Shown: piece by piece, positions 1 through 53,481 of the stretch
Layout of the letters: each line of letters begins with the position of its first letter
Numbering within the stretch: position 1 is the stretch's first letter
Assembly: GCA_013044475.1 (NCBI GenBank)
Contig: JABEUM010000162.1
Coordinates: forward strand, 1-53,481
Length of the DNA stretch: 53,481 nt
Source: Acidimicrobiaceae bacterium
GTDB taxonomy: Bacteria; Actinomycetota; Acidimicrobiia; Acidimicrobiales; Acidimicrobiaceae
Direction of reading: 5' to 3'
Translations under genes and position numbers: made by a program
The notes under the pieces: generated by a model
The model's input: the letters and a program-made list of their open reading frames with translations, nothing else
Told to the model about the DNA's origin: nothing
Database searches by the model: none

Positions 1-558
1 AATTGCTTACCACCTACGGTCCTGGCACCTATGAAATCGCCGGGGCCATTTAGACGATTGTCGGATAGGTCTCTAGACGAGCCCTGGAGTGACCCCGGGT
101 CAGCACGATCGACCAGAACACGGATCGTCAACTTGGGGTCACGTTGTCATTTTCAGAAAACGATTGCACGCAATGTCAGAAGTGCACTGCACAGAGCTAT
201 GAAGCCTCACAGGGTGCCTCAATTTGAGCGGATTATCTACCAGACTTCAGCAGCGGCCGTTCCCTGGTGATTGCGAAGTTGCCATTCTCTACCTAGCATG
301 ACCCAGCTTGATGAAACCAATGAATGACCTGTAAGGAGTCCGCTCTCCTGTCTAATAGCTGAGCGATATGTCAGAAGGGCGACCCCCGGACAATTGGTGC
401 AGATGATCTCTGAAAATGACGGGTTTCTCGAGCAGCTTTCGAGAATAGCTGACTTGCCTTTTGCGCAGAATAGTTCAAATTTAGGTTGACGGTGTGACAC
501 GATTTGGTCGCTAGGGCTAGCGTTCGACCTTGCAGAGAAATTTTGCTCTCCCGGTTGA
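1..558. other. Non-coding or unrecognised left end
   Basis: No open frame here has a ribosome binding site, recognisable motif or convincing composition. The short frames on both strands look like chance. The stretch lies beyond the 3' end of the minus-strand adenine deaminase gene. I see no tRNA, strong terminator or repeat. Confidence 0.4.
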
Positions 559-2277
559 TCAATAAGTTAGCGAGGTCAAGGAGAATGCGTTTACATCGAC
601 CAAGCCCTTGTCGGTCAATTTCAATTCAGGTATCACCGAAAGACCCAGAAAACTCAGTTGCATAAACGGGGACTCAGTTTTGCAACCGAGAACCATGGCG
701 GCGGCATTTACCCCTTTTAGCATCTTGGCCACCTCTCGTGCGGGTCTGTCGCTCATAAGGCCAGCTATCGGGAGGGGAATTTCGGCAAGTAACTCGCCGT
801 TTAGATAGACGACCTGACCCCCTCCGATTTCACTAAGCCTTCTGACACAGGCAACCATGTCACGAGCGGCTTGCTGGTCGTTCCCCCCCAACACCATGAG
901 GTTATGTGCGTCGTGAGCGACTGTAGAAGCTATGGCACCTTTGTAGATGCCAAAGTTCTTAACTAATCCGACGGCGAGGCGACCGGTATTTCTGTGCCGC
1001 TCAATTACCGACAACCTGCTGAGTTCTCTATCCGAGGGATCCCAACGAACCTTAATCGACTTGGTAATCAGCGAATTTTCCTCCACTGAAATGGCTTTTG
1101 CAAAGCTATGAGGCTTCACTGGTACTTCGAAGTCATCTTCACTTGGAAGATCCTTTAGGTGAACCGAGTTGTATAGCGAGCTAGCAGGCAAATTATGCTT
1201 GACAACCCCCGGCAGAATCACACCATTTTCCGCTACGAGCTGACCCTTCTGAAATACCATTTCCGCTTTGAACTCGACAATGTCTTTCAGTACAACGATG
1301 TCGGCTTGATATCCCGGGCCTAATGATCCGAGGTGATCCATTCCGTGGTATTCGGCTGGATTCGACGTCGCTAGGACCAAGGCATCTTCTGCCCTTAGAC
1401 CGCTGGCAACTGCGAGCCTCAAGATGTCGTTGATATGCCCCGACTCCAAGAGCAAATCAGGTTCGCGATCGTCGCTACATAAGGCGAGTCGATCGGTACC
1501 GTACTCAATCGCCGTCCTAATTAGCTCCTTTAGATTTTTCGAAGCAGATCCCTCCCTAATAAATACCCACATACCCTTCTGCCTCTTTTCTTGGGCTTCG
1601 CGGTATGTGAAACATTCATGATCAGACTCAACCCCGGCAACCAGGTATGCATCAAGATCGACTCCGACGATTCCAGGGGCGTGCCCGTCCACCCTTCTCT
1701 CCCCAGCTGCGGCTATTTTGTCAAGCACCTCAGGATCGGCTGAAATCACTCCGGGATAGTTCATCATTTCGGCGACGCCGATTGATTGAGGGAGATTGAG
1801 AATTGCCTCAAGATCTACTCGGCTGAGCTCGAAGGCAGAACTCTCGAATGCCGATGCAGGCACACAAGGAGACGCACAGATCCCGAAGAAGAAAGGGAGA
1901 TCGGCCGATGCCTTAGCTAATTCGGTGACTCCAGGTACTCCCATGACGTTCGCCAATTCATGGGGATCAGCGGCTACCGCTACGGTTCCCAAAGGGAGCA
2001 CGGTCTCGACGAATTCGTCTACCCACAATTTGGTCGATTCGAGGTGCATATGGGCATCGATAAAACCGGGAACCAGGAACTTATCGGTTACGTCGATTGT
2101 CGCCTTGGAACTGCGATCTCCCCAACCCACGATCTTCGATCCAAGGATTGCTATGTCAGTACGGATGAACTCCTTAGTAGTGCTCGAGAAAACCAGACCA
2201 CCCTTTAGAAGGAGGTCGCAAGGAGCGTCTCCTCGGGCAGCTTCGATTTCACCCTTTTGTCCGCGCGCTTTAGCCAT
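559..2277 (-). CDS. ade: Adenine deaminase
   Basis: This 572-residue protein is predicted to hydrolyse adenine to hypoxanthine and ammonia in the cytoplasm for purine salvage. The metal-dependent amidohydrolase signature DAHMHLES lies near residue 70, followed by DPHELANVMG (about residue 105), HAPG and SDHE with a TYREA segment, and LCSDDREPD near residue 270. These are the usual landmarks of the Ade family, and the length is typical. The C-terminal third carries the family region with HDAHNLMVLG. The start is an ATG with a poor Shine-Dalgarno. The DUF4395 gene lies just upstream on the same strand. The hypoxanthine product could feed the hpt product encoded about 29 kb away, which is an inference. 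Confidence 0.95.
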   Translation of the reverse strand: MAKARGQKGEIEAARGDAPCDLLLKGGLVFSSTTKEFIRTDIAILGSKIVGWGDRSSKATIDVTDKFLVPGFIDAHMHLESTKLWVDEFVETVLPLGTVAVAADPHELANVMGVPGVTELAKASADLPFFFGICASPCVPASAFESSAFELSRVDLEAILNLPQSIGVAEMMNYPGVISADPEVLDKIAAAGERRVDGHAPGIVGVDLDAYLVAGVESDHECFTYREAQEKRQKGMWVFIREGSASKNLKELIRTAIEYGTDRLALCSDDREPDLLLESGHINDILRLAVASGLRAEDALVLATSNPAEYHGMDHLGSLGPGYQADIVVLKDIVEFKAEMVFQKGQLVAENGVILPGVVKHNLPASSLYNSVHLKDLPSEDDFEVPVKPHSFAKAISVEENSLITKSIKVRWDPSDRELSRLSVIERHRNTGRLAVGLVKNFGIYKGAIASTVAHDAHNLMVLGGNDQQAARDMVACVRRLSEIGGGQVVYLNGELLAEIPLPIAGLMSDRPAREVAKMLKGVNAAAMVLGCKTESPFMQLSFLGLSVIPELKLTDKGLVDVNAFSLTSLTY

Positions 2278-2345
2278 AGCTAGAGGCTAGTTCTCAGAGC
2301 GGAAGTACGACAACCGACGAAATCGACAGCCCCGACCTGGAACGA

Positions 2346-2963
2346 CTAACGAGACGCGTATTGCGAGCCAGCTCTTTTTTGGGCCGCCTTGGCCGAAAAA
2401 ATGTCTCCGCACTCTTCGCACAGATCGTTTACGATGCCTAGGCGTTCCAGGATAGCGAATAGCTTGCATCCAACGCAGATACCAAATGCGGACTCCAGAA
2501 GAGCGAATGCGCCAAGTATCCAGAGCAGGTCGAAGGCGACCGAAGGAGCGCCAAAGAGGTAAAGGGCGAGGGTCGCTAACGAAAAGACCGAACCTATACC
2601 CTGGGCGAAGCGCTTTGGCTTACCCGAGACTGTCTTTGGATCACCGAGACGAGGCGAAGCGACCCTGGTAGCGAATTGGCCCAGCGGAGAAAACTTGGGT
2701 CCTGCGGCCACCCTGGCGACAAAGCCATAGAGCAAGATGATCAAAAAGAGTGGTGAATGGGTAATCTCGGCGAGCACTACCATCGTCACTACCCCAGCGG
2801 CCACAGTCCTAGCAGCTTTCTCGTTGACGGTCTCTGGGAAGCCGAAGATCTGTGCAGTAGTCATAAATACCATAATACCGATCAACTTAGTCAACAATCG
2901 CTTAAGCGAGAAAAAATCCTCTAAGCCTAGCTTTACCAACCAAGGGAGCGTCAGAAATGGCAT
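2346..2963 (-). CDS. DUF4395 family membrane protein
   Basis: A 205-residue membrane protein with about four hydrophobic segments. It matches the DUF4395 pattern from memory: an early NEKAARTVAAG segment, then GPKFSPLGQFATR, then KRFAQGIGSVFSLATLALYL, and a C-terminal FGICVGCKLF. Two cysteine pairs, CVGC and CEEC, lie at the end, as if for metal binding or thiol chemistry. The function of the family is not established. Members are often found beside thiol or rhodanese genes in actinobacteria, but the neighbours here (ade, lipoprotein) give no such clue. The start ATG has GGGAG close upstream. Confidence 0.8.
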   Translation of the reverse strand: MPFLTLPWLVKLGLEDFFSLKRLLTKLIGIMVFMTTAQIFGFPETVNEKAARTVAAGVVTMVVLAEITHSPLFLIILLYGFVARVAAGPKFSPLGQFATRVASPRLGDPKTVSGKPKRFAQGIGSVFSLATLALYLFGAPSVAFDLLWILGAFALLESAFGICVGCKLFAILERLGIVNDLCEECGDIFSAKAAQKRAGSQYASR

Positions 2964-3206
2964 AGCTCCCTATAGCTCTCCTGTTAACTTACGGGAGAGG
3001 GCTCAGAAAGGACTCGAAGCAGCTCGAAGGGGGTATTTTTGCAGCCGCAAGGACGATGTCAGAAATGGATCAGCTAGATAAATTAGAGAAATAGAAGAGA
3101 AGACTACGAGCTGGGAAGTGTATGGATGAAATGACGTTGTAGATATTAGTCACTTGCGTGAACTTATTTTTCGGAGTTTTGGCAGGCTTGATTGGGGAGG
3201 TGCCAG

Positions 3207-3734
3207 TTGAGAAAAGGTATCGGATTGGCTCTGCTGCCCCTGGGCGTACTAGCAGCCGCCTGTTCTTCAAGTTCCTCTAGCGGTAGCTACTCGACCACTA
3301 CGACCGCAGCTGCTAACTCCGTTTCTACGCCCATAACTCTGAGTCTTTTAAAGACTAAGAGTTATGGGGAGGTTTTGGGTTCGTCGTCGGGACAGGTCTA
3401 CTACATGTTGACGTCCGATTCGTCCACCAAGTCGACGTGTTATTCTGCCTGTGCCAGCGCTTGGCCTCCGGTGCCGTCTACGACCAAGGTCGCTGCGGGA
3501 TTGAGTGGCTCGCTGGTATCCAAAATAACCAGAACCAACGGGTCTTCGCAGCTTGAATATGCTGGCCATCCCCTTTATACCTTCAGTAGTGATTTGAGCC
3601 AGAACGCTACTAATGGAGAAGGTGTTTACGCTTTCGGCGGCTACTGGTACGTGCTTTCAGCATCGGGCAAGCCGATTAAGGCGGCGGCGACGGCGGGGGC
3701 GAGTCCATCGACTACCGCCGGCGGCTACTACTAG
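3207..3734 (+). CDS. Secreted-repeat lipoprotein (COG4315-type)
   Basis: The protein starts with a short basic N-terminus, a hydrophobic stretch and a lipobox-like LAAAC, followed by a Ser/Thr-rich linker, so it is probably a lipoprotein anchored outside the membrane. The body fits two copies of the 'secreted repeat of unknown function' (PF03640 type): one around CYSACASAWPPV and one around YAGHPLYTFSSD with GEGVYAFGGYWYVL. I chose the TTG at 3207 because GGGGAGG lies 6 nt upstream. A TTG 15 nt earlier is the alternative. Function is unknown. It stands alone, divergent from the DUF4395 gene. Confidence 0.75.
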   Translation: MRKGIGLALLPLGVLAAACSSSSSSGSYSTTTTAAANSVSTPITLSLLKTKSYGEVLGSSSGQVYYMLTSDSSTKSTCYSACASAWPPVPSTTKVAAGLSGSLVSKITRTNGSSQLEYAGHPLYTFSSDLSQNATNGEGVYAFGGYWYVLSASGKPIKAAATAGASPSTTAGGYY

Positions 3735-3775
3735 AGGCACTGTTTGCCTAGGATTGGCATTGTGCGAGTGGCTTT

Positions 3776-5896
3776 TTAGGGCCGTTGAAATCCGAGATCG
3801 ACGAGTTTGTGTTCGATCTCGTGTGCTGGCAGCGGTCTGCAAAATAGATAACCTTGGGCGAGTTCTGCACCCAGATCTAACAGATACGTGGCTTCAGCTT
3901 CGGTTTCAACGCCTTCGGCTATTACTTTGAGCCCCAATCTATGTGCGAGGGATATCACAGCGCTCACTATCACTTCGTGTTGCTGGGAGTCTCGTATGCC
4001 AGTGACGAAGGAGCGGTCTATCTTTAAAATGTCTATCGGCAGGCGGTCGAGCTGGGCTAACGACGAATATCCGGTTCCAAAGTCATCTAGCGAAATGTGG
4101 ACTCCTATTTCACTTAACGCCTCTAGTTTCGTGCTCACAGCGTTTCCCTGTTCAAGCAGGACTGATTCGGTGATCTCCAGATAAAGTAGCTCTGGATCCA
4201 ATCCAGATTCACTTAGACACTGGTGCACCATTGCGGTGAAATTCACATCTCGAAGCTGGGCAACTGAAACGTTAACGGCCATATGAGGTGGCGACGAATT
4301 CGTTTCAGAATTAGCCCAAATAGCCCCTTGAAGACATGCTTGGCGTAGCACATATCGACCGAGGGGGATTATAAGTCCGGTCTGTTCCGCTAGTCCGATG
4401 AACTGATCGGGAGGGATTAAACCCCGCTCTGGATGGCGCCATCTGACGAGAGCTTCGAGACCCTGCACCTCCCTACCTGCGAGTGAGAGGATGGGTTGAT
4501 AGAAGACCTCTAGCTGGCCGGTCTCTATTGCAATTCTTAACTCCTGGCGGGAGTTAAGCCTCTCTAAGCTCCAAGGGCGATCGGTTGGCTGGGCGTGTAC
4601 CACGATTTCGGACCCGAGATCCTTTGCCCTATTCGAGGCGATCGCCGCGTCTCTGAGCAGTTCGGCAGGTTCGGTGAATGTGCTAGCAGTGGCAATGCCG
4701 ATCGAGGCGGTTAGGTTCAGCTCGCTGCCGTCGTCGACTCTTATTGCTTCGGAGATGACCTGCTGTACTGTACGAGCTAGGCCTTCTGCATCCGAGGGAA
4801 GGAAAACATCAGGTGAGAAGATAGCGAACTCGTCTCCATTGATCCTTGCTACAGAGGTGTTATTTGGGAGTCGGGAAACTAGCCGGTCCGCGACTATGCG
4901 TAATATCGCGTCACCGGTTTCGTGACCGAGGCTCTGATTGACCCAGCTGAAGTCTTCGAGGTCGACATAGATGATTGAATAGGCCTGACCCTCGGGAGCT
5001 TGCAGTATCGATTGACCAAGTCGATCTAAAAAGAGGATTCGATTGGGTAGATTGCAAAGGGAATCCGTTAGGGCCTGGTTGATCAATTGCCGTTCGAGCA
5101 TGTTGCGCTCTGTGACGTCTTCGATACTTACTAGGATCGCCCGCACTTCCTTCCACAAGATCTCATGAGCATTGACATTTACTTCCACTATTCGTCCGCT
5201 TGCTAGCTTGTGCCTCCAACCTTGGGTATTTCTCACCGTCCCCGGTCTTGTTTTTAGATATTCGGTAATTATTTTGATATCTTCGGTCGGTCTGATGTCA
5301 GCAAGAGTCATCCTTCGAAACTCGTCATAGCTATAGCCATAAAAGATCATGGCCGCATCATTTACTTCGAGAAAGGAAAGTGTTTCGGTGTCGAAAATAT
5401 ACATTGGTTGTGGGTTCGAAGAGAACAAAATGCTAAAGGTCTGATCGGCATCAAAGGATTCGACAGTATCCGAATTTAGGGAGTCGATCTTAGTGACGTG
5501 CGCCATAAGTGCAATTGGCCTCTCATCAGGGCCTCTGACGGCGCTGACTTTCGTCCAGCACGAAATAATTGTAGAGTCGGGGCGGAGGTATCTTTTGTGA
5601 ATCACATGACACTGAATCTGACCTTTGGCAAGGGCCCTTCGGGCTTGAGAGTCGATCTGGACATCATCGGCAAAGGTGATGTCATCAACCGTCAGGTCCC
5701 TTAGCTGCTCTAGGCTTCTGCCCATAGCTTCGCAGTAGGAGGCGTTGGCAAGAAGGATCTTTCCTGTTAGTCCTGCGACGGCGGTCGGCAGAGGACTGGC
5801 TTGGACTCCTGGGTCCAAATCCAAGACCGCACGATCTAACAAGTTTGTAAGGAGGCCCATTTCACGCATTGTCGGTGCCGAGGTGTCTGAATTCAT
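3776..5896 (-). CDS. PAS-PAS-GGDEF-EAL cyclic-di-GMP protein
   Basis: A cytoplasmic signalling protein with two PAS-like sensor segments (one around PTAVAGLTGKILLANASYCEA, the second around QPMYIFDTETLSFLEVNDAA), a GGDEF domain and a C-terminal EAL domain. The GGDEF signature reads NGDEF instead of GGDEF, so cyclase activity is doubtful. The EAL side keeps EALVRW, NVS, LEITES, DDFGTGYSSL and AEGVE, so phosphodiesterase activity (c-di-GMP to pGpG) is likely. No transmembrane segment is evident. The start is uncertain: I use the ATG at 5896, while an in-frame TTG at 5980 would add 28 Arg-rich residues. Neither has a clear ribosome binding site. No partner gene is adjacent. Confidence 0.88.
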   Translation of the reverse strand: MNSDTSAPTMREMGLLTNLLDRAVLDLDPGVQASPLPTAVAGLTGKILLANASYCEAMGRSLEQLRDLTVDDITFADDVQIDSQARRALAKGQIQCHVIHKRYLRPDSTIISCWTKVSAVRGPDERPIALMAHVTKIDSLNSDTVESFDADQTFSILFSSNPQPMYIFDTETLSFLEVNDAAMIFYGYSYDEFRRMTLADIRPTEDIKIITEYLKTRPGTVRNTQGWRHKLASGRIVEVNVNAHEILWKEVRAILVSIEDVTERNMLERQLINQALTDSLCNLPNRILFLDRLGQSILQAPEGQAYSIIYVDLEDFSWVNQSLGHETGDAILRIVADRLVSRLPNNTSVARINGDEFAIFSPDVFLPSDAEGLARTVQQVISEAIRVDDGSELNLTASIGIATASTFTEPAELLRDAAIASNRAKDLGSEIVVHAQPTDRPWSLERLNSRQELRIAIETGQLEVFYQPILSLAGREVQGLEALVRWRHPERGLIPPDQFIGLAEQTGLIIPLGRYVLRQACLQGAIWANSETNSSPPHMAVNVSVAQLRDVNFTAMVHQCLSESGLDPELLYLEITESVLLEQGNAVSTKLEALSEIGVHISLDDFGTGYSSLAQLDRLPIDILKIDRSFVTGIRDSQQHEVIVSAVISLAHRLGLKVIAEGVETEAEATYLLDLGAELAQGYLFCRPLPAHEIEHKLVDLGFQRP

Positions 5897-5980
5897 AATA
5901 GAGGTTAATTTCCAAGGCCATCGGCTAGGGAGACGAATACGAAGTGCTCTAGAGATGTTGTGATGCGGTAGAGTGACCAA

Positions 5981-6361
5981 TTACGCAGCACTTCTACCCC
6001 TCTTTCTCACGAGATGACAGTGCAATTCTAACATCGGCATGTTATTGAAACTACTTAATCATGCAGATAAAGCAATCCTTTCCAAAGTCGACTAGCGGGA
6101 AAGTGGTGGTCTCGTTTTGGAATTATAAATTGACTTGAACATGGGTTGTGACATGGTTAAGTACCAAGCGTTTGCTAAGTAGCGTATGAAGAAATTAAGG
6201 AGATAATGGCGGAATAGAGTTTCAAGTAGATCGACGGTCAGCAGTCCAATATCGATAAAAATTGTAATTTCTATCGCCACTTCGTGGACGGGAGCGGCCT
6301 AAGAAATTTCTTAGAGTCACGATTACCACCAGGGGAGGCCTTTTCATCGAGGAGGATGCAA
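5981..6361. other. Intergenic, A+T-rich, no gene seen
   Basis: The stretch lies between two minus-strand genes, upstream of the PAS/GGDEF/EAL gene and beyond the 3' end of the sedolisin gene. It is richer in A+T than its surroundings, so it probably holds the promoter of the signalling gene. No convincing small gene or terminator was found. Confidence 0.35.
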
Positions 6362-8188
6362 CTAGTGGAATATGCTGGGATCCTTGAGGTAAGGGAAAAG
6401 CCTGTCAAAGTGGATGAAGCCCACTCCGGAAGCCGGATCGTATCCGGGTGTAGCACTAAATACCCCGTGATGAGCGTTGAGGTAGTCGTTGTTGCCGACG
6501 GTAACGTCTGATATCGCACTTGACCCAATAGCCGACAGTCGGTAAAGTGCCGGAGCTAGCAGGCCGATTCGGTGTCCGAGGCCTGATATTAGCAGTGAGA
6601 CCCCAGCCCCCACCACGGGTGCCGCCGCACTGGTCCCGCCTAAAACGTCCCACTTATACTTTGGGGCATATACCAGAAATCCCTCGGCGAGTGCAGAGAC
6701 GTCCGGAACCTCCCTACAGAGGGCCACTAAATGACAGTTTGCGACCGCCTGCTGGGAGTCGACGCCAGGTCCAAACTGGTATGGGGGCTGAAGGTGAATC
6801 GAGCTCGTGCCGCCGCCGCTAGCGCCACTGTAATTTACGTCTGACCATACTCTTTCGCCGTTCGGTGCCGATGAATCGAGCATCAAGCCTCCTACCCCGG
6901 TCACGTAGCTTTGAGATGCGGGATCATCTACCGAAAGAGATGAATCCTTTCCCTGTGAGTAGCAGTCTTCCGATCCCGAATCGCCCGATGCGAATAGAAC
7001 GGTCTGCCCTTGTGCCGCCGCCTCAGCGAAGGCTAGTTTTTCGACGGCTATATCAGTACTCGCCATCTGCGATTCACATAACCCCCAGCTTCCAACGATG
7101 ACTTGGGCCTGGTTGGCTGCGACCATCTTCAAGTAGAGCTGGTCCGCCAAGGCTTGGGGAGCCGAGTAGATATCTAGCGTTGCTTTGGGAGCAAGGGAGA
7201 GTGCGGTCTCGGTGTCTAACTCAGCCTCTTCTAGCGATGCCGTTGAGGAGTCGTGAGATCCGGGTCCGATATTTATATAGCTGATTTTGGAGTTTGAGCC
7301 GACGCAGCTTCTGAATATGTTGAGGTCCTTCTTGAACAGGGTGCTTTTCGATGACGGTGTTGTCTGGGCAAACTCGGGTAGGGCTATAGTTACACGCTGA
7401 CCCTGGTCGCCAGAGGCGTAAAGGCGGTTCATGCCATATAGAGATGCGACCTGTGAAGGGAGGAGGGCGCCGATCATCTTTGCGTTTGATCTAGCAGCCG
7501 GACAGGCCTTCAGTCCGCTCGTCTTTAGTGAATCTGCGAGCGAGATCTTTTTGTATTGTGCAAGCTGCGCCCTTGCACTTGCAGCGGGGATCCTTCTTAG
7601 GTCGTTGACCCTTCTGAAGTAGGGGACGCTCCCGTTGGGATATATGCCGAGTATCGAAACAACTAGCGGCTTGATCGACTTCCCTATCTCCCATGGCCCG
7701 TTCGCTTGGGGTTGGTAGCCGTTGGCGACGTGTACCTGGTAGAAGCTTACGCCGAGGGCTTTGCTTGCTTGGGAGACGGTCCCCGATATTGGGAGTACTA
7801 TTCCGTTCGTCCAGGGGCTAGCTGGGTGGAGTCCGAACTGCGAGAAGTACTTAGTTACCGCGTCGAGGTTTGTCGATCCAGCCCCGAAGTCCGTAGCAAA
7901 CTCCTTCGTAGTAACGAATTTAAGGTACCCGTTTGAGGCAGGATCGGACACTTGATAGACGAACTGCGAAAGATTCGACCAAGAACTGGGTTCGAGTACC
8001 ACGTCGAATTTTACCGCAAGATTCTGCGGTGATCTCCCTGGATGGTTGTAGGTCGAGATATTCCGGGGGGTGTTGACATGGCCAGAGCGAAAGGAGTCGA
8101 CGAGCAACACTATCGCGGAGGTCGCAATTACTAGCCCGACGACTAGTTGCGCCCAGAACCTAGTGTTTAGTTTGTTGGCCATGCTCAT
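6362..8188 (-). CDS. Sedolisin-type (S53) serine-carboxyl protease
   Basis: A 608-residue acid protease precursor. Residues about 10-30 form one hydrophobic segment, either an uncleaved signal or an anchor. Next comes a Pro-kumamolisin activation domain (to about residue 200), then the S53 catalytic domain. The Glu/Asp pair is seen in EEAELDTE (about residue 320), the oxyanion Asp in ASGDSG (about 405) and the nucleophilic Ser in GGTSAAAP (about 519). A C-terminal calcium-site-like DVTVGNN and YDPASGVG follow. Enzymes of this family work at low pH outside the cell and self-process. Two ATGs six nt apart could start it, neither with a clear SD. It appears monocistronic and suits an acidophile. 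Confidence 0.9.
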   Translation of the reverse strand: MSMANKLNTRFWAQLVVGLVIATSAIVLLVDSFRSGHVNTPRNISTYNHPGRSPQNLAVKFDVVLEPSSWSNLSQFVYQVSDPASNGYLKFVTTKEFATDFGAGSTNLDAVTKYFSQFGLHPASPWTNGIVLPISGTVSQASKALGVSFYQVHVANGYQPQANGPWEIGKSIKPLVVSILGIYPNGSVPYFRRVNDLRRIPAASARAQLAQYKKISLADSLKTSGLKACPAARSNAKMIGALLPSQVASLYGMNRLYASGDQGQRVTIALPEFAQTTPSSKSTLFKKDLNIFRSCVGSNSKISYINIGPGSHDSSTASLEEAELDTETALSLAPKATLDIYSAPQALADQLYLKMVAANQAQVIVGSWGLCESQMASTDIAVEKLAFAEAAAQGQTVLFASGDSGSEDCYSQGKDSSLSVDDPASQSYVTGVGGLMLDSSAPNGERVWSDVNYSGASGGGTSSIHLQPPYQFGPGVDSQQAVANCHLVALCREVPDVSALAEGFLVYAPKYKWDVLGGTSAAAPVVGAGVSLLISGLGHRIGLLAPALYRLSAIGSSAISDVTVGNNDYLNAHHGVFSATPGYDPASGVGFIHFDRLFPYLKDPSIFH

Positions 8189-8607
8189 TATCAGAGGATA
8201 TCTAGTCCAGCCTGAGAAGGACTATCTGATTTGGTCTGTCCGCAATTGCCAAGCCAACGGAGGATGCCTGGTTAGTTGGATCGGTCGGTATACGGCTAGC
8301 GCCCGCTGCCAAGGGACGTAGCCAAATATCTAGCCCTTCCTGCCGCCTGGCAAGCGGTCGGTCAAAGGATTTCCTACGATTTATGAACTATTCGATGAGA
8401 TGCCACAGCGGCAATTTTTGACAAAGGTCGCAGCGGCTCATTGCCTTTTGATCTCAGCGATAATCAAAGATCTGTGCCATTTGTACCGAACGAGGTCCGA
8501 AGCAGATTGATCCAGAATCGAGCGACCGTGTGCTGGCATCGGTGTTCTGTCCGCGGCCATAGTCGAAATGTCGCCGCGAGCTATAGTCTCGGGACTTCTT
8601 TCTTTGA
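8189..8607. other. Intergenic, no gene seen
   Basis: The stretch separates the sedolisin start from the asd stop, both on the minus strand. It should hold the sedolisin promoter and the asd terminator. I found no strong hairpin with a T-tract and no credible open frame. Confidence 0.35.
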
Positions 8608-10218
<1,611 letters not shown>

Positions 10219-11430
10219 TTAGAGTTCGAACGCCTCATGCAGTGCGATTACGGCTCGCTCCACGACATCTTGTCTCATGACACAGGAGATCCGGATTGCT
10301 GAGGTAGATATCATCTCAATATTGATGCCTTCATTGGCAAGCGTGGCGAACATCTTGGCGGTTACTCCGGGGTGGGACTTCATGCCAGCCCCAACCAGCG
10401 AAACCCTTCCGATCTGGTCGTCGGAGATGACCTGCTTCGCCTCAATCTCCTGGGCGATTCGGTTGGCTGCCGCCAGAGAAACTGCGATGTCGATCCTTGG
10501 CACAGTGAAGGAAATGTCGGTGTGACCCTCTACCGAGGTGTTCTGTACGATCATGTCCACGTTGATACCGGCATCCGCCACGGCAAGAAATATCTTTGCT
10601 GCAACACCCGGCTTGTCAGGAACCTCGCGAACGGTTATCTTTGCCTCCGACGTGTCGTGGCTAATCGCAGAGACGATCGGTTGTTCCATTTGTGGATCCT
10701 CCTCAGATACCCAAGTCCCCGGTTCCCATGTAAAACTGGACCTTACGTGTAGTGGCACCATATAGTTGCGGGCGAATTCCACGGATCTTAATGCGAGCAC
10801 TCTTCCACCAGATGCCGCCAGCTCAAGCATCTCCTCGAAGGAAATACTAGGAATCTTGTGCGCCTTTGAAACTACCCTCGGATCTGCGGTGAAGACCCCT
10901 GATACGTCGGTATAGATCTCGCAGAAGTCAGCGGACAGCGCCGCCGCAAGCGCAACCGCCGTAGTGTCGGATCCGCCCCTGCCGAGGGTCGTAATGTTTC
11001 TGTCTGTCGACATGCCTTGAAATCCAGCTACCACCGGAACAAAACCCTCGGCTATTGCCTTACGAAGCCTTTCGGGCTTGATCTCGAGTATTTTGGCTTT
11101 CGTGTGGTCGGTGTCGGTAATAATCCCTGCCTGAGAGCCAGTGAAAGATACCGCAGGCACACCCAGGTCGGCCAGAGCCATACATAACAACGACATCGAG
11201 ATCCGCTCACCCGAGGTCAGCAACATGTCCAGCTCTCGAGGCGGAAGTTGTCCAGAGACCTCATGAGCGAGCCTTATCAGGTCGTCGGTGGTCTTGCCCA
11301 TTGCTGAGACGACTACTACGACGCTATTACCCGCTCGTCTCGTGCGCGCGACATGATCGGCGACCGCCCTTATCCGGTCGGCATCGCCTACTGAAGTTCC
11401 ACCGTATTTCTGGACCAACAAACCCACCAT
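10219..11430 (-). CDS. lysC: Aspartate kinase
   Basis: Phosphorylates aspartate to open the aspartate-family pathway. The kinase motif KYGGTSVG is at the N-terminus. [15 protein letters not shown] (near residue 150) and [13 protein letters not shown] follow, and two ACT regulatory domains occupy the last 150 residues, ending near [14 protein letters not shown]. The length (403) and architecture match the actinobacterial monofunctional enzyme, which is usually feedback inhibited by Lys and Thr. An internal start for a separate beta subunit is possible in this family, but I did not see decisive evidence. The pathway partner asd lies downstream on the same strand. Confidence 0.95.
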
Positions 11431-11595
11431 GACAAATTAGCCGCTCGATAGGCGGGTTCTTCCGGGATTTAGCGCAGACAGAGGTGGTTGGTTAGGTGCT
11501 CGAGGGGTGAATGTTGAAAGTGGCCTAAAGGGCAACAGACCTAATGCAGTTAAAAAGTTTCTTTTGCCCGGTGATTCCGACTAGCTTATTCAACC

Positions 11596-12378
11596 GTGCC
11601 AAGTCCTAAAAGAGAACGAATCAGAGAGAACCAGAGAAGACTTCAAGAGATCCGCGAACGCGATCAGAAAAACAGGCGCCGCAAGCGACTGGGCTTTATC
11701 TGGGGGCCGGTAGCTATCATTGTGATCGGAGCTGTGGCCTACGGCCTCCTGACATCGAAAAAGTCGCCAGCAGCGGCTAAAGTCACTACCACTACGGTTG
11801 CCTCCACTACGACGACGGCAAACCTAGCGAATGTGGTTTGTCCCAACCCGAACGGTTCCTCTCCCCGCTATGAACACTTCTCCTCTGCTCCGCCGATGTG
11901 TATCAACCCGGCCAATAGCTATATCGCAACCGTTAAAACCGATGTTGGAACCTTTACCATCACCCTCAATCCGACACTGGCTCCTAAGACCGTCAACAAC
12001 TTCGTCTTTTTGGCGCGTTATCACTTTTACGATGGACTCATTTTCCATCGGGTGATCCCAGGTTTCGTGGTTCAGGGTGGAGATCCTTTAGGAACCGGTG
12101 CTGGAGGACCTGGCTACCAGTTTGCCGACGAACTTCCGAAGGCCGGATCGTACAAAATCGGAACCGTGGCGATGGCTAATTCTGGAGCGAATACCAATGG
12201 GAGCCAGTTCTTTATCGTTACTGGACCTGCGGGCGAATCACTTCCGCCTAGCTACTCGATCTTTGGCCAGGTCACCTCGGGCATGAACGTGGTAAACGCT
12301 ATCAGCGCAGACGGATCAGCTTCGGGAACGCCAAAGGTTGTTCACAAGATGATCAAGGTTACTATCACGCAAAAATAG
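11596..12378 (+). CDS. Membrane-anchored cyclophilin-type PPIase
   Basis: A 260-residue peptidyl-prolyl isomerase. The very basic N-terminus (about 32 residues of Arg, Lys, Glu) is followed by a single membrane span (GPVAIIVIGAVAYGLL), a Thr/Ala linker and a cyclophilin domain. Core motifs are FHRVIPGFVVQGGDP, GTGAGGPGY, ANSGANTNGSQFFI and SIFGQV. The orientation should put the domain outside the membrane, to help fold exported proteins. The GTG start at 11596 is the only one that keeps the basic leader. It is divergent from lysC and followed 83 nt later by a paralogue without the membrane anchor. Confidence 0.9.
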   Translation: MPSPKRERIRENQRRLQEIRERDQKNRRRKRLGFIWGPVAIIVIGAVAYGLLTSKKSPAAAKVTTTTVASTTTTANLANVVCPNPNGSSPRYEHFSSAPPMCINPANSYIATVKTDVGTFTITLNPTLAPKTVNNFVFLARYHFYDGLIFHRVIPGFVVQGGDPLGTGAGGPGYQFADELPKAGSYKIGTVAMANSGANTNGSQFFIVTGPAGESLPPSYSIFGQVTSGMNVVNAISADGSASGTPKVVHKMIKVTITQK

Positions 12379-12461
12379 GAAGGTTCGCTCGAGGTTTGCT
12401 GTCGCACTGTGTTGTGGCTCAGACCGGGACGGCCCCGTTGAGAAATAGATAGGAGAGTTCG

Positions 12462-13031
12462 GTGGCATCTTCCAACAAGGGTGGATCACCCAGTCCTGAG
12501 GCGGACGGCTCGAGTCCGAAGACCCAGACCTTTGACGCCCAGCCAGAGATCTGTATCGACCTCGCAAAGAGTTACAAGGCACACTTCAAGACGACACATG
12601 GCGACTTTTCGGTTGAGCTAGATGCAAAAAAGGCTCCCCTTACCGTCAACAACTTCGTCTTTTTGGCGCGTTATCACTACTACGACGACGTTATTTTTCA
12701 TAGGATCATTCCCGGGTTCGTCGTACAAGGCGGAGATCCGAAAGGCACCGGAATGGGTGGTCCTGGCTACCGATTCCGTGATGAGCTACCCAACAAGGGT
12801 GAATATGAGATCGGGTCTTTAGCGATGGCGAATGCCGGCCCGAATACCAATGGGAGCCAGTTCTTCATCATCACCGGAGCTAACGGCGTCGGCCTACCGC
12901 CGCTCTATTCGCTCTTCGGCAAGGTTTACGAAGGGATCGAAGTAGTCAAGGCGATCGAAGCCGCAGGAACTTCCTCGGGTAGTCCGAAAGAACGCTGTGC
13001 AATGGTGAGTGTTACCATAACCGAGGATTGA
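12462..13031 (+). CDS. Cytoplasmic cyclophilin-type PPIase
   Basis: A 189-residue cyclophilin without signal or membrane segment, so it is probably cytoplasmic. The active-site region FHRIIPGFVVQGGDPKGTG and NTNGSQFFIITG are intact. The GTG start is supported by AGGAG six nt upstream. It is a paralogue of the preceding anchored gene; the two share long identical protein stretches and a block of identical DNA around VNNFVFLARYH. A tandem duplication followed by gain or loss of the anchor is the simplest reading. A long perfect hairpin 80 nt downstream may end the transcript. Confidence 0.92.
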   Translation: MASSNKGGSPSPEADGSSPKTQTFDAQPEICIDLAKSYKAHFKTTHGDFSVELDAKKAPLTVNNFVFLARYHYYDDVIFHRIIPGFVVQGGDPKGTGMGGPGYRFRDELPNKGEYEIGSLAMANAGPNTNGSQFFIITGANGVGLPPLYSLFGKVYEGIEVVKAIEAAGTSSGSPKERCAMVSVTITED

Positions 13032-13113
13032 TCTAGCCGCCGAAATCCACCCAACTTGAGAGTCGAAGTGCCATTTGAGCTATAGGCCGGATGTGGATAT
13101 AGCTCTGGGCATT

Positions 13114-13147
13114 TAGTCCGAAGTTCAGGAACCTGAACTTCGGACTA
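13114..13147. terminator. 34-nt near-perfect palindrome, probable terminator
   Basis: TAGTCCGAAGTTCAGG is followed by AA and then its exact complement, giving a stem of 15 bp or more. It begins 83 nt after the second cyclophilin stop. There is no T-tract on the plus strand, so a classical intrinsic terminator is not proven. A protein binding site or mRNA-stabilising hairpin is an alternative. Confidence 0.5.
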
Positions 13148-13365
13148 GTTAGAGGCAGAGCGACGGCGTTCGAACTCGGTAACCGTAAGGCCGGTTGAGG
13201 TATTCCTTGAAAATATCTTTGCTGTCCCGCTATGCCGTGGCTAACCTCCGATCTCGCTGCTCTGCACTCCGCGTTGTCCAGGTGTCTTCTGCTGGTGACC
13301 AGTTGCGGATGTTGCCGGAAACCCATCTCGGTCGGTTAGTTACTAGGAACGTCTCGACTCGGGAT

Positions 13366-13380
13366 CCAGCGCAGCGCTGG
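13366..13380. repeat. Hairpin repeat, copy 1
   Basis: CCAGCG, a three-base loop CAG, then CGCTGG. It shares the arm AGCGCTGGGTT with a second hairpin 117 nt further on, so the two may be copies of one small element. Confidence 0.45.
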
Positions 13381-13482
13381 GTTGTGACCCCAAATGAACA
13401 AACAATGCGCAGCTCAGAGGCCTCTGCGTCGTTCGGGTTAGGCTATCGCCTTGCCCCTAACTTTGACTTCCTTAGATTCAGG

Positions 13483-13505
13483 AAACCCAGCGTAGCGCTG
13501 GGTTT
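13483..13505. repeat. Hairpin repeat, copy 2
   Basis: AAACCCAGCG, loop TAG, then CGCTGGGTTT: a perfect 10-bp stem. It resembles a terminator on either strand, with only three T residues after the stem. Confidence 0.5.
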
Positions 13506-13804
13506 AGCGTGGAATTCATCAAAGAACTACCGGTTCAGGAAGCTATGCGGGTTTGGGTTAGTGGAGTGTCCGCCAACGTCCTCTCACGTTTGAATTCGTG
13601 GCTAGATAGTTGGCTAGACCAGCGATCGCTTCAAGGTCAGGTCACCATCCAGTTTCGAGGGTCCGACGGTGAGGAGTTTGAATTATGCCTGGGGAAGAGT
13701 CGAAAATTTCCCGGACGATCCTGTGACCAACAGGCCCGCCACGATTGAGTTGGCTTGATATAGGCCTCCTGATCTGCAAGACCTCCGATATAGCAAGTAT
13801 GGAC

Positions 13805-13833
13805 TTGACAGTTCAACATGGCAAGGCTAGCCT
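13805..13833 (+). promoter_or_regulatory. Candidate promoter of the MarR gene
   Basis: A consensus -35 box TTGACA (13805-13810) is followed by a 17-nt spacer and a weak -10 TAGCCT (13828-13833). The expected transcription start falls at about the ATG at 13840, so the message could be leaderless, which would explain the lack of a ribosome binding site. Confidence 0.4.
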
Positions 13834-13839
13834 TTGTAT

Positions 13840-14277
13840 ATGCCCCAAGATCCCGAAATCGCAGATGTTGCTGCCGCCCTTCAGTTGAGCATCGGTTTAT
13901 GCGTACGACAGCTTCGTCAGATGCAAGCTCAAGGCGACTTGAGCTTGTCGGAGGCTTCGGCCCTCAAGCGATTGGATCGAAACGGACTAACTTCGGTGAC
14001 CGAGTTGGCCAAAGCCGAGCAGATCAGCGTGCAGTCGATGGGAACGACATTGCGAGCGCTCGAGGCACGTGGACTCGTCAAACGACGTTCCCATCCGAGC
14101 GACGGGAGGCGCGTGGTTCTTTCAATCACCAAATCCGGCACACGAATGCTGGGCGACAAGCACAACGCGCGGGCCGAGCAACTGGCCAAGGTCCTTTTGA
14201 CTGAGTTTAGCCCTTCGGAGCGTCGGCAACTGATGATTGCCGCGCCCCTGATTGAGCGGTTGGCGCAAAGCTTGTGA
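13840..14277 (+). CDS. MarR-family transcriptional regulator
   Basis: A winged-helix repressor-type protein of about 145 residues. The DNA-binding core is SLSEASALKRLDRNGLTSVTELAKAEQISVQSMGTTLRALEARGLVKR, followed by the wing SDGRRVVLSITKSG. The ATG at 13840 is preferred over a TTG six nt upstream. The stop overlaps the start of the MFS exporter by 4 nt (GTGA), so the regulator very probably controls that exporter and itself. Base composition from here to about 16.5 kb is clearly richer in G+C than the flanking genes, a sign of transfer. Confidence 0.9.
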   Translation: MPQDPEIADVAAALQLSIGLCVRQLRQMQAQGDLSLSEASALKRLDRNGLTSVTELAKAEQISVQSMGTTLRALEARGLVKRRSHPSDGRRVVLSITKSGTRMLGDKHNARAEQLAKVLLTEFSPSERRQLMIAAPLIERLAQSL

Positions 14278-15710
14278 TCGCTGCGGAGCAAACGTCAGGT
14301 AATGAGAACCGCTACCGGTGGGTGGTGCTGGCTACGTGTTGTCTGAGCGTGTTCATGGCGGGACTCGATACAACCATCGTCAATGTCGCCCTGCCGTCAA
14401 TACAGCACGCACTGCACGCGTCAGTAAGCGGCCTTCAGTGGATCATCGATGCGTACACCCTTGTCATTGCGTGCCTACTCATGTTGTCTGGCTCGCTTGC
14501 GGATAGGTTTGGTCGCCGTCGGTTCTTTCAGATCGGGTTGATCACGTTTTCGTTGGGTTCGCTGGCTTGCAGCCTGACTCCGTCGCTCGGATGGCTGATC
14601 GCCTTCCGAGGATTGCAAGCCATTGGCGGTTCGATGCTCAATCCTGTCGCGATGTCGATCATCGCTAATACGTTTACGGATCGCGCAGCGCGCGCTAAGG
14701 CGATCGGTTTGTGGGGATCTGTCGCGGGTATCAGTCTCGCTGGCGGACCGGTGCTCGGGGGCCTACTGGTAAGCGGGATCGGGTGGCGTTCGATTTTCTG
14801 GATCAACATTCCCGTCGGTTTGATCGCGATCGCCCTCACCCAGAGGTTTGTGCCCGAGTCGAGGGCCGAGCATCCCCGACAGCTTGACCTTCCCGGCCAG
14901 CTACTGGTTATCGCTGCGCTGGGGTGTCTGACCGCGGGGATTATTGAAGGACCACGCCGTGGGTGGGATTCGGCGCCGATCGTGGCACTGTTCGCGTGCG
15001 CCATCTTCGCTGCGACTGCATTGGTGCTGCTCGAGTCGCGACGACGTGAACCGCTGGTCGACATGCGATATTTCCGCAGCGCACCATTTTCGGGCGCGGC
15101 GCTCATTGGGGTGTTCGCCTTGGCGACTCTCGGAGGTTTTCTGTTTCTCAATACGCTGTATCTGCAGAATGTCCGTGGCTACAGCGCACTGCACGCAGGA
15201 TTACTGACGATTCCGATGGCCGCAATGCTGGCAGCATTCTCGGTCGTCGCTGGTCGGTTGGTTGCCCGCAGTGGGCCGAGGCTTTCACTCATCGCGTCTG
15301 GCGGACTCATCTCGGTGGGTGCGAGCCTGCTGATCGGCCTGAGTGCGCACACCGCGATGTGGTATCTGATCGTTGCCTACCTCGTTTACGGTGCAGGCGC
15401 GGGTCTGGTCAGCGCCCCGATTACCAACACCGCACTCTCGGGCATGCCCCGAGACCAGTCCGGTGTAGCGGGAGCGATCGCCTCCACCTTTCGCCAGACC
15501 GGAGCGGCCCTCGGGGTCGCGGTCACTGGCGCGATCATCGCCGGAAGCTCGGCGGGCTTCGTAATCTCCAGCCATGCGGCGTGGGCGGTGGTCGCTAGCT
15601 GCGGAGTAATGGTCGTACTCCTCGGTCTGGTTTCAACCGGACGCTGGGCTCTGTCGACCGCCGAGCGAAATGGCGCGCGCCTGGCCACTGACATTAGCCC
15701 CGGCCCATAA
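14274..15710 (+). CDS. MFS drug exporter (DHA2 / EmrB-QacA type)
   Basis: A 478-residue integral membrane transporter with about 14 hydrophobic segments. The N-terminal part carries LDTTIVNVALPSIQ and the loop motif GSLADRFGRRRFF, both typical of DHA2 proton-coupled multidrug exporters. The GTG start overlaps the MarR stop by 4 nt, so the two are translationally coupled. The substrate cannot be told from the sequence; a toxic small molecule sensed by the MarR protein is likely. Composition is G+C-rich. Confidence 0.93.
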   Translation: MIAAEQTSGNENRYRWVVLATCCLSVFMAGLDTTIVNVALPSIQHALHASVSGLQWIIDAYTLVIACLLMLSGSLADRFGRRRFFQIGLITFSLGSLACSLTPSLGWLIAFRGLQAIGGSMLNPVAMSIIANTFTDRAARAKAIGLWGSVAGISLAGGPVLGGLLVSGIGWRSIFWINIPVGLIAIALTQRFVPESRAEHPRQLDLPGQLLVIAALGCLTAGIIEGPRRGWDSAPIVALFACAIFAATALVLLESRRREPLVDMRYFRSAPFSGAALIGVFALATLGGFLFLNTLYLQNVRGYSALHAGLLTIPMAAMLAAFSVVAGRLVARSGPRLSLIASGGLISVGASLLIGLSAHTAMWYLIVAYLVYGAGAGLVSAPITNTALSGMPRDQSGVAGAIASTFRQTGAALGVAVTGAIIAGSSAGFVISSHAAWAVVASCGVMVVLLGLVSTGRWALSTAERNGARLATDISPGP

Positions 15711-15958
15711 GGAGCACGATGATCACCCGATCGACCACGCCGCCAGACACCGCATCCCGAGTGTGGATCGCCCTGCACGCAGCGAAAGGAATCCGTGAAC
15801 TTCTTCCTGCTTGAACAATACGGCGAGGTCACCCTCGTCGATGTCAGCCTATGCAAATACCGCGACACCTTGGAGACCAACCTCTCGGTCTTCGATCGCA
15901 AACTCTGCAAACCCGCCCCCCCCAAGCACGCCAATCATAGAGAAAAGGAACCAATACC
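15711..15958 (+). other. Two possible tiny genes in the cassette
   Basis: An ATG at 15720 with AAGGAG upstream opens a 31-codon frame ending at 15815 that reads MITRSTTPPDTASRVW and on to LLPA. A GTG at 15795, in another frame and with AAAGGA upstream, opens a 60-codon frame ending at 15977, containing NFFLLEQYGEVTLVDV. Neither is recognised. They could be real small proteins or the truncated ends of a larger lost gene. Composition matches the acquired cassette. Confidence 0.25.
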
Positions 15959-16525
15959 ATGCCCGCAAACCCCATAGGCTTCGCACTACGCAACCGACAT
16001 GCCGGACACCACACGCTCGTCTGGGCACGTCCCGACCTGCAAGCACCCGAGACCTTCTCCCTCACCAGCCCTGCCTTTGACCACGGCATGCCCATCCCCG
16101 AGCGGCACCGCGGCAGGCTCTTCGGAGCCAACATTTCCCCCGCGCTCGCCTGGACAGCGCCGCCAGCCGAAACCGCCGAACTTGTGCTCATCGTGCAAGA
16201 TCCCGACGTCCCCCTCGGGAAACCCGCTACCCATGCGCTCACGCTCGGCATCGACCCATCGCTAAGCAGCATTCCCGAGAACGGCCTCACCCACCCCAGC
16301 CCGATCCTCGGACTCAAACACGGCAAAGGCGCCCTCGGCCATCGCGGCTGGGCTGGCCCCAAGCCCCCGCGCTCGCACGGACCACACTCCTACGTCTTCC
16401 AAGTCTTCGCCCTGGACTCCCAACTCGACCTGCCCGAGAAATTTACCCTCACAGATGCACTCCGAGCGATGGCCGGACATGTAATCTCGCGCGCTCGACT
16501 GGACGGCACCTTCGAAATCCGGTAG
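15959..16525 (+). CDS. YbhB/YbcL-type PEBP family protein
   Basis: A 188-residue member of the phosphatidylethanolamine-binding / Raf-kinase-inhibitor-like family. The family landmarks are FSLTSPAFDHG near residue 35, the ligand-pocket LIVQDPDVP, and a GHRGW-to-GPHSYVFQVFALD segment. No signal peptide is evident. Bacterial members have no agreed function. The start ATG has AAAAGGAACC upstream. It ends the G+C-rich cassette led by the MarR regulator and MFS pump, and may be co-transcribed with them. Confidence 0.85.
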   Translation: MPANPIGFALRNRHAGHHTLVWARPDLQAPETFSLTSPAFDHGMPIPERHRGRLFGANISPALAWTAPPAETAELVLIVQDPDVPLGKPATHALTLGIDPSLSSIPENGLTHPSPILGLKHGKGALGHRGWAGPKPPRSHGPHSYVFQVFALDSQLDLPEKFTLTDALRAMAGHVISRARLDGTFEIR

Positions 16526-16825
16526 TTGTGCTAACCCAGAGAAAGTGGACACTCAGGTTACCAACATACGATGCTGGTTGAGAGGAAGTCACAATGGCAA
16601 ATCAGCAAAAGGAAGTTCACACTGGACTTCAAGGTTTTGATTGATCTGAAAATCGGTCCCAGGATAGCATTAGATACATTCCAATCAAGCTCTTTTAAAA
16701 TCTGAGTTGGTACAGCGCCACAGCTGTTTGCTTGCGATCGTTGTGTTCCAAAGATCGACATGAGGACTCTCAGTACTGCCCGAAACTATGGCGGTCCAGA
16801 AAAGCCCACATAGGACGATCGCCGA
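16526..16825. other. Spacer at the right edge of the cassette, no gene seen
   Basis: Base composition drops back to the local average here. No motif-bearing open frame, tRNA or clear attachment-site repeat was found that would mark a site-specific insertion. Confidence 0.35.
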
Positions 16826-16866
16826 CCACGGATCGGTCGCACTGCGTTGTGGTCCGTGCGACGTGG
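16826..16866 (-). terminator. Possible marC terminator hairpin
   Basis: Nested inverted repeats, CCACG (16826-16830) with CGTGG (16862-16866) and GTCGCAC (16836-16842) with GTGCGAC (16856-16862), lie 27 nt beyond the MarC stop. There is no T-tract, so the role is tentative. Confidence 0.3.
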
Positions 16867-16892
16867 CAATAGCTTGGCCGAGAGGGCTAGCG

Positions 16893-17492
16893 CTAACCCT
16901 TGACGAACCCCCGCACTGCTTGCGCTATCAGTTGAACCGAGATTGCCGCCAGTAGCAGCCCAAAGATTCGGGTCAAAAGGGTGATTCCACCCTCTTTTAG
17001 CAGCCGGATCAGCGCCAAGGAGTACCTAAGGGTAATCCAGAGGAGGATTAGCACTAAGGCTAGGGCAGCTGCAATCGCTGAGTATCTGTCGATGGAGTGA
17101 GACTGCTTGGCGAAGACTATCGTCGCGGCGATCGCACCCGGTCCGGCAATCAGCGGTGTCCCAAGGGGCACTAGTGCTACCGACACATCTCCCACCTGGG
17201 CGTGCTTCTCGCTGTCGCCGGTCAGAAACTTGAGCGAGACCAGCAGTAGAAGCAGGCCACCAGATCCTTGCAGCGCCGGAATGGAGATGCCGAGATAGGA
17301 GAGGATCTCCTGTCCGAACAGGGCGAAAGAGGCAATCACCGCCCCAGCGACCAAGACCGCCTGGAGTGCGAGGTGTCTCTGAGCTTTAGCTTCGACGTCT
17401 TTCGTCAATGACAAAAAGATCGGGACATTTCCAAGTGGGTCCATAATGACCAGGAGCGTTACGAAAACCTGAGTGAAGAATTTAAAGTCCAA
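16893..17492 (-). CDS. MarC-family integral membrane protein
   Basis: A 199-residue protein with six hydrophobic segments typical of the MarC (UPF0056) family. Landmarks are the N-terminal VIMDPLGNVPIFLSLT and the PLGTPLIAGPGAIAATIVF segment after the third span. The family was once linked to multiple antibiotic resistance, but that link has been withdrawn and the substrate is unknown. Composition is like the core genes, so it is not part of the adjacent G+C-rich cassette. Confidence 0.9.
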   Translation of the reverse strand: MDFKFFTQVFVTLLVIMDPLGNVPIFLSLTKDVEAKAQRHLALQAVLVAGAVIASFALFGQEILSYLGISIPALQGSGGLLLLLVSLKFLTGDSEKHAQVGDVSVALVPLGTPLIAGPGAIAATIVFAKQSHSIDRYSAIAAALALVLILLWITLRYSLALIRLLKEGGITLLTRIFGLLLAAISVQLIAQAVRGFVKG

Positions 17493-17865
17493 AGGTTCTT
17501 ATGTTCCAGTCTTGGTCAGTGGGCCGTTTGAAAAGACACTCTTCCCAAAAGCGCGCGATCTAAAGTATTTGAGAAATGCTAAATCAACTCGTCAAAGTGG
17601 CCAGGTCAGATCCAGTGAACTCATCTTAAGTGGTGAACTTAGTCGAAGTCAGCAGCCAATGCTAGGAATCGAGGAGATAAATTTTCCATCGATCCCGCGT
17701 TCCACACGAACCGTAGTACAGACAGATTTGGATGAATTAACCGAGGTGGTCGACGGGTGGGTCTGTTGGTTCCGCTAGCTATCGGGTTAGTTGTCGGCTT
17801 AACGAGCTTTTAGCGAGCTGAGGTATTGGTTTTGTGTGAGGCCAGAATTGTTTGTTACCCCTCGC
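17493..17865. other. Intergenic, no gene seen
   Basis: The stretch lies upstream of the minus-strand marC gene and holds its promoter somewhere. The frame that runs across it on the plus strand has no ribosome binding site or motif. Confidence 0.3.
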
Positions 17866-17895
17866 TTGGTCGATTCAACGAACTGTTCGTATAAT
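17866..17895 (+). promoter_or_regulatory. Candidate promoter of the 26-residue membrane peptide
   Basis: A perfect -10 TATAAT (17890-17895) lies 18 nt after a weak -35 TTGGTC (17866-17871). The predicted start at about 17902 leaves only about 11 nt before the ATG at 17913, including AGG. Confidence 0.5.
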
Positions 17896-17912
17896 CGACT
17901 AGGTTTTTGCTA

Positions 17913-17993
17913 ATGAAGAAACTACTACTACTTATGATCATCGGGGCGTTAGTCGCCGTAGCGGCTAAGAAGCTCAGGGCAACTAATTCGTAA
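17913..17993 (+). CDS. 26-residue membrane micropeptide
   Basis: A short gene reading MKKLLLLMIIGALVAV, then AAKKLRATNS. It has a Lys-Lys start, one hydrophobic span of about 15 residues and a basic tail, like a single-pass peptide. Support comes from the perfect TATAAT box just upstream and a strong bidirectional hairpin starting 17 nt after the stop. It resembles the small actinobacterial MKKLL-type peptides (DLW-39-like) in its first half only. The function is unknown, and I infer membrane location from hydrophobicity alone. Confidence 0.55.
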   Translation: MKKLLLLMIIGALVAVAAKKLRATNS

Positions 17994-18009
17994 TTGAAAG
18001 CGATGGCCA

Positions 18010-18047
18010 GTTTGAGTCGCCTTTTGGCACTAAGGGGCGACTCAAAC
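18010..18047. terminator. Bidirectional terminator between convergent genes
   Basis: GTTTGAGTCGCC and GGCGACTCAAAC form a perfect 12-bp stem that four further pairs (two G-U) extend toward a six-base loop. The hairpin sits between the plus-strand micropeptide and the minus-strand HAD gene, and its right arm overlaps the HAD stop codon. T-runs are weak on both sides. Confidence 0.6.
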
Positions 18048-18827
18048 AGAATGACGCTTCTTTGCTGCCATGCCGCCGGCAGTCGCGGCTACCGCAACCG
18101 CTGACGTCGCAGCGAGGGCGACGAGAAATGGCCTCGCTCTTCTTGAAGGGTCTGATAGCAGTACCCGGTCTTTGAATTCCAAGGTAGGCCAATCCCGCTC
18201 CTTGGATATCTTTGCGAGGACCTTGTCCGGGTTCACGGCGTAGGGGTGGCCCACCGTCTCCAACATCGGGATGTCGGTGTAGGAGTCAGAATAGGCATAG
18301 CTCTCGTTGAGGTCTATATCATTCGCTTCGGCGAGTTCTTCCATCGCTGAGACTTTGTAAGGGCCGTAGTTGTAGAAGTCCATCTCTCCGGTGTATAGAC
18401 CTTGTTCGTTGATCGTCGGGCGCGAAGCCAGCGCGCCATCAACACCTAGGTGGTCTGCGAGCGGAGAAACAATTTCGTAGGGTGCGGCCGAGACTAAATA
18501 GACGAGTCGACCGGCCAAGCGATGCTCTTCGATTAAGTCAATTGCCTCTCGATAGAGCAAGGGCTCGACAATTTCTATTAGACCTTCAGAGATTATCTTC
18601 CTTACCAAAGATTGGTCCCACCCGGCGGTGAGCGAAAGAACCGATTTTCTCAGCTTCAGCAGTCTCTTTTCGTTGGCTCCAAGGTACCTATAGACCAGCT
18701 GGGCGTAGGCACTCCTTAGCAGGCTCCGTCTTGAGATCATCCCCTCTTTGAAGAACTTCCTTCCAAAGGCGAGCATGGAAGCCTTCGCAATTACTGTCTT
18801 GTCTAGATCGAAAAATGCTGCCTCCAT
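18042..18827 (-). CDS. HAD-IB family phosphatase with C-terminal membrane segment
   Basis: A 261-residue HAD-superfamily hydrolase. Motif I is FDLDKT at the N-terminus (nucleophilic Asp), motif II the serine in VSAAP, and motif III/IV the YAYSDSYTDIPML region, typical of the phosphoserine-phosphatase-like IB subgroup. The last 35 residues carry an Ala-rich hydrophobic stretch (PFLVALAATSAVAVAATAGG) and a basic end, so it may be tethered to the membrane. The substrate is not identified; lipid phosphate or phosphoserine-like compounds are possible. The stop lies within a hairpin shared with the micropeptide gene. Confidence 0.85.
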   Translation of the reverse strand: MEAAFFDLDKTVIAKASMLAFGRKFFKEGMISRRSLLRSAYAQLVYRYLGANEKRLLKLRKSVLSLTAGWDQSLVRKIISEGLIEIVEPLLYREAIDLIEEHRLAGRLVYLVSAAPYEIVSPLADHLGVDGALASRPTINEQGLYTGEMDFYNYGPYKVSAMEELAEANDIDLNESYAYSDSYTDIPMLETVGHPYAVNPDKVLAKISKERDWPTLEFKDRVLLSDPSRRARPFLVALAATSAVAVAATAGGMAAKKRHSV

Positions 18828-18928
18828 GGTTCTACCTTAGGGGCAAAAGATTAATCTTTGATTGACAGGAGCCTCTGCAGAGGTGTTTTTCGATTTAACG
18901 AAGTTAGAGCTGAAAATGTGTCGCCGAT

Positions 18929-19591
18929 TTAACGATTGACGAGGATCTCTTTAAAGACCTCTTCGGCTTCGGTTGTAACCAATGCCAAGACTTCATCGCC
19001 GGTGCGCAGAATGGTATCACCCCGAGGCACTACTACGTTTCTAGATCTGACTACTGCGACTATGGATGCTCCTCTTGGCAGTCCTAATTGGGCGATCTCA
19101 ACGTCACATGCGGGAGAGTTCTCCGCGAGAGTAACTTCCACGAGCCGCGCGCCCGACTGCTCGAACTGAAGGAGTCTGACCAAAGTCCCAACCGATACCG
19201 CCTCCTCGACCAGCGAGCTAAGCAGATGTGGTGTCGATACCGCCACGTCGATACCCCACGTCTTGTTGAAGAGCCAGTGGTTCTTGGGGTGGTTGACCCT
19301 TGCTACGACCCTAGGGATCATGAATTCCTGTTTTGCGAGGAGTGAGATAACGAGATTGTCCTCGTCGTCACCGGTGGCTGCGACCATAACGTCGGCACCC
19401 TCTACTCCCGCCTTGGTCAACTGGGAAACCTCGCAAGCATCCGCTACGAACCATCTGACTGGGATATGTTCTTTCAGCTTCGCAACTAAGTTGGCATCCT
19501 GCTCGATCGCAAGCACGTCGTGACCAGCTTTATGCAAGTCCTCTGCGATGAAGGAGCCGACGTTTCCAGCTCCGGCTATAACTACCTTCAC
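18929..19591 (-). CDS. TrkA-type K+ uptake regulatory protein (CeoC-like)
   Basis: A 220-residue cytoplasmic regulator with an N-terminal Rossmann RCK domain (VIAGAGNVGSFIAEDL, with acidic Glu after strand 2 in LAIEQD for NAD binding) and a C-terminal TrkA-C domain from about residue 140. It gates a Trk-type potassium channel in response to nucleotide. It follows a paralogue with a 4-nt overlap, an arrangement like the mycobacterial ceoB-ceoC pair. No trkH/trkG channel gene is present in this window. Confidence 0.9.
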   Translation of the reverse strand: MKVVIAGAGNVGSFIAEDLHKAGHDVLAIEQDANLVAKLKEHIPVRWFVADACEVSQLTKAGVEGADVMVAATGDDEDNLVISLLAKQEFMIPRVVARVNHPKNHWLFNKTWGIDVAVSTPHLLSSLVEEAVSVGTLVRLLQFEQSGARLVEVTLAENSPACDVEIAQLGLPRGASIVAVVRSRNVVVPRGDTILRTGDEVLALVTTEAEEVFKEILVNR

Positions 19592-20250
19592 TTCTTCGCC
19601 CCTTCTCCATTTAGAACCTCCGCCAGCTTCGCCAAATTATTCCTCTTGACGGCTATATGAAGCAGGTCGCCCTCTTGGCCAACCGAATCATGAGTTGGTA
19701 TTGTGGACTTCTCGGCTCTTGAGATAGCGACTATGCGTATTTCTCCCTGAGCTTCGATTCCGGAAAGCCTCTTCCCTGCCCAATTATCAGGTAGTAACAC
19801 CTCGGTCAGGACTAGCTCACCGTTGGGGGTCGACCACTCTTCGGTATAGTCCTCTGGCGAGAGCCTTCGCATGACCTGATCAGTTGTCCACGTTACGGTG
19901 GCCACCGTCTGTATCCCGAGACGCTGATAGATCAGGGCCCTTCTCGGATCGTATATCCTCGCCACGACGTGTTCGATCTCGAAGTTCTCTCTAGCGATCC
20001 TCGCCGTCAAGATATTCGAGTTATCGCCGGAGGTGACCGCAGCTAGAGCATCAGCATGCTCTACTTCTGCTTCTGCCAGGGTATCGCGGTCAAAGCCGAA
20101 GCCGACCACGGTGCGGCCCCGATATGTGTCGGAGAGCCTCTTGAAGCTCCCCGCTTCCTTGTCAATCACTACCACCTTGTGGCCAGCCTGATCTAGTCGA
20201 GTCGCTAACTCTGACCCGACTCTTCCGCATCCAACAACTATTACGTGCAC
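19588..20250 (-). CDS. TrkA-type K+ uptake regulatory protein (CeoB-like)
   Basis: A 220-residue RCK protein: Rossmann motif VIVVGCGRVGSELATRL, VVVIDKE after the second strand, and a C-terminal TrkA-C domain. It is the upstream partner of the second TrkA protein, with an ATGA-type overlap, so the two are translated together and probably form one ring around a Trk channel. The GTG start at 20250 puts the Rossmann motif at residue 3. A 12-bp hairpin with a short T-run lies 118 nt upstream in the leader. Confidence 0.9.
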   Translation of the reverse strand: MHVIVVGCGRVGSELATRLDQAGHKVVVIDKEAGSFKRLSDTYRGRTVVGFGFDRDTLAEAEVEHADALAAVTSGDNSNILTARIARENFEIEHVVARIYDPRRALIYQRLGIQTVATVTWTTDQVMRRLSPEDYTEEWSTPNGELVLTEVLLPDNWAGKRLSGIEAQGEIRIVAISRAEKSTIPTHDSVGQEGDLLHIAVKRNNLAKLAEVLNGEGAKK

Positions 20251-20367
20251 AGCATCTATGCAATACGCTCCGCTACCCTTTTGCTGCCAATTGAGCCAAT
20301 AAAGATATATAAAGTTCAGAAATACCTCCAGTCTTGCTCAAAGTCGCATCTGAAAAGTGAATTAAAA

Positions 20368-20400
20368 TCAAGTCCAAAATGGTTGAATTTTTGGACTTGA
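20368..20400 (-). promoter_or_regulatory. Terminator-like hairpin in the TrkA operon leader
   Basis: TCAAGTCCAAAA and TTTTGGACTTGA form a perfect 12-bp stem with a nine-base loop. In the TrkA direction the stem is followed by TTTTAATT, as in an intrinsic terminator, and lies 118 nt before the start codon. It could be an attenuator of the operon, or end an unannotated leader RNA. Confidence 0.45.
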
Positions 20401-20687
20401 CTGAGAGCACGGACCCAGTTGGTGAGGAGCAAGCCGAGGAGCGGTCTCGCTTTGGGCTGGCTTCAGAGGCTTTTAGACCCATGCTGAATTGCGCGGATGA
20501 CTTCAAGTGAGTGGACATTGTGAGACGATGGCGTGTACTAGAAGGGTTTCATCTTGCAGCGCCGAAGTGCTTTTGGGTCTATGTTGGTTTGGTTGAGCGC
20601 TTTTGGGTTTTAACCGAGGTCTAGGTATCGTGGAGGATTCTTTGGCCACACATTGGCGCTTGTTCGGATGATAGGGATGGAACCGTA
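20401..20687. other. Divergent spacer between TrkA pair and APC permease
   Basis: The stretch separates divergent genes and should contain both promoters. I looked for the ydaO/yuaA (c-di-AMP) riboswitch and found nothing convincing. No gene-like open frame is present. Confidence 0.35.
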
Positions 20688-23090
20688 GTGACGGATGTAA
20701 ATGAAGGGACTCCCATCGTCGAACCCGGGAGATTTTCGACCGGAGGAAGAGTCTCAAGAGCCCCGGGAGCCTTGCCAAGGTCTGGGAGTTATGAACTGCC
20801 AGAGAAGCTCTCTTATCGGCTGAAGAATAAGTTACTGGGCAAGCCGCTCGTCAACGAGTCGCTTTCTGGGGAGAGACTAGGCAAGCCGACCGCACTCGCA
20901 GTGTTGAGCTCGGACGTCATGTCGTCTTCTGCTTATGCTACGGAACAGATTCTCGTTGTTTTGATCCCGATTATCGGTGTAGCTGCATATGGGCTCGTCA
21001 TTCCGATAACTGCGCTGATCCTGATCGTGCTGGCTTTTGTTACTGCGTCCTATCTCCAAGTAATCAGGGCCTTCCCGAAGGCCGGTGGCGCTTACGTAGT
21101 GACCCGAGAGACATTCGGACTGAAGTTAGCTCAATTGGCGGCTGCGGCACTTCTGATCGATTACACCCTCACTGTGGCGGTTTCGGTATCTGCGGGGGTC
21201 GACGCTCTGACCTCGGCGGTGCCCACGCTGACTCCCTATAACGTCGAGATATCGGTCTTTTTTGTTGCGCTATTGGCCTACGGCAACCTAAGGGGTATCA
21301 GGGAAGCCGGCAAAAGTTTCGCAATTCCGACCTTCCTCTTTATCGCCAACATGGGGATAATGATTTTTCTCGGACTATTCAGGGTCATATTTGGGCACCT
21401 CCCCACCCACAGCATTCATCAGGTGGGCGCGTATCACGCCGGTTTAGGCGGGTCGGGCCTACTCATGGGGGCCTCCCTGTTCATTGTGCTACAGGCTTTT
21501 GCGAGTGGTGGCACTGCATTGACGGGTACCGAGGCGATATCTAACGGTGTCGGAATCTTCAAGTCACCTCAAGAAAGAAACGCACGCAAGACCCTTTTGG
21601 CGATGAGCTTGATTTTGGGGACAATGTTCCTTGGAGTCTCCTTATTAGCGGTCTTTACCCACGCTGTTCCGATGCTGTCAGGTACTCCGACCTTGATCTC
21701 ACAGATAGCGACCTATGTCTATGGAACTGGACCCATCGGTCGTTTCCTCTACCTGTTTCTGCAGATATCTACGACGATGATCTTGGTGTTGGCGGCCAAC
21801 ACCTCCTTCACGGGTTTCCCCTTCTTAGCCTCCTTTACCGCGGCCGACTCCTTTTTGCCGAGGCAGTTCACCAAGCGTGGGCACAGGCTCGTATTCTCCA
21901 ATGGGATTATCGTCCTGGCAGTCCTGGCGGAGATCCTGCTGATCGCGACTAAGGCCCGGGTCACCGCCTTGATAGCGATGTACGCAATCGGTGTCTTCAC
22001 CGGATTTACCATGGCCGGCGCAGGGATGGTAAAGCACCATTTAAAGGTGAAGGAACCCGGTTATAGGTGGAGAATTGCGGTCAACGGATCCGCAGCCGTC
22101 TTATCCTTCATCGTCGACTTCATCTTTGCCTACACCAAGTTCACCAGGGGAGCCTGGGTGGTCTTGGTAATGATGCCGGTATTAGTCATCCTGTTTATCA
22201 GGCTAAACAAGGTCTATGTGGAGGAAGAGAGCGAGCTCGAATCTGGAGTAGCCGCGGCTTGTGACGCTCCGATCCTCAAGAGCCATACCGTGCTCGTATT
22301 CGTCGATCGACTCGACCTAGCGACTGCCAGGGCAATTCAATATGCTCGAGCGATCAATCCAGACGACCTCAAAGCGATCCATTTTATCTTGGATGTGAGA
22401 CAGGCGAGGGAGCTAGAGGAGGAGTGGGGTAAAAGGGGTCTCGGCCGAATCGAGCTAGAGGTAATAGAGTGCCCTGATCGAAGGATACGGAGCGTTTCTT
22501 TAGAACTCGTCACCGAATACACCGCAGATGGGGAGACGGAAGTTACCGTGCTGCTGCCTAGGCGAGGGTACTCGAGGGTTTGGAGTAGGGTGCTGCATGA
22601 CCGAACTGCGGATTCCATAGCTGAGGTCGTGTCGCAAATCCCCCACGTCAACGCGACGATTATTCCATTCGAACTCGGGACGAAGAAAACTTCGCTGGTT
22701 AGGTTTAAATCCAAGAAGCCTTCCTCTGTTGAGTCCGGGCCGCAAACAGCGACTCAGCCGGCCGATGGCGAAACCGATATCCATCTCATAGTTCCTGGAG
22801 CGGTACCAATCGGGAGTGTCACCTATAGAACAAAGGCAAAGGTTGCGGGCCGCGTGAAGCTCGTCAGGGTTCAGTCGTGGGACTCGGTACCAGCCTTCGC
22901 TGCGAGGATCGAGGACTCCACCGGTGGAATTGTGCTGGTTTTTGCTGGAAGACGGGCCGTTCCAGGTATTACTCCGGGGCGAAGGCTGTTAGTTGAGGGA
23001 ATGGTTGGAGAGGTCGGCGGGCACCTCGCTATGCTCAACCCGAAGTATGAGTTTCTGGTCGGGCCCGATTCGGAAGAGGACGGCGAATAA
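20688..23090 (+). CDS. APC-superfamily permease with C-terminal OB-fold domain
   Basis: An 800-residue membrane transporter. About 12 hydrophobic segments occupy residues 80-510 (motifs SSSAYATEQIL, FPKAGGAYVVTRETFG, GTEAISNGV). A soluble USP-like or nucleotide-binding-like region follows at about 530-665 (TVLVFVDRLDLATARA onward). Residues about 695-797 look like an OB-fold: AKVAGRVKLVRV, then a DSTGG turn, GRRAVPGITPGRRLLVEG and LNPKYEF. In mycobacteria, as I recall, a separate OB-fold protein (Rv2694c) lies near the ceoB/ceoC-permease group, so this looks like a fusion. The substrate is probably an amino acid or K+-linked solute. GTG start, divergent from the TrkA pair. Confidence 0.88.
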   Translation: MTDVNEGTPIVEPGRFSTGGRVSRAPGALPRSGSYELPEKLSYRLKNKLLGKPLVNESLSGERLGKPTALAVLSSDVMSSSAYATEQILVVLIPIIGVAAYGLVIPITALILIVLAFVTASYLQVIRAFPKAGGAYVVTRETFGLKLAQLAAAALLIDYTLTVAVSVSAGVDALTSAVPTLTPYNVEISVFFVALLAYGNLRGIREAGKSFAIPTFLFIANMGIMIFLGLFRVIFGHLPTHSIHQVGAYHAGLGGSGLLMGASLFIVLQAFASGGTALTGTEAISNGVGIFKSPQERNARKTLLAMSLILGTMFLGVSLLAVFTHAVPMLSGTPTLISQIATYVYGTGPIGRFLYLFLQISTTMILVLAANTSFTGFPFLASFTAADSFLPRQFTKRGHRLVFSNGIIVLAVLAEILLIATKARVTALIAMYAIGVFTGFTMAGAGMVKHHLKVKEPGYRWRIAVNGSAAVLSFIVDFIFAYTKFTRGAWVVLVMMPVLVILFIRLNKVYVEEESELESGVAAACDAPILKSHTVLVFVDRLDLATARAIQYARAINPDDLKAIHFILDVRQARELEEEWGKRGLGRIELEVIECPDRRIRSVSLELVTEYTADGETEVTVLLPRRGYSRVWSRVLHDRTADSIAEVVSQIPHVNATIIPFELGTKKTSLVRFKSKKPSSVESGPQTATQPADGETDIHLIVPGAVPIGSVTYRTKAKVAGRVKLVRVQSWDSVPAFAARIEDSTGGIVLVFAGRRAVPGITPGRRLLVEGMVGEVGGHLAMLNPKYEFLVGPDSEEDGE

Positions 23091-23232
23091 CAAGACCGGT
23101 TGGATAAAGGGAATTTTTATTTTCGCCGTAGTCTTAGTGGAATTCACAGTTCCAATGAAGTTTTCTGCGTACCCTAGGTTGGATGGACGGGACCGGTTAG
23201 TTGACTAGGTCCATGGAAATGGTTTGGAGCAG

Positions 23233-25932
23233 ATGGCAAAACCCCTGGTAATCGTTGAATCTCCGGCAAAGGCGAAGACGATTTCGCGTTTTTTGGGTTC
23301 GGAGTTCTTGGTTGAACCCTCAATTGGTCATATCAGGGATCTCCCTCGAAACGCATCTGAAGTTCCTGCTGCCTATAAGTCGCTGCCTTGGTCGAGGATA
23401 GGAGTTGATACCGATAACGGTTTCAAACCCCTATATATCGTTTCTAAGGACAAGAAGAACCAGGTAAAGAAGCTCAAGGAACTCCTCGCTTCTGCGTCTG
23501 AGCTTTACCTAGCGACAGACGAAGACCGCGAGGGAGAGTCGATAGCATGGCACCTGCTGGAGGTGTTATCCCCTAAAGTTCCGGTGAAGCGGATGGTTTT
23601 TCACGAAATTACCGAGGGTGCGATACATGACGCTATCTCAAACCCGAGGGATCTAGACCGAAACCTCGTCGAAGCGCAGGAGGCCCGCCGGATACTAGAC
23701 CGCCTCTATGGCTACGAGATATCCCCGGTACTCTGGCGAAAGGTCCAGCAAGGGCTCTCCGCCGGGAGGGTTCAGTCGGTAGCTTGTCGGATACTTGTCC
23801 AGCGGGAGCGGGATCGGATCGCTTTCCGTTCGGCGGGCTATTTTGACGTCATTGCGAGCTTGTCAAAGCAAAAAGAGTCCTTCGACGCAAAGCTGACCAT
23901 GGTAAATGCTCGAAGGGTTGCTACCGGTAGAGACTTTGGCCCCGATGGCAATCTCATAAAAAAGACCTCAAAGTCAGAGACAATTGTCATCGACCAAGAG
24001 ATGTCGGCATCCCTTATTGCCGCCCTCGGGAACTCTGAATTCGCAGTTTCCGATACCGAGACCAAGCCCTACAAGAGGTCGCCTGCCGCTCCGTTTATCA
24101 CCTCTACCCTCCAGCAAGAAGCGGGGAGAAAGCTCAGATTTTCTTCTCAAAGGACCATGAGCGTAGCCCAACGGCTCTACGAAAACGGTTACATAACCTA
24201 CATGCGAACCGATTCGACAAACCTCGCCGAAGTCGCGATTACCGAGGCCAGGCGGATTGCATCTTCGCTGTATGGCGCTAGCTACGTACCCACATCCCCG
24301 AGGAGCTACACCAAAAAGGTCAAAAATGCCCAGGAGGCTCACGAGGCGATTCGGCCATCCGGAGAGAGCTGGAGAACTCCAGAACAATTAGCTAGGGAGC
24401 TCGGGTCGGATGAAAACAAGCTCTACGAACTGATCTGGAGGCGAACGGTCGCTTCGCAGATGAAGGATGCCGTCGGATCGACGGCAACTGTAAAGATGAC
24501 GGCTCCGCTAACCGCAGACATTCATCCCCAAGGAGACGATTCCGCTCCAGCCTTTTCGCGGGGATCTTTGGCGACCTTTTCGGCTTCCGGGACCCAGATA
24601 ACCTTCTTCGGTTTCTTGAAGGTTTACGTCGAGGATACTGACGAGCCTTCGGAAAAGGACTCAAATTCGGCGAGACTGCCGATTCTCGAGATCGGAGACC
24701 GACTCGACCTTTTGGGGCTGACCCCAGAGTCACATGAGACCCAGCCGCCTTCGCGATATACCGAGGCCTCACTGGTCAAAGCACTCGAGGAGCTAGGTGT
24801 CGGAAGACCTTCCACCTACGCTTCGATTATCCAGACGATTATGGACCGGGGCTATGCGTGGCGAAAAGGCCAAGCACTTGTCCCCTCCTACGTCGCATTT
24901 TCTGTGGTTGGACTTTTGGAGAAGTACTTCTCCACCCTCGTGGACTTCGGATTCACCGCCTCTTTAGAGGACGACTTGGACCAGATAGCCGACGGGAACC
25001 TAACCCCTAAGGACTACCTCGCTCACTTCTACTTTGGTGACGGCAAGAACGGGCTGAAGAACTTGGTGCAAGATCAGCTCTCTGAAATTGACGCTAGGGA
25101 GATAAATACTTTAGAAGTGGGTGTCGCCGAAAACGGTGAGACTATCTACGCGAGGATTGGGAAGTTTGGCACCTACCTCAAGGTCGGTGAAGAGACCGCC
25201 CCGGTTCCCGACGACCTGGCTCCAGACGAGCTAACCGTAGAGAAAGCGATGGAGCTGCTCAACTCCAAGAAGCAGGATCGAGAGGTCGGGATCGATCCGA
25301 AGACCGGGTTTTTAGTCATCGCTAAGGCCGGACGCTTTGGCCCCTATGTCCAGCTGCAGGATCCCGATCCGGACTCGAAAGCAAAGGCAAAGACCGCTTC
25401 GCTTTTTTCGGACATGTCGATCGAAACGATAACCCTACAAGACGCTCTGGAGCTTTTGGAGCTACCCAGGGTAGTAGGAGAAGATCCCGAATCCAAAGAG
25501 GAGATCATCGCCCAGAACGGGCGTTTTGGCCCATACCTCACGAAGGGCAAAGACTCCCGCTCGCTAACCGATGAGAGATCCCTCTTCACCGTGACAATCG
25601 AGGAGGCGTTGGAGCTCTTCTCCAAGCCCAAGGAGAACAGGCGACAACGCTCCCAAGCCCAGCCGGCAAACATCTTAGGTGTCTCGCCGGTAACCGAGAA
25701 GGATGTCTCATTGAAGGCCGGGCGTTTCGGCCCCTATGTGACCGACGGCTCGGTCAACGCTTCGATCCCGCGGGGGACGAACCCCGAGACATTGACCCTT
25801 GAGGCCGCCTTGGATCTCTTGGAGATTCGAAGGGCGAAATTGGCAGAGACCGCGGACGATGAGAAGCCCAAAGCGAGACGATCTACGACTCGATCCGGAA
25901 CAAAAAGGACGACAACCAAGAGGCGGACGTGA
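23233..25932 (+). CDS. topA: DNA topoisomerase I
   Basis: Relaxes negative supercoils through a covalent tyrosine link. The TOPRIM domain shows VIVESPAKAKTI at the N-terminus and the acidic triad in DEDREGESIAWHL. The catalytic tyrosine is in GYITYMRTDST (about residue 320). In place of zinc fingers the C-terminus has four repeats of the (A/N)GRFGPY type, near residues 641, 699, 762 and 829, followed by a Lys/Arg-rich tail. That is the actinobacterial pattern. I use the ATG at 23233, with GGAG just upstream; a TTG nine nt earlier is possible. The stop overlaps tmk by 4 nt. Confidence 0.96.
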   Translation: MAKPLVIVESPAKAKTISRFLGSEFLVEPSIGHIRDLPRNASEVPAAYKSLPWSRIGVDTDNGFKPLYIVSKDKKNQVKKLKELLASASELYLATDEDREGESIAWHLLEVLSPKVPVKRMVFHEITEGAIHDAISNPRDLDRNLVEAQEARRILDRLYGYEISPVLWRKVQQGLSAGRVQSVACRILVQRERDRIAFRSAGYFDVIASLSKQKESFDAKLTMVNARRVATGRDFGPDGNLIKKTSKSETIVIDQEMSASLIAALGNSEFAVSDTETKPYKRSPAAPFITSTLQQEAGRKLRFSSQRTMSVAQRLYENGYITYMRTDSTNLAEVAITEARRIASSLYGASYVPTSPRSYTKKVKNAQEAHEAIRPSGESWRTPEQLARELGSDENKLYELIWRRTVASQMKDAVGSTATVKMTAPLTADIHPQGDDSAPAFSRGSLATFSASGTQITFFGFLKVYVEDTDEPSEKDSNSARLPILEIGDRLDLLGLTPESHETQPPSRYTEASLVKALEELGVGRPSTYASIIQTIMDRGYAWRKGQALVPSYVAFSVVGLLEKYFSTLVDFGFTASLEDDLDQIADGNLTPKDYLAHFYFGDGKNGLKNLVQDQLSEIDAREINTLEVGVAENGETIYARIGKFGTYLKVGEETAPVPDDLAPDELTVEKAMELLNSKKQDREVGIDPKTGFLVIAKAGRFGPYVQLQDPDPDSKAKAKTASLFSDMSIETITLQDALELLELPRVVGEDPESKEEIIAQNGRFGPYLTKGKDSRSLTDERSLFTVTIEEALELFSKPKENRRQRSQAQPANILGVSPVTEKDVSLKAGRFGPYVTDGSVNASIPRGTNPETLTLEAALDLLEIRRAKLAETADDEKPKARRSTTRSGTKRTTTKRRT

Positions 25933-26534
25933 TCCCAAGGAGTAATTTTGTCGTATTCGAAGGTGTAGACGGATCGGGTAAGTCGACCCAGGTCGAAAGG
26001 GTAACGCAGCTTCTTAGAAGAGAGGGAGTGCTGGTTATGGCCACTCGTGAACCGGGTGGCTGCGACTTTGCCGAGTCACTTCGGAGCTTGATTTTGGATC
26101 AGGACAAGTTAGATCCCTGGGCCGAGGCGATGGTTATGGCGGCTTCTCGGATCGAACACTGCAGGACTACCATCCGCCCGGCACTTGCGAGGGGCGAAAT
26201 GGTGATATCGGATCGATATCTGGGTTCCTCTCTGGTCTACCAGGGGATCGTCAACGGAATCGACGTCGAGGAGATCTATAAGCTGAATCAGCTATCTGAT
26301 GAGGTGATAGACCCAGACTTAGTCATCCTGTTAGACCTGGAAAATCCTAGGAGAATTAGCGATCAAAGTACCTTTGAAAAAAGAGGTGAAGCCTTCTGGT
26401 TTGCGGTTCGTGACGGTTACCGCGAGCTGGCCAAAAGATTCGGGTGGTTCACTATCGATGCCGAGATGGAACTAGCGGATATTACTGAGGCGATTATCGG
26501 TCGAATCCTTGAGAAGGCCGGGTCGAAGGGCTAG
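25929..26534 (+). CDS. tmk: Thymidylate kinase
   Basis: Phosphorylates dTMP to dTDP. The P-loop FEGVDGSGKST, the TREPGG motif and the DRYLGSS segment identify the family, and the length of 201 residues is usual. The GTG start overlaps the topA stop by 4 nt, and holB follows with no gap, so topA-tmk-holB is one translational unit. Confidence 0.96.
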   Translation: MIPRSNFVVFEGVDGSGKSTQVERVTQLLRREGVLVMATREPGGCDFAESLRSLILDQDKLDPWAEAMVMAASRIEHCRTTIRPALARGEMVISDRYLGSSLVYQGIVNGIDVEEIYKLNQLSDEVIDPDLVILLDLENPRRISDQSTFEKRGEAFWFAVRDGYRELAKRFGWFTIDAEMELADITEAIIGRILEKAGSKG

Positions 26535-27608
26535 ATGCCAGCGAACAACCCGCCAGTGCTCGCCAAAGGCCATTCATTCGAGGATCTGCTGCTCGATCGC
26601 GAGAACCTCGCAAGTGACCTCAGAATGCACCTAGGGCGCCTAGGACAGTCCTACCTGTTCGTGGGTCCTTCGGGTTCGGGTAAGTTCTTCGCCGCCAAGG
26701 CGATGGCGAAGGGGATCCTTTGTCCAATGGGGGGCTGTGGAATCTGTGGAATCTGTGTTTCGGTAGAGGACGGGAGTCATCCGGACTGCACAGTCGTCAC
26801 CAGGGCCGGTGCGACCCTTAGCGTTGAGGAGGCAAGGTCGGTCGTCTCGGCCGCCTCTATCGCGCCCGCGGTTTCTGATCACCGGGTCATTATCCTTCCA
26901 GAGGCACATCTCTTTGAGCGGGCCGCCCCGGTCCTTCTGAAGACCCTCGAAGAGGCGACCACCAGTACTATCTTCCTGCTGAGCGCTGAGTCGATTCCCA
27001 CAAATATCGTTCCTTTAGCGTCAAGGTGTGTGAGAATCGAAGTGCCGCTTCCAAGGAAGCAGGAGGTATTTAGCTACCTACTGGGTCTGGGAATCGAGTC
27101 AAAAGCGGCGGAATTGGCGACGTCGATATCTCCGAACAGGCTCGATAGGGCGTATGCCTTTGCGGCTTCGACCGATGCCCAGCGGGCGATTTCTCTCTGG
27201 AGCTCGGTGATCGACCGCCTCAGCGACAATCCAACAGAGCTAGCGGTACTTTGCGGCGAACTCGAGTCGACACTGCCTACAAATCCGACGGCTCGGGCGC
27301 GCACCCACAAGAGGAACTCGGCCAAACTCCAGCTAGACAAGGACGGTGTTAGCCAGGTCCTTTCCAAGGATCAAGAGGCCCAATTAATCCGCTCAGAGCG
27401 GAGACTGCGCAGTGACGTAATGAGGGCGGGTCTCGAATCGATCCTCAAGAGCGTAGTGGTAAAGGGTGGATCAGGTGAAGTCACTTCAGAGATAGTAGGC
27501 GGGGTGGAGGAGCTAATTCTAACTGCCTCCTCCCAACTTAAAAGGAATGGTAATGAGACTGTCTTGATACGCGCTCTTGTTTTTGGTTTGAGCAGTCTAT
27601 TCTTTTAA
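26535..27608 (+). CDS. holB: DNA polymerase III subunit delta'
   Basis: An AAA+ clamp-loader subunit of 357 residues. The P-loop-like GPSGSGKF (about residue 44) is followed by a zinc-type cysteine cluster, CPMGGCGICGICVSVEDGSHPDC. The sensor segment LASRCVRIEV is at about residue 160. The lid and collar occupy the rest. It begins right after the tmk stop. The P-loop ends in KF rather than KT or KS, common in delta' subunits that do not hydrolyse ATP. A tRNA gene follows after nine nt. Confidence 0.92.
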   Translation: MPANNPPVLAKGHSFEDLLLDRENLASDLRMHLGRLGQSYLFVGPSGSGKFFAAKAMAKGILCPMGGCGICGICVSVEDGSHPDCTVVTRAGATLSVEEARSVVSAASIAPAVSDHRVIILPEAHLFERAAPVLLKTLEEATTSTIFLLSAESIPTNIVPLASRCVRIEVPLPRKQEVFSYLLGLGIESKAAELATSISPNRLDRAYAFAASTDAQRAISLWSSVIDRLSDNPTELAVLCGELESTLPTNPTARARTHKRNSAKLQLDKDGVSQVLSKDQEAQLIRSERRLRSDVMRAGLESILKSVVVKGGSGEVTSEIVGGVEELILTASSQLKRNGNETVLIRALVFGLSSLFF

Positions 27609-27616
27609 TGCGTTGT

Positions 27617-27691
27617 GCCCGAGTAGCTCAGTGGTAGAGCAGCTCATTCGTAATGAGCAGGTCAGGGGTTCGAATCCCCTCTCGGGCTCCA
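27617..27691 (+). tRNA. tRNA-Thr (CGT)
   Basis: The cloverleaf is complete: acceptor stem GCCCGAG with CTCGGGC, D-arm GCTC/GAGC, anticodon stem GCTCA/TGAGC enclosing TTCGTAA (anticodon CGT), T-arm AGGGG-TTCGAAT-CCCCT, and an encoded CCA end. It sits between holB and the sigma factor gene, on the same strand. Confidence 0.97.
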
Positions 27692-27738
27692 GCCTAAGTG
27701 GTGAAGTGCGCCGCTGACTCAGGGGGAGCTAGTCCCAA

Positions 27739-28308
27739 GTGGCAGATCAGAGTAAGTTTCAAGAACAGGCCATGGTGTACGTCGATGCCTTGTACGCAGC
27801 CGCGCTTAGGATGACGCGAAGTCACTCCGATGCGGAAGATCTCCTCCAGGAGACGTTTCTAAAGGCCTACAGGGGATATGGATCCTTCCAGGACGGCACA
27901 AATTTGAAGGCCTGGCTCTATCGGATCCTAACCAACACCTATATCAACATCTACCGGGCCAAGAAGCGCAGGCCCGAAGAGTCAAATCTGGAAGACGTCG
28001 AGGACCTGTATATGTACAGGCGTCTCGGTGGGCTCGAAGCGGCCTCTTATGGACGATCTGCCGAGGAAGAGGTGCTCGACTCGTTCACTGATCAGGACGT
28101 GAAGGACGCAATTGAGGCACTTCCGGACCAGTTCCGAATCGCAGTCTTACTCTCAGACGTGGAGGGCTTTTCCTACAAAGAGATTTCGGAAATTACCGAA
28201 GTTCCTCTAGGAACTGTAATGAGTAGGCTACATCGTGGAAGAAGAGCGCTCCAGAAAGCGTTAGTTGACCTAGGTATGCGACGCAGGTTAGTCACAGGGT
28301 CGAGGTAG
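27739..28308 (+). CDS. SigR/SigH-like ECF RNA polymerase sigma factor
   Basis: A 189-residue group-4 sigma factor. Region 2 is visible as [45 protein letters not shown], and region 4 as [24 protein letters not shown] with the HTH ending [14 protein letters not shown]. The GTG start has GGGGGAG upstream. The next gene, overlapping by 1 nt, encodes a ZAS anti-sigma factor, so the pair probably senses disulphide stress. Target promoters were not sought in detail. Confidence 0.92.
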
Positions 28309-28568
28309 TGGATCGGCATATGGAACAGACGAATTTTTCTGGGGTGGACTGTAGAGAGTCAATAGCCCGGTTATATGAGTTTTTGGATAACGAACTCTGT
28401 TCGGCCGATCAGGCTGCGATTAAAAGACACATTGAGCACTGCTCACCGTGCTTAGAAGCCTTTGAATTTGAAGCAGAACTGAAGTCTATGATCAGGTCTC
28501 GCTTGAGAAAAGAGGGCGTTCCCCTCGAGTTGAAAGAGAAGATCAGAAAGGCTCTGGCTTCGGAGTAA
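28308..28568 (+). CDS. ZAS anti-sigma factor (RsrA-like)
   Basis: An 86-residue zinc anti-sigma factor. The motif HIEHCSPC (H-x3-C-x2-C) with the upstream DCRES cysteine gives the redox-sensitive ligand set. It should bind and silence the adjacent sigma factor and release it when thiols are oxidised. The GTG start overlaps the sigma stop by 1 nt; an ATG four codons in is an alternative. The short length and spacing are typical of mycothiol-system anti-sigma factors. Confidence 0.88.
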   Translation: MDRHMEQTNFSGVDCRESIARLYEFLDNELCSADQAAIKRHIEHCSPCLEAFEFEAELKSMIRSRLRKEGVPLELKEKIRKALASE

Positions 28569-28662
28569 GCCGTTTTCTTTCGGATTCACCCTTTGAATAT
28601 TTCAGCTCCGCTTGCCGCCCCGTCCCGGGAATATTTCTGATTAAGCGTGAGTTAGCATCAAT

Positions 28663-28857
28663 ATGAATACGAATGGAGATGTGGTCGGAGGTACGGTGCT
28701 TACCGGATCTGGGCGACCATCTAAAGCATACGCTAAAGATCGGACTTGCAACGAACCAAGCTGTGGTACCAAGCTTTCGATCTACAATCGTGGCAAATAC
28801 TGTTATCACCATGAACCGCTGAGTATCCCGAGGACTAGGGGTAGGAAGATAGCCTAG
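28663..28857 (+). CDS. Small Cys/His protein next to the sigma/anti-sigma pair
   Basis: A 64-residue protein with RTCNEPSCGTKLSIYNRGKYCYHH, so two cysteines, a third cysteine and two histidines could bind zinc. Similar short proteins with a CxxxxC-LSxYN-CxxH pattern are common in actinobacteria, but their function is unknown to me. It stands 94 nt after the anti-sigma gene on the same strand. The ATG start is clear. Possible links to thiol stress or transcription are inference only. Confidence 0.65.
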   Translation: MNTNGDVVGGTVLTGSGRPSKAYAKDRTCNEPSCGTKLSIYNRGKYCYHHEPLSIPRTRGRKIA

Positions 28858-28889
28858 GCTCCTTGTAGGCTTAGTGCCAGGGAGGTAAG

Positions 28890-29936
28890 TTGGCTCAATC
28901 AGTCTCTTGGTCCACGGCGTCTGCGGTAGCTAAGCAGATAGCGAAGAGGTTCCCCTCAATAACTAGCTATGAGTTGGCCGAACTCAAGGACGACTTTGAA
29001 GAGCTTGTTCCGCAGGCCGAATCGCTAGTCTCGGAGTTAACCGGCTTGACTTCGCCTTTTGCCGCCAAGGCCCTGGTGGTGGAGAGGTCGGGTTGGATAG
29101 ACGCCAACCTCAAGAGTTACCAGCGGATCTTGGAATCGGTCAAGGGCGGGATTCTCAACGAGGCACCAATCGTCGGGATGGACTATGTCGCTGGAGCTCA
29201 GGTCGGCGCGCTAATCGGTTATATATCCTCAAGGGTGCTCGGCCAGTACGATCTGATATTTGGCTCCTCCGAGGCCGAAACGGGAGGCTCAATCTATTTT
29301 GTCGGGTCTAATCTCGTCGCCTTAGAAAGAAACTTCGGTTTTCCTAAGAAACAGTTTCGCCTGTGGGTCGCCCTGCACGAGATGACCCATCGCTTCCAAT
29401 TCGAAGCAATAAGTTGGCTGAAGCCGACATTTTCCGAGCTCGTTTCGACGATGCTGGAGGTAAAGACCCCGACGCCGTCAGACTTTATCAACGTAGCAAT
29501 TCGGGTCTTCGACTCGATAAAGGACGGCAAGAATCCGATTCCGCCTGGTGGGCTAGCCGAGCTTCTGGCTTCAAAAGAGCAGGCAGACGCGCTTGAGAAG
29601 ATAACAGTGCTTATGTCAATAGCTGAAGGACACGGGGATTGGGTGATGAATCGGGCCGCCAAGGAGGAGATTCCAGAGGCCTATCGTTTTCATTCGCTCC
29701 TCTCTACGAGGCGCACATCGGCGAGCGGAGTTGCCAAGGTATTGGGTCAGCTTTTGGGGCTCGAGGCGAAGATGAAACAGTACGAGGTTGGAGAGAAATT
29801 TATCGAGGCCATCGAGGGCCAGAGACCGGGGGCGATTGATGACCTTTTCGAGTCTAGAGAGAATCTCCCGACTTTGGCCGAGCTAGCAGAACCTACTCTT
29901 TGGCTTTCTAGAGTAAAAGGGGTTGGGCTCAAATAA
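28890..29936 (+). CDS. Zinc-dependent metalloprotease (DUF2342)
   Basis: A 348-residue protein of the actinobacterial DUF2342 family (also annotated as a coenzyme F420 biosynthesis-associated hydrolase). The metal motif HEMTHRFQFEA (HExxH) lies near residue 165, and EGHGDWVM near 255 may supply a third ligand. FGSSEAETGGSIYFVGSNL is a family landmark. A TTG start follows GGGAGG. The gene precedes tilS, as it does in other actinobacteria. Substrate and role are unknown. Confidence 0.88.
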   Translation: MAQSVSWSTASAVAKQIAKRFPSITSYELAELKDDFEELVPQAESLVSELTGLTSPFAAKALVVERSGWIDANLKSYQRILESVKGGILNEAPIVGMDYVAGAQVGALIGYISSRVLGQYDLIFGSSEAETGGSIYFVGSNLVALERNFGFPKKQFRLWVALHEMTHRFQFEAISWLKPTFSELVSTMLEVKTPTPSDFINVAIRVFDSIKDGKNPIPPGGLAELLASKEQADALEKITVLMSIAEGHGDWVMNRAAKEEIPEAYRFHSLLSTRRTSASGVAKVLGQLLGLEAKMKQYEVGEKFIEAIEGQRPGAIDDLFESRENLPTLAELAEPTLWLSRVKGVGLK

Positions 29937-29976
29937 CCGCCGGTACCCGGCTGGTTGTAAGGGCGGATAGAAGCTG

Positions 29977-30972
29977 GTGAGTATGTTCGGTGTTCGCCCA
30001 TCTGAAGAACCCCTGTGGTCGGTTCTCAATCGGGGCCTCGGCCGGGCTGGTATAGATATCTTGGATATCCTTGGCCGTTGCAACTTCCCGCCTAGCAAGG
30101 GTGAAAACGGCGCTTCGGCGCAGTACTACGACTGCGCGGTGTCGGGTGGACAGGACTCGCTGAGCCTGGTAATTCTGGCAAAGCTCAGGGGTCTGGCTCC
30201 GCGTGCTCTCCATGTCGACCACGGAATCAGAGAGGGATCCTCTTCAGAAGGTCTCCTTTTAAAAGAGATGCTCCTTCCGTTTGATATCCCGGTTTTCTGC
30301 TACAAAATTAAGGTTGAAGAGGGCCCTAACCTCGAAGAACGTGCTCGTGAGATGAGACGCCGAGTCCTCCCAGAAGGCGTGGCAACCGGCCACACACTGG
30401 ACGATCAAGCCGAGACGATGATGATAAACCTTCTCCGGGGCGCCGGACTAAAGGGACTCTCGGCGATGGAGCCCTCATATCAAAAACCCCTCTTGGGACT
30501 TCGAAGATTTCAGACAGGGGCGGTCTGTGAAGCGATCGGCATCGAGCCGATCATCGATCCTTCCAACCAAGATCCCAGATTTCTAAGGAATAGGGTTAGG
30601 CACGAACTCCTCCCCTTGATGGCCGAGATAGCCAATAGGGACGTCTCGTCCATTATCGTCCGGCAGTCGAGACTATTTCGTTCAGAAGACGCCTACTTGG
30701 CCTCCACCGCTAAGTCCTTGTCGAGGCTAAAGCCAGCCGATTTGAAGTCCCAGGATATAGTCCTATTACGCCGTTATATTCGCCAAGAAATCGAGAGGAT
30801 ATGCAACCTTCGACTGGACCAAGCGACAACGGAGAGGGTGCTAAGCGTAATTGTCGGAGAGAATCGGAGTGCAAACCTTCCCGGTGGATTTATCTTTAGG
30901 CGCCGACAAAAGAGGTTCGAGATTCTAAATGAGCGGGGAATTCTGGTCTCGACAATCGGGGACGCGGAATAA
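29977..30972 (+). CDS. tilS: tRNA(Ile)-lysidine synthetase
   Basis: Modifies C34 of the CAU-anticodon isoleucine tRNA to lysidine, an essential step. The P-loop SGGQDSLSLVILAKL, HVDHGIR, and the GHTLDDQAETMMINLLRGAGLKGLSAM block identify it. LRNRVRHELLPLM is the usual later landmark. The protein has 331 residues, with a shortened C-terminal domain compared to the longest members. Start at GTG 29977, with an ATG six nt on as alternative. Upstream of hpt, as in related genomes. Confidence 0.92.
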   Translation: MSMFGVRPSEEPLWSVLNRGLGRAGIDILDILGRCNFPPSKGENGASAQYYDCAVSGGQDSLSLVILAKLRGLAPRALHVDHGIREGSSSEGLLLKEMLLPFDIPVFCYKIKVEEGPNLEERAREMRRRVLPEGVATGHTLDDQAETMMINLLRGAGLKGLSAMEPSYQKPLLGLRRFQTGAVCEAIGIEPIIDPSNQDPRFLRNRVRHELLPLMAEIANRDVSSIIVRQSRLFRSEDAYLASTAKSLSRLKPADLKSQDIVLLRRYIRQEIERICNLRLDQATTERVLSVIVGENRSANLPGGFIFRRRQKRFEILNERGILVSTIGDAE

Positions 30973-31065
30973 GTTTAGAGACGTAACAGGTATATCACCC
31001 GTGGGCTCGTCCCATTTGGCGGCGTACTCTGTAAAAGGTTATTTGCGAACTACGGAGGCGGAAAA

Positions 31066-31611
31066 TTGGGCTGGCAGGACGATCCATCGCTTGGCAAGGT
31101 CGTGATAGACGAAAAACAGCTTAATGAGAGGGTGGAACAGCTAGCGGCGCAGATCTCGATTGATTACAGCGGTAAGACGGTCCTGTTGATTGGAGTCCTA
31201 AAAGGCGCAATCATGTTCATTTCCGATCTCGCAAGGGCGATCACCGTTCCGGTAGAGTTCGACTTCATGGCGGTCTCGTCCTATGGCAGCTCGACAAAGA
31301 CCTCCGGAGTAGTCAGGATCATTAAGGACTTAGACGCGGATCTAAGCGGAAAGCACGTGTTGATCGTCGAGGACATAGTCGATTCCGGACTGACCCTGAG
31401 CTACCTTATGCGAAATCTCTCTCAAAGGGGGCCAGCGTCATTGGGCGTCGTAGCACTGCTGGTGAAGGTCGGTATTCAATACGCTCCGCTAGATCTCAAG
31501 TATGTAGGCTTCGAAATCCCGCCGGAGTTCGTAGTGGGCTACGGCCTTGACGTCTCCGAGAGATACAGGAATCTCCCATTTATCGCCGAGTACATCGGAT
31601 CGGAGGAGTAG
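31066..31611 (+). CDS. hpt: Hypoxanthine phosphoribosyltransferase
   Basis: Converts hypoxanthine or guanine plus PRPP to IMP or GMP. The PRPP loop VLIVEDIVDSGLTL and the flexible loop VSSYGSSTKTSG are present. The length of 181 residues is standard. The TTG start at 31066 has GGAGG 7 nt upstream. The folE start follows the stop without a gap. In many actinobacteria ftsH sits between them; it is absent here. Confidence 0.94.
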   Translation: MGWQDDPSLGKVVIDEKQLNERVEQLAAQISIDYSGKTVLLIGVLKGAIMFISDLARAITVPVEFDFMAVSSYGSSTKTSGVVRIIKDLDADLSGKHVLIVEDIVDSGLTLSYLMRNLSQRGPASLGVVALLVKVGIQYAPLDLKYVGFEIPPEFVVGYGLDVSERYRNLPFIAEYIGSEE

Positions 31612-32217
31612 GTGTCAGCTTCACCCAATCGTAACTTTGACCGGGTCGAGCTAGAGGCCACTATTAGAAAACTGATAGAACTCATCGGTGAGGACCCCGA
31701 GTCCATAGAGCTAAAGGCCACCCCTAAGAGGGTGGCTGAGATGTACGAGGAGATCCTTTCGGGAAGGAATGTAGACCCCGCTGATATCCTGGCCGAGACC
31801 TATGAAGCCGATCACGATGAGATGGTTATGGTTAGCGGGATCAGATTTAGCTCGATGTGCGAGCATCACCTGCTTCCCTTCTTTGGGGTGGCGCACGTCG
31901 CTTATATTCCAAACCTCTCTGGGCGCATAGTTGGCATCTCGAAGTTGGCCAAGTTGGTAGAAGCCCTTGCAATGAGGCTCCAGGTCCAAGAGAGGATGAC
32001 TAAGGAGATAGCGGAGAGCATCGTAGCGCAGCTAAAACCTCAGGGAGTAATGGTGGTAGTCGAGGCCGAGCACCTCTGTATGGCGATAAGGGGAGTAAAG
32101 TCACCCGGCTCTAAGGTGGTTACCTCGAGCGTAAGGGGAAGGTTTAGGAAGGACCCCTTGACGAGATCTGAGGCTCTACAACTCATCGGTAGGGAACGTG
32201 GATGGGGGATGCCGTGA
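31612..32217 (+). CDS. folE: GTP cyclohydrolase I
   Basis: First enzyme of folate synthesis, converting GTP to dihydroneopterin triphosphate. The zinc and catalytic landmarks are SSMCEHHLLPFFGVAHVAYIP and the later EAEHLCMAIRG. It starts with GTG directly after the hpt stop and overlaps folP by 4 nt if folP starts at its GTG. Confidence 0.96.
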   Translation: MSASPNRNFDRVELEATIRKLIELIGEDPESIELKATPKRVAEMYEEILSGRNVDPADILAETYEADHDEMVMVSGIRFSSMCEHHLLPFFGVAHVAYIPNLSGRIVGISKLAKLVEALAMRLQVQERMTKEIAESIVAQLKPQGVMVVVEAEHLCMAIRGVKSPGSKVVTSSVRGRFRKDPLTRSEALQLIGRERGWGMP

Positions 32218-33008
32218 TCCAAAGGGCAAAGATCATGGGAATCTTGAACGTCACCCCAGACTCTTTTTCCGATGGGGGGAACTACCTGAAGGCGGAGACG
32301 GCCGTTATCCGAGCTCACGAGCTGATACGCGAGGGTGCAGACATCATCGATGTAGGCGGGGAGTCGACACGACCTGGATCCGACTCGATCGACGTTGAAG
32401 AGGAGTTGAGGAGGGTACTGCCGGTCATAAAGGAGATCTCCTCATTTGCTGTGGTCTCAATCGACACCAAGAAGGCCGAGGTTGCGTCCTTGGCGGTCGA
32501 AAACGGAGCGACGATTATAAACGATATCTCGGCGAGCCTCGCGGAGGTAGCGAGGGATACCGGCGCTGTGTGGATAGCAATGCACATGCAGGGTGAACCC
32601 AAGACGATGCAGCTAGACCCGCACTATGAAGAGGTCGTCGGAGAGGTGAGAGATTATCTCGCTGCCAAGCTCGAGTGGGCAAGATCAATCGGCGTTAGCG
32701 AGACTTGGATAGATCCCGGCCTTGGTTTTGGCAAGACTAAAGAGCAAAATATGGCCCTTCTTCGGGCAACTCGGCGCTTCGTTGAACTCGGAGTTCCCGT
32801 TCTCATTGGGGCCTCTAGGAAGGGATTTTTGACTGAGTTTATGGAGCCAGAGATCCGATTATCCCCCCCTCTTCCTAAAGAGAGAGTCTCAGAGAGCGTC
32901 CAAGCTGCGCTAATGGCAGTGAAAGGCGGAGCAGGGATAGTCAGAGTGCACGACGTCAAGGCGACCAAAGCCGCATTGGATTCCCTCTATGAGGCCGATA
33001 ATGCCTGA
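32214..33008 (+). CDS. folP: Dihydropteroate synthase
   Basis: Condenses pterin pyrophosphate with p-aminobenzoate. Landmarks are IMGILNVTPDSFSDGG near the start, DVGGESTRPGS, the MHMQGEPKTM region, IDPGLGFGKT and GASRKGFL. I place the start at GTG 32214, giving a 4-nt GTGA overlap with folE like the other junctions here and GGGGGA five nt upstream; an ATG at 32202 is possible. The sulfonamide target. Confidence 0.95.
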   Translation: MIQRAKIMGILNVTPDSFSDGGNYLKAETAVIRAHELIREGADIIDVGGESTRPGSDSIDVEEELRRVLPVIKEISSFAVVSIDTKKAEVASLAVENGATIINDISASLAEVARDTGAVWIAMHMQGEPKTMQLDPHYEEVVGEVRDYLAAKLEWARSIGVSETWIDPGLGFGKTKEQNMALLRATRRFVELGVPVLIGASRKGFLTEFMEPEIRLSPPLPKERVSESVQAALMAVKGGAGIVRVHDVKATKAALDSLYEADNA

Positions 33009-33010
33009 GC

Positions 33011-33445
33011 ATGTACGACATTTCGGTTTCTCATTTAAGCGCCCAAATGACTGAGAGAACCACGAGTATTCAAATCGAGATCAACGATCTTGAGATGATG
33101 GTACATATCGGCGTCGGCGAACAAGAGAGGTCAGAAGCGCAGCCGATAAGGTTTGACGTCGTATTGACCCTCGAGACCAGCCTCGAAAATCGTAACGACC
33201 CTTTGGACGAGCTTTCTTCTAGCGTCGACTATGTGGCGGTTTTGGAGATTGTCGATGAGCTAGTTGGGACGGGACCAAAAAGAAAGCTTCTAGAGACACT
33301 GGCTAACGACATCGCTCGGAGGTGTTTAGCCCTGCCCAAGGTGGAGCGAGTGGAGGTCGCAGTGACCAAATTGCTCCCGCCGGTCCCATTCGAGTTGCGG
33401 TCGGTGTCTGCGAGGCTAAAGCTAGCAAAACTACCAGATGAGTAG
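33011..33445 (+). CDS. folB: Dihydroneopterin aldolase
   Basis: Cleaves dihydroneopterin to 6-hydroxymethyl-dihydropterin. HIGVGEQERSEAQPIRFDV, the SSSVDYVAV segment and the catalytic lysine in VTKLLPPVPF fit the family. The N-terminus is about 20 residues longer than usual. An in-frame ATG at 33047 would give the typical length, and neither start has a strong SD. Overlaps folK by 8 nt. Confidence 0.9.
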   Translation: MYDISVSHLSAQMTERTTSIQIEINDLEMMVHIGVGEQERSEAQPIRFDVVLTLETSLENRNDPLDELSSSVDYVAVLEIVDELVGTGPKRKLLETLANDIARRCLALPKVERVEVAVTKLLPPVPFELRSVSARLKLAKLPDE

Positions 33446-33962
33446 CGAGAAGATTTATCGCTGTCTCGTCGCAATTGGTTCTAATCTTGGCGACAGGGAC
33501 GCCTACGTCAAGGTGGCGATAGCTGAATTGGAGGGGATCTCCTCCTTTTTTATGATCTCGAATCTTTATGAGACAGCTCCCGTTGGCACGCTAGGCGAGC
33601 AGGGGAAGTACCTGAATCTCGTGGCTTTGCTCGTGACCACGCTCGATCCGGATGCCCTGATCGACTACCTGCTCGATATTGAAGCAAAAAACCAGAGGGT
33701 CAGGGGTGAGATAAATGCCGCCAGGACCCTTGATCTTGACATCTTGTACGTCTACGGATTTAGCTCAAAGACAGAAAAGTTGATCCTTCCACACCCTCGA
33801 ATGGCCGAGAGGGCATTTGTTATAGCGCCACTGCTGGACGTCGATCCGGTGCTGGCATTCTCCATCTCGCCCAAGTTGGCGGACTCAATCGTCAGGCGAG
33901 AGAAAGCTATCGGTAGAGAGGTGGCCGACGGTGTCGTCTTTCTGGGACAGCACCTTCAGTAG
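33438..33962 (+). CDS. folK: 6-hydroxymethyl-dihydropterin pyrophosphokinase
   Basis: Makes the activated pterin used by FolP. Motifs: AIGSNLGDRDAY at the N-terminus, YETAPVGTL, the magnesium-binding RTLDLDILYV and PHPRMAERAFVIAPL. The length of 174 residues is usual. It overlaps folB by 8 nt and completes the folE-P-B-K cluster. A gap of about 80 nt then separates it from panC. Confidence 0.95.
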   Translation: MSSEKIYRCLVAIGSNLGDRDAYVKVAIAELEGISSFFMISNLYETAPVGTLGEQGKYLNLVALLVTTLDPDALIDYLLDIEAKNQRVRGEINAARTLDLDILYVYGFSSKTEKLILPHPRMAERAFVIAPLLDVDPVLAFSISPKLADSIVRREKAIGREVADGVVFLGQHLQ

Positions 33963-34043
33963 CATTCCCGAGCAGCTAGTACGAAAGTCTGGTAGCAAAT
34001 CTTGGCTAGTTTGTTGCAGATAGGCGCGAGGTGAGGAGTCGAT

Positions 34044-34907
34044 TTGCGGGTAGTTAATCAGCTCGATGAGGCGTACCAGCTATTCAGGGATGTCCGAATG
34101 GATCGAAAAATATGCGGACTCGTCCCCACGATGGGTGCTCTGCATCAAGGACACCTTCGACTCGTCGATATAGCGCGTTCCGAATGCGACTTTTTAGCGG
34201 TCTCGATCTTTGTAAATGCGATGCAGTTCAACGACAAGGGCGACCACGAAAGGTACCCAAGGACGGTACAAGCAGACCTAGATCTGCTCGCAGCGAAGGG
34301 TGTCGATATGGTCATCCTTCCGTCGGACACCGAGATGCACCCCGAGCCTATTCAGTTCCAAGTGGTGCCATCGGGCCTTTCAGATCTGCTTGAAGGAGCG
34401 TCTAGGCCGGGTCATTTCGCTGGCGTCGCCACCGTTGTGATGAAGCTTTTTCATATACTCTCTGAGGGGCGTGCTTACTTCGGAGAAAAAGACTTTCAGC
34501 AGCTAGCGATCATCAAAAGGATGGTAGTGGAGTTTCATCTCCCGATAGCGGTGATCGGAGTGGCGATAGTGAGGGAAGCAGATGGTCTAGCGATGTCCTC
34601 AAGAAATAGCCTGTTAAGCGAAGAGGAGAGGGCGGCTGCGCCGGCGCTTCACAGCTCGATCGAGGTACTTAGGCGGGGGTATGCTTCGGGTGAGCGAAGG
34701 GTGGAAAGGCTCGTCCAGTTAGCTAAAACCGAGCTGGCCAAGGAGCCGCTTTTCAGCCTTGATTACCTCCATGTCGTAAATCCGGCTACCCTAGACCTCT
34801 TGGAGTTTGCCGAGGACGATTCTAGGATCCTTGTGGCGGCGAATATCGGCCTGGTTCGATTGATAGATAACTCGGCTGTCGGAGCGATAGATGCACAAGA
34901 GCGATAA
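34044..34907 (+). CDS. panC: Pantoate-beta-alanine ligase
   Basis: Joins pantoate and beta-alanine to give pantothenate with ATP. The HxGH-type motif PTMGALHQGHLRLV, FVNAMQF (FVNPLQF in most members, so Pro-Leu is Ala-Met here), YFGEKDFQQL and SSRNSLLS are present. The TTG start at 34044 has GAGGAG upstream. panB and panD are not in the window. The gene after it is coaX. Confidence 0.95.
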   Translation: MRVVNQLDEAYQLFRDVRMDRKICGLVPTMGALHQGHLRLVDIARSECDFLAVSIFVNAMQFNDKGDHERYPRTVQADLDLLAAKGVDMVILPSDTEMHPEPIQFQVVPSGLSDLLEGASRPGHFAGVATVVMKLFHILSEGRAYFGEKDFQQLAIIKRMVVEFHLPIAVIGVAIVREADGLAMSSRNSLLSEEERAAAPALHSSIEVLRRGYASGERRVERLVQLAKTELAKEPLFSLDYLHVVNPATLDLLEFAEDDSRILVAANIGLVRLIDNSAVGAIDAQER

Positions 34908-34923
34908 AGGGTGGTGACGGTTA

Positions 34924-35769
34924 GTGCTGTTGACGATCGACGTTGGTAATACCCAGACGGTCTTTGGTATCTACTCGAGGGACAGCCTGAAGATCCCTGG
35001 GGGAATTGATCCCGCAGCCCAAAGAACCGCTCTTCAGGGATTGACCCACCACTTCCGAATTGCGACCCGCACCGATCGGACGCCCGACGAGCACGCGCTA
35101 CTTTTGTGGCAGTTGCTCTCGATGAGCGGGATAGACGCCGAGAACTCATTCAGCGGCGCCGTGATCTCGTCATCTGCGCCTAACGTCACATTTTCATTGC
35201 GAAACATGGTAAACAGGTGGCTCAAGCTGGAGCCAGTGGTTGTTGAACCGGGGATTAAGACTTCAATGCCGATCCTCTACGACAACCCGAAGGAGGTAGG
35301 TGCCGATCGAATCGCAGACGCAGTTGCGGCTCTCGACCTATACGGCGGACCAGCCATTGTGGTGGACTTCGGCACTGCTACGACTTTTGATGCCATCAAC
35401 CAAAAAGGCGAATACTTAGGTGGCTCGATAGCTCCAGGTATAGAGATATCCCTTGATGCGTTGTATCGAAATGCCGCTGCGCTCAAGAAGGTAGAGCTGG
35501 TGGCCCCGAGATCGGTCATCGGAAGGAGTACTACTGAGTCGATTCAGTCGGGTGCTCTTTGGGGATTTGCGGGCCAAACCGACGCAATCTGTGGGCTCTT
35601 TGAAGAGATACTAGGGAAGTCCCACATTATCGGGACGGGTGGGCTGTGCTCCGTGGTAAGTCCATACACCAAGAAGATCGAACATCAGGAGCCCTGGCTT
35701 ACCCTGCACGGCCTGAGGATCATCTACGAGAAAAATATATTTACAGACAAGTTAGAGAAAAAGAGTTAG
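34924..35769 (+). CDS. coaX: Type III pantothenate kinase
   Basis: Phosphorylates pantothenate, the first committed CoA step. The DVGNTQTVFG phosphate loop is at the start; GADRIADAVAALDLYGGPAIVVDFGTATTFD carries the catalytic Asp and ATP-binding segment; GGSIAPGIEIS follows. The GTG start is 16 nt after panC, so the two may be co-transcribed. Type III enzymes use a monovalent cation and are not feedback inhibited by CoA. Confidence 0.95.
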   Translation: MLLTIDVGNTQTVFGIYSRDSLKIPGGIDPAAQRTALQGLTHHFRIATRTDRTPDEHALLLWQLLSMSGIDAENSFSGAVISSSAPNVTFSLRNMVNRWLKLEPVVVEPGIKTSMPILYDNPKEVGADRIADAVAALDLYGGPAIVVDFGTATTFDAINQKGEYLGGSIAPGIEISLDALYRNAAALKKVELVAPRSVIGRSTTESIQSGALWGFAGQTDAICGLFEEILGKSHIIGTGGLCSVVSPYTKKIEHQEPWLTLHGLRIIYEKNIFTDKLEKKS

Positions 35770-35772
35770 CAG

Positions 35773-37206
35773 ATGACAGAATCTATGCCGAAGGCCGCCT
35801 CGTTGGAGATCCCCTACTCCTTTGCCGGGACGACGAAGTTGGCCGAGGTCAGGGAGAGATTTTCCGATTTAGCCGTCGATGTGAGGTCTGGGGTCACCCT
35901 TAGGGTCGCCGGAAGGGCGATGCTAATCAGAAGGCAGGGACGACTCTGCTTTGTCGAATTGCACGACGAGAGCGCAAAGCTGCAGATCATGGCGTCGGAG
36001 AGCGAGACCCGGGACTTCGAAGCCTTCTTCTCTCTCTCCTTGGGTGATTGGGTCGGCATTGAGGGTGAAGTAATTACTTCAAGGCGTGGTGAGCTCTCAA
36101 TAATGGCCGCAAGCTGGGTACTGCTAGCGGAAAATAGGCGAGGTTTTGGAGACAAGTATCATGGGATTTCCGATCCGGACCTTCGCTACCGCCAGCGTTA
36201 TGCAGATCTCTGGGTCAACGAGAAGTCTCGGGAGAATCTGAAGATCCGATTCAAGACCGTTTCGGAGATCAGGAAGTTCCTCGCCGAGAGGGATTTTATC
36301 GAAGTAGAGACACCGCTTTTGCACCCGATCGCGTCTGGAGCTACTGCGAAGCCGTTCGTTACCCACCACAATGCCCTCTCGATGGACCTCTATCTGAGGG
36401 TCGCCCCAGAGCTATACCTCAAGAGGCTGATTGTCGGTGGTTTTGAAAAGGTCTATGAAATAGGTAGGAGCTTCAGGAACGAAGGAATTTCGCCCAGACA
36501 TAATCCCGAATTTACCATGTTGGAGCTCTACCAGGCCTATGTGGATTTTTCCTCGATTATGGAACTGACCGAGGAACTGGTGGCTCAGGCAGCAATCGGA
36601 ACCTTGGGCAGTCCGATCATTACCTATCAGGGCATGACCATCGACCTCTCACCACCTTGGAGGAGGGTGACAATGGAGGAGGCCATCTCTGAGGCGATCG
36701 GTTTCGAGGTTCGTATGGATATGGGGCGTGAGAAGCTAGCGTCGCTGGTGAAAGAGCGAAATGGCAATGCCGCAGACTCCTTTGGAGAAGGAAAGCTGTT
36801 ACTGGAACTCTTTGAGCTGGTCGCAGAGGAAGGTCTCATCCAACCGACCTTCGTATATGATCATCCGGTCGAAATCTCTCCTCTTGCTAGAGATCACAGG
36901 ACTAGGCCCAAGTTCGTCGAGAGATTTGAGGCTTTTATCGCCGGAAGGGAACTCGCCAATGCATTTTCGGAACTCGCCGACCCGGACGAGCAGAGGAGAC
37001 GCTTTGAAGACCAGGTCAGGGCGAAAGAGGCCGGAGATGAAGAGGCGATGGGTCTCGACCAGGACTACATACGAGCCCTTGAATACGGCATGCCTCCTAC
37101 TGGCGGGCTAGGAATAGGGATAGACCGCCTGGCTATGCTCTTGTGTGACGAAGCGCAGATTCGCGAAGTGGTAGCTTTCCCAGCACTCCGTCCCGAGCAG
37201 GGCTAG
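35773..37206 (+). CDS. lysS: Lysyl-tRNA synthetase (class II)
   Basis: Charges tRNA-Lys. An N-terminal OB-fold anticodon-binding domain (residues about 40-140) precedes the catalytic core. Class II motif 1 is around FIEVETPLLHPIASGATAKPF, motif 2 is around YEIGRSFRNEGISPRHNPEFTMLELYQAY, and motif 3 is GLGIGIDRLAML. At 477 residues it is slightly short at the N-terminus. It starts 3 nt after coaX. Its stop codon overlaps the stop of the convergent polyprenyl synthase gene in one CTAG. Confidence 0.96.
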   Translation: MTESMPKAASLEIPYSFAGTTKLAEVRERFSDLAVDVRSGVTLRVAGRAMLIRRQGRLCFVELHDESAKLQIMASESETRDFEAFFSLSLGDWVGIEGEVITSRRGELSIMAASWVLLAENRRGFGDKYHGISDPDLRYRQRYADLWVNEKSRENLKIRFKTVSEIRKFLAERDFIEVETPLLHPIASGATAKPFVTHHNALSMDLYLRVAPELYLKRLIVGGFEKVYEIGRSFRNEGISPRHNPEFTMLELYQAYVDFSSIMELTEELVAQAAIGTLGSPIITYQGMTIDLSPPWRRVTMEEAISEAIGFEVRMDMGREKLASLVKERNGNAADSFGEGKLLLELFELVAEEGLIQPTFVYDHPVEISPLARDHRTRPKFVERFEAFIAGRELANAFSELADPDEQRRRFEDQVRAKEAGDEEAMGLDQDYIRALEYGMPPTGGLGIGIDRLAMLLCDEAQIREVVAFPALRPEQG

Positions 37207-38216
37207 CTTCGAGCGGCTGTGCCGGTGGATCTGAATTCTGCGATGGATCCCAAAAGTCCTAGGCAGAGTTCTGCGATCGAGGTGGAGTAAGGATCGGCCA
37301 GGTCTGAGGCTAACTCCTTGGTCTTTTGGTAGTACCCTGCTGCGATTTCGTAGCAACCATCTATCGATTTAGACTTGATTATCAACTTTGTAGCCAGCGG
37401 CAGGGTCTCTTCCTGCACCTTGTCGTTGAGGATGGCTCTTAGTTCAGCACCGACGTCGGATGACTCCAACGCCAGGATCACTGGAAGGTTGTAGACCCCT
37501 TCGATCAGGTCTTGCCCAGGTAGCTTGCCGAGTTCCTGTCTGTTTGCGGCTATATCTAAAACGTCGTCCCTGATCTGAAAGAGCATTCCGAAGTTGTGCC
37601 CAATTTCGGTCAAGAGGTCGACCCGACTACGTTCTCCTTGCGCGGTTAGGGCCCCGATTCTCGCCGAGGTTGCCATCAAAGAAGCCGTCTTGCCCGATAT
37701 AGCGTGGAAGTACTCCTCTTTGGTGCGGTCCGGGTTGAATCCGGCTTTAACCTCAGCGATCTGACCCTCGCACATCTCGGCGAGGGTGTCGGCCAAAAGC
37801 TCAGCGATTTCCGAACCCAGTCGGGCCGCTATCCCCGCTGCCCTTGCGAGAAGGAAGTCTCCGCTGACTACTGCGATTAGGTTTCCCCAGCGAGCATTGA
37901 CCGAGACTACGCCTCTTCGCTCGTTCGCCTCATCCATGACGTCGTCATGGTAAAGGGAGGCTAGATGGACGAGTTCGACTGCGGATGCGCCACGAATCAC
38001 TCCGATCGGGGCGTCTTTGGCAACGGCCCGAGCGGCCGCAAGGGCTAGAATCGGCCTGATTCTCTTGCCGCCGGCTTCGATTAGATGGGTTGCGACTTCT
38101 GAGAGGACTGGGTCTGAAGTCTCGACGGAGAGACGAAGCTCCGCCTCTATTTTCTCGAGGTCTTCCCCCGGGACCCTAACTGTGTTCAAATTTATCGGCT
38201 GCACTTCAATAAACAC
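37203..38216 (-). CDS. Trans-polyprenyl diphosphate synthase
   Basis: Makes a medium or long prenyl diphosphate, probably for the menaquinone side chain. The first aspartate motif is LYHDDVMDEANERRG, the second QIRDDVLDIAANRQELGK. GGKRIRPIL lies in the expected place. I place the start at GTG 38216. The frame stays open to 38375, but that longer form would overlap the plus-strand gene at 38285 and adds a composition unlike the family. Product chain length cannot be read from the sequence. The gene is convergent with lysS and its stop codon shares CTAG with it. Confidence 0.88.
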   Translation of the reverse strand: MFIEVQPINLNTVRVPGEDLEKIEAELRLSVETSDPVLSEVATHLIEAGGKRIRPILALAAARAVAKDAPIGVIRGASAVELVHLASLYHDDVMDEANERRGVVSVNARWGNLIAVVSGDFLLARAAGIAARLGSEIAELLADTLAEMCEGQIAEVKAGFNPDRTKEEYFHAISGKTASLMATSARIGALTAQGERSRVDLLTEIGHNFGMLFQIRDDVLDIAANRQELGKLPGQDLIEGVYNLPVILALESSDVGAELRAILNDKVQEETLPLATKLIIKSKSIDGCYEIAAGYYQKTKELASDLADPYSTSIAELCLGLLGSIAEFRSTGTAARS

Positions 38217-38284
38217 TAGGGCAAACGCGAGGATTTGTGCTAAATACCACCGATGAAACCATGCTCTAAAAGGAGTGTCCTGCT

Positions 38285-38482
38285 TTGAGGCGAGTTCTCG
38301 CTGACATCTTTGAGGCCGGCTTGACCAGGCAGTATGAGGTGTCTTTGTCCTCCGGGGGAGTTCTGGCAGGGACATGGAGCCCGGCGATATTTTTCATCCA
38401 CAACCTTGTCGAGCAATTTGGAAAAGGCGCTTTAGCGTCAAAGACCGCCACAGAGTTGCTGGGTCCGACCGTAGTGAGGTAG
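38285..38482 (+). CDS. Small protein of unknown function
   Basis: A 65-residue frame beginning TTG with AAAAGGAG ten nt upstream. It reads RRVLADIFEAGLTRQYEVS and then a stretch with GTWSPAIFFIHNLVEQFG. No family is recognised. It is divergent from the polyprenyl synthase, and next comes a TnpB remnant. The ribosome binding site is the main support; it could still be chance. Confidence 0.35.
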   Translation: MRRVLADIFEAGLTRQYEVSLSSGGVLAGTWSPAIFFIHNLVEQFGKGALASKTATELLGPTVVR

Positions 38483-38613
38483 ATCTAATCTCTAGGATTG
38501 CGCTCCCGGTGGGCGGTTAGTTCACCGAATGGCTCGCTCGGCCGGGCAGCCGTTACTCCCGAGTGACTTTTAGTGGGCATCTCACTCGCGTCCACCTGCG
38601 GGGTTCTCCTCTA

Positions 38614-39003
38614 TCACGCATAATGGGTCAATCGCGATAGATCTGTTCTCTCCTCACCAAGCGTTGCCAGCGCGTAAGCACCGGACTGATCTGCTCTTTG
38701 TGGGTGATGAGTCAACCCATCATCTGAACTGTCGTCCGTACCAAATGGCCCAGGAACGAACAGGACGCTGGCCTCAACTGGGCCAGGATTGGTATCCAAC
38801 CGGTCGCGGATATTCGTTGCAGCGTTCTCGTCTCTATCAACTTCGCTAAAGCACTGCTTGCAGGTAAGTCTCTTAGCGAGCCTTGCTCCAATTAGTCTGC
38901 CTCCACAACCATGATGGAACCGAGATGATGGGAAGAATCGATCTACAGTACCTACCTGTATCCCAGCACGCTCGACTTTGTAGGTAAGTGTCGGTCGAAT
39001 GAC
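38614..39003 (-). pseudogene. TnpB (IS200/IS605-type) C-terminal remnant
   Basis: In the minus strand a frame opens at a stop at 39004-39006 and runs to TGA at 38614. Its protein contains TYKVERAGIQVGTVDRFFPSS, then RFHHGCGGRLIGARLAKRLTCKQC, then SEVDRDENAATNIRDRL. These match the TnpB / OrfB C-terminus: the AGI-VDR-FPSS block, a zinc finger, and the RuvC-III DRDxNAAxNI. The first finger cysteine seems to be His (HHGC). About 65% of a full TnpB is missing, and no TnpA is seen. It is a fossil mobile-element gene. The region 38483-38613 beyond its stop would hold the element's right end and omega-RNA if the border is intact. Confidence 0.75.
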
Positions 39004-39071
39004 TCAGAGTCCGGCGTCAGTTGAACCAGTTTGTGCAGAGAATTAGAATCGAGCTTTTAGGGGGAAAATCG

Positions 39072-39689
39072 ATGGCCGATTTCGAAGTGCTGGAGAGTGT
39101 ACTAGATAAGGATCTAATCCTTATTGAGAATGTCGGTCCGCAGCAGCTGCATTTGCCAACTCCATGTCCGGAATATGACGTCAACATGCTTGTCAATCAC
39201 ATAATTGGCTGGCTCCAGAGGTTTGAATCAGGCGTCAACGGCCGCACCTTTGACGGTGACCCGGGCAAGTTCGTTAGCAGCAACCCCGTCAACGACTTCC
39301 GAAATGCCTCCGCAGGACTCCTCGCTGGTTGGAGTAAAGGTGGGATAGAACGGACGGTTCGCCTGGGTAATTCTGACCTACCCGGCAAAATGGTCATGTC
39401 CATGACATTGACAGAGTACCTAACTCACGGATGTGATCTAGCGGTTGCCACGGACCAAGCAGTGCCCTTCAGCGAGGAGGAGATAGCACTTGTTCTTGAG
39501 CGAGCAAGCGCTACGCTTGGGGAGCAGTATCGGGGTGAAGGCAAGCCATTCGGCCATATCGTCGATGTTACCGAAAGTGCTCCACTGCTGGACCGTTTCC
39601 TCGGATTTATGGGCCGACAGCCTTTGACCGTTCCGAAGCATATCCGCGACGCCTTGGGAATCAACCAGGGCGGGGAGGAGACGCCATGA
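39072..39689 (+). CDS. TIGR03086-type putative metal-binding protein (DinB/mycothiol-like fold)
   Basis: A 205-residue protein resembling the actinobacterial TIGR03086 family of the DinB / maleylpyruvate-isomerase N-terminal fold. LHLPTPCPEYDVNMLVNHIIGWLQRF is the family landmark, and MTLTEYLTHGCDLAVATDQ gives the second conserved histidine. The ATG at 39072 is preferred, with AGGGGG upstream; 17 upstream residues in the open frame are probably not translated. It overlaps a broken VOC-domain gene by 4 nt (ATGA). The function is unknown; thiol-dependent chemistry is a guess. Confidence 0.75.
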   Translation: MADFEVLESVLDKDLILIENVGPQQLHLPTPCPEYDVNMLVNHIIGWLQRFESGVNGRTFDGDPGKFVSSNPVNDFRNASAGLLAGWSKGGIERTVRLGNSDLPGKMVMSMTLTEYLTHGCDLAVATDQAVPFSEEEIALVLERASATLGEQYRGEGKPFGHIVDVTESAPLLDRFLGFMGRQPLTVPKHIRDALGINQGGEETP

Positions 39690-40019
39690 ACATCAAATTC
39701 CTCGCGACCCTAGCCGTGATAGCTCCCGATCCGATCAGCAGCTGCAACCTGTATGCCGGGGTGCTGCGCCTCCCGCTACAGGGCGAAGGTGACGGGTATT
39801 ACCACAGCGAGCAGATCACCGGCTGCAAGTCGTTCGGGATCTGGCCGCTCTCGCAGGCCGCTCAGGCGTGCTTCGGAACCGACCAGTGGCCCGTAGAGCG
39901 GCCAGATCCGCAGGTCAGCATCGAGTTCGACGTTGCCGATGCCACTGCTGTCGAACCGGCTGCAGTCACCAGAGGGCGCAATCATCGGCATCTCCTACAC
40001 GCCCGTGCTACACGACTGA
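39686..40019 (+). pseudogene. Broken VOC (glyoxalase-like) gene
   Basis: The frame opens with MNIKFLATLAVIAPDPISSCNLYAGVLRLPL, typical of a VOC/glyoxalase domain, and runs well through IEFDVADATAVEPAA. It then shifts. In another frame, ending at TGA 40017-40019, the expected C-terminus SPEGAIIGISYTPVLHD is read. An internal deletion of some tens of codons with a frameshift near 39960 explains both. The start overlaps the TIGR03086 stop by 4 nt, so the two were an operon. Confidence 0.65.
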
Positions 40020-40338
40020 TGCCACCAGGCAACGATCGCGGAAGGATCTGAGCTGGCCTGTTGGCTTGGAGAGTTCGGCTCTGTCTCGTTTGTTAGGGTC
40101 GATACCCGCTCCGACTCTGCCACCTGGGATGAACTCATCGGGCGTTTTCGCTATATCAGCACCCCCAAGGCTCGGGTGCCTACCTACGCTACCTCACTAT
40201 TTCGAACGACCGATTTCTTCGTGCCATCAGATTTGGCGCAGCGGCGTGGGCACTCGCCGATCGGAACTCCCTCATCCCTCGGGCGGCGTAAGCCCCAACG
40301 GAGGTCACTTGAAATGGGCCACACCCATGTCGTATAGC
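40020..40338 (+). pseudogene. Open remnant frame after the VOC gene
   Basis: After the TGA at 40017-40019 the same frame stays open for about 105 codons to a TAG at 40336-40338, reading through ATWDELIGRFRYISTP and ATSLFRTTDFFVPSD. It has no start codon with a ribosome binding site, and I recognise no family. It is likely the residue of another gene. Confidence 0.3.
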
Positions 40339-40615
40339 AGATGTGTTCGTCACCGGTTAAAAGCCCGTCGGATTCAATGCGCTAGTGGCTGTTGAAGCCG
40401 GGCTCCAAAATGCCTTCGATCCCAGCGGGCGGAGCTAAGCCTCGCAGATGAAGTCACCCTGGTGGCACTCGGCGCATATGGGTTATCTGCATGTCGATAG
40501 GGTAAGGTCGGAACTGCTCCGCTGAGGAAGCGACATTGAGATTAGGTTTTTCCCAAGGTTCCACAACTATCTTGTGATTTGGCCCGTCAAATAGCTAAGT
40601 ACAGGGGCCGAGGTG

Positions 40616-40626
40616 CCGATAAGAGA
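40616..40626 (+). repeat. Direct repeat CCGATAAGAGA, copy 1
   Basis: CCGATAAGAGA is found again, identical, at 40694-40704, 78 nt away. An 11-mer repeat at this spacing is unlikely by chance in a 450-nt region and could be a regulator or sigma site upstream of clpC. Confidence 0.4.
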
Positions 40627-40631
40627 GACAC

Positions 40632-40649
40632 GGGACTGTCTTCAGTCCC
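40632..40649. promoter_or_regulatory. Hairpin in the clpC leader
   Basis: GGGACTG and CAGTCCC pair around TCTT (7 bp). It lies just after the first CCGATAAGAGA copy. Confidence 0.4.
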
Positions 40650-40693
40650 AAGGATTTGAGCTGGGAAGTTTCGGGAGGACTTAGGTGTTTATA

Positions 40694-40704
40694 CCGATAA
40701 GAGA
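40694..40704 (+). repeat. Direct repeat CCGATAAGAGA, copy 2
   Basis: Second identical copy of the 11-mer; see the copy at 40616-40626. It lies 85 nt before the clpC start. Confidence 0.4.
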
Positions 40705-40789
40705 CCCAAAAGAGGGAGATTCCCGAAATTTGGTTTGATCCCCATTAGAATGTTGAATAGTTGGCTACTCCAAAAAGGGAGGCGGAGGC

Positions 40790-43279
40790 TTGTTTGAACG
40801 CTTCACTGATCGGGCCAGAAGGGTTCTAGTCTTGGCTCAGGAAGAAGCCAAGGGTCTGAACCATAACTTCATTGGCACCGAGCATATCCTGCTTGGACTG
40901 ATTCACGAGGGCGAAGGCGTAGCGGCCAAGGCCCTCGAGTCCTTGGGTATCTCGCTCGAAGCAGTGAGGGAAAAGGTTGAGGAGACTATTGGTCCACCCA
41001 GCGGTACTACCACTGGGTCCCCTCCGTTTACCCCTAGGGCAAAGAGGGTTCTTGAACTGTCGCTGCGAGAGGCACTTCAGCTCGGTCATAATTATATAGG
41101 TACAGAGCACATGTTGCTCGGACTTGTCCGTGAGGGCGAGGGAGTGGCCGCGGGAGTCCTGATCAGCCTTGGAGCGGACCTTTCTAGGGTTCGCCAGCAG
41201 GTGATCCAGATCCTTTCGAGTTCGCAAGGTCGAGAGACCGCAAATGCTGGAGTCGGACAGTCTTCTGGACCTGAGCAACAGTCCGGTGGCTCACCGGTAC
41301 TGGATCAGTTCGGCCGGAACCTTACTCAGACGGCGAGGGAGAAAAAGCTCGATCCGGTCGTAGGACGGGAGCGAGAGATCGAAAGGGTTATGCAGGTCCT
41401 CTCTAGGAGGACCAAGAATAACCCGGTTCTAATCGGTGAACCTGGGGTCGGCAAGACCGCAATCGTCGAGGGGCTAGCCCAGAAGATCGTCGCTAACGAC
41501 GTCCCCGACACCCTACGAGGTAAGCAGCTTTACACCCTGGATCTCGGAGCTTTGGTAGCTGGGAGCAGATACCGAGGGGACTTTGAGGAGCGCCTGAAAA
41601 AGGTGCTCAAAGAAGTGCGCACGAGGGGCGACATCATACTTTTCATCGATGAGCTGCACACTCTGGTCGGAGCGGGTGCCGCCGAGGGAGCAATAGACGC
41701 TGCCTCTATCCTCAAGCCAATGCTGGCAAGGGGAGAACTGCAGACGATTGGTGCGACTACCCTAGACGAGTATCGCAAGCACCTTGAGAAGGATGCCGCT
41801 TTGGAGCGGAGGTTCCAGCCGATAAAGGTTGAGCCGCCATCTTTGGAGCACACGATAGAGATACTCAAGGGCTTAAGGGATCGCTATGAGACGCACCACG
41901 GTGTGACGATTACCGACCAGGCACTAGTTGCTGCGGCAAACCTCGCGGATCGCTATATCTCCGACCGCCAACTCCCGGATAAGGCCATCGACCTTATCGA
42001 TGAGGCGGGTTCGAGGCTGAGAATTAGACGAATGACTTCACCACCTGAACTGAACGGGATAGATCAAGAGCTCGCCAAGATCAGGAAAGAGAAGGACGCC
42101 GCTATCGAAAGGCAGAATTTCGATGAAGCCAAGCGGCTGGTGGCAAAGGAGAAGGACAAGCTCGACCAGAAGAGTGCGCTAGAGAGTACCTGGAAGGCAC
42201 AGGGTAAGGAACTCTTCGACATTGTCGACGAGGAAGTCATCGCTGAGGTGCTCGCTAACTGGACCGGCATACCGGTCTACAAGTTGACCGAAGAGGAGAC
42301 ATCCAAGCTCTTGAGGATGGAGGACGAACTCCATCAGAGGGTTATCGGTCAAGAAGAGGCGATCGCTGGACTTTCCCGGGCGATAAGGAGAACCAGAGCG
42401 GGTTTGAAGGATCCAAAGAGACCTTCGGGTTCCTTTATTTTCCTCGGACCAACCGGCGTCGGAAAGACCGAGCTGGCAAAGACGCTAGCGGCGTTTCTTT
42501 TCGGTGACGAGTCTGCGCTTATTCAGCTCGACATGAGCGAGTACATGGAGAAGCATACGGTTTCTAGGCTCGTTGGTTCACCTCCCGGTTACGTGGGCTA
42601 CGACGAGGGTGGTCAGTTGACCGAGGCGGTAAGGCGCAAGCCCTTCTCGGTGGTGCTCTTTGACGAGATCGAAAAGGCCCATCCCGATATCTTCAACACT
42701 TTGCTGCAGATTCTGGAGGACGGACGCCTTACCGATGCTCAGGGCAGGTCGGTCGACTTCAAAAACACGGTGCTGATCATGACTTCAAACCTCGGGACAG
42801 CCGATCTCAGGAAGGCATCGGTCGGATTCGCAAAGACGACCGAGGCGGTGACTTACGAGCGGATGAAGCTCAAGGTTTCTGAGGCGCTCAAGTCACACTT
42901 CAAGCCGGAGTTCTTAAACAGGATTGACGAAGTGATCGTCTTCCACGAGCTATCTCGTGAAGAGGTGACCGAGATCGTAGACCTGCTGATGACGAGGGTT
43001 CAGAAGCAGCTATCGGCGATGGGAATCTCTCTTGAGTTGACTCCTGAGGCGAAGACATTGTTGGCGGTCAAGGGTTACGATCCGCAGCTTGGAGCTAGAC
43101 CGCTGAGGAGAACTATTCAGAGGATGATCGAGGATCCAATTTCGGAGAAGCTCCTCTGGAAAGAGTTCAGGGTTGGTGAGACTGTAGTTGTCGACGTGGT
43201 TGATGGCGAAATCGTCTTCAGGACAGTTGAAGGACTTGAACCACCGCCGGTTGAGATGGCTGGTACCGGATCGGAGTAA
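40790..43279 (+). CDS. clpC: ATP-dependent Clp protease ATPase subunit ClpC
   Basis: An 829-residue class-I Clp unfoldase that feeds ClpP and degrades damaged proteins. It has two N-terminal ClpN repeats (about residues 1-145), an AAA-1 with GEPGVGKT (about 217), a UVR-like middle segment ([15 protein letters not shown]), and an AAA-2 with GPTGVGKT (about 554). The TTG start follows GGGAGGCGGAGG. ClpP is not in the window. Strong terminator downstream, repeats upstream. Confidence 0.97.
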
Positions 43280-43314
43280 GGATCCGGGGAGTATCTTTTT
43301 AGAGTTGAATTAGC

Positions 43315-43347
43315 AGACGACCCCACGAAGGTGGGGTCGTCTTTTTC
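43315..43347 (+). terminator. clpC intrinsic terminator
   Basis: AGACGACCCCAC pairs with GTGGGGTCGTCT around GAAG, followed by T residues. It lies 36 nt after the clpC stop and is the clearest Rho-independent terminator in the window. Confidence 0.92.
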
Positions 43348-43551
43348 GCCCCGTGAAGTGCCGATAACTCCTGGGAACCATTCCCGTGGTGAAGCGCTAG
43401 CAATGGTGGTTTCTAAGGCAGCTAAGTCGGCGAGACGTTTTTAGAGTTCAAGGACTCCCAGAGTGTCCTATGCGGACTAAAGCATTGTTTAGTCTTTGTT
43501 TCGATTATCGAAGCAATCCCAGCTGGCCAGCTCTGCCCCTATGATGGTTAA

Positions 43552-44622
43552 ATGGAGACCAAAAGTTCGCTTCAGCTCGTTGATACCCTTCGAAGGGTAG
43601 CACCCGGAACCGGCCTGCGGGAGGGGCTCGACAGGATACTCCAAGCTCGGATGGGAGCTCTTTTAGTCATTGGTGACGGCCCTGACGTGCTCTCGATCTG
43701 CTCTGGCGGATTTCTCATCGATTCGGAGTTCTCGCCGCAGAGGCTATTTGAACTCGCAAAGATGGACGGAGCGATCATCCTGTCCGGAGACCGGATGAGG
43801 ATAGCTAGGGCCAACGTTCACCTTGTTCCAGATTCGAGTATCTCAACTTCGGAGACTGGAACTAGGCATCGCTCTGCGGAGCGAGTCGCAAAGAGTGTGC
43901 CCGTGACGGTGGTAGCGGTATCAGAAGAACTATCGGTGATTACCGTCTACCGCGATACCTTCAAGCACCAGCTCAAGCCGACCCATACCATCTTTAATCG
44001 AGCAAATCAGGCGCTTGCGACCCTTGAGCGCTACAAGGAGAGGCTCGACGGCGTCTTAGCTAACCTAGACAATCTCGAGGTGGCGAAGTCGGCCCGATTC
44101 AAAGACGTAGTCACAGTGTTGCAACGTGGCGAACTGGTTAGGAGGATTTCAGAGGAGATTGCCTGGTATCTCCTGGAACTAGGTTCTGATGGAAGACTCT
44201 TAGCGCTGCAGCTGGATGAGGTTTATCTGGGATTTGAGACCAACTACCTGTCCGTGATTCAGGATTTTTTAGAGATCACGACCAGGGATGAAGCGGCCGA
44301 ACTTGTCAGCTATCTCGCAGAAGTGCCGATGGCCGAGCTGCTGGACCTGGATCGACTTGCAGAAGGTGTCAAGAAGCATTCCTGCTGTCCGTGGATCTCT
44401 CGCTTAGACTCTCCTTCCTATCTTGAGGCGACTATGGAGTCCCGTGGTTCGCGTCAGGTGAACTCGACCCCCCAGGTTCCTCAGTACGTCAAGGATGCAT
44501 TGAAGGAGACATTTGGCGGGCTGAGGCCGATACTAGAGCCTTCAGAGGACGAACCGGAGGAGAGTGATCCTTTGGACGCGCGCTGGACAAGGGCAATAAA
44601 AGACGGGATTTATCGGTCCTAA
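43552..44622 (+). CDS. disA: DNA-integrity scanning diadenylate cyclase DisA
   Basis: Condenses two ATP to c-di-AMP. The cyclase motifs are KMDGAIIL (DGA, about residue 73) and GTRHRSAERVAK (RHR, about 105). A helical spine follows. The C-terminal helix-hairpin-helix (DNA-binding) region is poorly kept: ESDPLDARWTRAIKDG stands where I expect a VEGIGEVRARAI-like motif, so sensing of DNA branch structures may be altered. radA, the usual upstream neighbour, is absent. c-di-AMP often controls K+ uptake, and TrkA-type regulators are encoded 24 kb away; that link is inference. Confidence 0.93.
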   Translation: METKSSLQLVDTLRRVAPGTGLREGLDRILQARMGALLVIGDGPDVLSICSGGFLIDSEFSPQRLFELAKMDGAIILSGDRMRIARANVHLVPDSSISTSETGTRHRSAERVAKSVPVTVVAVSEELSVITVYRDTFKHQLKPTHTIFNRANQALATLERYKERLDGVLANLDNLEVAKSARFKDVVTVLQRGELVRRISEEIAWYLLELGSDGRLLALQLDEVYLGFETNYLSVIQDFLEITTRDEAAELVSYLAEVPMAELLDLDRLAEGVKKHSCCPWISRLDSPSYLEATMESRGSRQVNSTPQVPQYVKDALKETFGGLRPILEPSEDEPEESDPLDARWTRAIKDGIYRS

Positions 44623-44638
44623 AAGCGCGGCTGGAGAA

Positions 44639-45343
44639 TTAATCGTCGCCGCCAGCGAGTCTTGTCAATTCTTCCCTGTCGGCGATCTTGTACTTCCGGT
44701 CCTGGATTTCGATCACCCCGCTACGCATCAGCGCCGCGAGCGCCTTATTCACCCGCTCCCTCGACGCACCGACCAGTCCGGCTAGCTCTTCCTGGGTGAG
44801 TGGAAGAGTGAATTCGTCGCTGTCGTGGGAAATCTCGAGGATTCTTTTGGCGGTCCGCCCCGGCACGTCCAGAAACATCGCGTCAGCCAGCGCATCATCG
44901 GTATTTCTTAGCCGCTTAGCTAGCAGTTCGAGCATCCCCCACAGTAAGCCGGGCCTCTGGTGGAGTATGAGCCTCAAGACCGAGTAGGGAATCCTGAGTA
45001 CTTCTGTGCGCTCGAGGCATCGAGCGGTCGCCGACCTACCCTGGTCGTCGAAGAGGCCCATCTCTCCAAAGAGGTCCCCCGGCTCCATCAAAGCGACTAG
45101 TGAGTCCTTTCCCCCAGAAGCGCTCTTTTGCATCGCGACCCGACCAGTTGCCACGATAAATAGGTCCGATGAAGCTTCGCCTTCGATAAAGACATCCTGA
45201 CCCCTCAGATAGGTCGATCGCCGATGTGCCTTGATCACATCGTCAATTGCCAACGAGTCGAGGGCCTTCATAAACTCGGTTTTTAGAAGCAGAGACCGAG
45301 CATCCACGTAGCTGGACTGTCCTGTACTCTTTTCAGATCGCAT
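44639..45343 (-). CDS. Crp/Fnr-family transcriptional regulator
   Basis: A 234-residue activator. The cyclic-nucleotide-binding domain shows PGDLFGEMGLFDDQGRSATARC with the ligand RSAT, and the C-terminal HTH is TQEELAGLVGASRERVNKALAAL. I chose the ATG at 45343 because AGGGG lies six to seven nt upstream; a longer frame (10 residues more) is less likely. It is divergent from carD, so it may control that promoter. The ligand (cAMP or other) is not shown by the sequence. Confidence 0.92.
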   Translation of the reverse strand: MRSEKSTGQSSYVDARSLLLKTEFMKALDSLAIDDVIKAHRRSTYLRGQDVFIEGEASSDLFIVATGRVAMQKSASGGKDSLVALMEPGDLFGEMGLFDDQGRSATARCLERTEVLRIPYSVLRLILHQRPGLLWGMLELLAKRLRNTDDALADAMFLDVPGRTAKRILEISHDSDEFTLPLTQEELAGLVGASRERVNKALAALMRSGVIEIQDRKYKIADREELTRLAGGDD

Positions 45344-45446
45344 TTTAAGCCCCTCAGGCCTTCTTCTATGCAATAGAATAGATCCTTTGCACTTTGCCTT
45401 ACCCTAGTTAACGGGAAAAGTGCGGAAATAGCGAGAGTAGGTTTAG

Positions 45447-45926
45447 GTGGGGTTCGACGTAGGAGACAAGGTGGTCTATCCGCATCACGGTGCGGCGATC
45501 ATCGAGAAGCGCGAGACCAGGGAAGCTTTTGGTGAGACCAGGGAATATCTGGTGCTGCGACTGGCGTATGGAGACCTGACCCTGATGGTCCCGGCGGACA
45601 ATACAGACGAGGTTGGCCTCAGGGAGGTCATCAACGACGAAGAGGTCGAGGAGGTGTTTGCCGTTTTACGCAAGAAGGAGGCTCGCATGCCTACCAACTG
45701 GTCGAGGCGGTTCAAGAATCACGTAGAGAAATTGAAGTCAGGAGATATCTACCAGGTTGCCGAGGTAGTAAGGAACCTTTCGCTGCGCGACAAGGACAAA
45801 GGTCTCTCCGCAGGAGAGAAGCGTATGCTTTCAAAGGCCCGCCAGATATTGGTATCGGAGCTCTCATTTGCGCTCGAGGTTCCCGAGTCAGAGGCTGAAG
45901 CGAAGCTAGACGCTGCCCTCTCTTAG
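45447..45926 (+). CDS. carD: CarD-family transcriptional regulator
   Basis: A 159-residue RNA-polymerase-binding protein that stabilises open complexes, for example at rRNA promoters. The N-terminal RNAP-interaction domain begins DVGDKVVYPHHGAAIIEKRE, and the helical DNA-binding part has NWSRRFKNHVEKLKSGD. A GTG start is used. The stop codon overlaps the SD of ispD (TTAGGAGG), coupling translation. Confidence 0.94.
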   Translation: MGFDVGDKVVYPHHGAAIIEKRETREAFGETREYLVLRLAYGDLTLMVPADNTDEVGLREVINDEEVEEVFAVLRKKEARMPTNWSRRFKNHVEKLKSGDIYQVAEVVRNLSLRDKDKGLSAGEKRMLSKARQILVSELSFALEVPESEAEAKLDAALS

Positions 45927-45934
45927 GAGGCGAC

Positions 45935-46624
45935 TTGTCCCCTGGTAGAGTCTGGACCATCATCGTTGCCGGGGGAACCGGCTCTCGTTATGGTGCAAGG
46001 AAACAGCTCGAATGGCTAGTCGATCGTCGGGTGATCGATTGGAGCTATGGGGTCGCCAAATCGGTATCTGACGTAGTAGTGACGGTTAAGCCGAGTTCGG
46101 ATCCGGCGAGTTATCCCGGAGATCTAGTCGCAATTGGTGGTGCGACCAGATCGGCGTCGGTCCGAAATGGCCTAGAGGCGATAGCTAAAATGGGAGCGGA
46201 ACCCCGGGACTTGGTGCTGGTTCATGATGCCGCTCGTCCGTTGGCGACTAGGGAACTCTTCCTGGGCGTGGTTGGTGCCCTTAATTCTGGTGCCGTCTCG
46301 GTTCTGCCTACCCTCGCAGTAACCGAGAGTCTGAAACTCGTAGAGGGTTCGCAGGTCGTCAGGTCGATCGATAGAACCGGATTCCATACCGCACAGACCC
46401 CACAGGGATTTAGCTTTGAGACCATAACCATGGCCCATGCCAAAGGCGAAGACGCTACCGACGACGTTGCCCTAGTCGAGGCGCTCGGTTTGGAGACTAG
46501 GAGGATCGAAGGCGATCCTAATAACTTCAAACTGACCCATCGATTCGATCTTCGGGTCGCCGAACTGGTCCTGTTGGACCGGAAATCAAGTGACCGTAAA
46601 GGCGACGGACAGAATGAACTCTGA
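45935..46624 (+). CDS. ispD: 2-C-methyl-D-erythritol 4-phosphate cytidylyltransferase
   Basis: A MEP-pathway step that transfers CMP to methylerythritol phosphate. The nucleotidyl loop VAGGTGSRYGARKQ, the VHDAARPL motif and the TAQTPQGFSFE segment are present. The TTG start has TTAGGAGG (45923-45930) four nt upstream, overlapping the carD stop. The end overlaps ispF. Confidence 0.93.
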   Translation: MSPGRVWTIIVAGGTGSRYGARKQLEWLVDRRVIDWSYGVAKSVSDVVVTVKPSSDPASYPGDLVAIGGATRSASVRNGLEAIAKMGAEPRDLVLVHDAARPLATRELFLGVVGALNSGAVSVLPTLAVTESLKLVEGSQVVRSIDRTGFHTAQTPQGFSFETITMAHAKGEDATDDVALVEALGLETRRIEGDPNNFKLTHRFDLRVAELVLLDRKSSDRKGDGQNEL

Positions 46625-47156
46625 CGAGGAGGCTTCGTCCTCAGATCTCATAAAGGGAGTTCTCTCTGGCCTTCGAGTAGCGGTGGGTTTCGACATCCAC
46701 CCCTTTTCAAGTGACCCGCTACGCCCGCTTTTGATTTGCGGTCAACTTTTTGACGGACCCGGACTGGAGGGACATTCCGATGGCGACGTGGGGGCGCACG
46801 CTATTTCTGACGCACTCCTTGGAGCTTGCGGGGTGGGTGGGATTGGTGACGTATTTCTAGATACCGACCCGAAGAATAAAGGAGCCGACTCAATAGAGCT
46901 GCTAAAAGATGTGGTCGCTATCACCTCGGGCCGAGGCTTTGTGATCCTCAATGTCGATCTTACGATTATCTCCGAGATTCCTAAGATTGCACCGGTGAGA
47001 GCTGAGATGACCGAGAGACTATCTAGGATTCTTGGGGCTCCGGTAGTCGTGAAGGCCAAGCGGCCGGAGGGACTCGGTGATCTCGGCCGCCAAAAGGGGG
47101 CGGCGGCGATAGCCTCTGCCCTTCTCTACTCTTCGAATCCAAAAAAGGAGCTTTGA
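46614..47156 (+). CDS. ispF: 2-C-methyl-D-erythritol 2,4-cyclodiphosphate synthase
   Basis: Next-but-one MEP step, closing the cyclodiphosphate. Metal ligands are visible in GFDIHPF and GHSDGDVGAHAISDALLGA; DVFLDTDPKNKGADS follows, and the end KAKRPEGLGDLGRQKGAAAIA matches. The N-terminus has 20 or more extra residues before the family start; I use the ATG at 46614 but GTG 46590 is possible. It overlaps ispD by about 11 nt. Confidence 0.9.
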   Translation: MNSDEEASSSDLIKGVLSGLRVAVGFDIHPFSSDPLRPLLICGQLFDGPGLEGHSDGDVGAHAISDALLGACGVGGIGDVFLDTDPKNKGADSIELLKDVVAITSGRGFVILNVDLTIISEIPKIAPVRAEMTERLSRILGAPVVVKAKRPEGLGDLGRQKGAAAIASALLYSSNPKKEL

Positions 47157-48016
47157 TGCCCGTCAGACAGCCAGGTGGTCACTCAAATGGCCCAAGACCT
47201 AACCAAAGATCGGGCCATCGCAGACAGTTCGACCAAAGAACCAACGAGTACCATTCCTCAAGGGCCCATAATCTCGGAGGAGATCAGGTCGAGGGGCACA
47301 GGGCGGTCTATGAGCTTTTGAAGGCGAATAGGAGAAAGGTCCAGACCATCTACTTCGAGGAGGGGATCGATCGTTCTGGGATAGTAAAGCAGATCGCAGA
47401 TCTCGCCTTCAACCAGAGGGTGCCGATTCAAAGTATCTCGTCGTCAAGGTTCTCCCATATCGCAGGTTCAGAGCTTCATCAAGGTGTGGTGGCGATGGCC
47501 GCTTCGATTAGGGCCTTAGATCTTGAAGAGATCGTCACTTCGAATTCAAAGATTGCGAATTTGTTAGTACTGGATCACATTACCGACCCTAGGAACCTAG
47601 GGGCGATTCTGCGGAGTGCCGAATGCGCCGGGGTCACGGGGGTGATCATTCCCGAACATCGTGCGTGCAGGCTCACTCCTTCGGCGACAAAGACCGCCGC
47701 TGGTGCCATCGAATACCTGAGTTTCTCGCTGGCAAGTTCTATTCCAGGCGTACTATCTGACCTCAAGACCTTGGGGATATGGTCGGTAGGGCTCGATATG
47801 GACGCTGAGGCAAATCTTTCTCAAATCAACTTGCTGACTTCGCCGGTAGCCCTGGTCCTTGGGGCAGAAGGGAAGGGTCTTTCGAAGTTGACCAAAGCCA
47901 GGTGTGACCTTCTGGCGAAGATCCCACAGTTTGGAAGGGTCGAGTCACTAAACGTCTCGGCGGCTGCGACTTTGGCCGTTTATGAGGTGGCAAGGGCCCG
48001 CGGAAGCCTGATCTAG
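47156..48016 (+). CDS. rlmB: 23S rRNA (guanosine-2'-O)-methyltransferase RlmB family
   Basis: A SpoU-family methyltransferase, most likely modifying G2251 of 23S rRNA. It has an unusually basic, disordered N-terminal leader (about 35 residues with Arg, Gln, His, Asn). The substrate-binding segment is GHRAVYELLKANRRKVQTIYFEEG. The SAM knot has DHITDPRNLGAILRSAECAGV and the ALVLGAEGKGLS region. Start ATG at 47156, overlapping the ispF TGA by 1 nt, with AAGGAG upstream. In many actinobacteria cysS sits before it; it is absent here. Confidence 0.92.
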   Translation: MPVRQPGGHSNGPRPNQRSGHRRQFDQRTNEYHSSRAHNLGGDQVEGHRAVYELLKANRRKVQTIYFEEGIDRSGIVKQIADLAFNQRVPIQSISSSRFSHIAGSELHQGVVAMAASIRALDLEEIVTSNSKIANLLVLDHITDPRNLGAILRSAECAGVTGVIIPEHRACRLTPSATKTAAGAIEYLSFSLASSIPGVLSDLKTLGIWSVGLDMDAEANLSQINLLTSPVALVLGAEGKGLSKLTKARCDLLAKIPQFGRVESLNVSAAATLAVYEVARARGSLI

Positions 48017-48177
48017 ACTTTTAGATACAAAATAGGGATTTTCGACCCTTAGCAAAAGGACTTTGACCATGTATCCATTGATGGTTAGGTTTGTCTAATT
48101 TGTTAGATACTGTTGTCTAGCCTCCTTGTCAATTTCTGGACTTGCCGAGGGAGCCCTTCGGCGGACGGAGAAGGTCG

Positions 48178-48321
48178 ATGAATGACGGTGGAACTGTTTC
48201 GGGTGGTCCGACTCAGCGAGGTAAGCCAGAGTACCAGGCACAAATTAGACGGCCATGGTGGTGTCTGAGTATGAAAGGCTGGGGTTTGTGGGTGCCCAGA
48301 GTTCTACCCTTAGGAATATAA
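48178..48321 (+). CDS. Possible short leader ORF before the response regulator
   Basis: An ATG with GGAGAAGG five nt upstream opens a 47-codon frame, reading MNDGGTVSGGPTQRGKPE. It overlaps the response regulator start in another frame. Translation would interfere with, or couple to, that gene. No family is recognised. Confidence 0.25.
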   Translation: MNDGGTVSGGPTQRGKPEYQAQIRRPWWCLSMKGWGLWVPRVLPLGI

Positions 48322-49004
48322 CGTTGGAGAGTTCTTCTAGAGCTAGAGACCGAATTCGGGTGCTGTTGGTAGACGATCACGCGCTATTGCGTGACGGAAC
48401 CGCCCAACTCTTCGAACGATTCGAAGATATCGAGGTGGTTGGCCAGGCCTCAACTGGCGAACAAGGCTTGGCCTTGATGAGCCAACTCAAGGTCGATGTA
48501 GCCCTAGTCGATGTCAATCTGCCAGGTATTAGCGGCCTCGAGGTCGCCAAGCTGGCGGCTGCCAAGAACCCGAAGGTTCGCATTTTGATCGTCAGTGCCT
48601 ACGACGATTACGCCTATGTTGCCGAAGCCCTTGAAGTCGGTGTCGCTGGATACCTCCTCAAGACCGCCTCCGGGAGGGAGCTTGTCGACGCGGTAAGGAC
48701 GGTAGCGGATGGATCGTTCGTCCTTGGAGGGTCGATTTCGTTGAGGTTGGCAAAACGCAGAGGAGGCGATCCGGTTGCGCCCAACTCAGTTCTCACCCCG
48801 AGGGAGGCCGATGTCTTGGGCCAGATCGCTCGTGGATCTACCAATAAGTCGATCGCAAACCAACTCGGGCTTTCCCTCCGGACGGTAGAGGGGTATGTTT
48901 CGAACGTCTTGACCAAACTGGGTGTCTCCTCGAGGACAGAGGCGGCGCTGTATGCAATCGCAAACCACCTACTACCCGATGACTATGGCGACTCAGAGTC
49001 GTAA
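48255..49004 (+). CDS. NarL/LuxR-type response regulator
   Basis: A 249-residue response regulator. The receiver starts near residue 33 with RIRVLLVDDHALLRDG; the phospho-acceptor Asp lies in VALVDVNLPG and the Lys in GYLLKTASG. The HTH is LTPREADVLGQIARGSTNKSIANQLGLSLRTVEGYVSNVLTKLG. The N-terminal 32 residues are not family-like, so a TTG start near 48325 is possible. It overlaps the histidine kinase gene by 26 nt and is its likely partner. Confidence 0.9.
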   Translation: MVVSEYERLGFVGAQSSTLRNITLESSSRARDRIRVLLVDDHALLRDGTAQLFERFEDIEVVGQASTGEQGLALMSQLKVDVALVDVNLPGISGLEVAKLAAAKNPKVRILIVSAYDDYAYVAEALEVGVAGYLLKTASGRELVDAVRTVADGSFVLGGSISLRLAKRRGGDPVAPNSVLTPREADVLGQIARGSTNKSIANQLGLSLRTVEGYVSNVLTKLGVSSRTEAALYAIANHLLPDDYGDSES

Positions 49005-50418
49005 AGACGAGTGGCGGCTCATCGCTAAAAAGGTCAGTCACCCACCAACCGCTGACTTTAGGTTCTGGGTGGTGCAGCTGATGGTGATTTTCATCGCCCT
49101 GACCCACCTCTACGTCGACATAAACTACTCCAAGCTGTCGGGCTTCCCAGACGGTATACCGGTAGCGCTCTTGATACTGCCGGTCGGCTATGCCGCCTTA
49201 CACTTTGGACTCTCAGGTTCAGCCGCTACTGGGCTTTGGGCGATGGTCTTGTGGCTTCCCGATCTACTGCTACCCCACGACAAGGGACACGCTGGATCTG
49301 ACCTATTGAGCCTAATTCTTGTCGAAGTGGTCGCCTTTATCGTCGGACAGAGGGTCGAAGCCGAGAGGGAGACCCACTCCAGGGTGGAGAATGCGACGCT
49401 GGAGAGGCTATTGGCCGAGGCGAGATACCGGCAGCTTTTCAATGCCAATGCCTCCCCGATTCTCGTCTTTGATTCCGAGTGCGCTGTTCGGGACATCAAT
49501 CCAGCCGCCAAGAAGATATTTGGGGATAGCGTCATTGGCTCCTCGGTGGAGGAACTTTTGGCAACTAAATGCGGACTCGATATGGCAAAAGATACCATCG
49601 TCTCCCCCGGCGACGGTAAGGAGTATCGGGTAGATCTTGCGGCTTTAGGAGATAACTCGGGTGAGGAACTGATTCAAGTGGTACTGGAAGACGTGACCGC
49701 TGAGCGGAGGGAAAGGCTGAGGATCCGTAAGTATGCCGAGCTAGTGGTGGAAGCGGAGGAGGAGCAGAGAAAACAGCTTTCTCGGGAGCTTCACGATGAG
49801 CCTTTGCAGCTATTTCTGCACTTGGCGAGGCGTCTTGAGCTTTTGGGGGAGACCCAAGGAGTACCGGCTGGTGTCGTTGATGCCCTTTCCGAGACGAGGA
49901 ATCAAGCCTTGCAAGCGGCGAACAGCCTGAGGAACATGGCCAGAAATCTGCGGCCGCCAGCCCTAGATCAGCTCGGACTTGTTCCCGCACTCTCGGGTTT
50001 GATCGCCGATTCCGAAGACCAGTTCAACTTCAAAGGAAGCCTAAAGGTAGTCGGAACTCAAGTTCGCCTAGCCCAAACCTTGGAACTCGTAGCTTTTAGA
50101 GTCGTGCAGGAGTCGATAAACAACACGGTCCGGCACGCTAACGCCAATAACCTCTTCGTTGAGGTTGAGTTCTGCGATGCGTGGCTTCGACTTACCATTA
50201 CCGACGACGGTGGGGGCTTTGATTGGGAGGCGGTGGAAGGAATTTCCGAGGGCCATCTTGGTCTAGTAGGTATGAGAGAGCGGGTTACTTCGATCGGTGG
50301 TGAAGTATCCATAGAGTCGCGGCTGGGCGCGGGCACGACCGTCGTCGCACAGATCCCCCTCGTCCGAGATACCATGGCGAAGCTGGAACTCATTGAAGGC
50401 GCCTTTAAAAGTATCTGA
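48979..50418 (+). CDS. Membrane sensor histidine kinase (HisKA_3/NarX-like)
   Basis: A sensor of about 480 residues. Four hydrophobic segments occupy residues 25-120, with no large extracellular domain. A PAS-like segment follows (about 150-250, with YRQLFNANASPILVFDSE). The dimerisation/phosphoacceptor helix EEQRKQLSRELHDEPLQLFLHLA has the His, and the ATPase shows TDDGGGFDW and LGLVGMRERV. I set the start at the ATG 48979, just inside the regulator gene. The signal is unknown. Confidence 0.9.
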   Translation: MTMATQSRKDEWRLIAKKVSHPPTADFRFWVVQLMVIFIALTHLYVDINYSKLSGFPDGIPVALLILPVGYAALHFGLSGSAATGLWAMVLWLPDLLLPHDKGHAGSDLLSLILVEVVAFIVGQRVEAERETHSRVENATLERLLAEARYRQLFNANASPILVFDSECAVRDINPAAKKIFGDSVIGSSVEELLATKCGLDMAKDTIVSPGDGKEYRVDLAALGDNSGEELIQVVLEDVTAERRERLRIRKYAELVVEAEEEQRKQLSRELHDEPLQLFLHLARRLELLGETQGVPAGVVDALSETRNQALQAANSLRNMARNLRPPALDQLGLVPALSGLIADSEDQFNFKGSLKVVGTQVRLAQTLELVAFRVVQESINNTVRHANANNLFVEVEFCDAWLRLTITDDGGGFDWEAVEGISEGHLGLVGMRERVTSIGGEVSIESRLGAGTTVVAQIPLVRDTMAKLELIEGAFKSI

Positions 50419-50459
50419 TACTCGAGAGCCAGCGATGTAGGCTCCAAGGAGAGCGGGAA

Positions 50460-50711
50460 CTATCGGCTCGAGGTGTCTTTCAGGAACTCCCACACGACCT
50501 CTTCGGTCTCGAGGATCTTTAGGTCTCGGCGAAGGAGTCGCAACAGCTTCTCTTCGAGCATCTTGTGTGCCCGGATCTTCGCTCTTTTCGTCGTTGACCC
50601 GTAGGTCAGGGCGGAGAAGATCAACAGAATAACCACCGCCGATACCGCAAAGATACCGATCAGACTGACCGCAACAGCCACGGCCGCAACAACACTCAAG
50701 GGTCCTACCAC
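50460..50711 (-). CDS. Small single-pass or two-pass membrane protein
   Basis: An 83-residue frame with a long hydrophobic part (residues about 5-35) and a basic/acidic helical tail (KRAKIRAHKMLEEKLLRLLRRDLKILETEEVVWEFLK). GTG 50711 or TTG 50699 could start it. No family is recognised, but the composition is convincing for a real protein. It is convergent with the histidine kinase. Upstream lies a cluster of ACCTA/TAGGT repeats. Confidence 0.5.
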   Translation of the reverse strand: MVGPLSVVAAVAVAVSLIGIFAVSAVVILLIFSALTYGSTTKRAKIRAHKMLEEKLLRLLRRDLKILETEEVVWEFLKDTSSR

Positions 50712-51441
50712 GGGGTTATTATGCCGCTGGACTTTATTGTGTCCAACCCGAGTAGCACCTACAGCGCGGGGGCAATTCCACCTAGGGGACGCAATAGGTG
50801 GCTAGGTAACACGGGAGAACTACCTAGCGGGATACCGCATAAACACCCAGGTTGGAAATAAACCGACGAGGTTAACATCGAGGTAGGGACCTATGTCACC
50901 TGTTTATTAGGGCGAAATGGCAGAAAAGACGCTCCCGAAGTAAATCACGCTCACTCAGGCCAATTTTATTAGCTGGATTGATAGGAAAAGCGCACATTTT
51001 GCTTAGGACCGATCTAGGACCATAGCTTGTGGTGGCTGTCGGCGTATAACTGCCGCCATTTGACCCGTCAGTTCGAATTCGCTACGAGTCGGCGTAAATA
51101 CCTGTTGCGCTCTTTGTCGGCTTCTACCCGTGGGTAGCCCGTACGCACCCGTGCCAGTTCCCAGCAGATCAAATTGCCGACTCGATAGATGGGCGCCAAT
51201 TCGATATGGCAGTTCTACTCCGCCGAGTCGAGGGTTGGAGCCCTTTGTCGGAAGCATCATTCGAACAAAAGCTCGCCTGGAACTTAAATCGAGCGTCCGA
51301 TTGCCAACCTGGCCTTGTTCTGCCTGCTAGCGACTTTCATCGAAGTGCTCATGAGACGGAGCTGCTCGGCAGGTGTTCTGTCAAAAAAGACGCGACCCGA
51401 CCCGGCTTTAGCTAAAAGCGCGCCAACTTTCTCGAAACAGA
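50712..51441. other. Long non-coding stretch with palindrome cluster
   Basis: No credible gene over about 730 nt. Between 50757 and 50893 there are six ACCTA or TAGGT pentamers and two perfect inverted repeats. The remaining part to the tRNA is featureless. A plus-strand frame at its right end crosses the tRNA and encodes the WSDSNRRPDDYKS signature, a known artefact of reading a tRNA in reverse. Confidence 0.45.
50778..50828. repeat. Tandem inverted repeats (possible switch or operator)
   Basis: CCACCTA (50778-50784) pairs with TAGGTGG (50795-50801), and GCTAGGTA (50801-50808) pairs with TACCTAGC (50821-50828). The middle CTAGGT could pair instead with the upstream ACCTAG at 50780-50785, so two folds exclude each other. 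It could be a structured RNA, an attenuator or an operator array. Confidence 0.45.
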
Positions 51442-51514
51442 GCCGGTGGTCGGACTCGAACCGACGACCTGACGATTACAAATCGCCTGCGCTACCAGCT
51501 GCGCCACACCGGCC
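51442..51514 (-). tRNA. tRNA-Thr (TGT)
   Basis: Read on the minus strand, a full cloverleaf: acceptor GCCGGTG/CACCGGC, D-arm GCGC/GCGC, anticodon stem GGCGA/TCGTC around TTTGTAA (anticodon TGT), T-arm GTCGG-TTCGAGT-CCGAC, discriminator T. No CCA is encoded. Confidence 0.97.
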
Positions 51515-51563
51515 GACTCAACGAATCTAATCGCCTTTGAGTCTTTGTCTCACATCTATCGGG

Positions 51564-52016
51564 CTAAAGTGTTGCCTCTTGCGGATTTAGAGACTCCTGG
51601 GCCATAACTGACCCGTCGAGATGTTCCGCAACCTCGACCTGAATCTTCCTGGCTTTAGCCGAAGCTAGGATCGGAACTCGAACTTGTAGTACCCCAGAGT
51701 CGTACCTTGCGGTGACGGCTTGGGTGTCGAGGTGTTCTGCGAGCCGGATTGATCGCTGATACTTTCCGTGATAGCGACCAGAAAGCAGCACTTCGGTCCC
51801 GTTGCGCCTGGGGCTGGTCCGAACGGCGCTCACGGAGAGGATATCATTTTCGACCACGACCTCGATCTGCTCTGGGTCAAATCCTGGTAGATCGATATCG
51901 ACGATGTAGACGTCACCATCTCGGTATGCGTCGATTCCTGAAGTGCTAAAGGAGTCGGATAGCATTGCGCTCGCTAAACCCTCAAAGTGCCTCATTGGAT
52001 CGATCTTCATCAGCAT
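51564..52016 (-). CDS. Hsp20 / alpha-crystallin small heat-shock protein
   Basis: A 150-residue small heat-shock chaperone. The alpha-crystallin domain starts with YIVDIDLPGFDPEQIEVVVENDILSVSA, and the end has the typical GVLQVRVPI (GVL-x-I/V-x-x-P). The start is the ATG at 52016, where AAAGGAG sits six nt upstream; an ATG-like start nine codons earlier is less likely. A-rich direct repeats upstream may be its control region. It appears monocistronic. Confidence 0.92.
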   Translation of the reverse strand: MLMKIDPMRHFEGLASAMLSDSFSTSGIDAYRDGDVYIVDIDLPGFDPEQIEVVVENDILSVSAVRTSPRRNGTEVLLSGRYHGKYQRSIRLAEHLDTQAVTARYDSGVLQVRVPILASAKARKIQVEVAEHLDGSVMAQESLNPQEATL

Positions 52017-52068
52017 TGTGTGCTCCTTTTCTATGGACTCCACTCAGTTCTTACGACTAGCTTAACCT

Positions 52069-52104
52069 AACTCAGAAAAGATTATTTCAGAAAACTCAGA
52101 AAAG
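52069..52104. repeat. Direct repeat upstream of hsp20
   Basis: AACTCAGAAAAG occurs at 52069-52080 and again at 52093-52104, 24 nt apart. That is about two helical turns and fits a dimeric repressor site. It lies 53-88 nt before the Hsp20 start. No HAIR or CIRCE consensus was seen. Confidence 0.45.
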
Positions 52105-52260
52105 TTGATAGATAGAGACTCAAGTTTTGGCTGGCTCGATTTGAGTCGATAGCTCCACTTTTGGCTATATGATCCGAATAGTGATTTTCGGTCGAACTTT
52201 TTATCTTTTGTCGCCACTTAACCTCTATATGTGCTTTGATTCTGGGATCAGTGGTGAAAA

Positions 52261-52842
52261 GTGAAGGGCCGACGGGCCCTGGTCGGTCTCATTCTGGTAC
52301 TTGCACAGGTAGGAATTGGCTACGCGCTGCTTAGCTCGGCTTCCGCCAATTCGACCGTCTCGGCGGCGCTTAGCACTACGAGTTCTACCTCGGTTACTAC
52401 CTCCTCTACGGTCCCTGCCCTGTCCTCAACGACGACCGTTGCGCCTACAACGACGTCGACTACCGTTCCAGTCCCACCGTCGACTACCTCTTCGACAACT
52501 ACCACAGTCGTCCTGTCTCCCTCTACCACCAACGCCTATTCAAGCGTGACGGTGAGGGTTGCCAATGGAACTCAAGTACCCGGATTAGCGGGCAAGATCA
52601 CCAACTATCTCGCCTCAAAGGGATATGACGTAGTTGCCCCGGTGAATGCGAACGCTCAGGCATCGGCTTCGATGGTCTACTACTCTTCTGGATTCCAATA
52701 CCAAGCGATCACTTTGGCCCAGGACTTGGCCCTGAGTCAGGCCTCGGTCGCCCCTTATTCGACTTCGGTTCCCCTTAACCTTCCAGAAGAGGACATTACG
52801 GTAGTTGTCGGTCCAGACCTCTCGGTATTTGCTACCGGCTAG
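52261..52842 (+). CDS. LytR_C-domain secreted protein
   Basis: A 193-residue protein with an N-terminal signal or anchor (GLILVLAQVGIGYALL), a long Ser/Thr/Pro linker (residues about 30-95) and a C-terminal LytR_C-like domain with VTVRVANGTQVPGLAGKIT, LASKGYDV and VVVGPD. Such domains are found in cell-wall-linked proteins of actinobacteria. GTG start at 52261 with a poor SD. Its partner may be a LytR-CpsA-Psr enzyme elsewhere. Confidence 0.8.
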   Translation: MKGRRALVGLILVLAQVGIGYALLSSASANSTVSAALSTTSSTSVTTSSTVPALSSTTTVAPTTTSTTVPVPPSTTSSTTTTVVLSPSTTNAYSSVTVRVANGTQVPGLAGKITNYLASKGYDVVAPVNANAQASASMVYYSSGFQYQAITLAQDLALSQASVAPYSTSVPLNLPEEDITVVVGPDLSVFATG

Positions 52843-52922
52843 CGCCGTCTTTGGGTGGAAGGTTCTTTGCCAAGCGGAATGAATAGTTGGCATACTGTCC
52901 AATCAAGAGAGGCGACCAGCCG

Positions 52923-53481
52923 TTGCTAGTTATAGCCCCCGACAAGTTCAAAGGGACGGCTTCAGCACTTGAGGTGGCGCGCTGGTGCGAAGAAGTCGCC
53001 AAAGAATTGGGACAGCAGACCGTCAGTTTCGCAATGTCCGACGGTGGAGAGGGTCTGCTTGACGCAATTGGCGGGGAGATCTTTGAAGATTTGGTCACTT
53101 CACCCTTGGGTAGGGAAGTCTATGCAAAATGGTCGATGCGGGACAAGACTGCGGTCATCGAGATGGCCAGGGCCTCTGGACTCTCATTGGTGGGCGGGGC
53201 GGAACAGAATGATCCGATGAGAGCGACTACCAAGGGAACCGGTCAGCTGATCGTCAAGGCGGTTCAAAGGGGCGCAGAAGAGGTTCTTGTGGGTTGTGGA
53301 GGCTCTGCGACGATTGACGGAGGAGTCGGAGCCTTAGCGGCTATGGAGCCCCTTGGGCAGTTCCAAGGGGTGGCTCTAAGAGCCCTCGTTGATACTCGAA
53401 CGAAGTTCTTGGATGCAGCCAAGGAGTTTGGACCACAAAAAGGTGCGAGCGATTCTCAGGTTAGGGAATTAACTCTACGGC
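52923..53481 (+). CDS. Glycerate kinase (partial, runs off the window)
   Basis: The first 186 residues of a GlxK-type glycerate kinase (PF02595). IAPDKFKGTASALEVA, MSDGGEGLLDAI, IEMARASGLSLV, TTKGTGQLI, GCGGSATIDGG and FGPQKGA are family landmarks in order. The segment between SATIDGG and FGPQKGA is shorter than in the usual enzyme. The TTG start at 52923 is weakly supported. The 3' end lies outside. Confidence 0.85.
   Translation, partial: MLVIAPDKFKGTASALEVARWCEEVAKELGQQTVSFAMSDGGEGLLDAIGGEIFEDLVTSPLGREVYAKWSMRDKTAVIEMARASGLSLVGGAEQNDPMRATTKGTGQLIVKAVQRGAEEVLVGCGGSATIDGGVGALAAMEPLGQFQGVALRALVDTRTKFLDAAKEFGPQKGASDSQVRELTLR

Follow-up and report, generated by a model that had tools for sequence, protein, structure and literature searches.

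We report a gene in which a KimA-type K+/H+ symporter, identified as such by homology, and an OB-fold domain share one reading frame. It occupies positions 20688-23090 of the window (the whole stretch of 53,481 nucleotides of Acidimicrobiaceae DNA analysed here). Its domain architecture is conserved and genuine, and apparently undescribed: the fusion was not found in the open-licence PMC literature, either as KimA with an OB-fold or as an OB-fold with a potassium transporter and RecG. Our reading, at a probability of about 0.55, is that the symporter has its own regulatory OB subunit fused in, and that this domain acts with the neighbouring CeoB and CeoC proteins on KimA. Fused to KimA here, and confined to KimA-bearing genomes in the samples, the OB domain would become a candidate subunit and KimA a testable membrane partner. 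This suggests a job for a protein whose annotation goes no further than nucleic-acid binding: the OB domain may be a hitherto missed participant in K+ uptake, and the fusion directs attention to a possible KimA-CeoBC-OB module. The features concerned are listed below.

20688-23090, + strand: KimA-OB fusion gene (800 aa, GTG start, stop included; match to KimA 6s3k at E 6.4e-109, residues 43-641)
20886-22202, + strand: 12-TM APC/KUP membrane domain (residues ~67-505; PF13520, AA_permease_2, at 67-500)
22230-22682, + strand: KimA cytosolic (PPAT-like) domain (residues ~515-665)
22683-22793, + strand: basic/polar linker, fast-evolving (residues ~666-702; dN/dS 0.08-0.16 over 642-702)
22794-23060, + strand: OB-fold domain (residues ~703-791, ~89 residues; best boundaries)
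19588-20250, - strand: CeoB-like TrkA protein (RCK N + C; PF02254 + PF02080), divergent from KimA-OB
18929-19591, - strand: CeoC-like TrkA protein (RCK N + C; PF02254 + PF02080)

A KimA-type symporter with an OB-fold tail

Read as an open reading frame, 20688-23090 is uninterrupted to its end. The original prediction, that a permease frame stays open into a C-terminal domain, was borne out by this 800-aa frame, which has the quoted motifs AKVAGRVKLVRV, GRRAVPGITPGRRLLVEG and LNPKYEF within its last 100 residues. The prediction was also right that the permease belongs to the APC superfamily (PF13520) and lies beside a TrkA pair (PF02254 + PF02080). Residues 43-641 align with residues 3-583 of 6s3k, spanning both the membrane and the cytosolic domain. 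KimA is a K+/H+ symporter that is inhibited by c-di-AMP (PMC10284832), and the cytosolic part that precedes the OB domain, which had been called USP-like, is PPAT-like in the KimA literature (PMC10284832). The residues that coordinate K+ or contact c-di-AMP are taken here as named in that work (PMC10284832). All four K+-site residues of B. subtilis KimA (D36, Y43, T230 and Y377) are kept in the window protein (D76, Y83, T279 and Y432), as they are in all or nearly all of 120 KimA sequences. Amino acid uptake, which had been proposed alongside K+ uptake, is therefore the less likely of the two.

The OB fold of the tail, also predicted, was supported by profiles. On its own the window tail matched the RecG wedge (PF17191) weakly (E 0.03-0.044) and the NCBIfam RecG model NF008168 somewhat better (E 5e-4 to 7e-4), while a PDB search with this single sequence returned noise only. 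Among 78 aligned relatives of the domain, 69 matched PF01336 at E <= 0.1 (best 7.7e-12), 22 matched RecG_wedge and 50-56 matched NCBIfam RecG models. The family profile matched the whole domain of a solved RecG chain, 9wm0 (E 9.7e-4), and in a profile-profile comparison with 15 RecG wedges it aligned one-to-one over 89 columns (99.1% probability, E 7e-19). On these matches the tail family is clearly an OB fold and distant kin of the RecG wedge, and the assignment is firm because it draws on the alignment of 78 relatives rather than on the single tail. Ubiquitin matches in the OB profile search were rejected as repeat artefacts (many stretches of 2-3 bits). AlphaFold2 models of the full protein and of the tail, made from four near-identical sequences, had pLDDT values of 30 and 39; the five-stranded barrel is predicted from the profiles.

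The domain has a signature of its own, R714...D743...F752-x-G754-R755-R...G760...NPxY, and the general pattern R...G...D...[FW]xGR...G...G...NP[Y] was seen in fused, adjacent and separate forms. Fused and separate OB sequences have R714, D743, F/W752, G754-R755, G760, N784-P785 and Y787 in common. At R714, GR754-755 and G760 they differ from the RecG wedge; that fused and stand-alone forms alike have these residues, and RecG does not, implies that a single function has been retained. The likeness to the wedge is one of fold and of whole-domain profile; the context differs, since in RecG the wedge is followed by helicase domains, whereas here the OB domain ends an 800-aa permease with no helicase match. 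Most of the wedge aromatics are missing in the KimA-linked domain (about 4 per domain, compared to 9.8 in RecG wedges), and the W-F-N-Q stretch of RecG is replaced by F-x-G-R-R, with a conserved GRR. With so few aromatics the domain is less likely to be a classical binder of single-stranded nucleic acid and more likely to dock to protein or to a small anionic ligand, which weakens the earlier idea of an RNA sensor. The mean net charge is positive, as in RecG.

The tail had also been likened to a separate mycobacterial OB-fold protein, Rv2694c. It does belong, with the same signature, to the family of the stand-alone OB proteins whose genes neighbour ceoB/ceoC elsewhere in Actinomycetota; in most Actinomycetota that have the OB protein, its gene is a separate one in the KimA-CeoB-CeoC neighbourhood. 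Gene order suggests that the stand-alone protein is Rv2694c-like. One of the 8 papers that list Rv2694c has it in a table, where the prediction given is unrelated, and a family member on a S. clavuligerus plasmid record (NZ_CP065252) is annotated as 'OB-fold nucleic acid binding domain-containing protein'. The two forms are alike in sequence family, in the R...D...FxGRR...NPxY pattern and in their KimA/CeoB/CeoC neighbourhood; they differ in that the stand-alone form is a separate gene, in Actinomycetes often by a DUF3159 gene, whereas here the domain is covalently joined to KimA. Two weak stand-alone relatives have RP in place of GRR (L139 4544-4921 in genome G233, and L140 5147-5833 in G244); the stretches fetched around them contain no KimA or CeoB/CeoC, and both genomes carry the fused gene too.

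The fusion is genuine and under constraint

The window comes from a draft genome of 192 contigs, and were it the only support for the fusion, an assembly artefact would come to mind. Three records that were assembled separately (L033-L035, 95-97% identical) nevertheless have the same fused frame, which, together with the wider occurrence of the fusion, disposes of a frameshift in the reads and of a chance fusion. Among the sampled and fetched loci of the class, direct reading showed the fused ORF in 36 genomes from 15 families (f1, f2, f4, f5, f9, f15, f17, f22, f23, f26, f33, f34, f37, f51 and f52), and the carriers include a single-contig genome (G014). KimAs that end without an OB domain are numerous, and the tail is not a universal part of the permease family. 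An artefact, or a universal tail, is thus already refuted and hardly deserves further weight.

Comparison of the window with L034 and L035 gave 39 synonymous changes and one non-synonymous change in the OB domain (dN/dS 0.005). The same comparison gave a dN/dS of 0.023-0.025 for the KimA part and 0.08 for the linker; the full range for the OB domain was 0.005-0.016. By these values purifying selection on the OB domain is very strong, and it is a constrained domain behind a loose linker.

The OB domain is found only with KimA

Co-occurrence was assessed in two samples drawn within Actinomycetota, with the OB domain counted at a score of at least 54 bits, above the RecG background. In the class sample (247 genomes, 102 with the OB domain and 119 with a KimA relative), the OB domain was present in 102/119 KimA-positive and 0/128 KimA-negative genomes. 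The phylum sample gave 111/164 and 0/232, respectively. The genomes are related, and Fisher p-values for the co-occurrence therefore overstate independence. Nevertheless, the zero cells, taken with the several gene orders described below, would be difficult to account for if the OB domain and KimA were not functionally connected.

The OB domain has repeatedly been re-linked to KimA, as a separate gene, upstream of it, downstream and overlapping, or fused. The orders observed were KimA<, CeoB> CeoC>, OB<; KimA> CeoB> CeoC>, OB<; OB>KimA>; KimA>OB>; and the fusion. Separate OB genes lie across the CeoB/CeoC pair from KimA in members of the class and in Streptomyces/Mycobacterium-like genomes. 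OB genes directly upstream of KimA were found in family f54 and in one f91 genome, and those directly downstream at 15 loci, all in another frame and several with a 4-nt GTGA/ATGA overlap. In the KimA tree, 45 fused and the 15 downstream-adjacent cases fall into one clade of 63 rows (SH-aLRT 99), six switches between fused and not-fused states were counted, and the 8 upstream cases form one clade. The OB tree is poorly resolved and agrees broadly with the KimA tree.

Three fused genes come from a Mycobacteriales-like family, f76 (L214, L215 and L216, in G335, G595 and G588). They are nested inside the Acidimicrobiia clade and so look transferred; their flanks match Tsukamurella, Rhodococcus and Nocardia plasmid records, and no fused copy was found in plasmid records. 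The OB domains of L214-L216 have lost R714 and the GRR motif.

One named Streptomyces record has the order OB>, DUF3159>, <CeoC, <CeoB, KimA>, and in Actinomycetes a DUF3159 membrane protein is encoded between OB and CeoC (L178, L181, L184, L185 and L235). We considered DUF3159 as a constant fourth partner and rejected it, since the tested genomes of Acidimicrobiia and f54 either lacked it or gave weak and distant matches. It was not found in the window genome; the weak, distant matches came from a few Acidimicrobiia genomes.

CeoB and CeoC without TrkH

In mycobacteria, CeoB and CeoC are referred to as the Trk system of K+ uptake, and RCK proteins are normally partners of Trk/Ktr channels. 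The locus resembles a Trk system in that two RCK proteins are encoded divergently beside a transporter, with CeoB adjoining KimA as in other loci. It differs in its membrane subunit: TrkH (PF02386) was absent from the window genome and from 15 others of the same family (16/16 searched), so that CeoB and CeoC appear to be without a Trk channel there. Among genomes picked as module carriers, TrkH was absent in 23/26. At 18/46 fused loci the fetched stretch had no Ceo match, and some of these loci lie at contig ends. The canonical c-di-AMP signature of RCK_C was not found in either TrkA protein of the window. A Streptomyces review reports that S. venezuelae has no TrkH/KtrB and two KimA-like proteins that are uncharacterised, and that of six RCK_C proteins only CpeA and Vnz_28520 bind c-di-AMP (PMC10117811). 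M. tuberculosis CeoBC papers of 2019, 2025 and 2026 do not mention KimA, TrkH or Rv2690. The window also has genes for a MarC-family membrane protein (16893-17492, - strand) and a HAD hydrolase (18042-18827, - strand), and the HAD gene follows CeoC in many fused loci.

The c-di-AMP pocket of OB-linked KimAs

Compared with B. subtilis KimA (6s3k, 8b70 and 8b71; KUP family), the window protein is alike over residues 43-641, in its K+ site, in its cytosolic domain and in the equivalents of R337 and H579. It differs at several pocket positions and in having about 90 further residues at its C-terminus, the OB domain. R392 aligns with the c-di-AMP-contacting R337, and H579 is kept as H637. At the other pocket positions tested (V457, P479, N580, Q581 and S582) the residues differ here (E513, F538, D638, R639 and T640), several of the contacts being made by the backbone. 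Most fused or adjacent KimAs, unlike most other KimAs, have the changes V457 to E, F568 to R, N580 to D and Q581 to R, H or N; in the window the remodelled residues (E513, R626, D638 and R639) are encoded at about 22224-22604. The equivalents of R337, H579 and Y118 are kept. Glu at the 457 position was also seen in some KimAs outside the fused/adjacent clade, and we therefore do not claim that the OB domain caused the pocket change. A disA gene (DAC + DisA linker) lies at 43552-44622 (+ strand), some 20 kb away from KimA-OB, and the organism probably makes c-di-AMP; a DAC domain was found in the genomes of 24/26 relatives.

Proposed function and alternatives

Fusion and neighbourhood show a functional linkage; regulation by the OB domain we infer. 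The domain would be a protein-docking or regulatory module rather than a nucleic-acid binder, positioned beneath the dimeric cytosolic domain of KimA. CeoB and CeoC, as an NAD(H)/nucleotide-sensing RCK pair, would share with it one membrane partner, KimA. As a cytosolic regulatory subunit the domain could link CeoB/CeoC to KimA or sense a ligand, coupling either the RCK pair or the state of the cytosolic domain to the opening or locking of the transporter, and fusion would fix the stoichiometry. A wider proposal, to which we give slightly less than even odds, is that KimA, CeoB/CeoC and the Rv2694c-type OB protein form one unrecognised K+-uptake complex of Actinomycetota, with RCK control of a KUP/APC symporter exerted through an OB adaptor that became part of the transporter in one clade.

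The main competitor, possible though unlikely, is that the OB domain itself senses a small ligand, be it an ion, c-di-AMP or some other nucleotide. It would then take the place of the c-di-AMP site of KimA, or add to it, with phosphate bound by its GR(R) motif. The conserved, OB-specific GRR motif would fit such a role, as would disA in the same window, the DAC domains of 24 of the 26 relatives and the pocket that is remodelled in the OB-linked clade and B. subtilis-like in most other KimAs. However, Glu at position 457 beyond that clade means that remodelling need not track linkage of the OB domain in cis, and with the R337, H579 and Y118 equivalents in place c-di-AMP binding may persist in KimA. 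Simple neutral fusion of co-transcribed neighbours, by read-through of an overlapping pair and with no new mechanism, is improbable: adjacent and often 4-nt-overlapping KimA>OB pairs are indeed a closely related state, as the six switches indicate, but retention of the fused state across 15 families and a dN/dS near 0.01 in the window lineage speak against neutrality, and the KimA-only distribution would be left unexplained. Such an origin is, in any case, compatible with the preferred reading of a stoichiometric subunit. Marginally less probable still is a role in binding DNA or RNA, by which the domain would hold nucleic acid at the membrane or sense it there. Its relationship to the OB folds of tRNA_anti-codon and the RecG wedge and its RecG-like positive charge are what one would expect in that case, but the fall in aromatics from 9.8 to about 4 and the exchange of W-F-N-Q for F-x-G-R-R are not, and occurrence solely in KimA-positive genomes would be odd for a general binder.

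Additional KimA copies

Second KimA copies without an OB domain occur in the window genome (G000, contig C161) and at L217-L223, and show that not every KimA needs one. The copy in the window genome (L065 3518-5494) is very divergent (39%) and sits on a long branch in the tree; its contig carries neither OB nor CeoB/CeoC. At L217 (G595) two sister KimAs stand in tandem, neither with an OB domain, L105 has one OB-linked and one OB-less KimA, and L131 has two fused copies. At L136 a further KimA-matching ORF overlaps the end of the fused gene.
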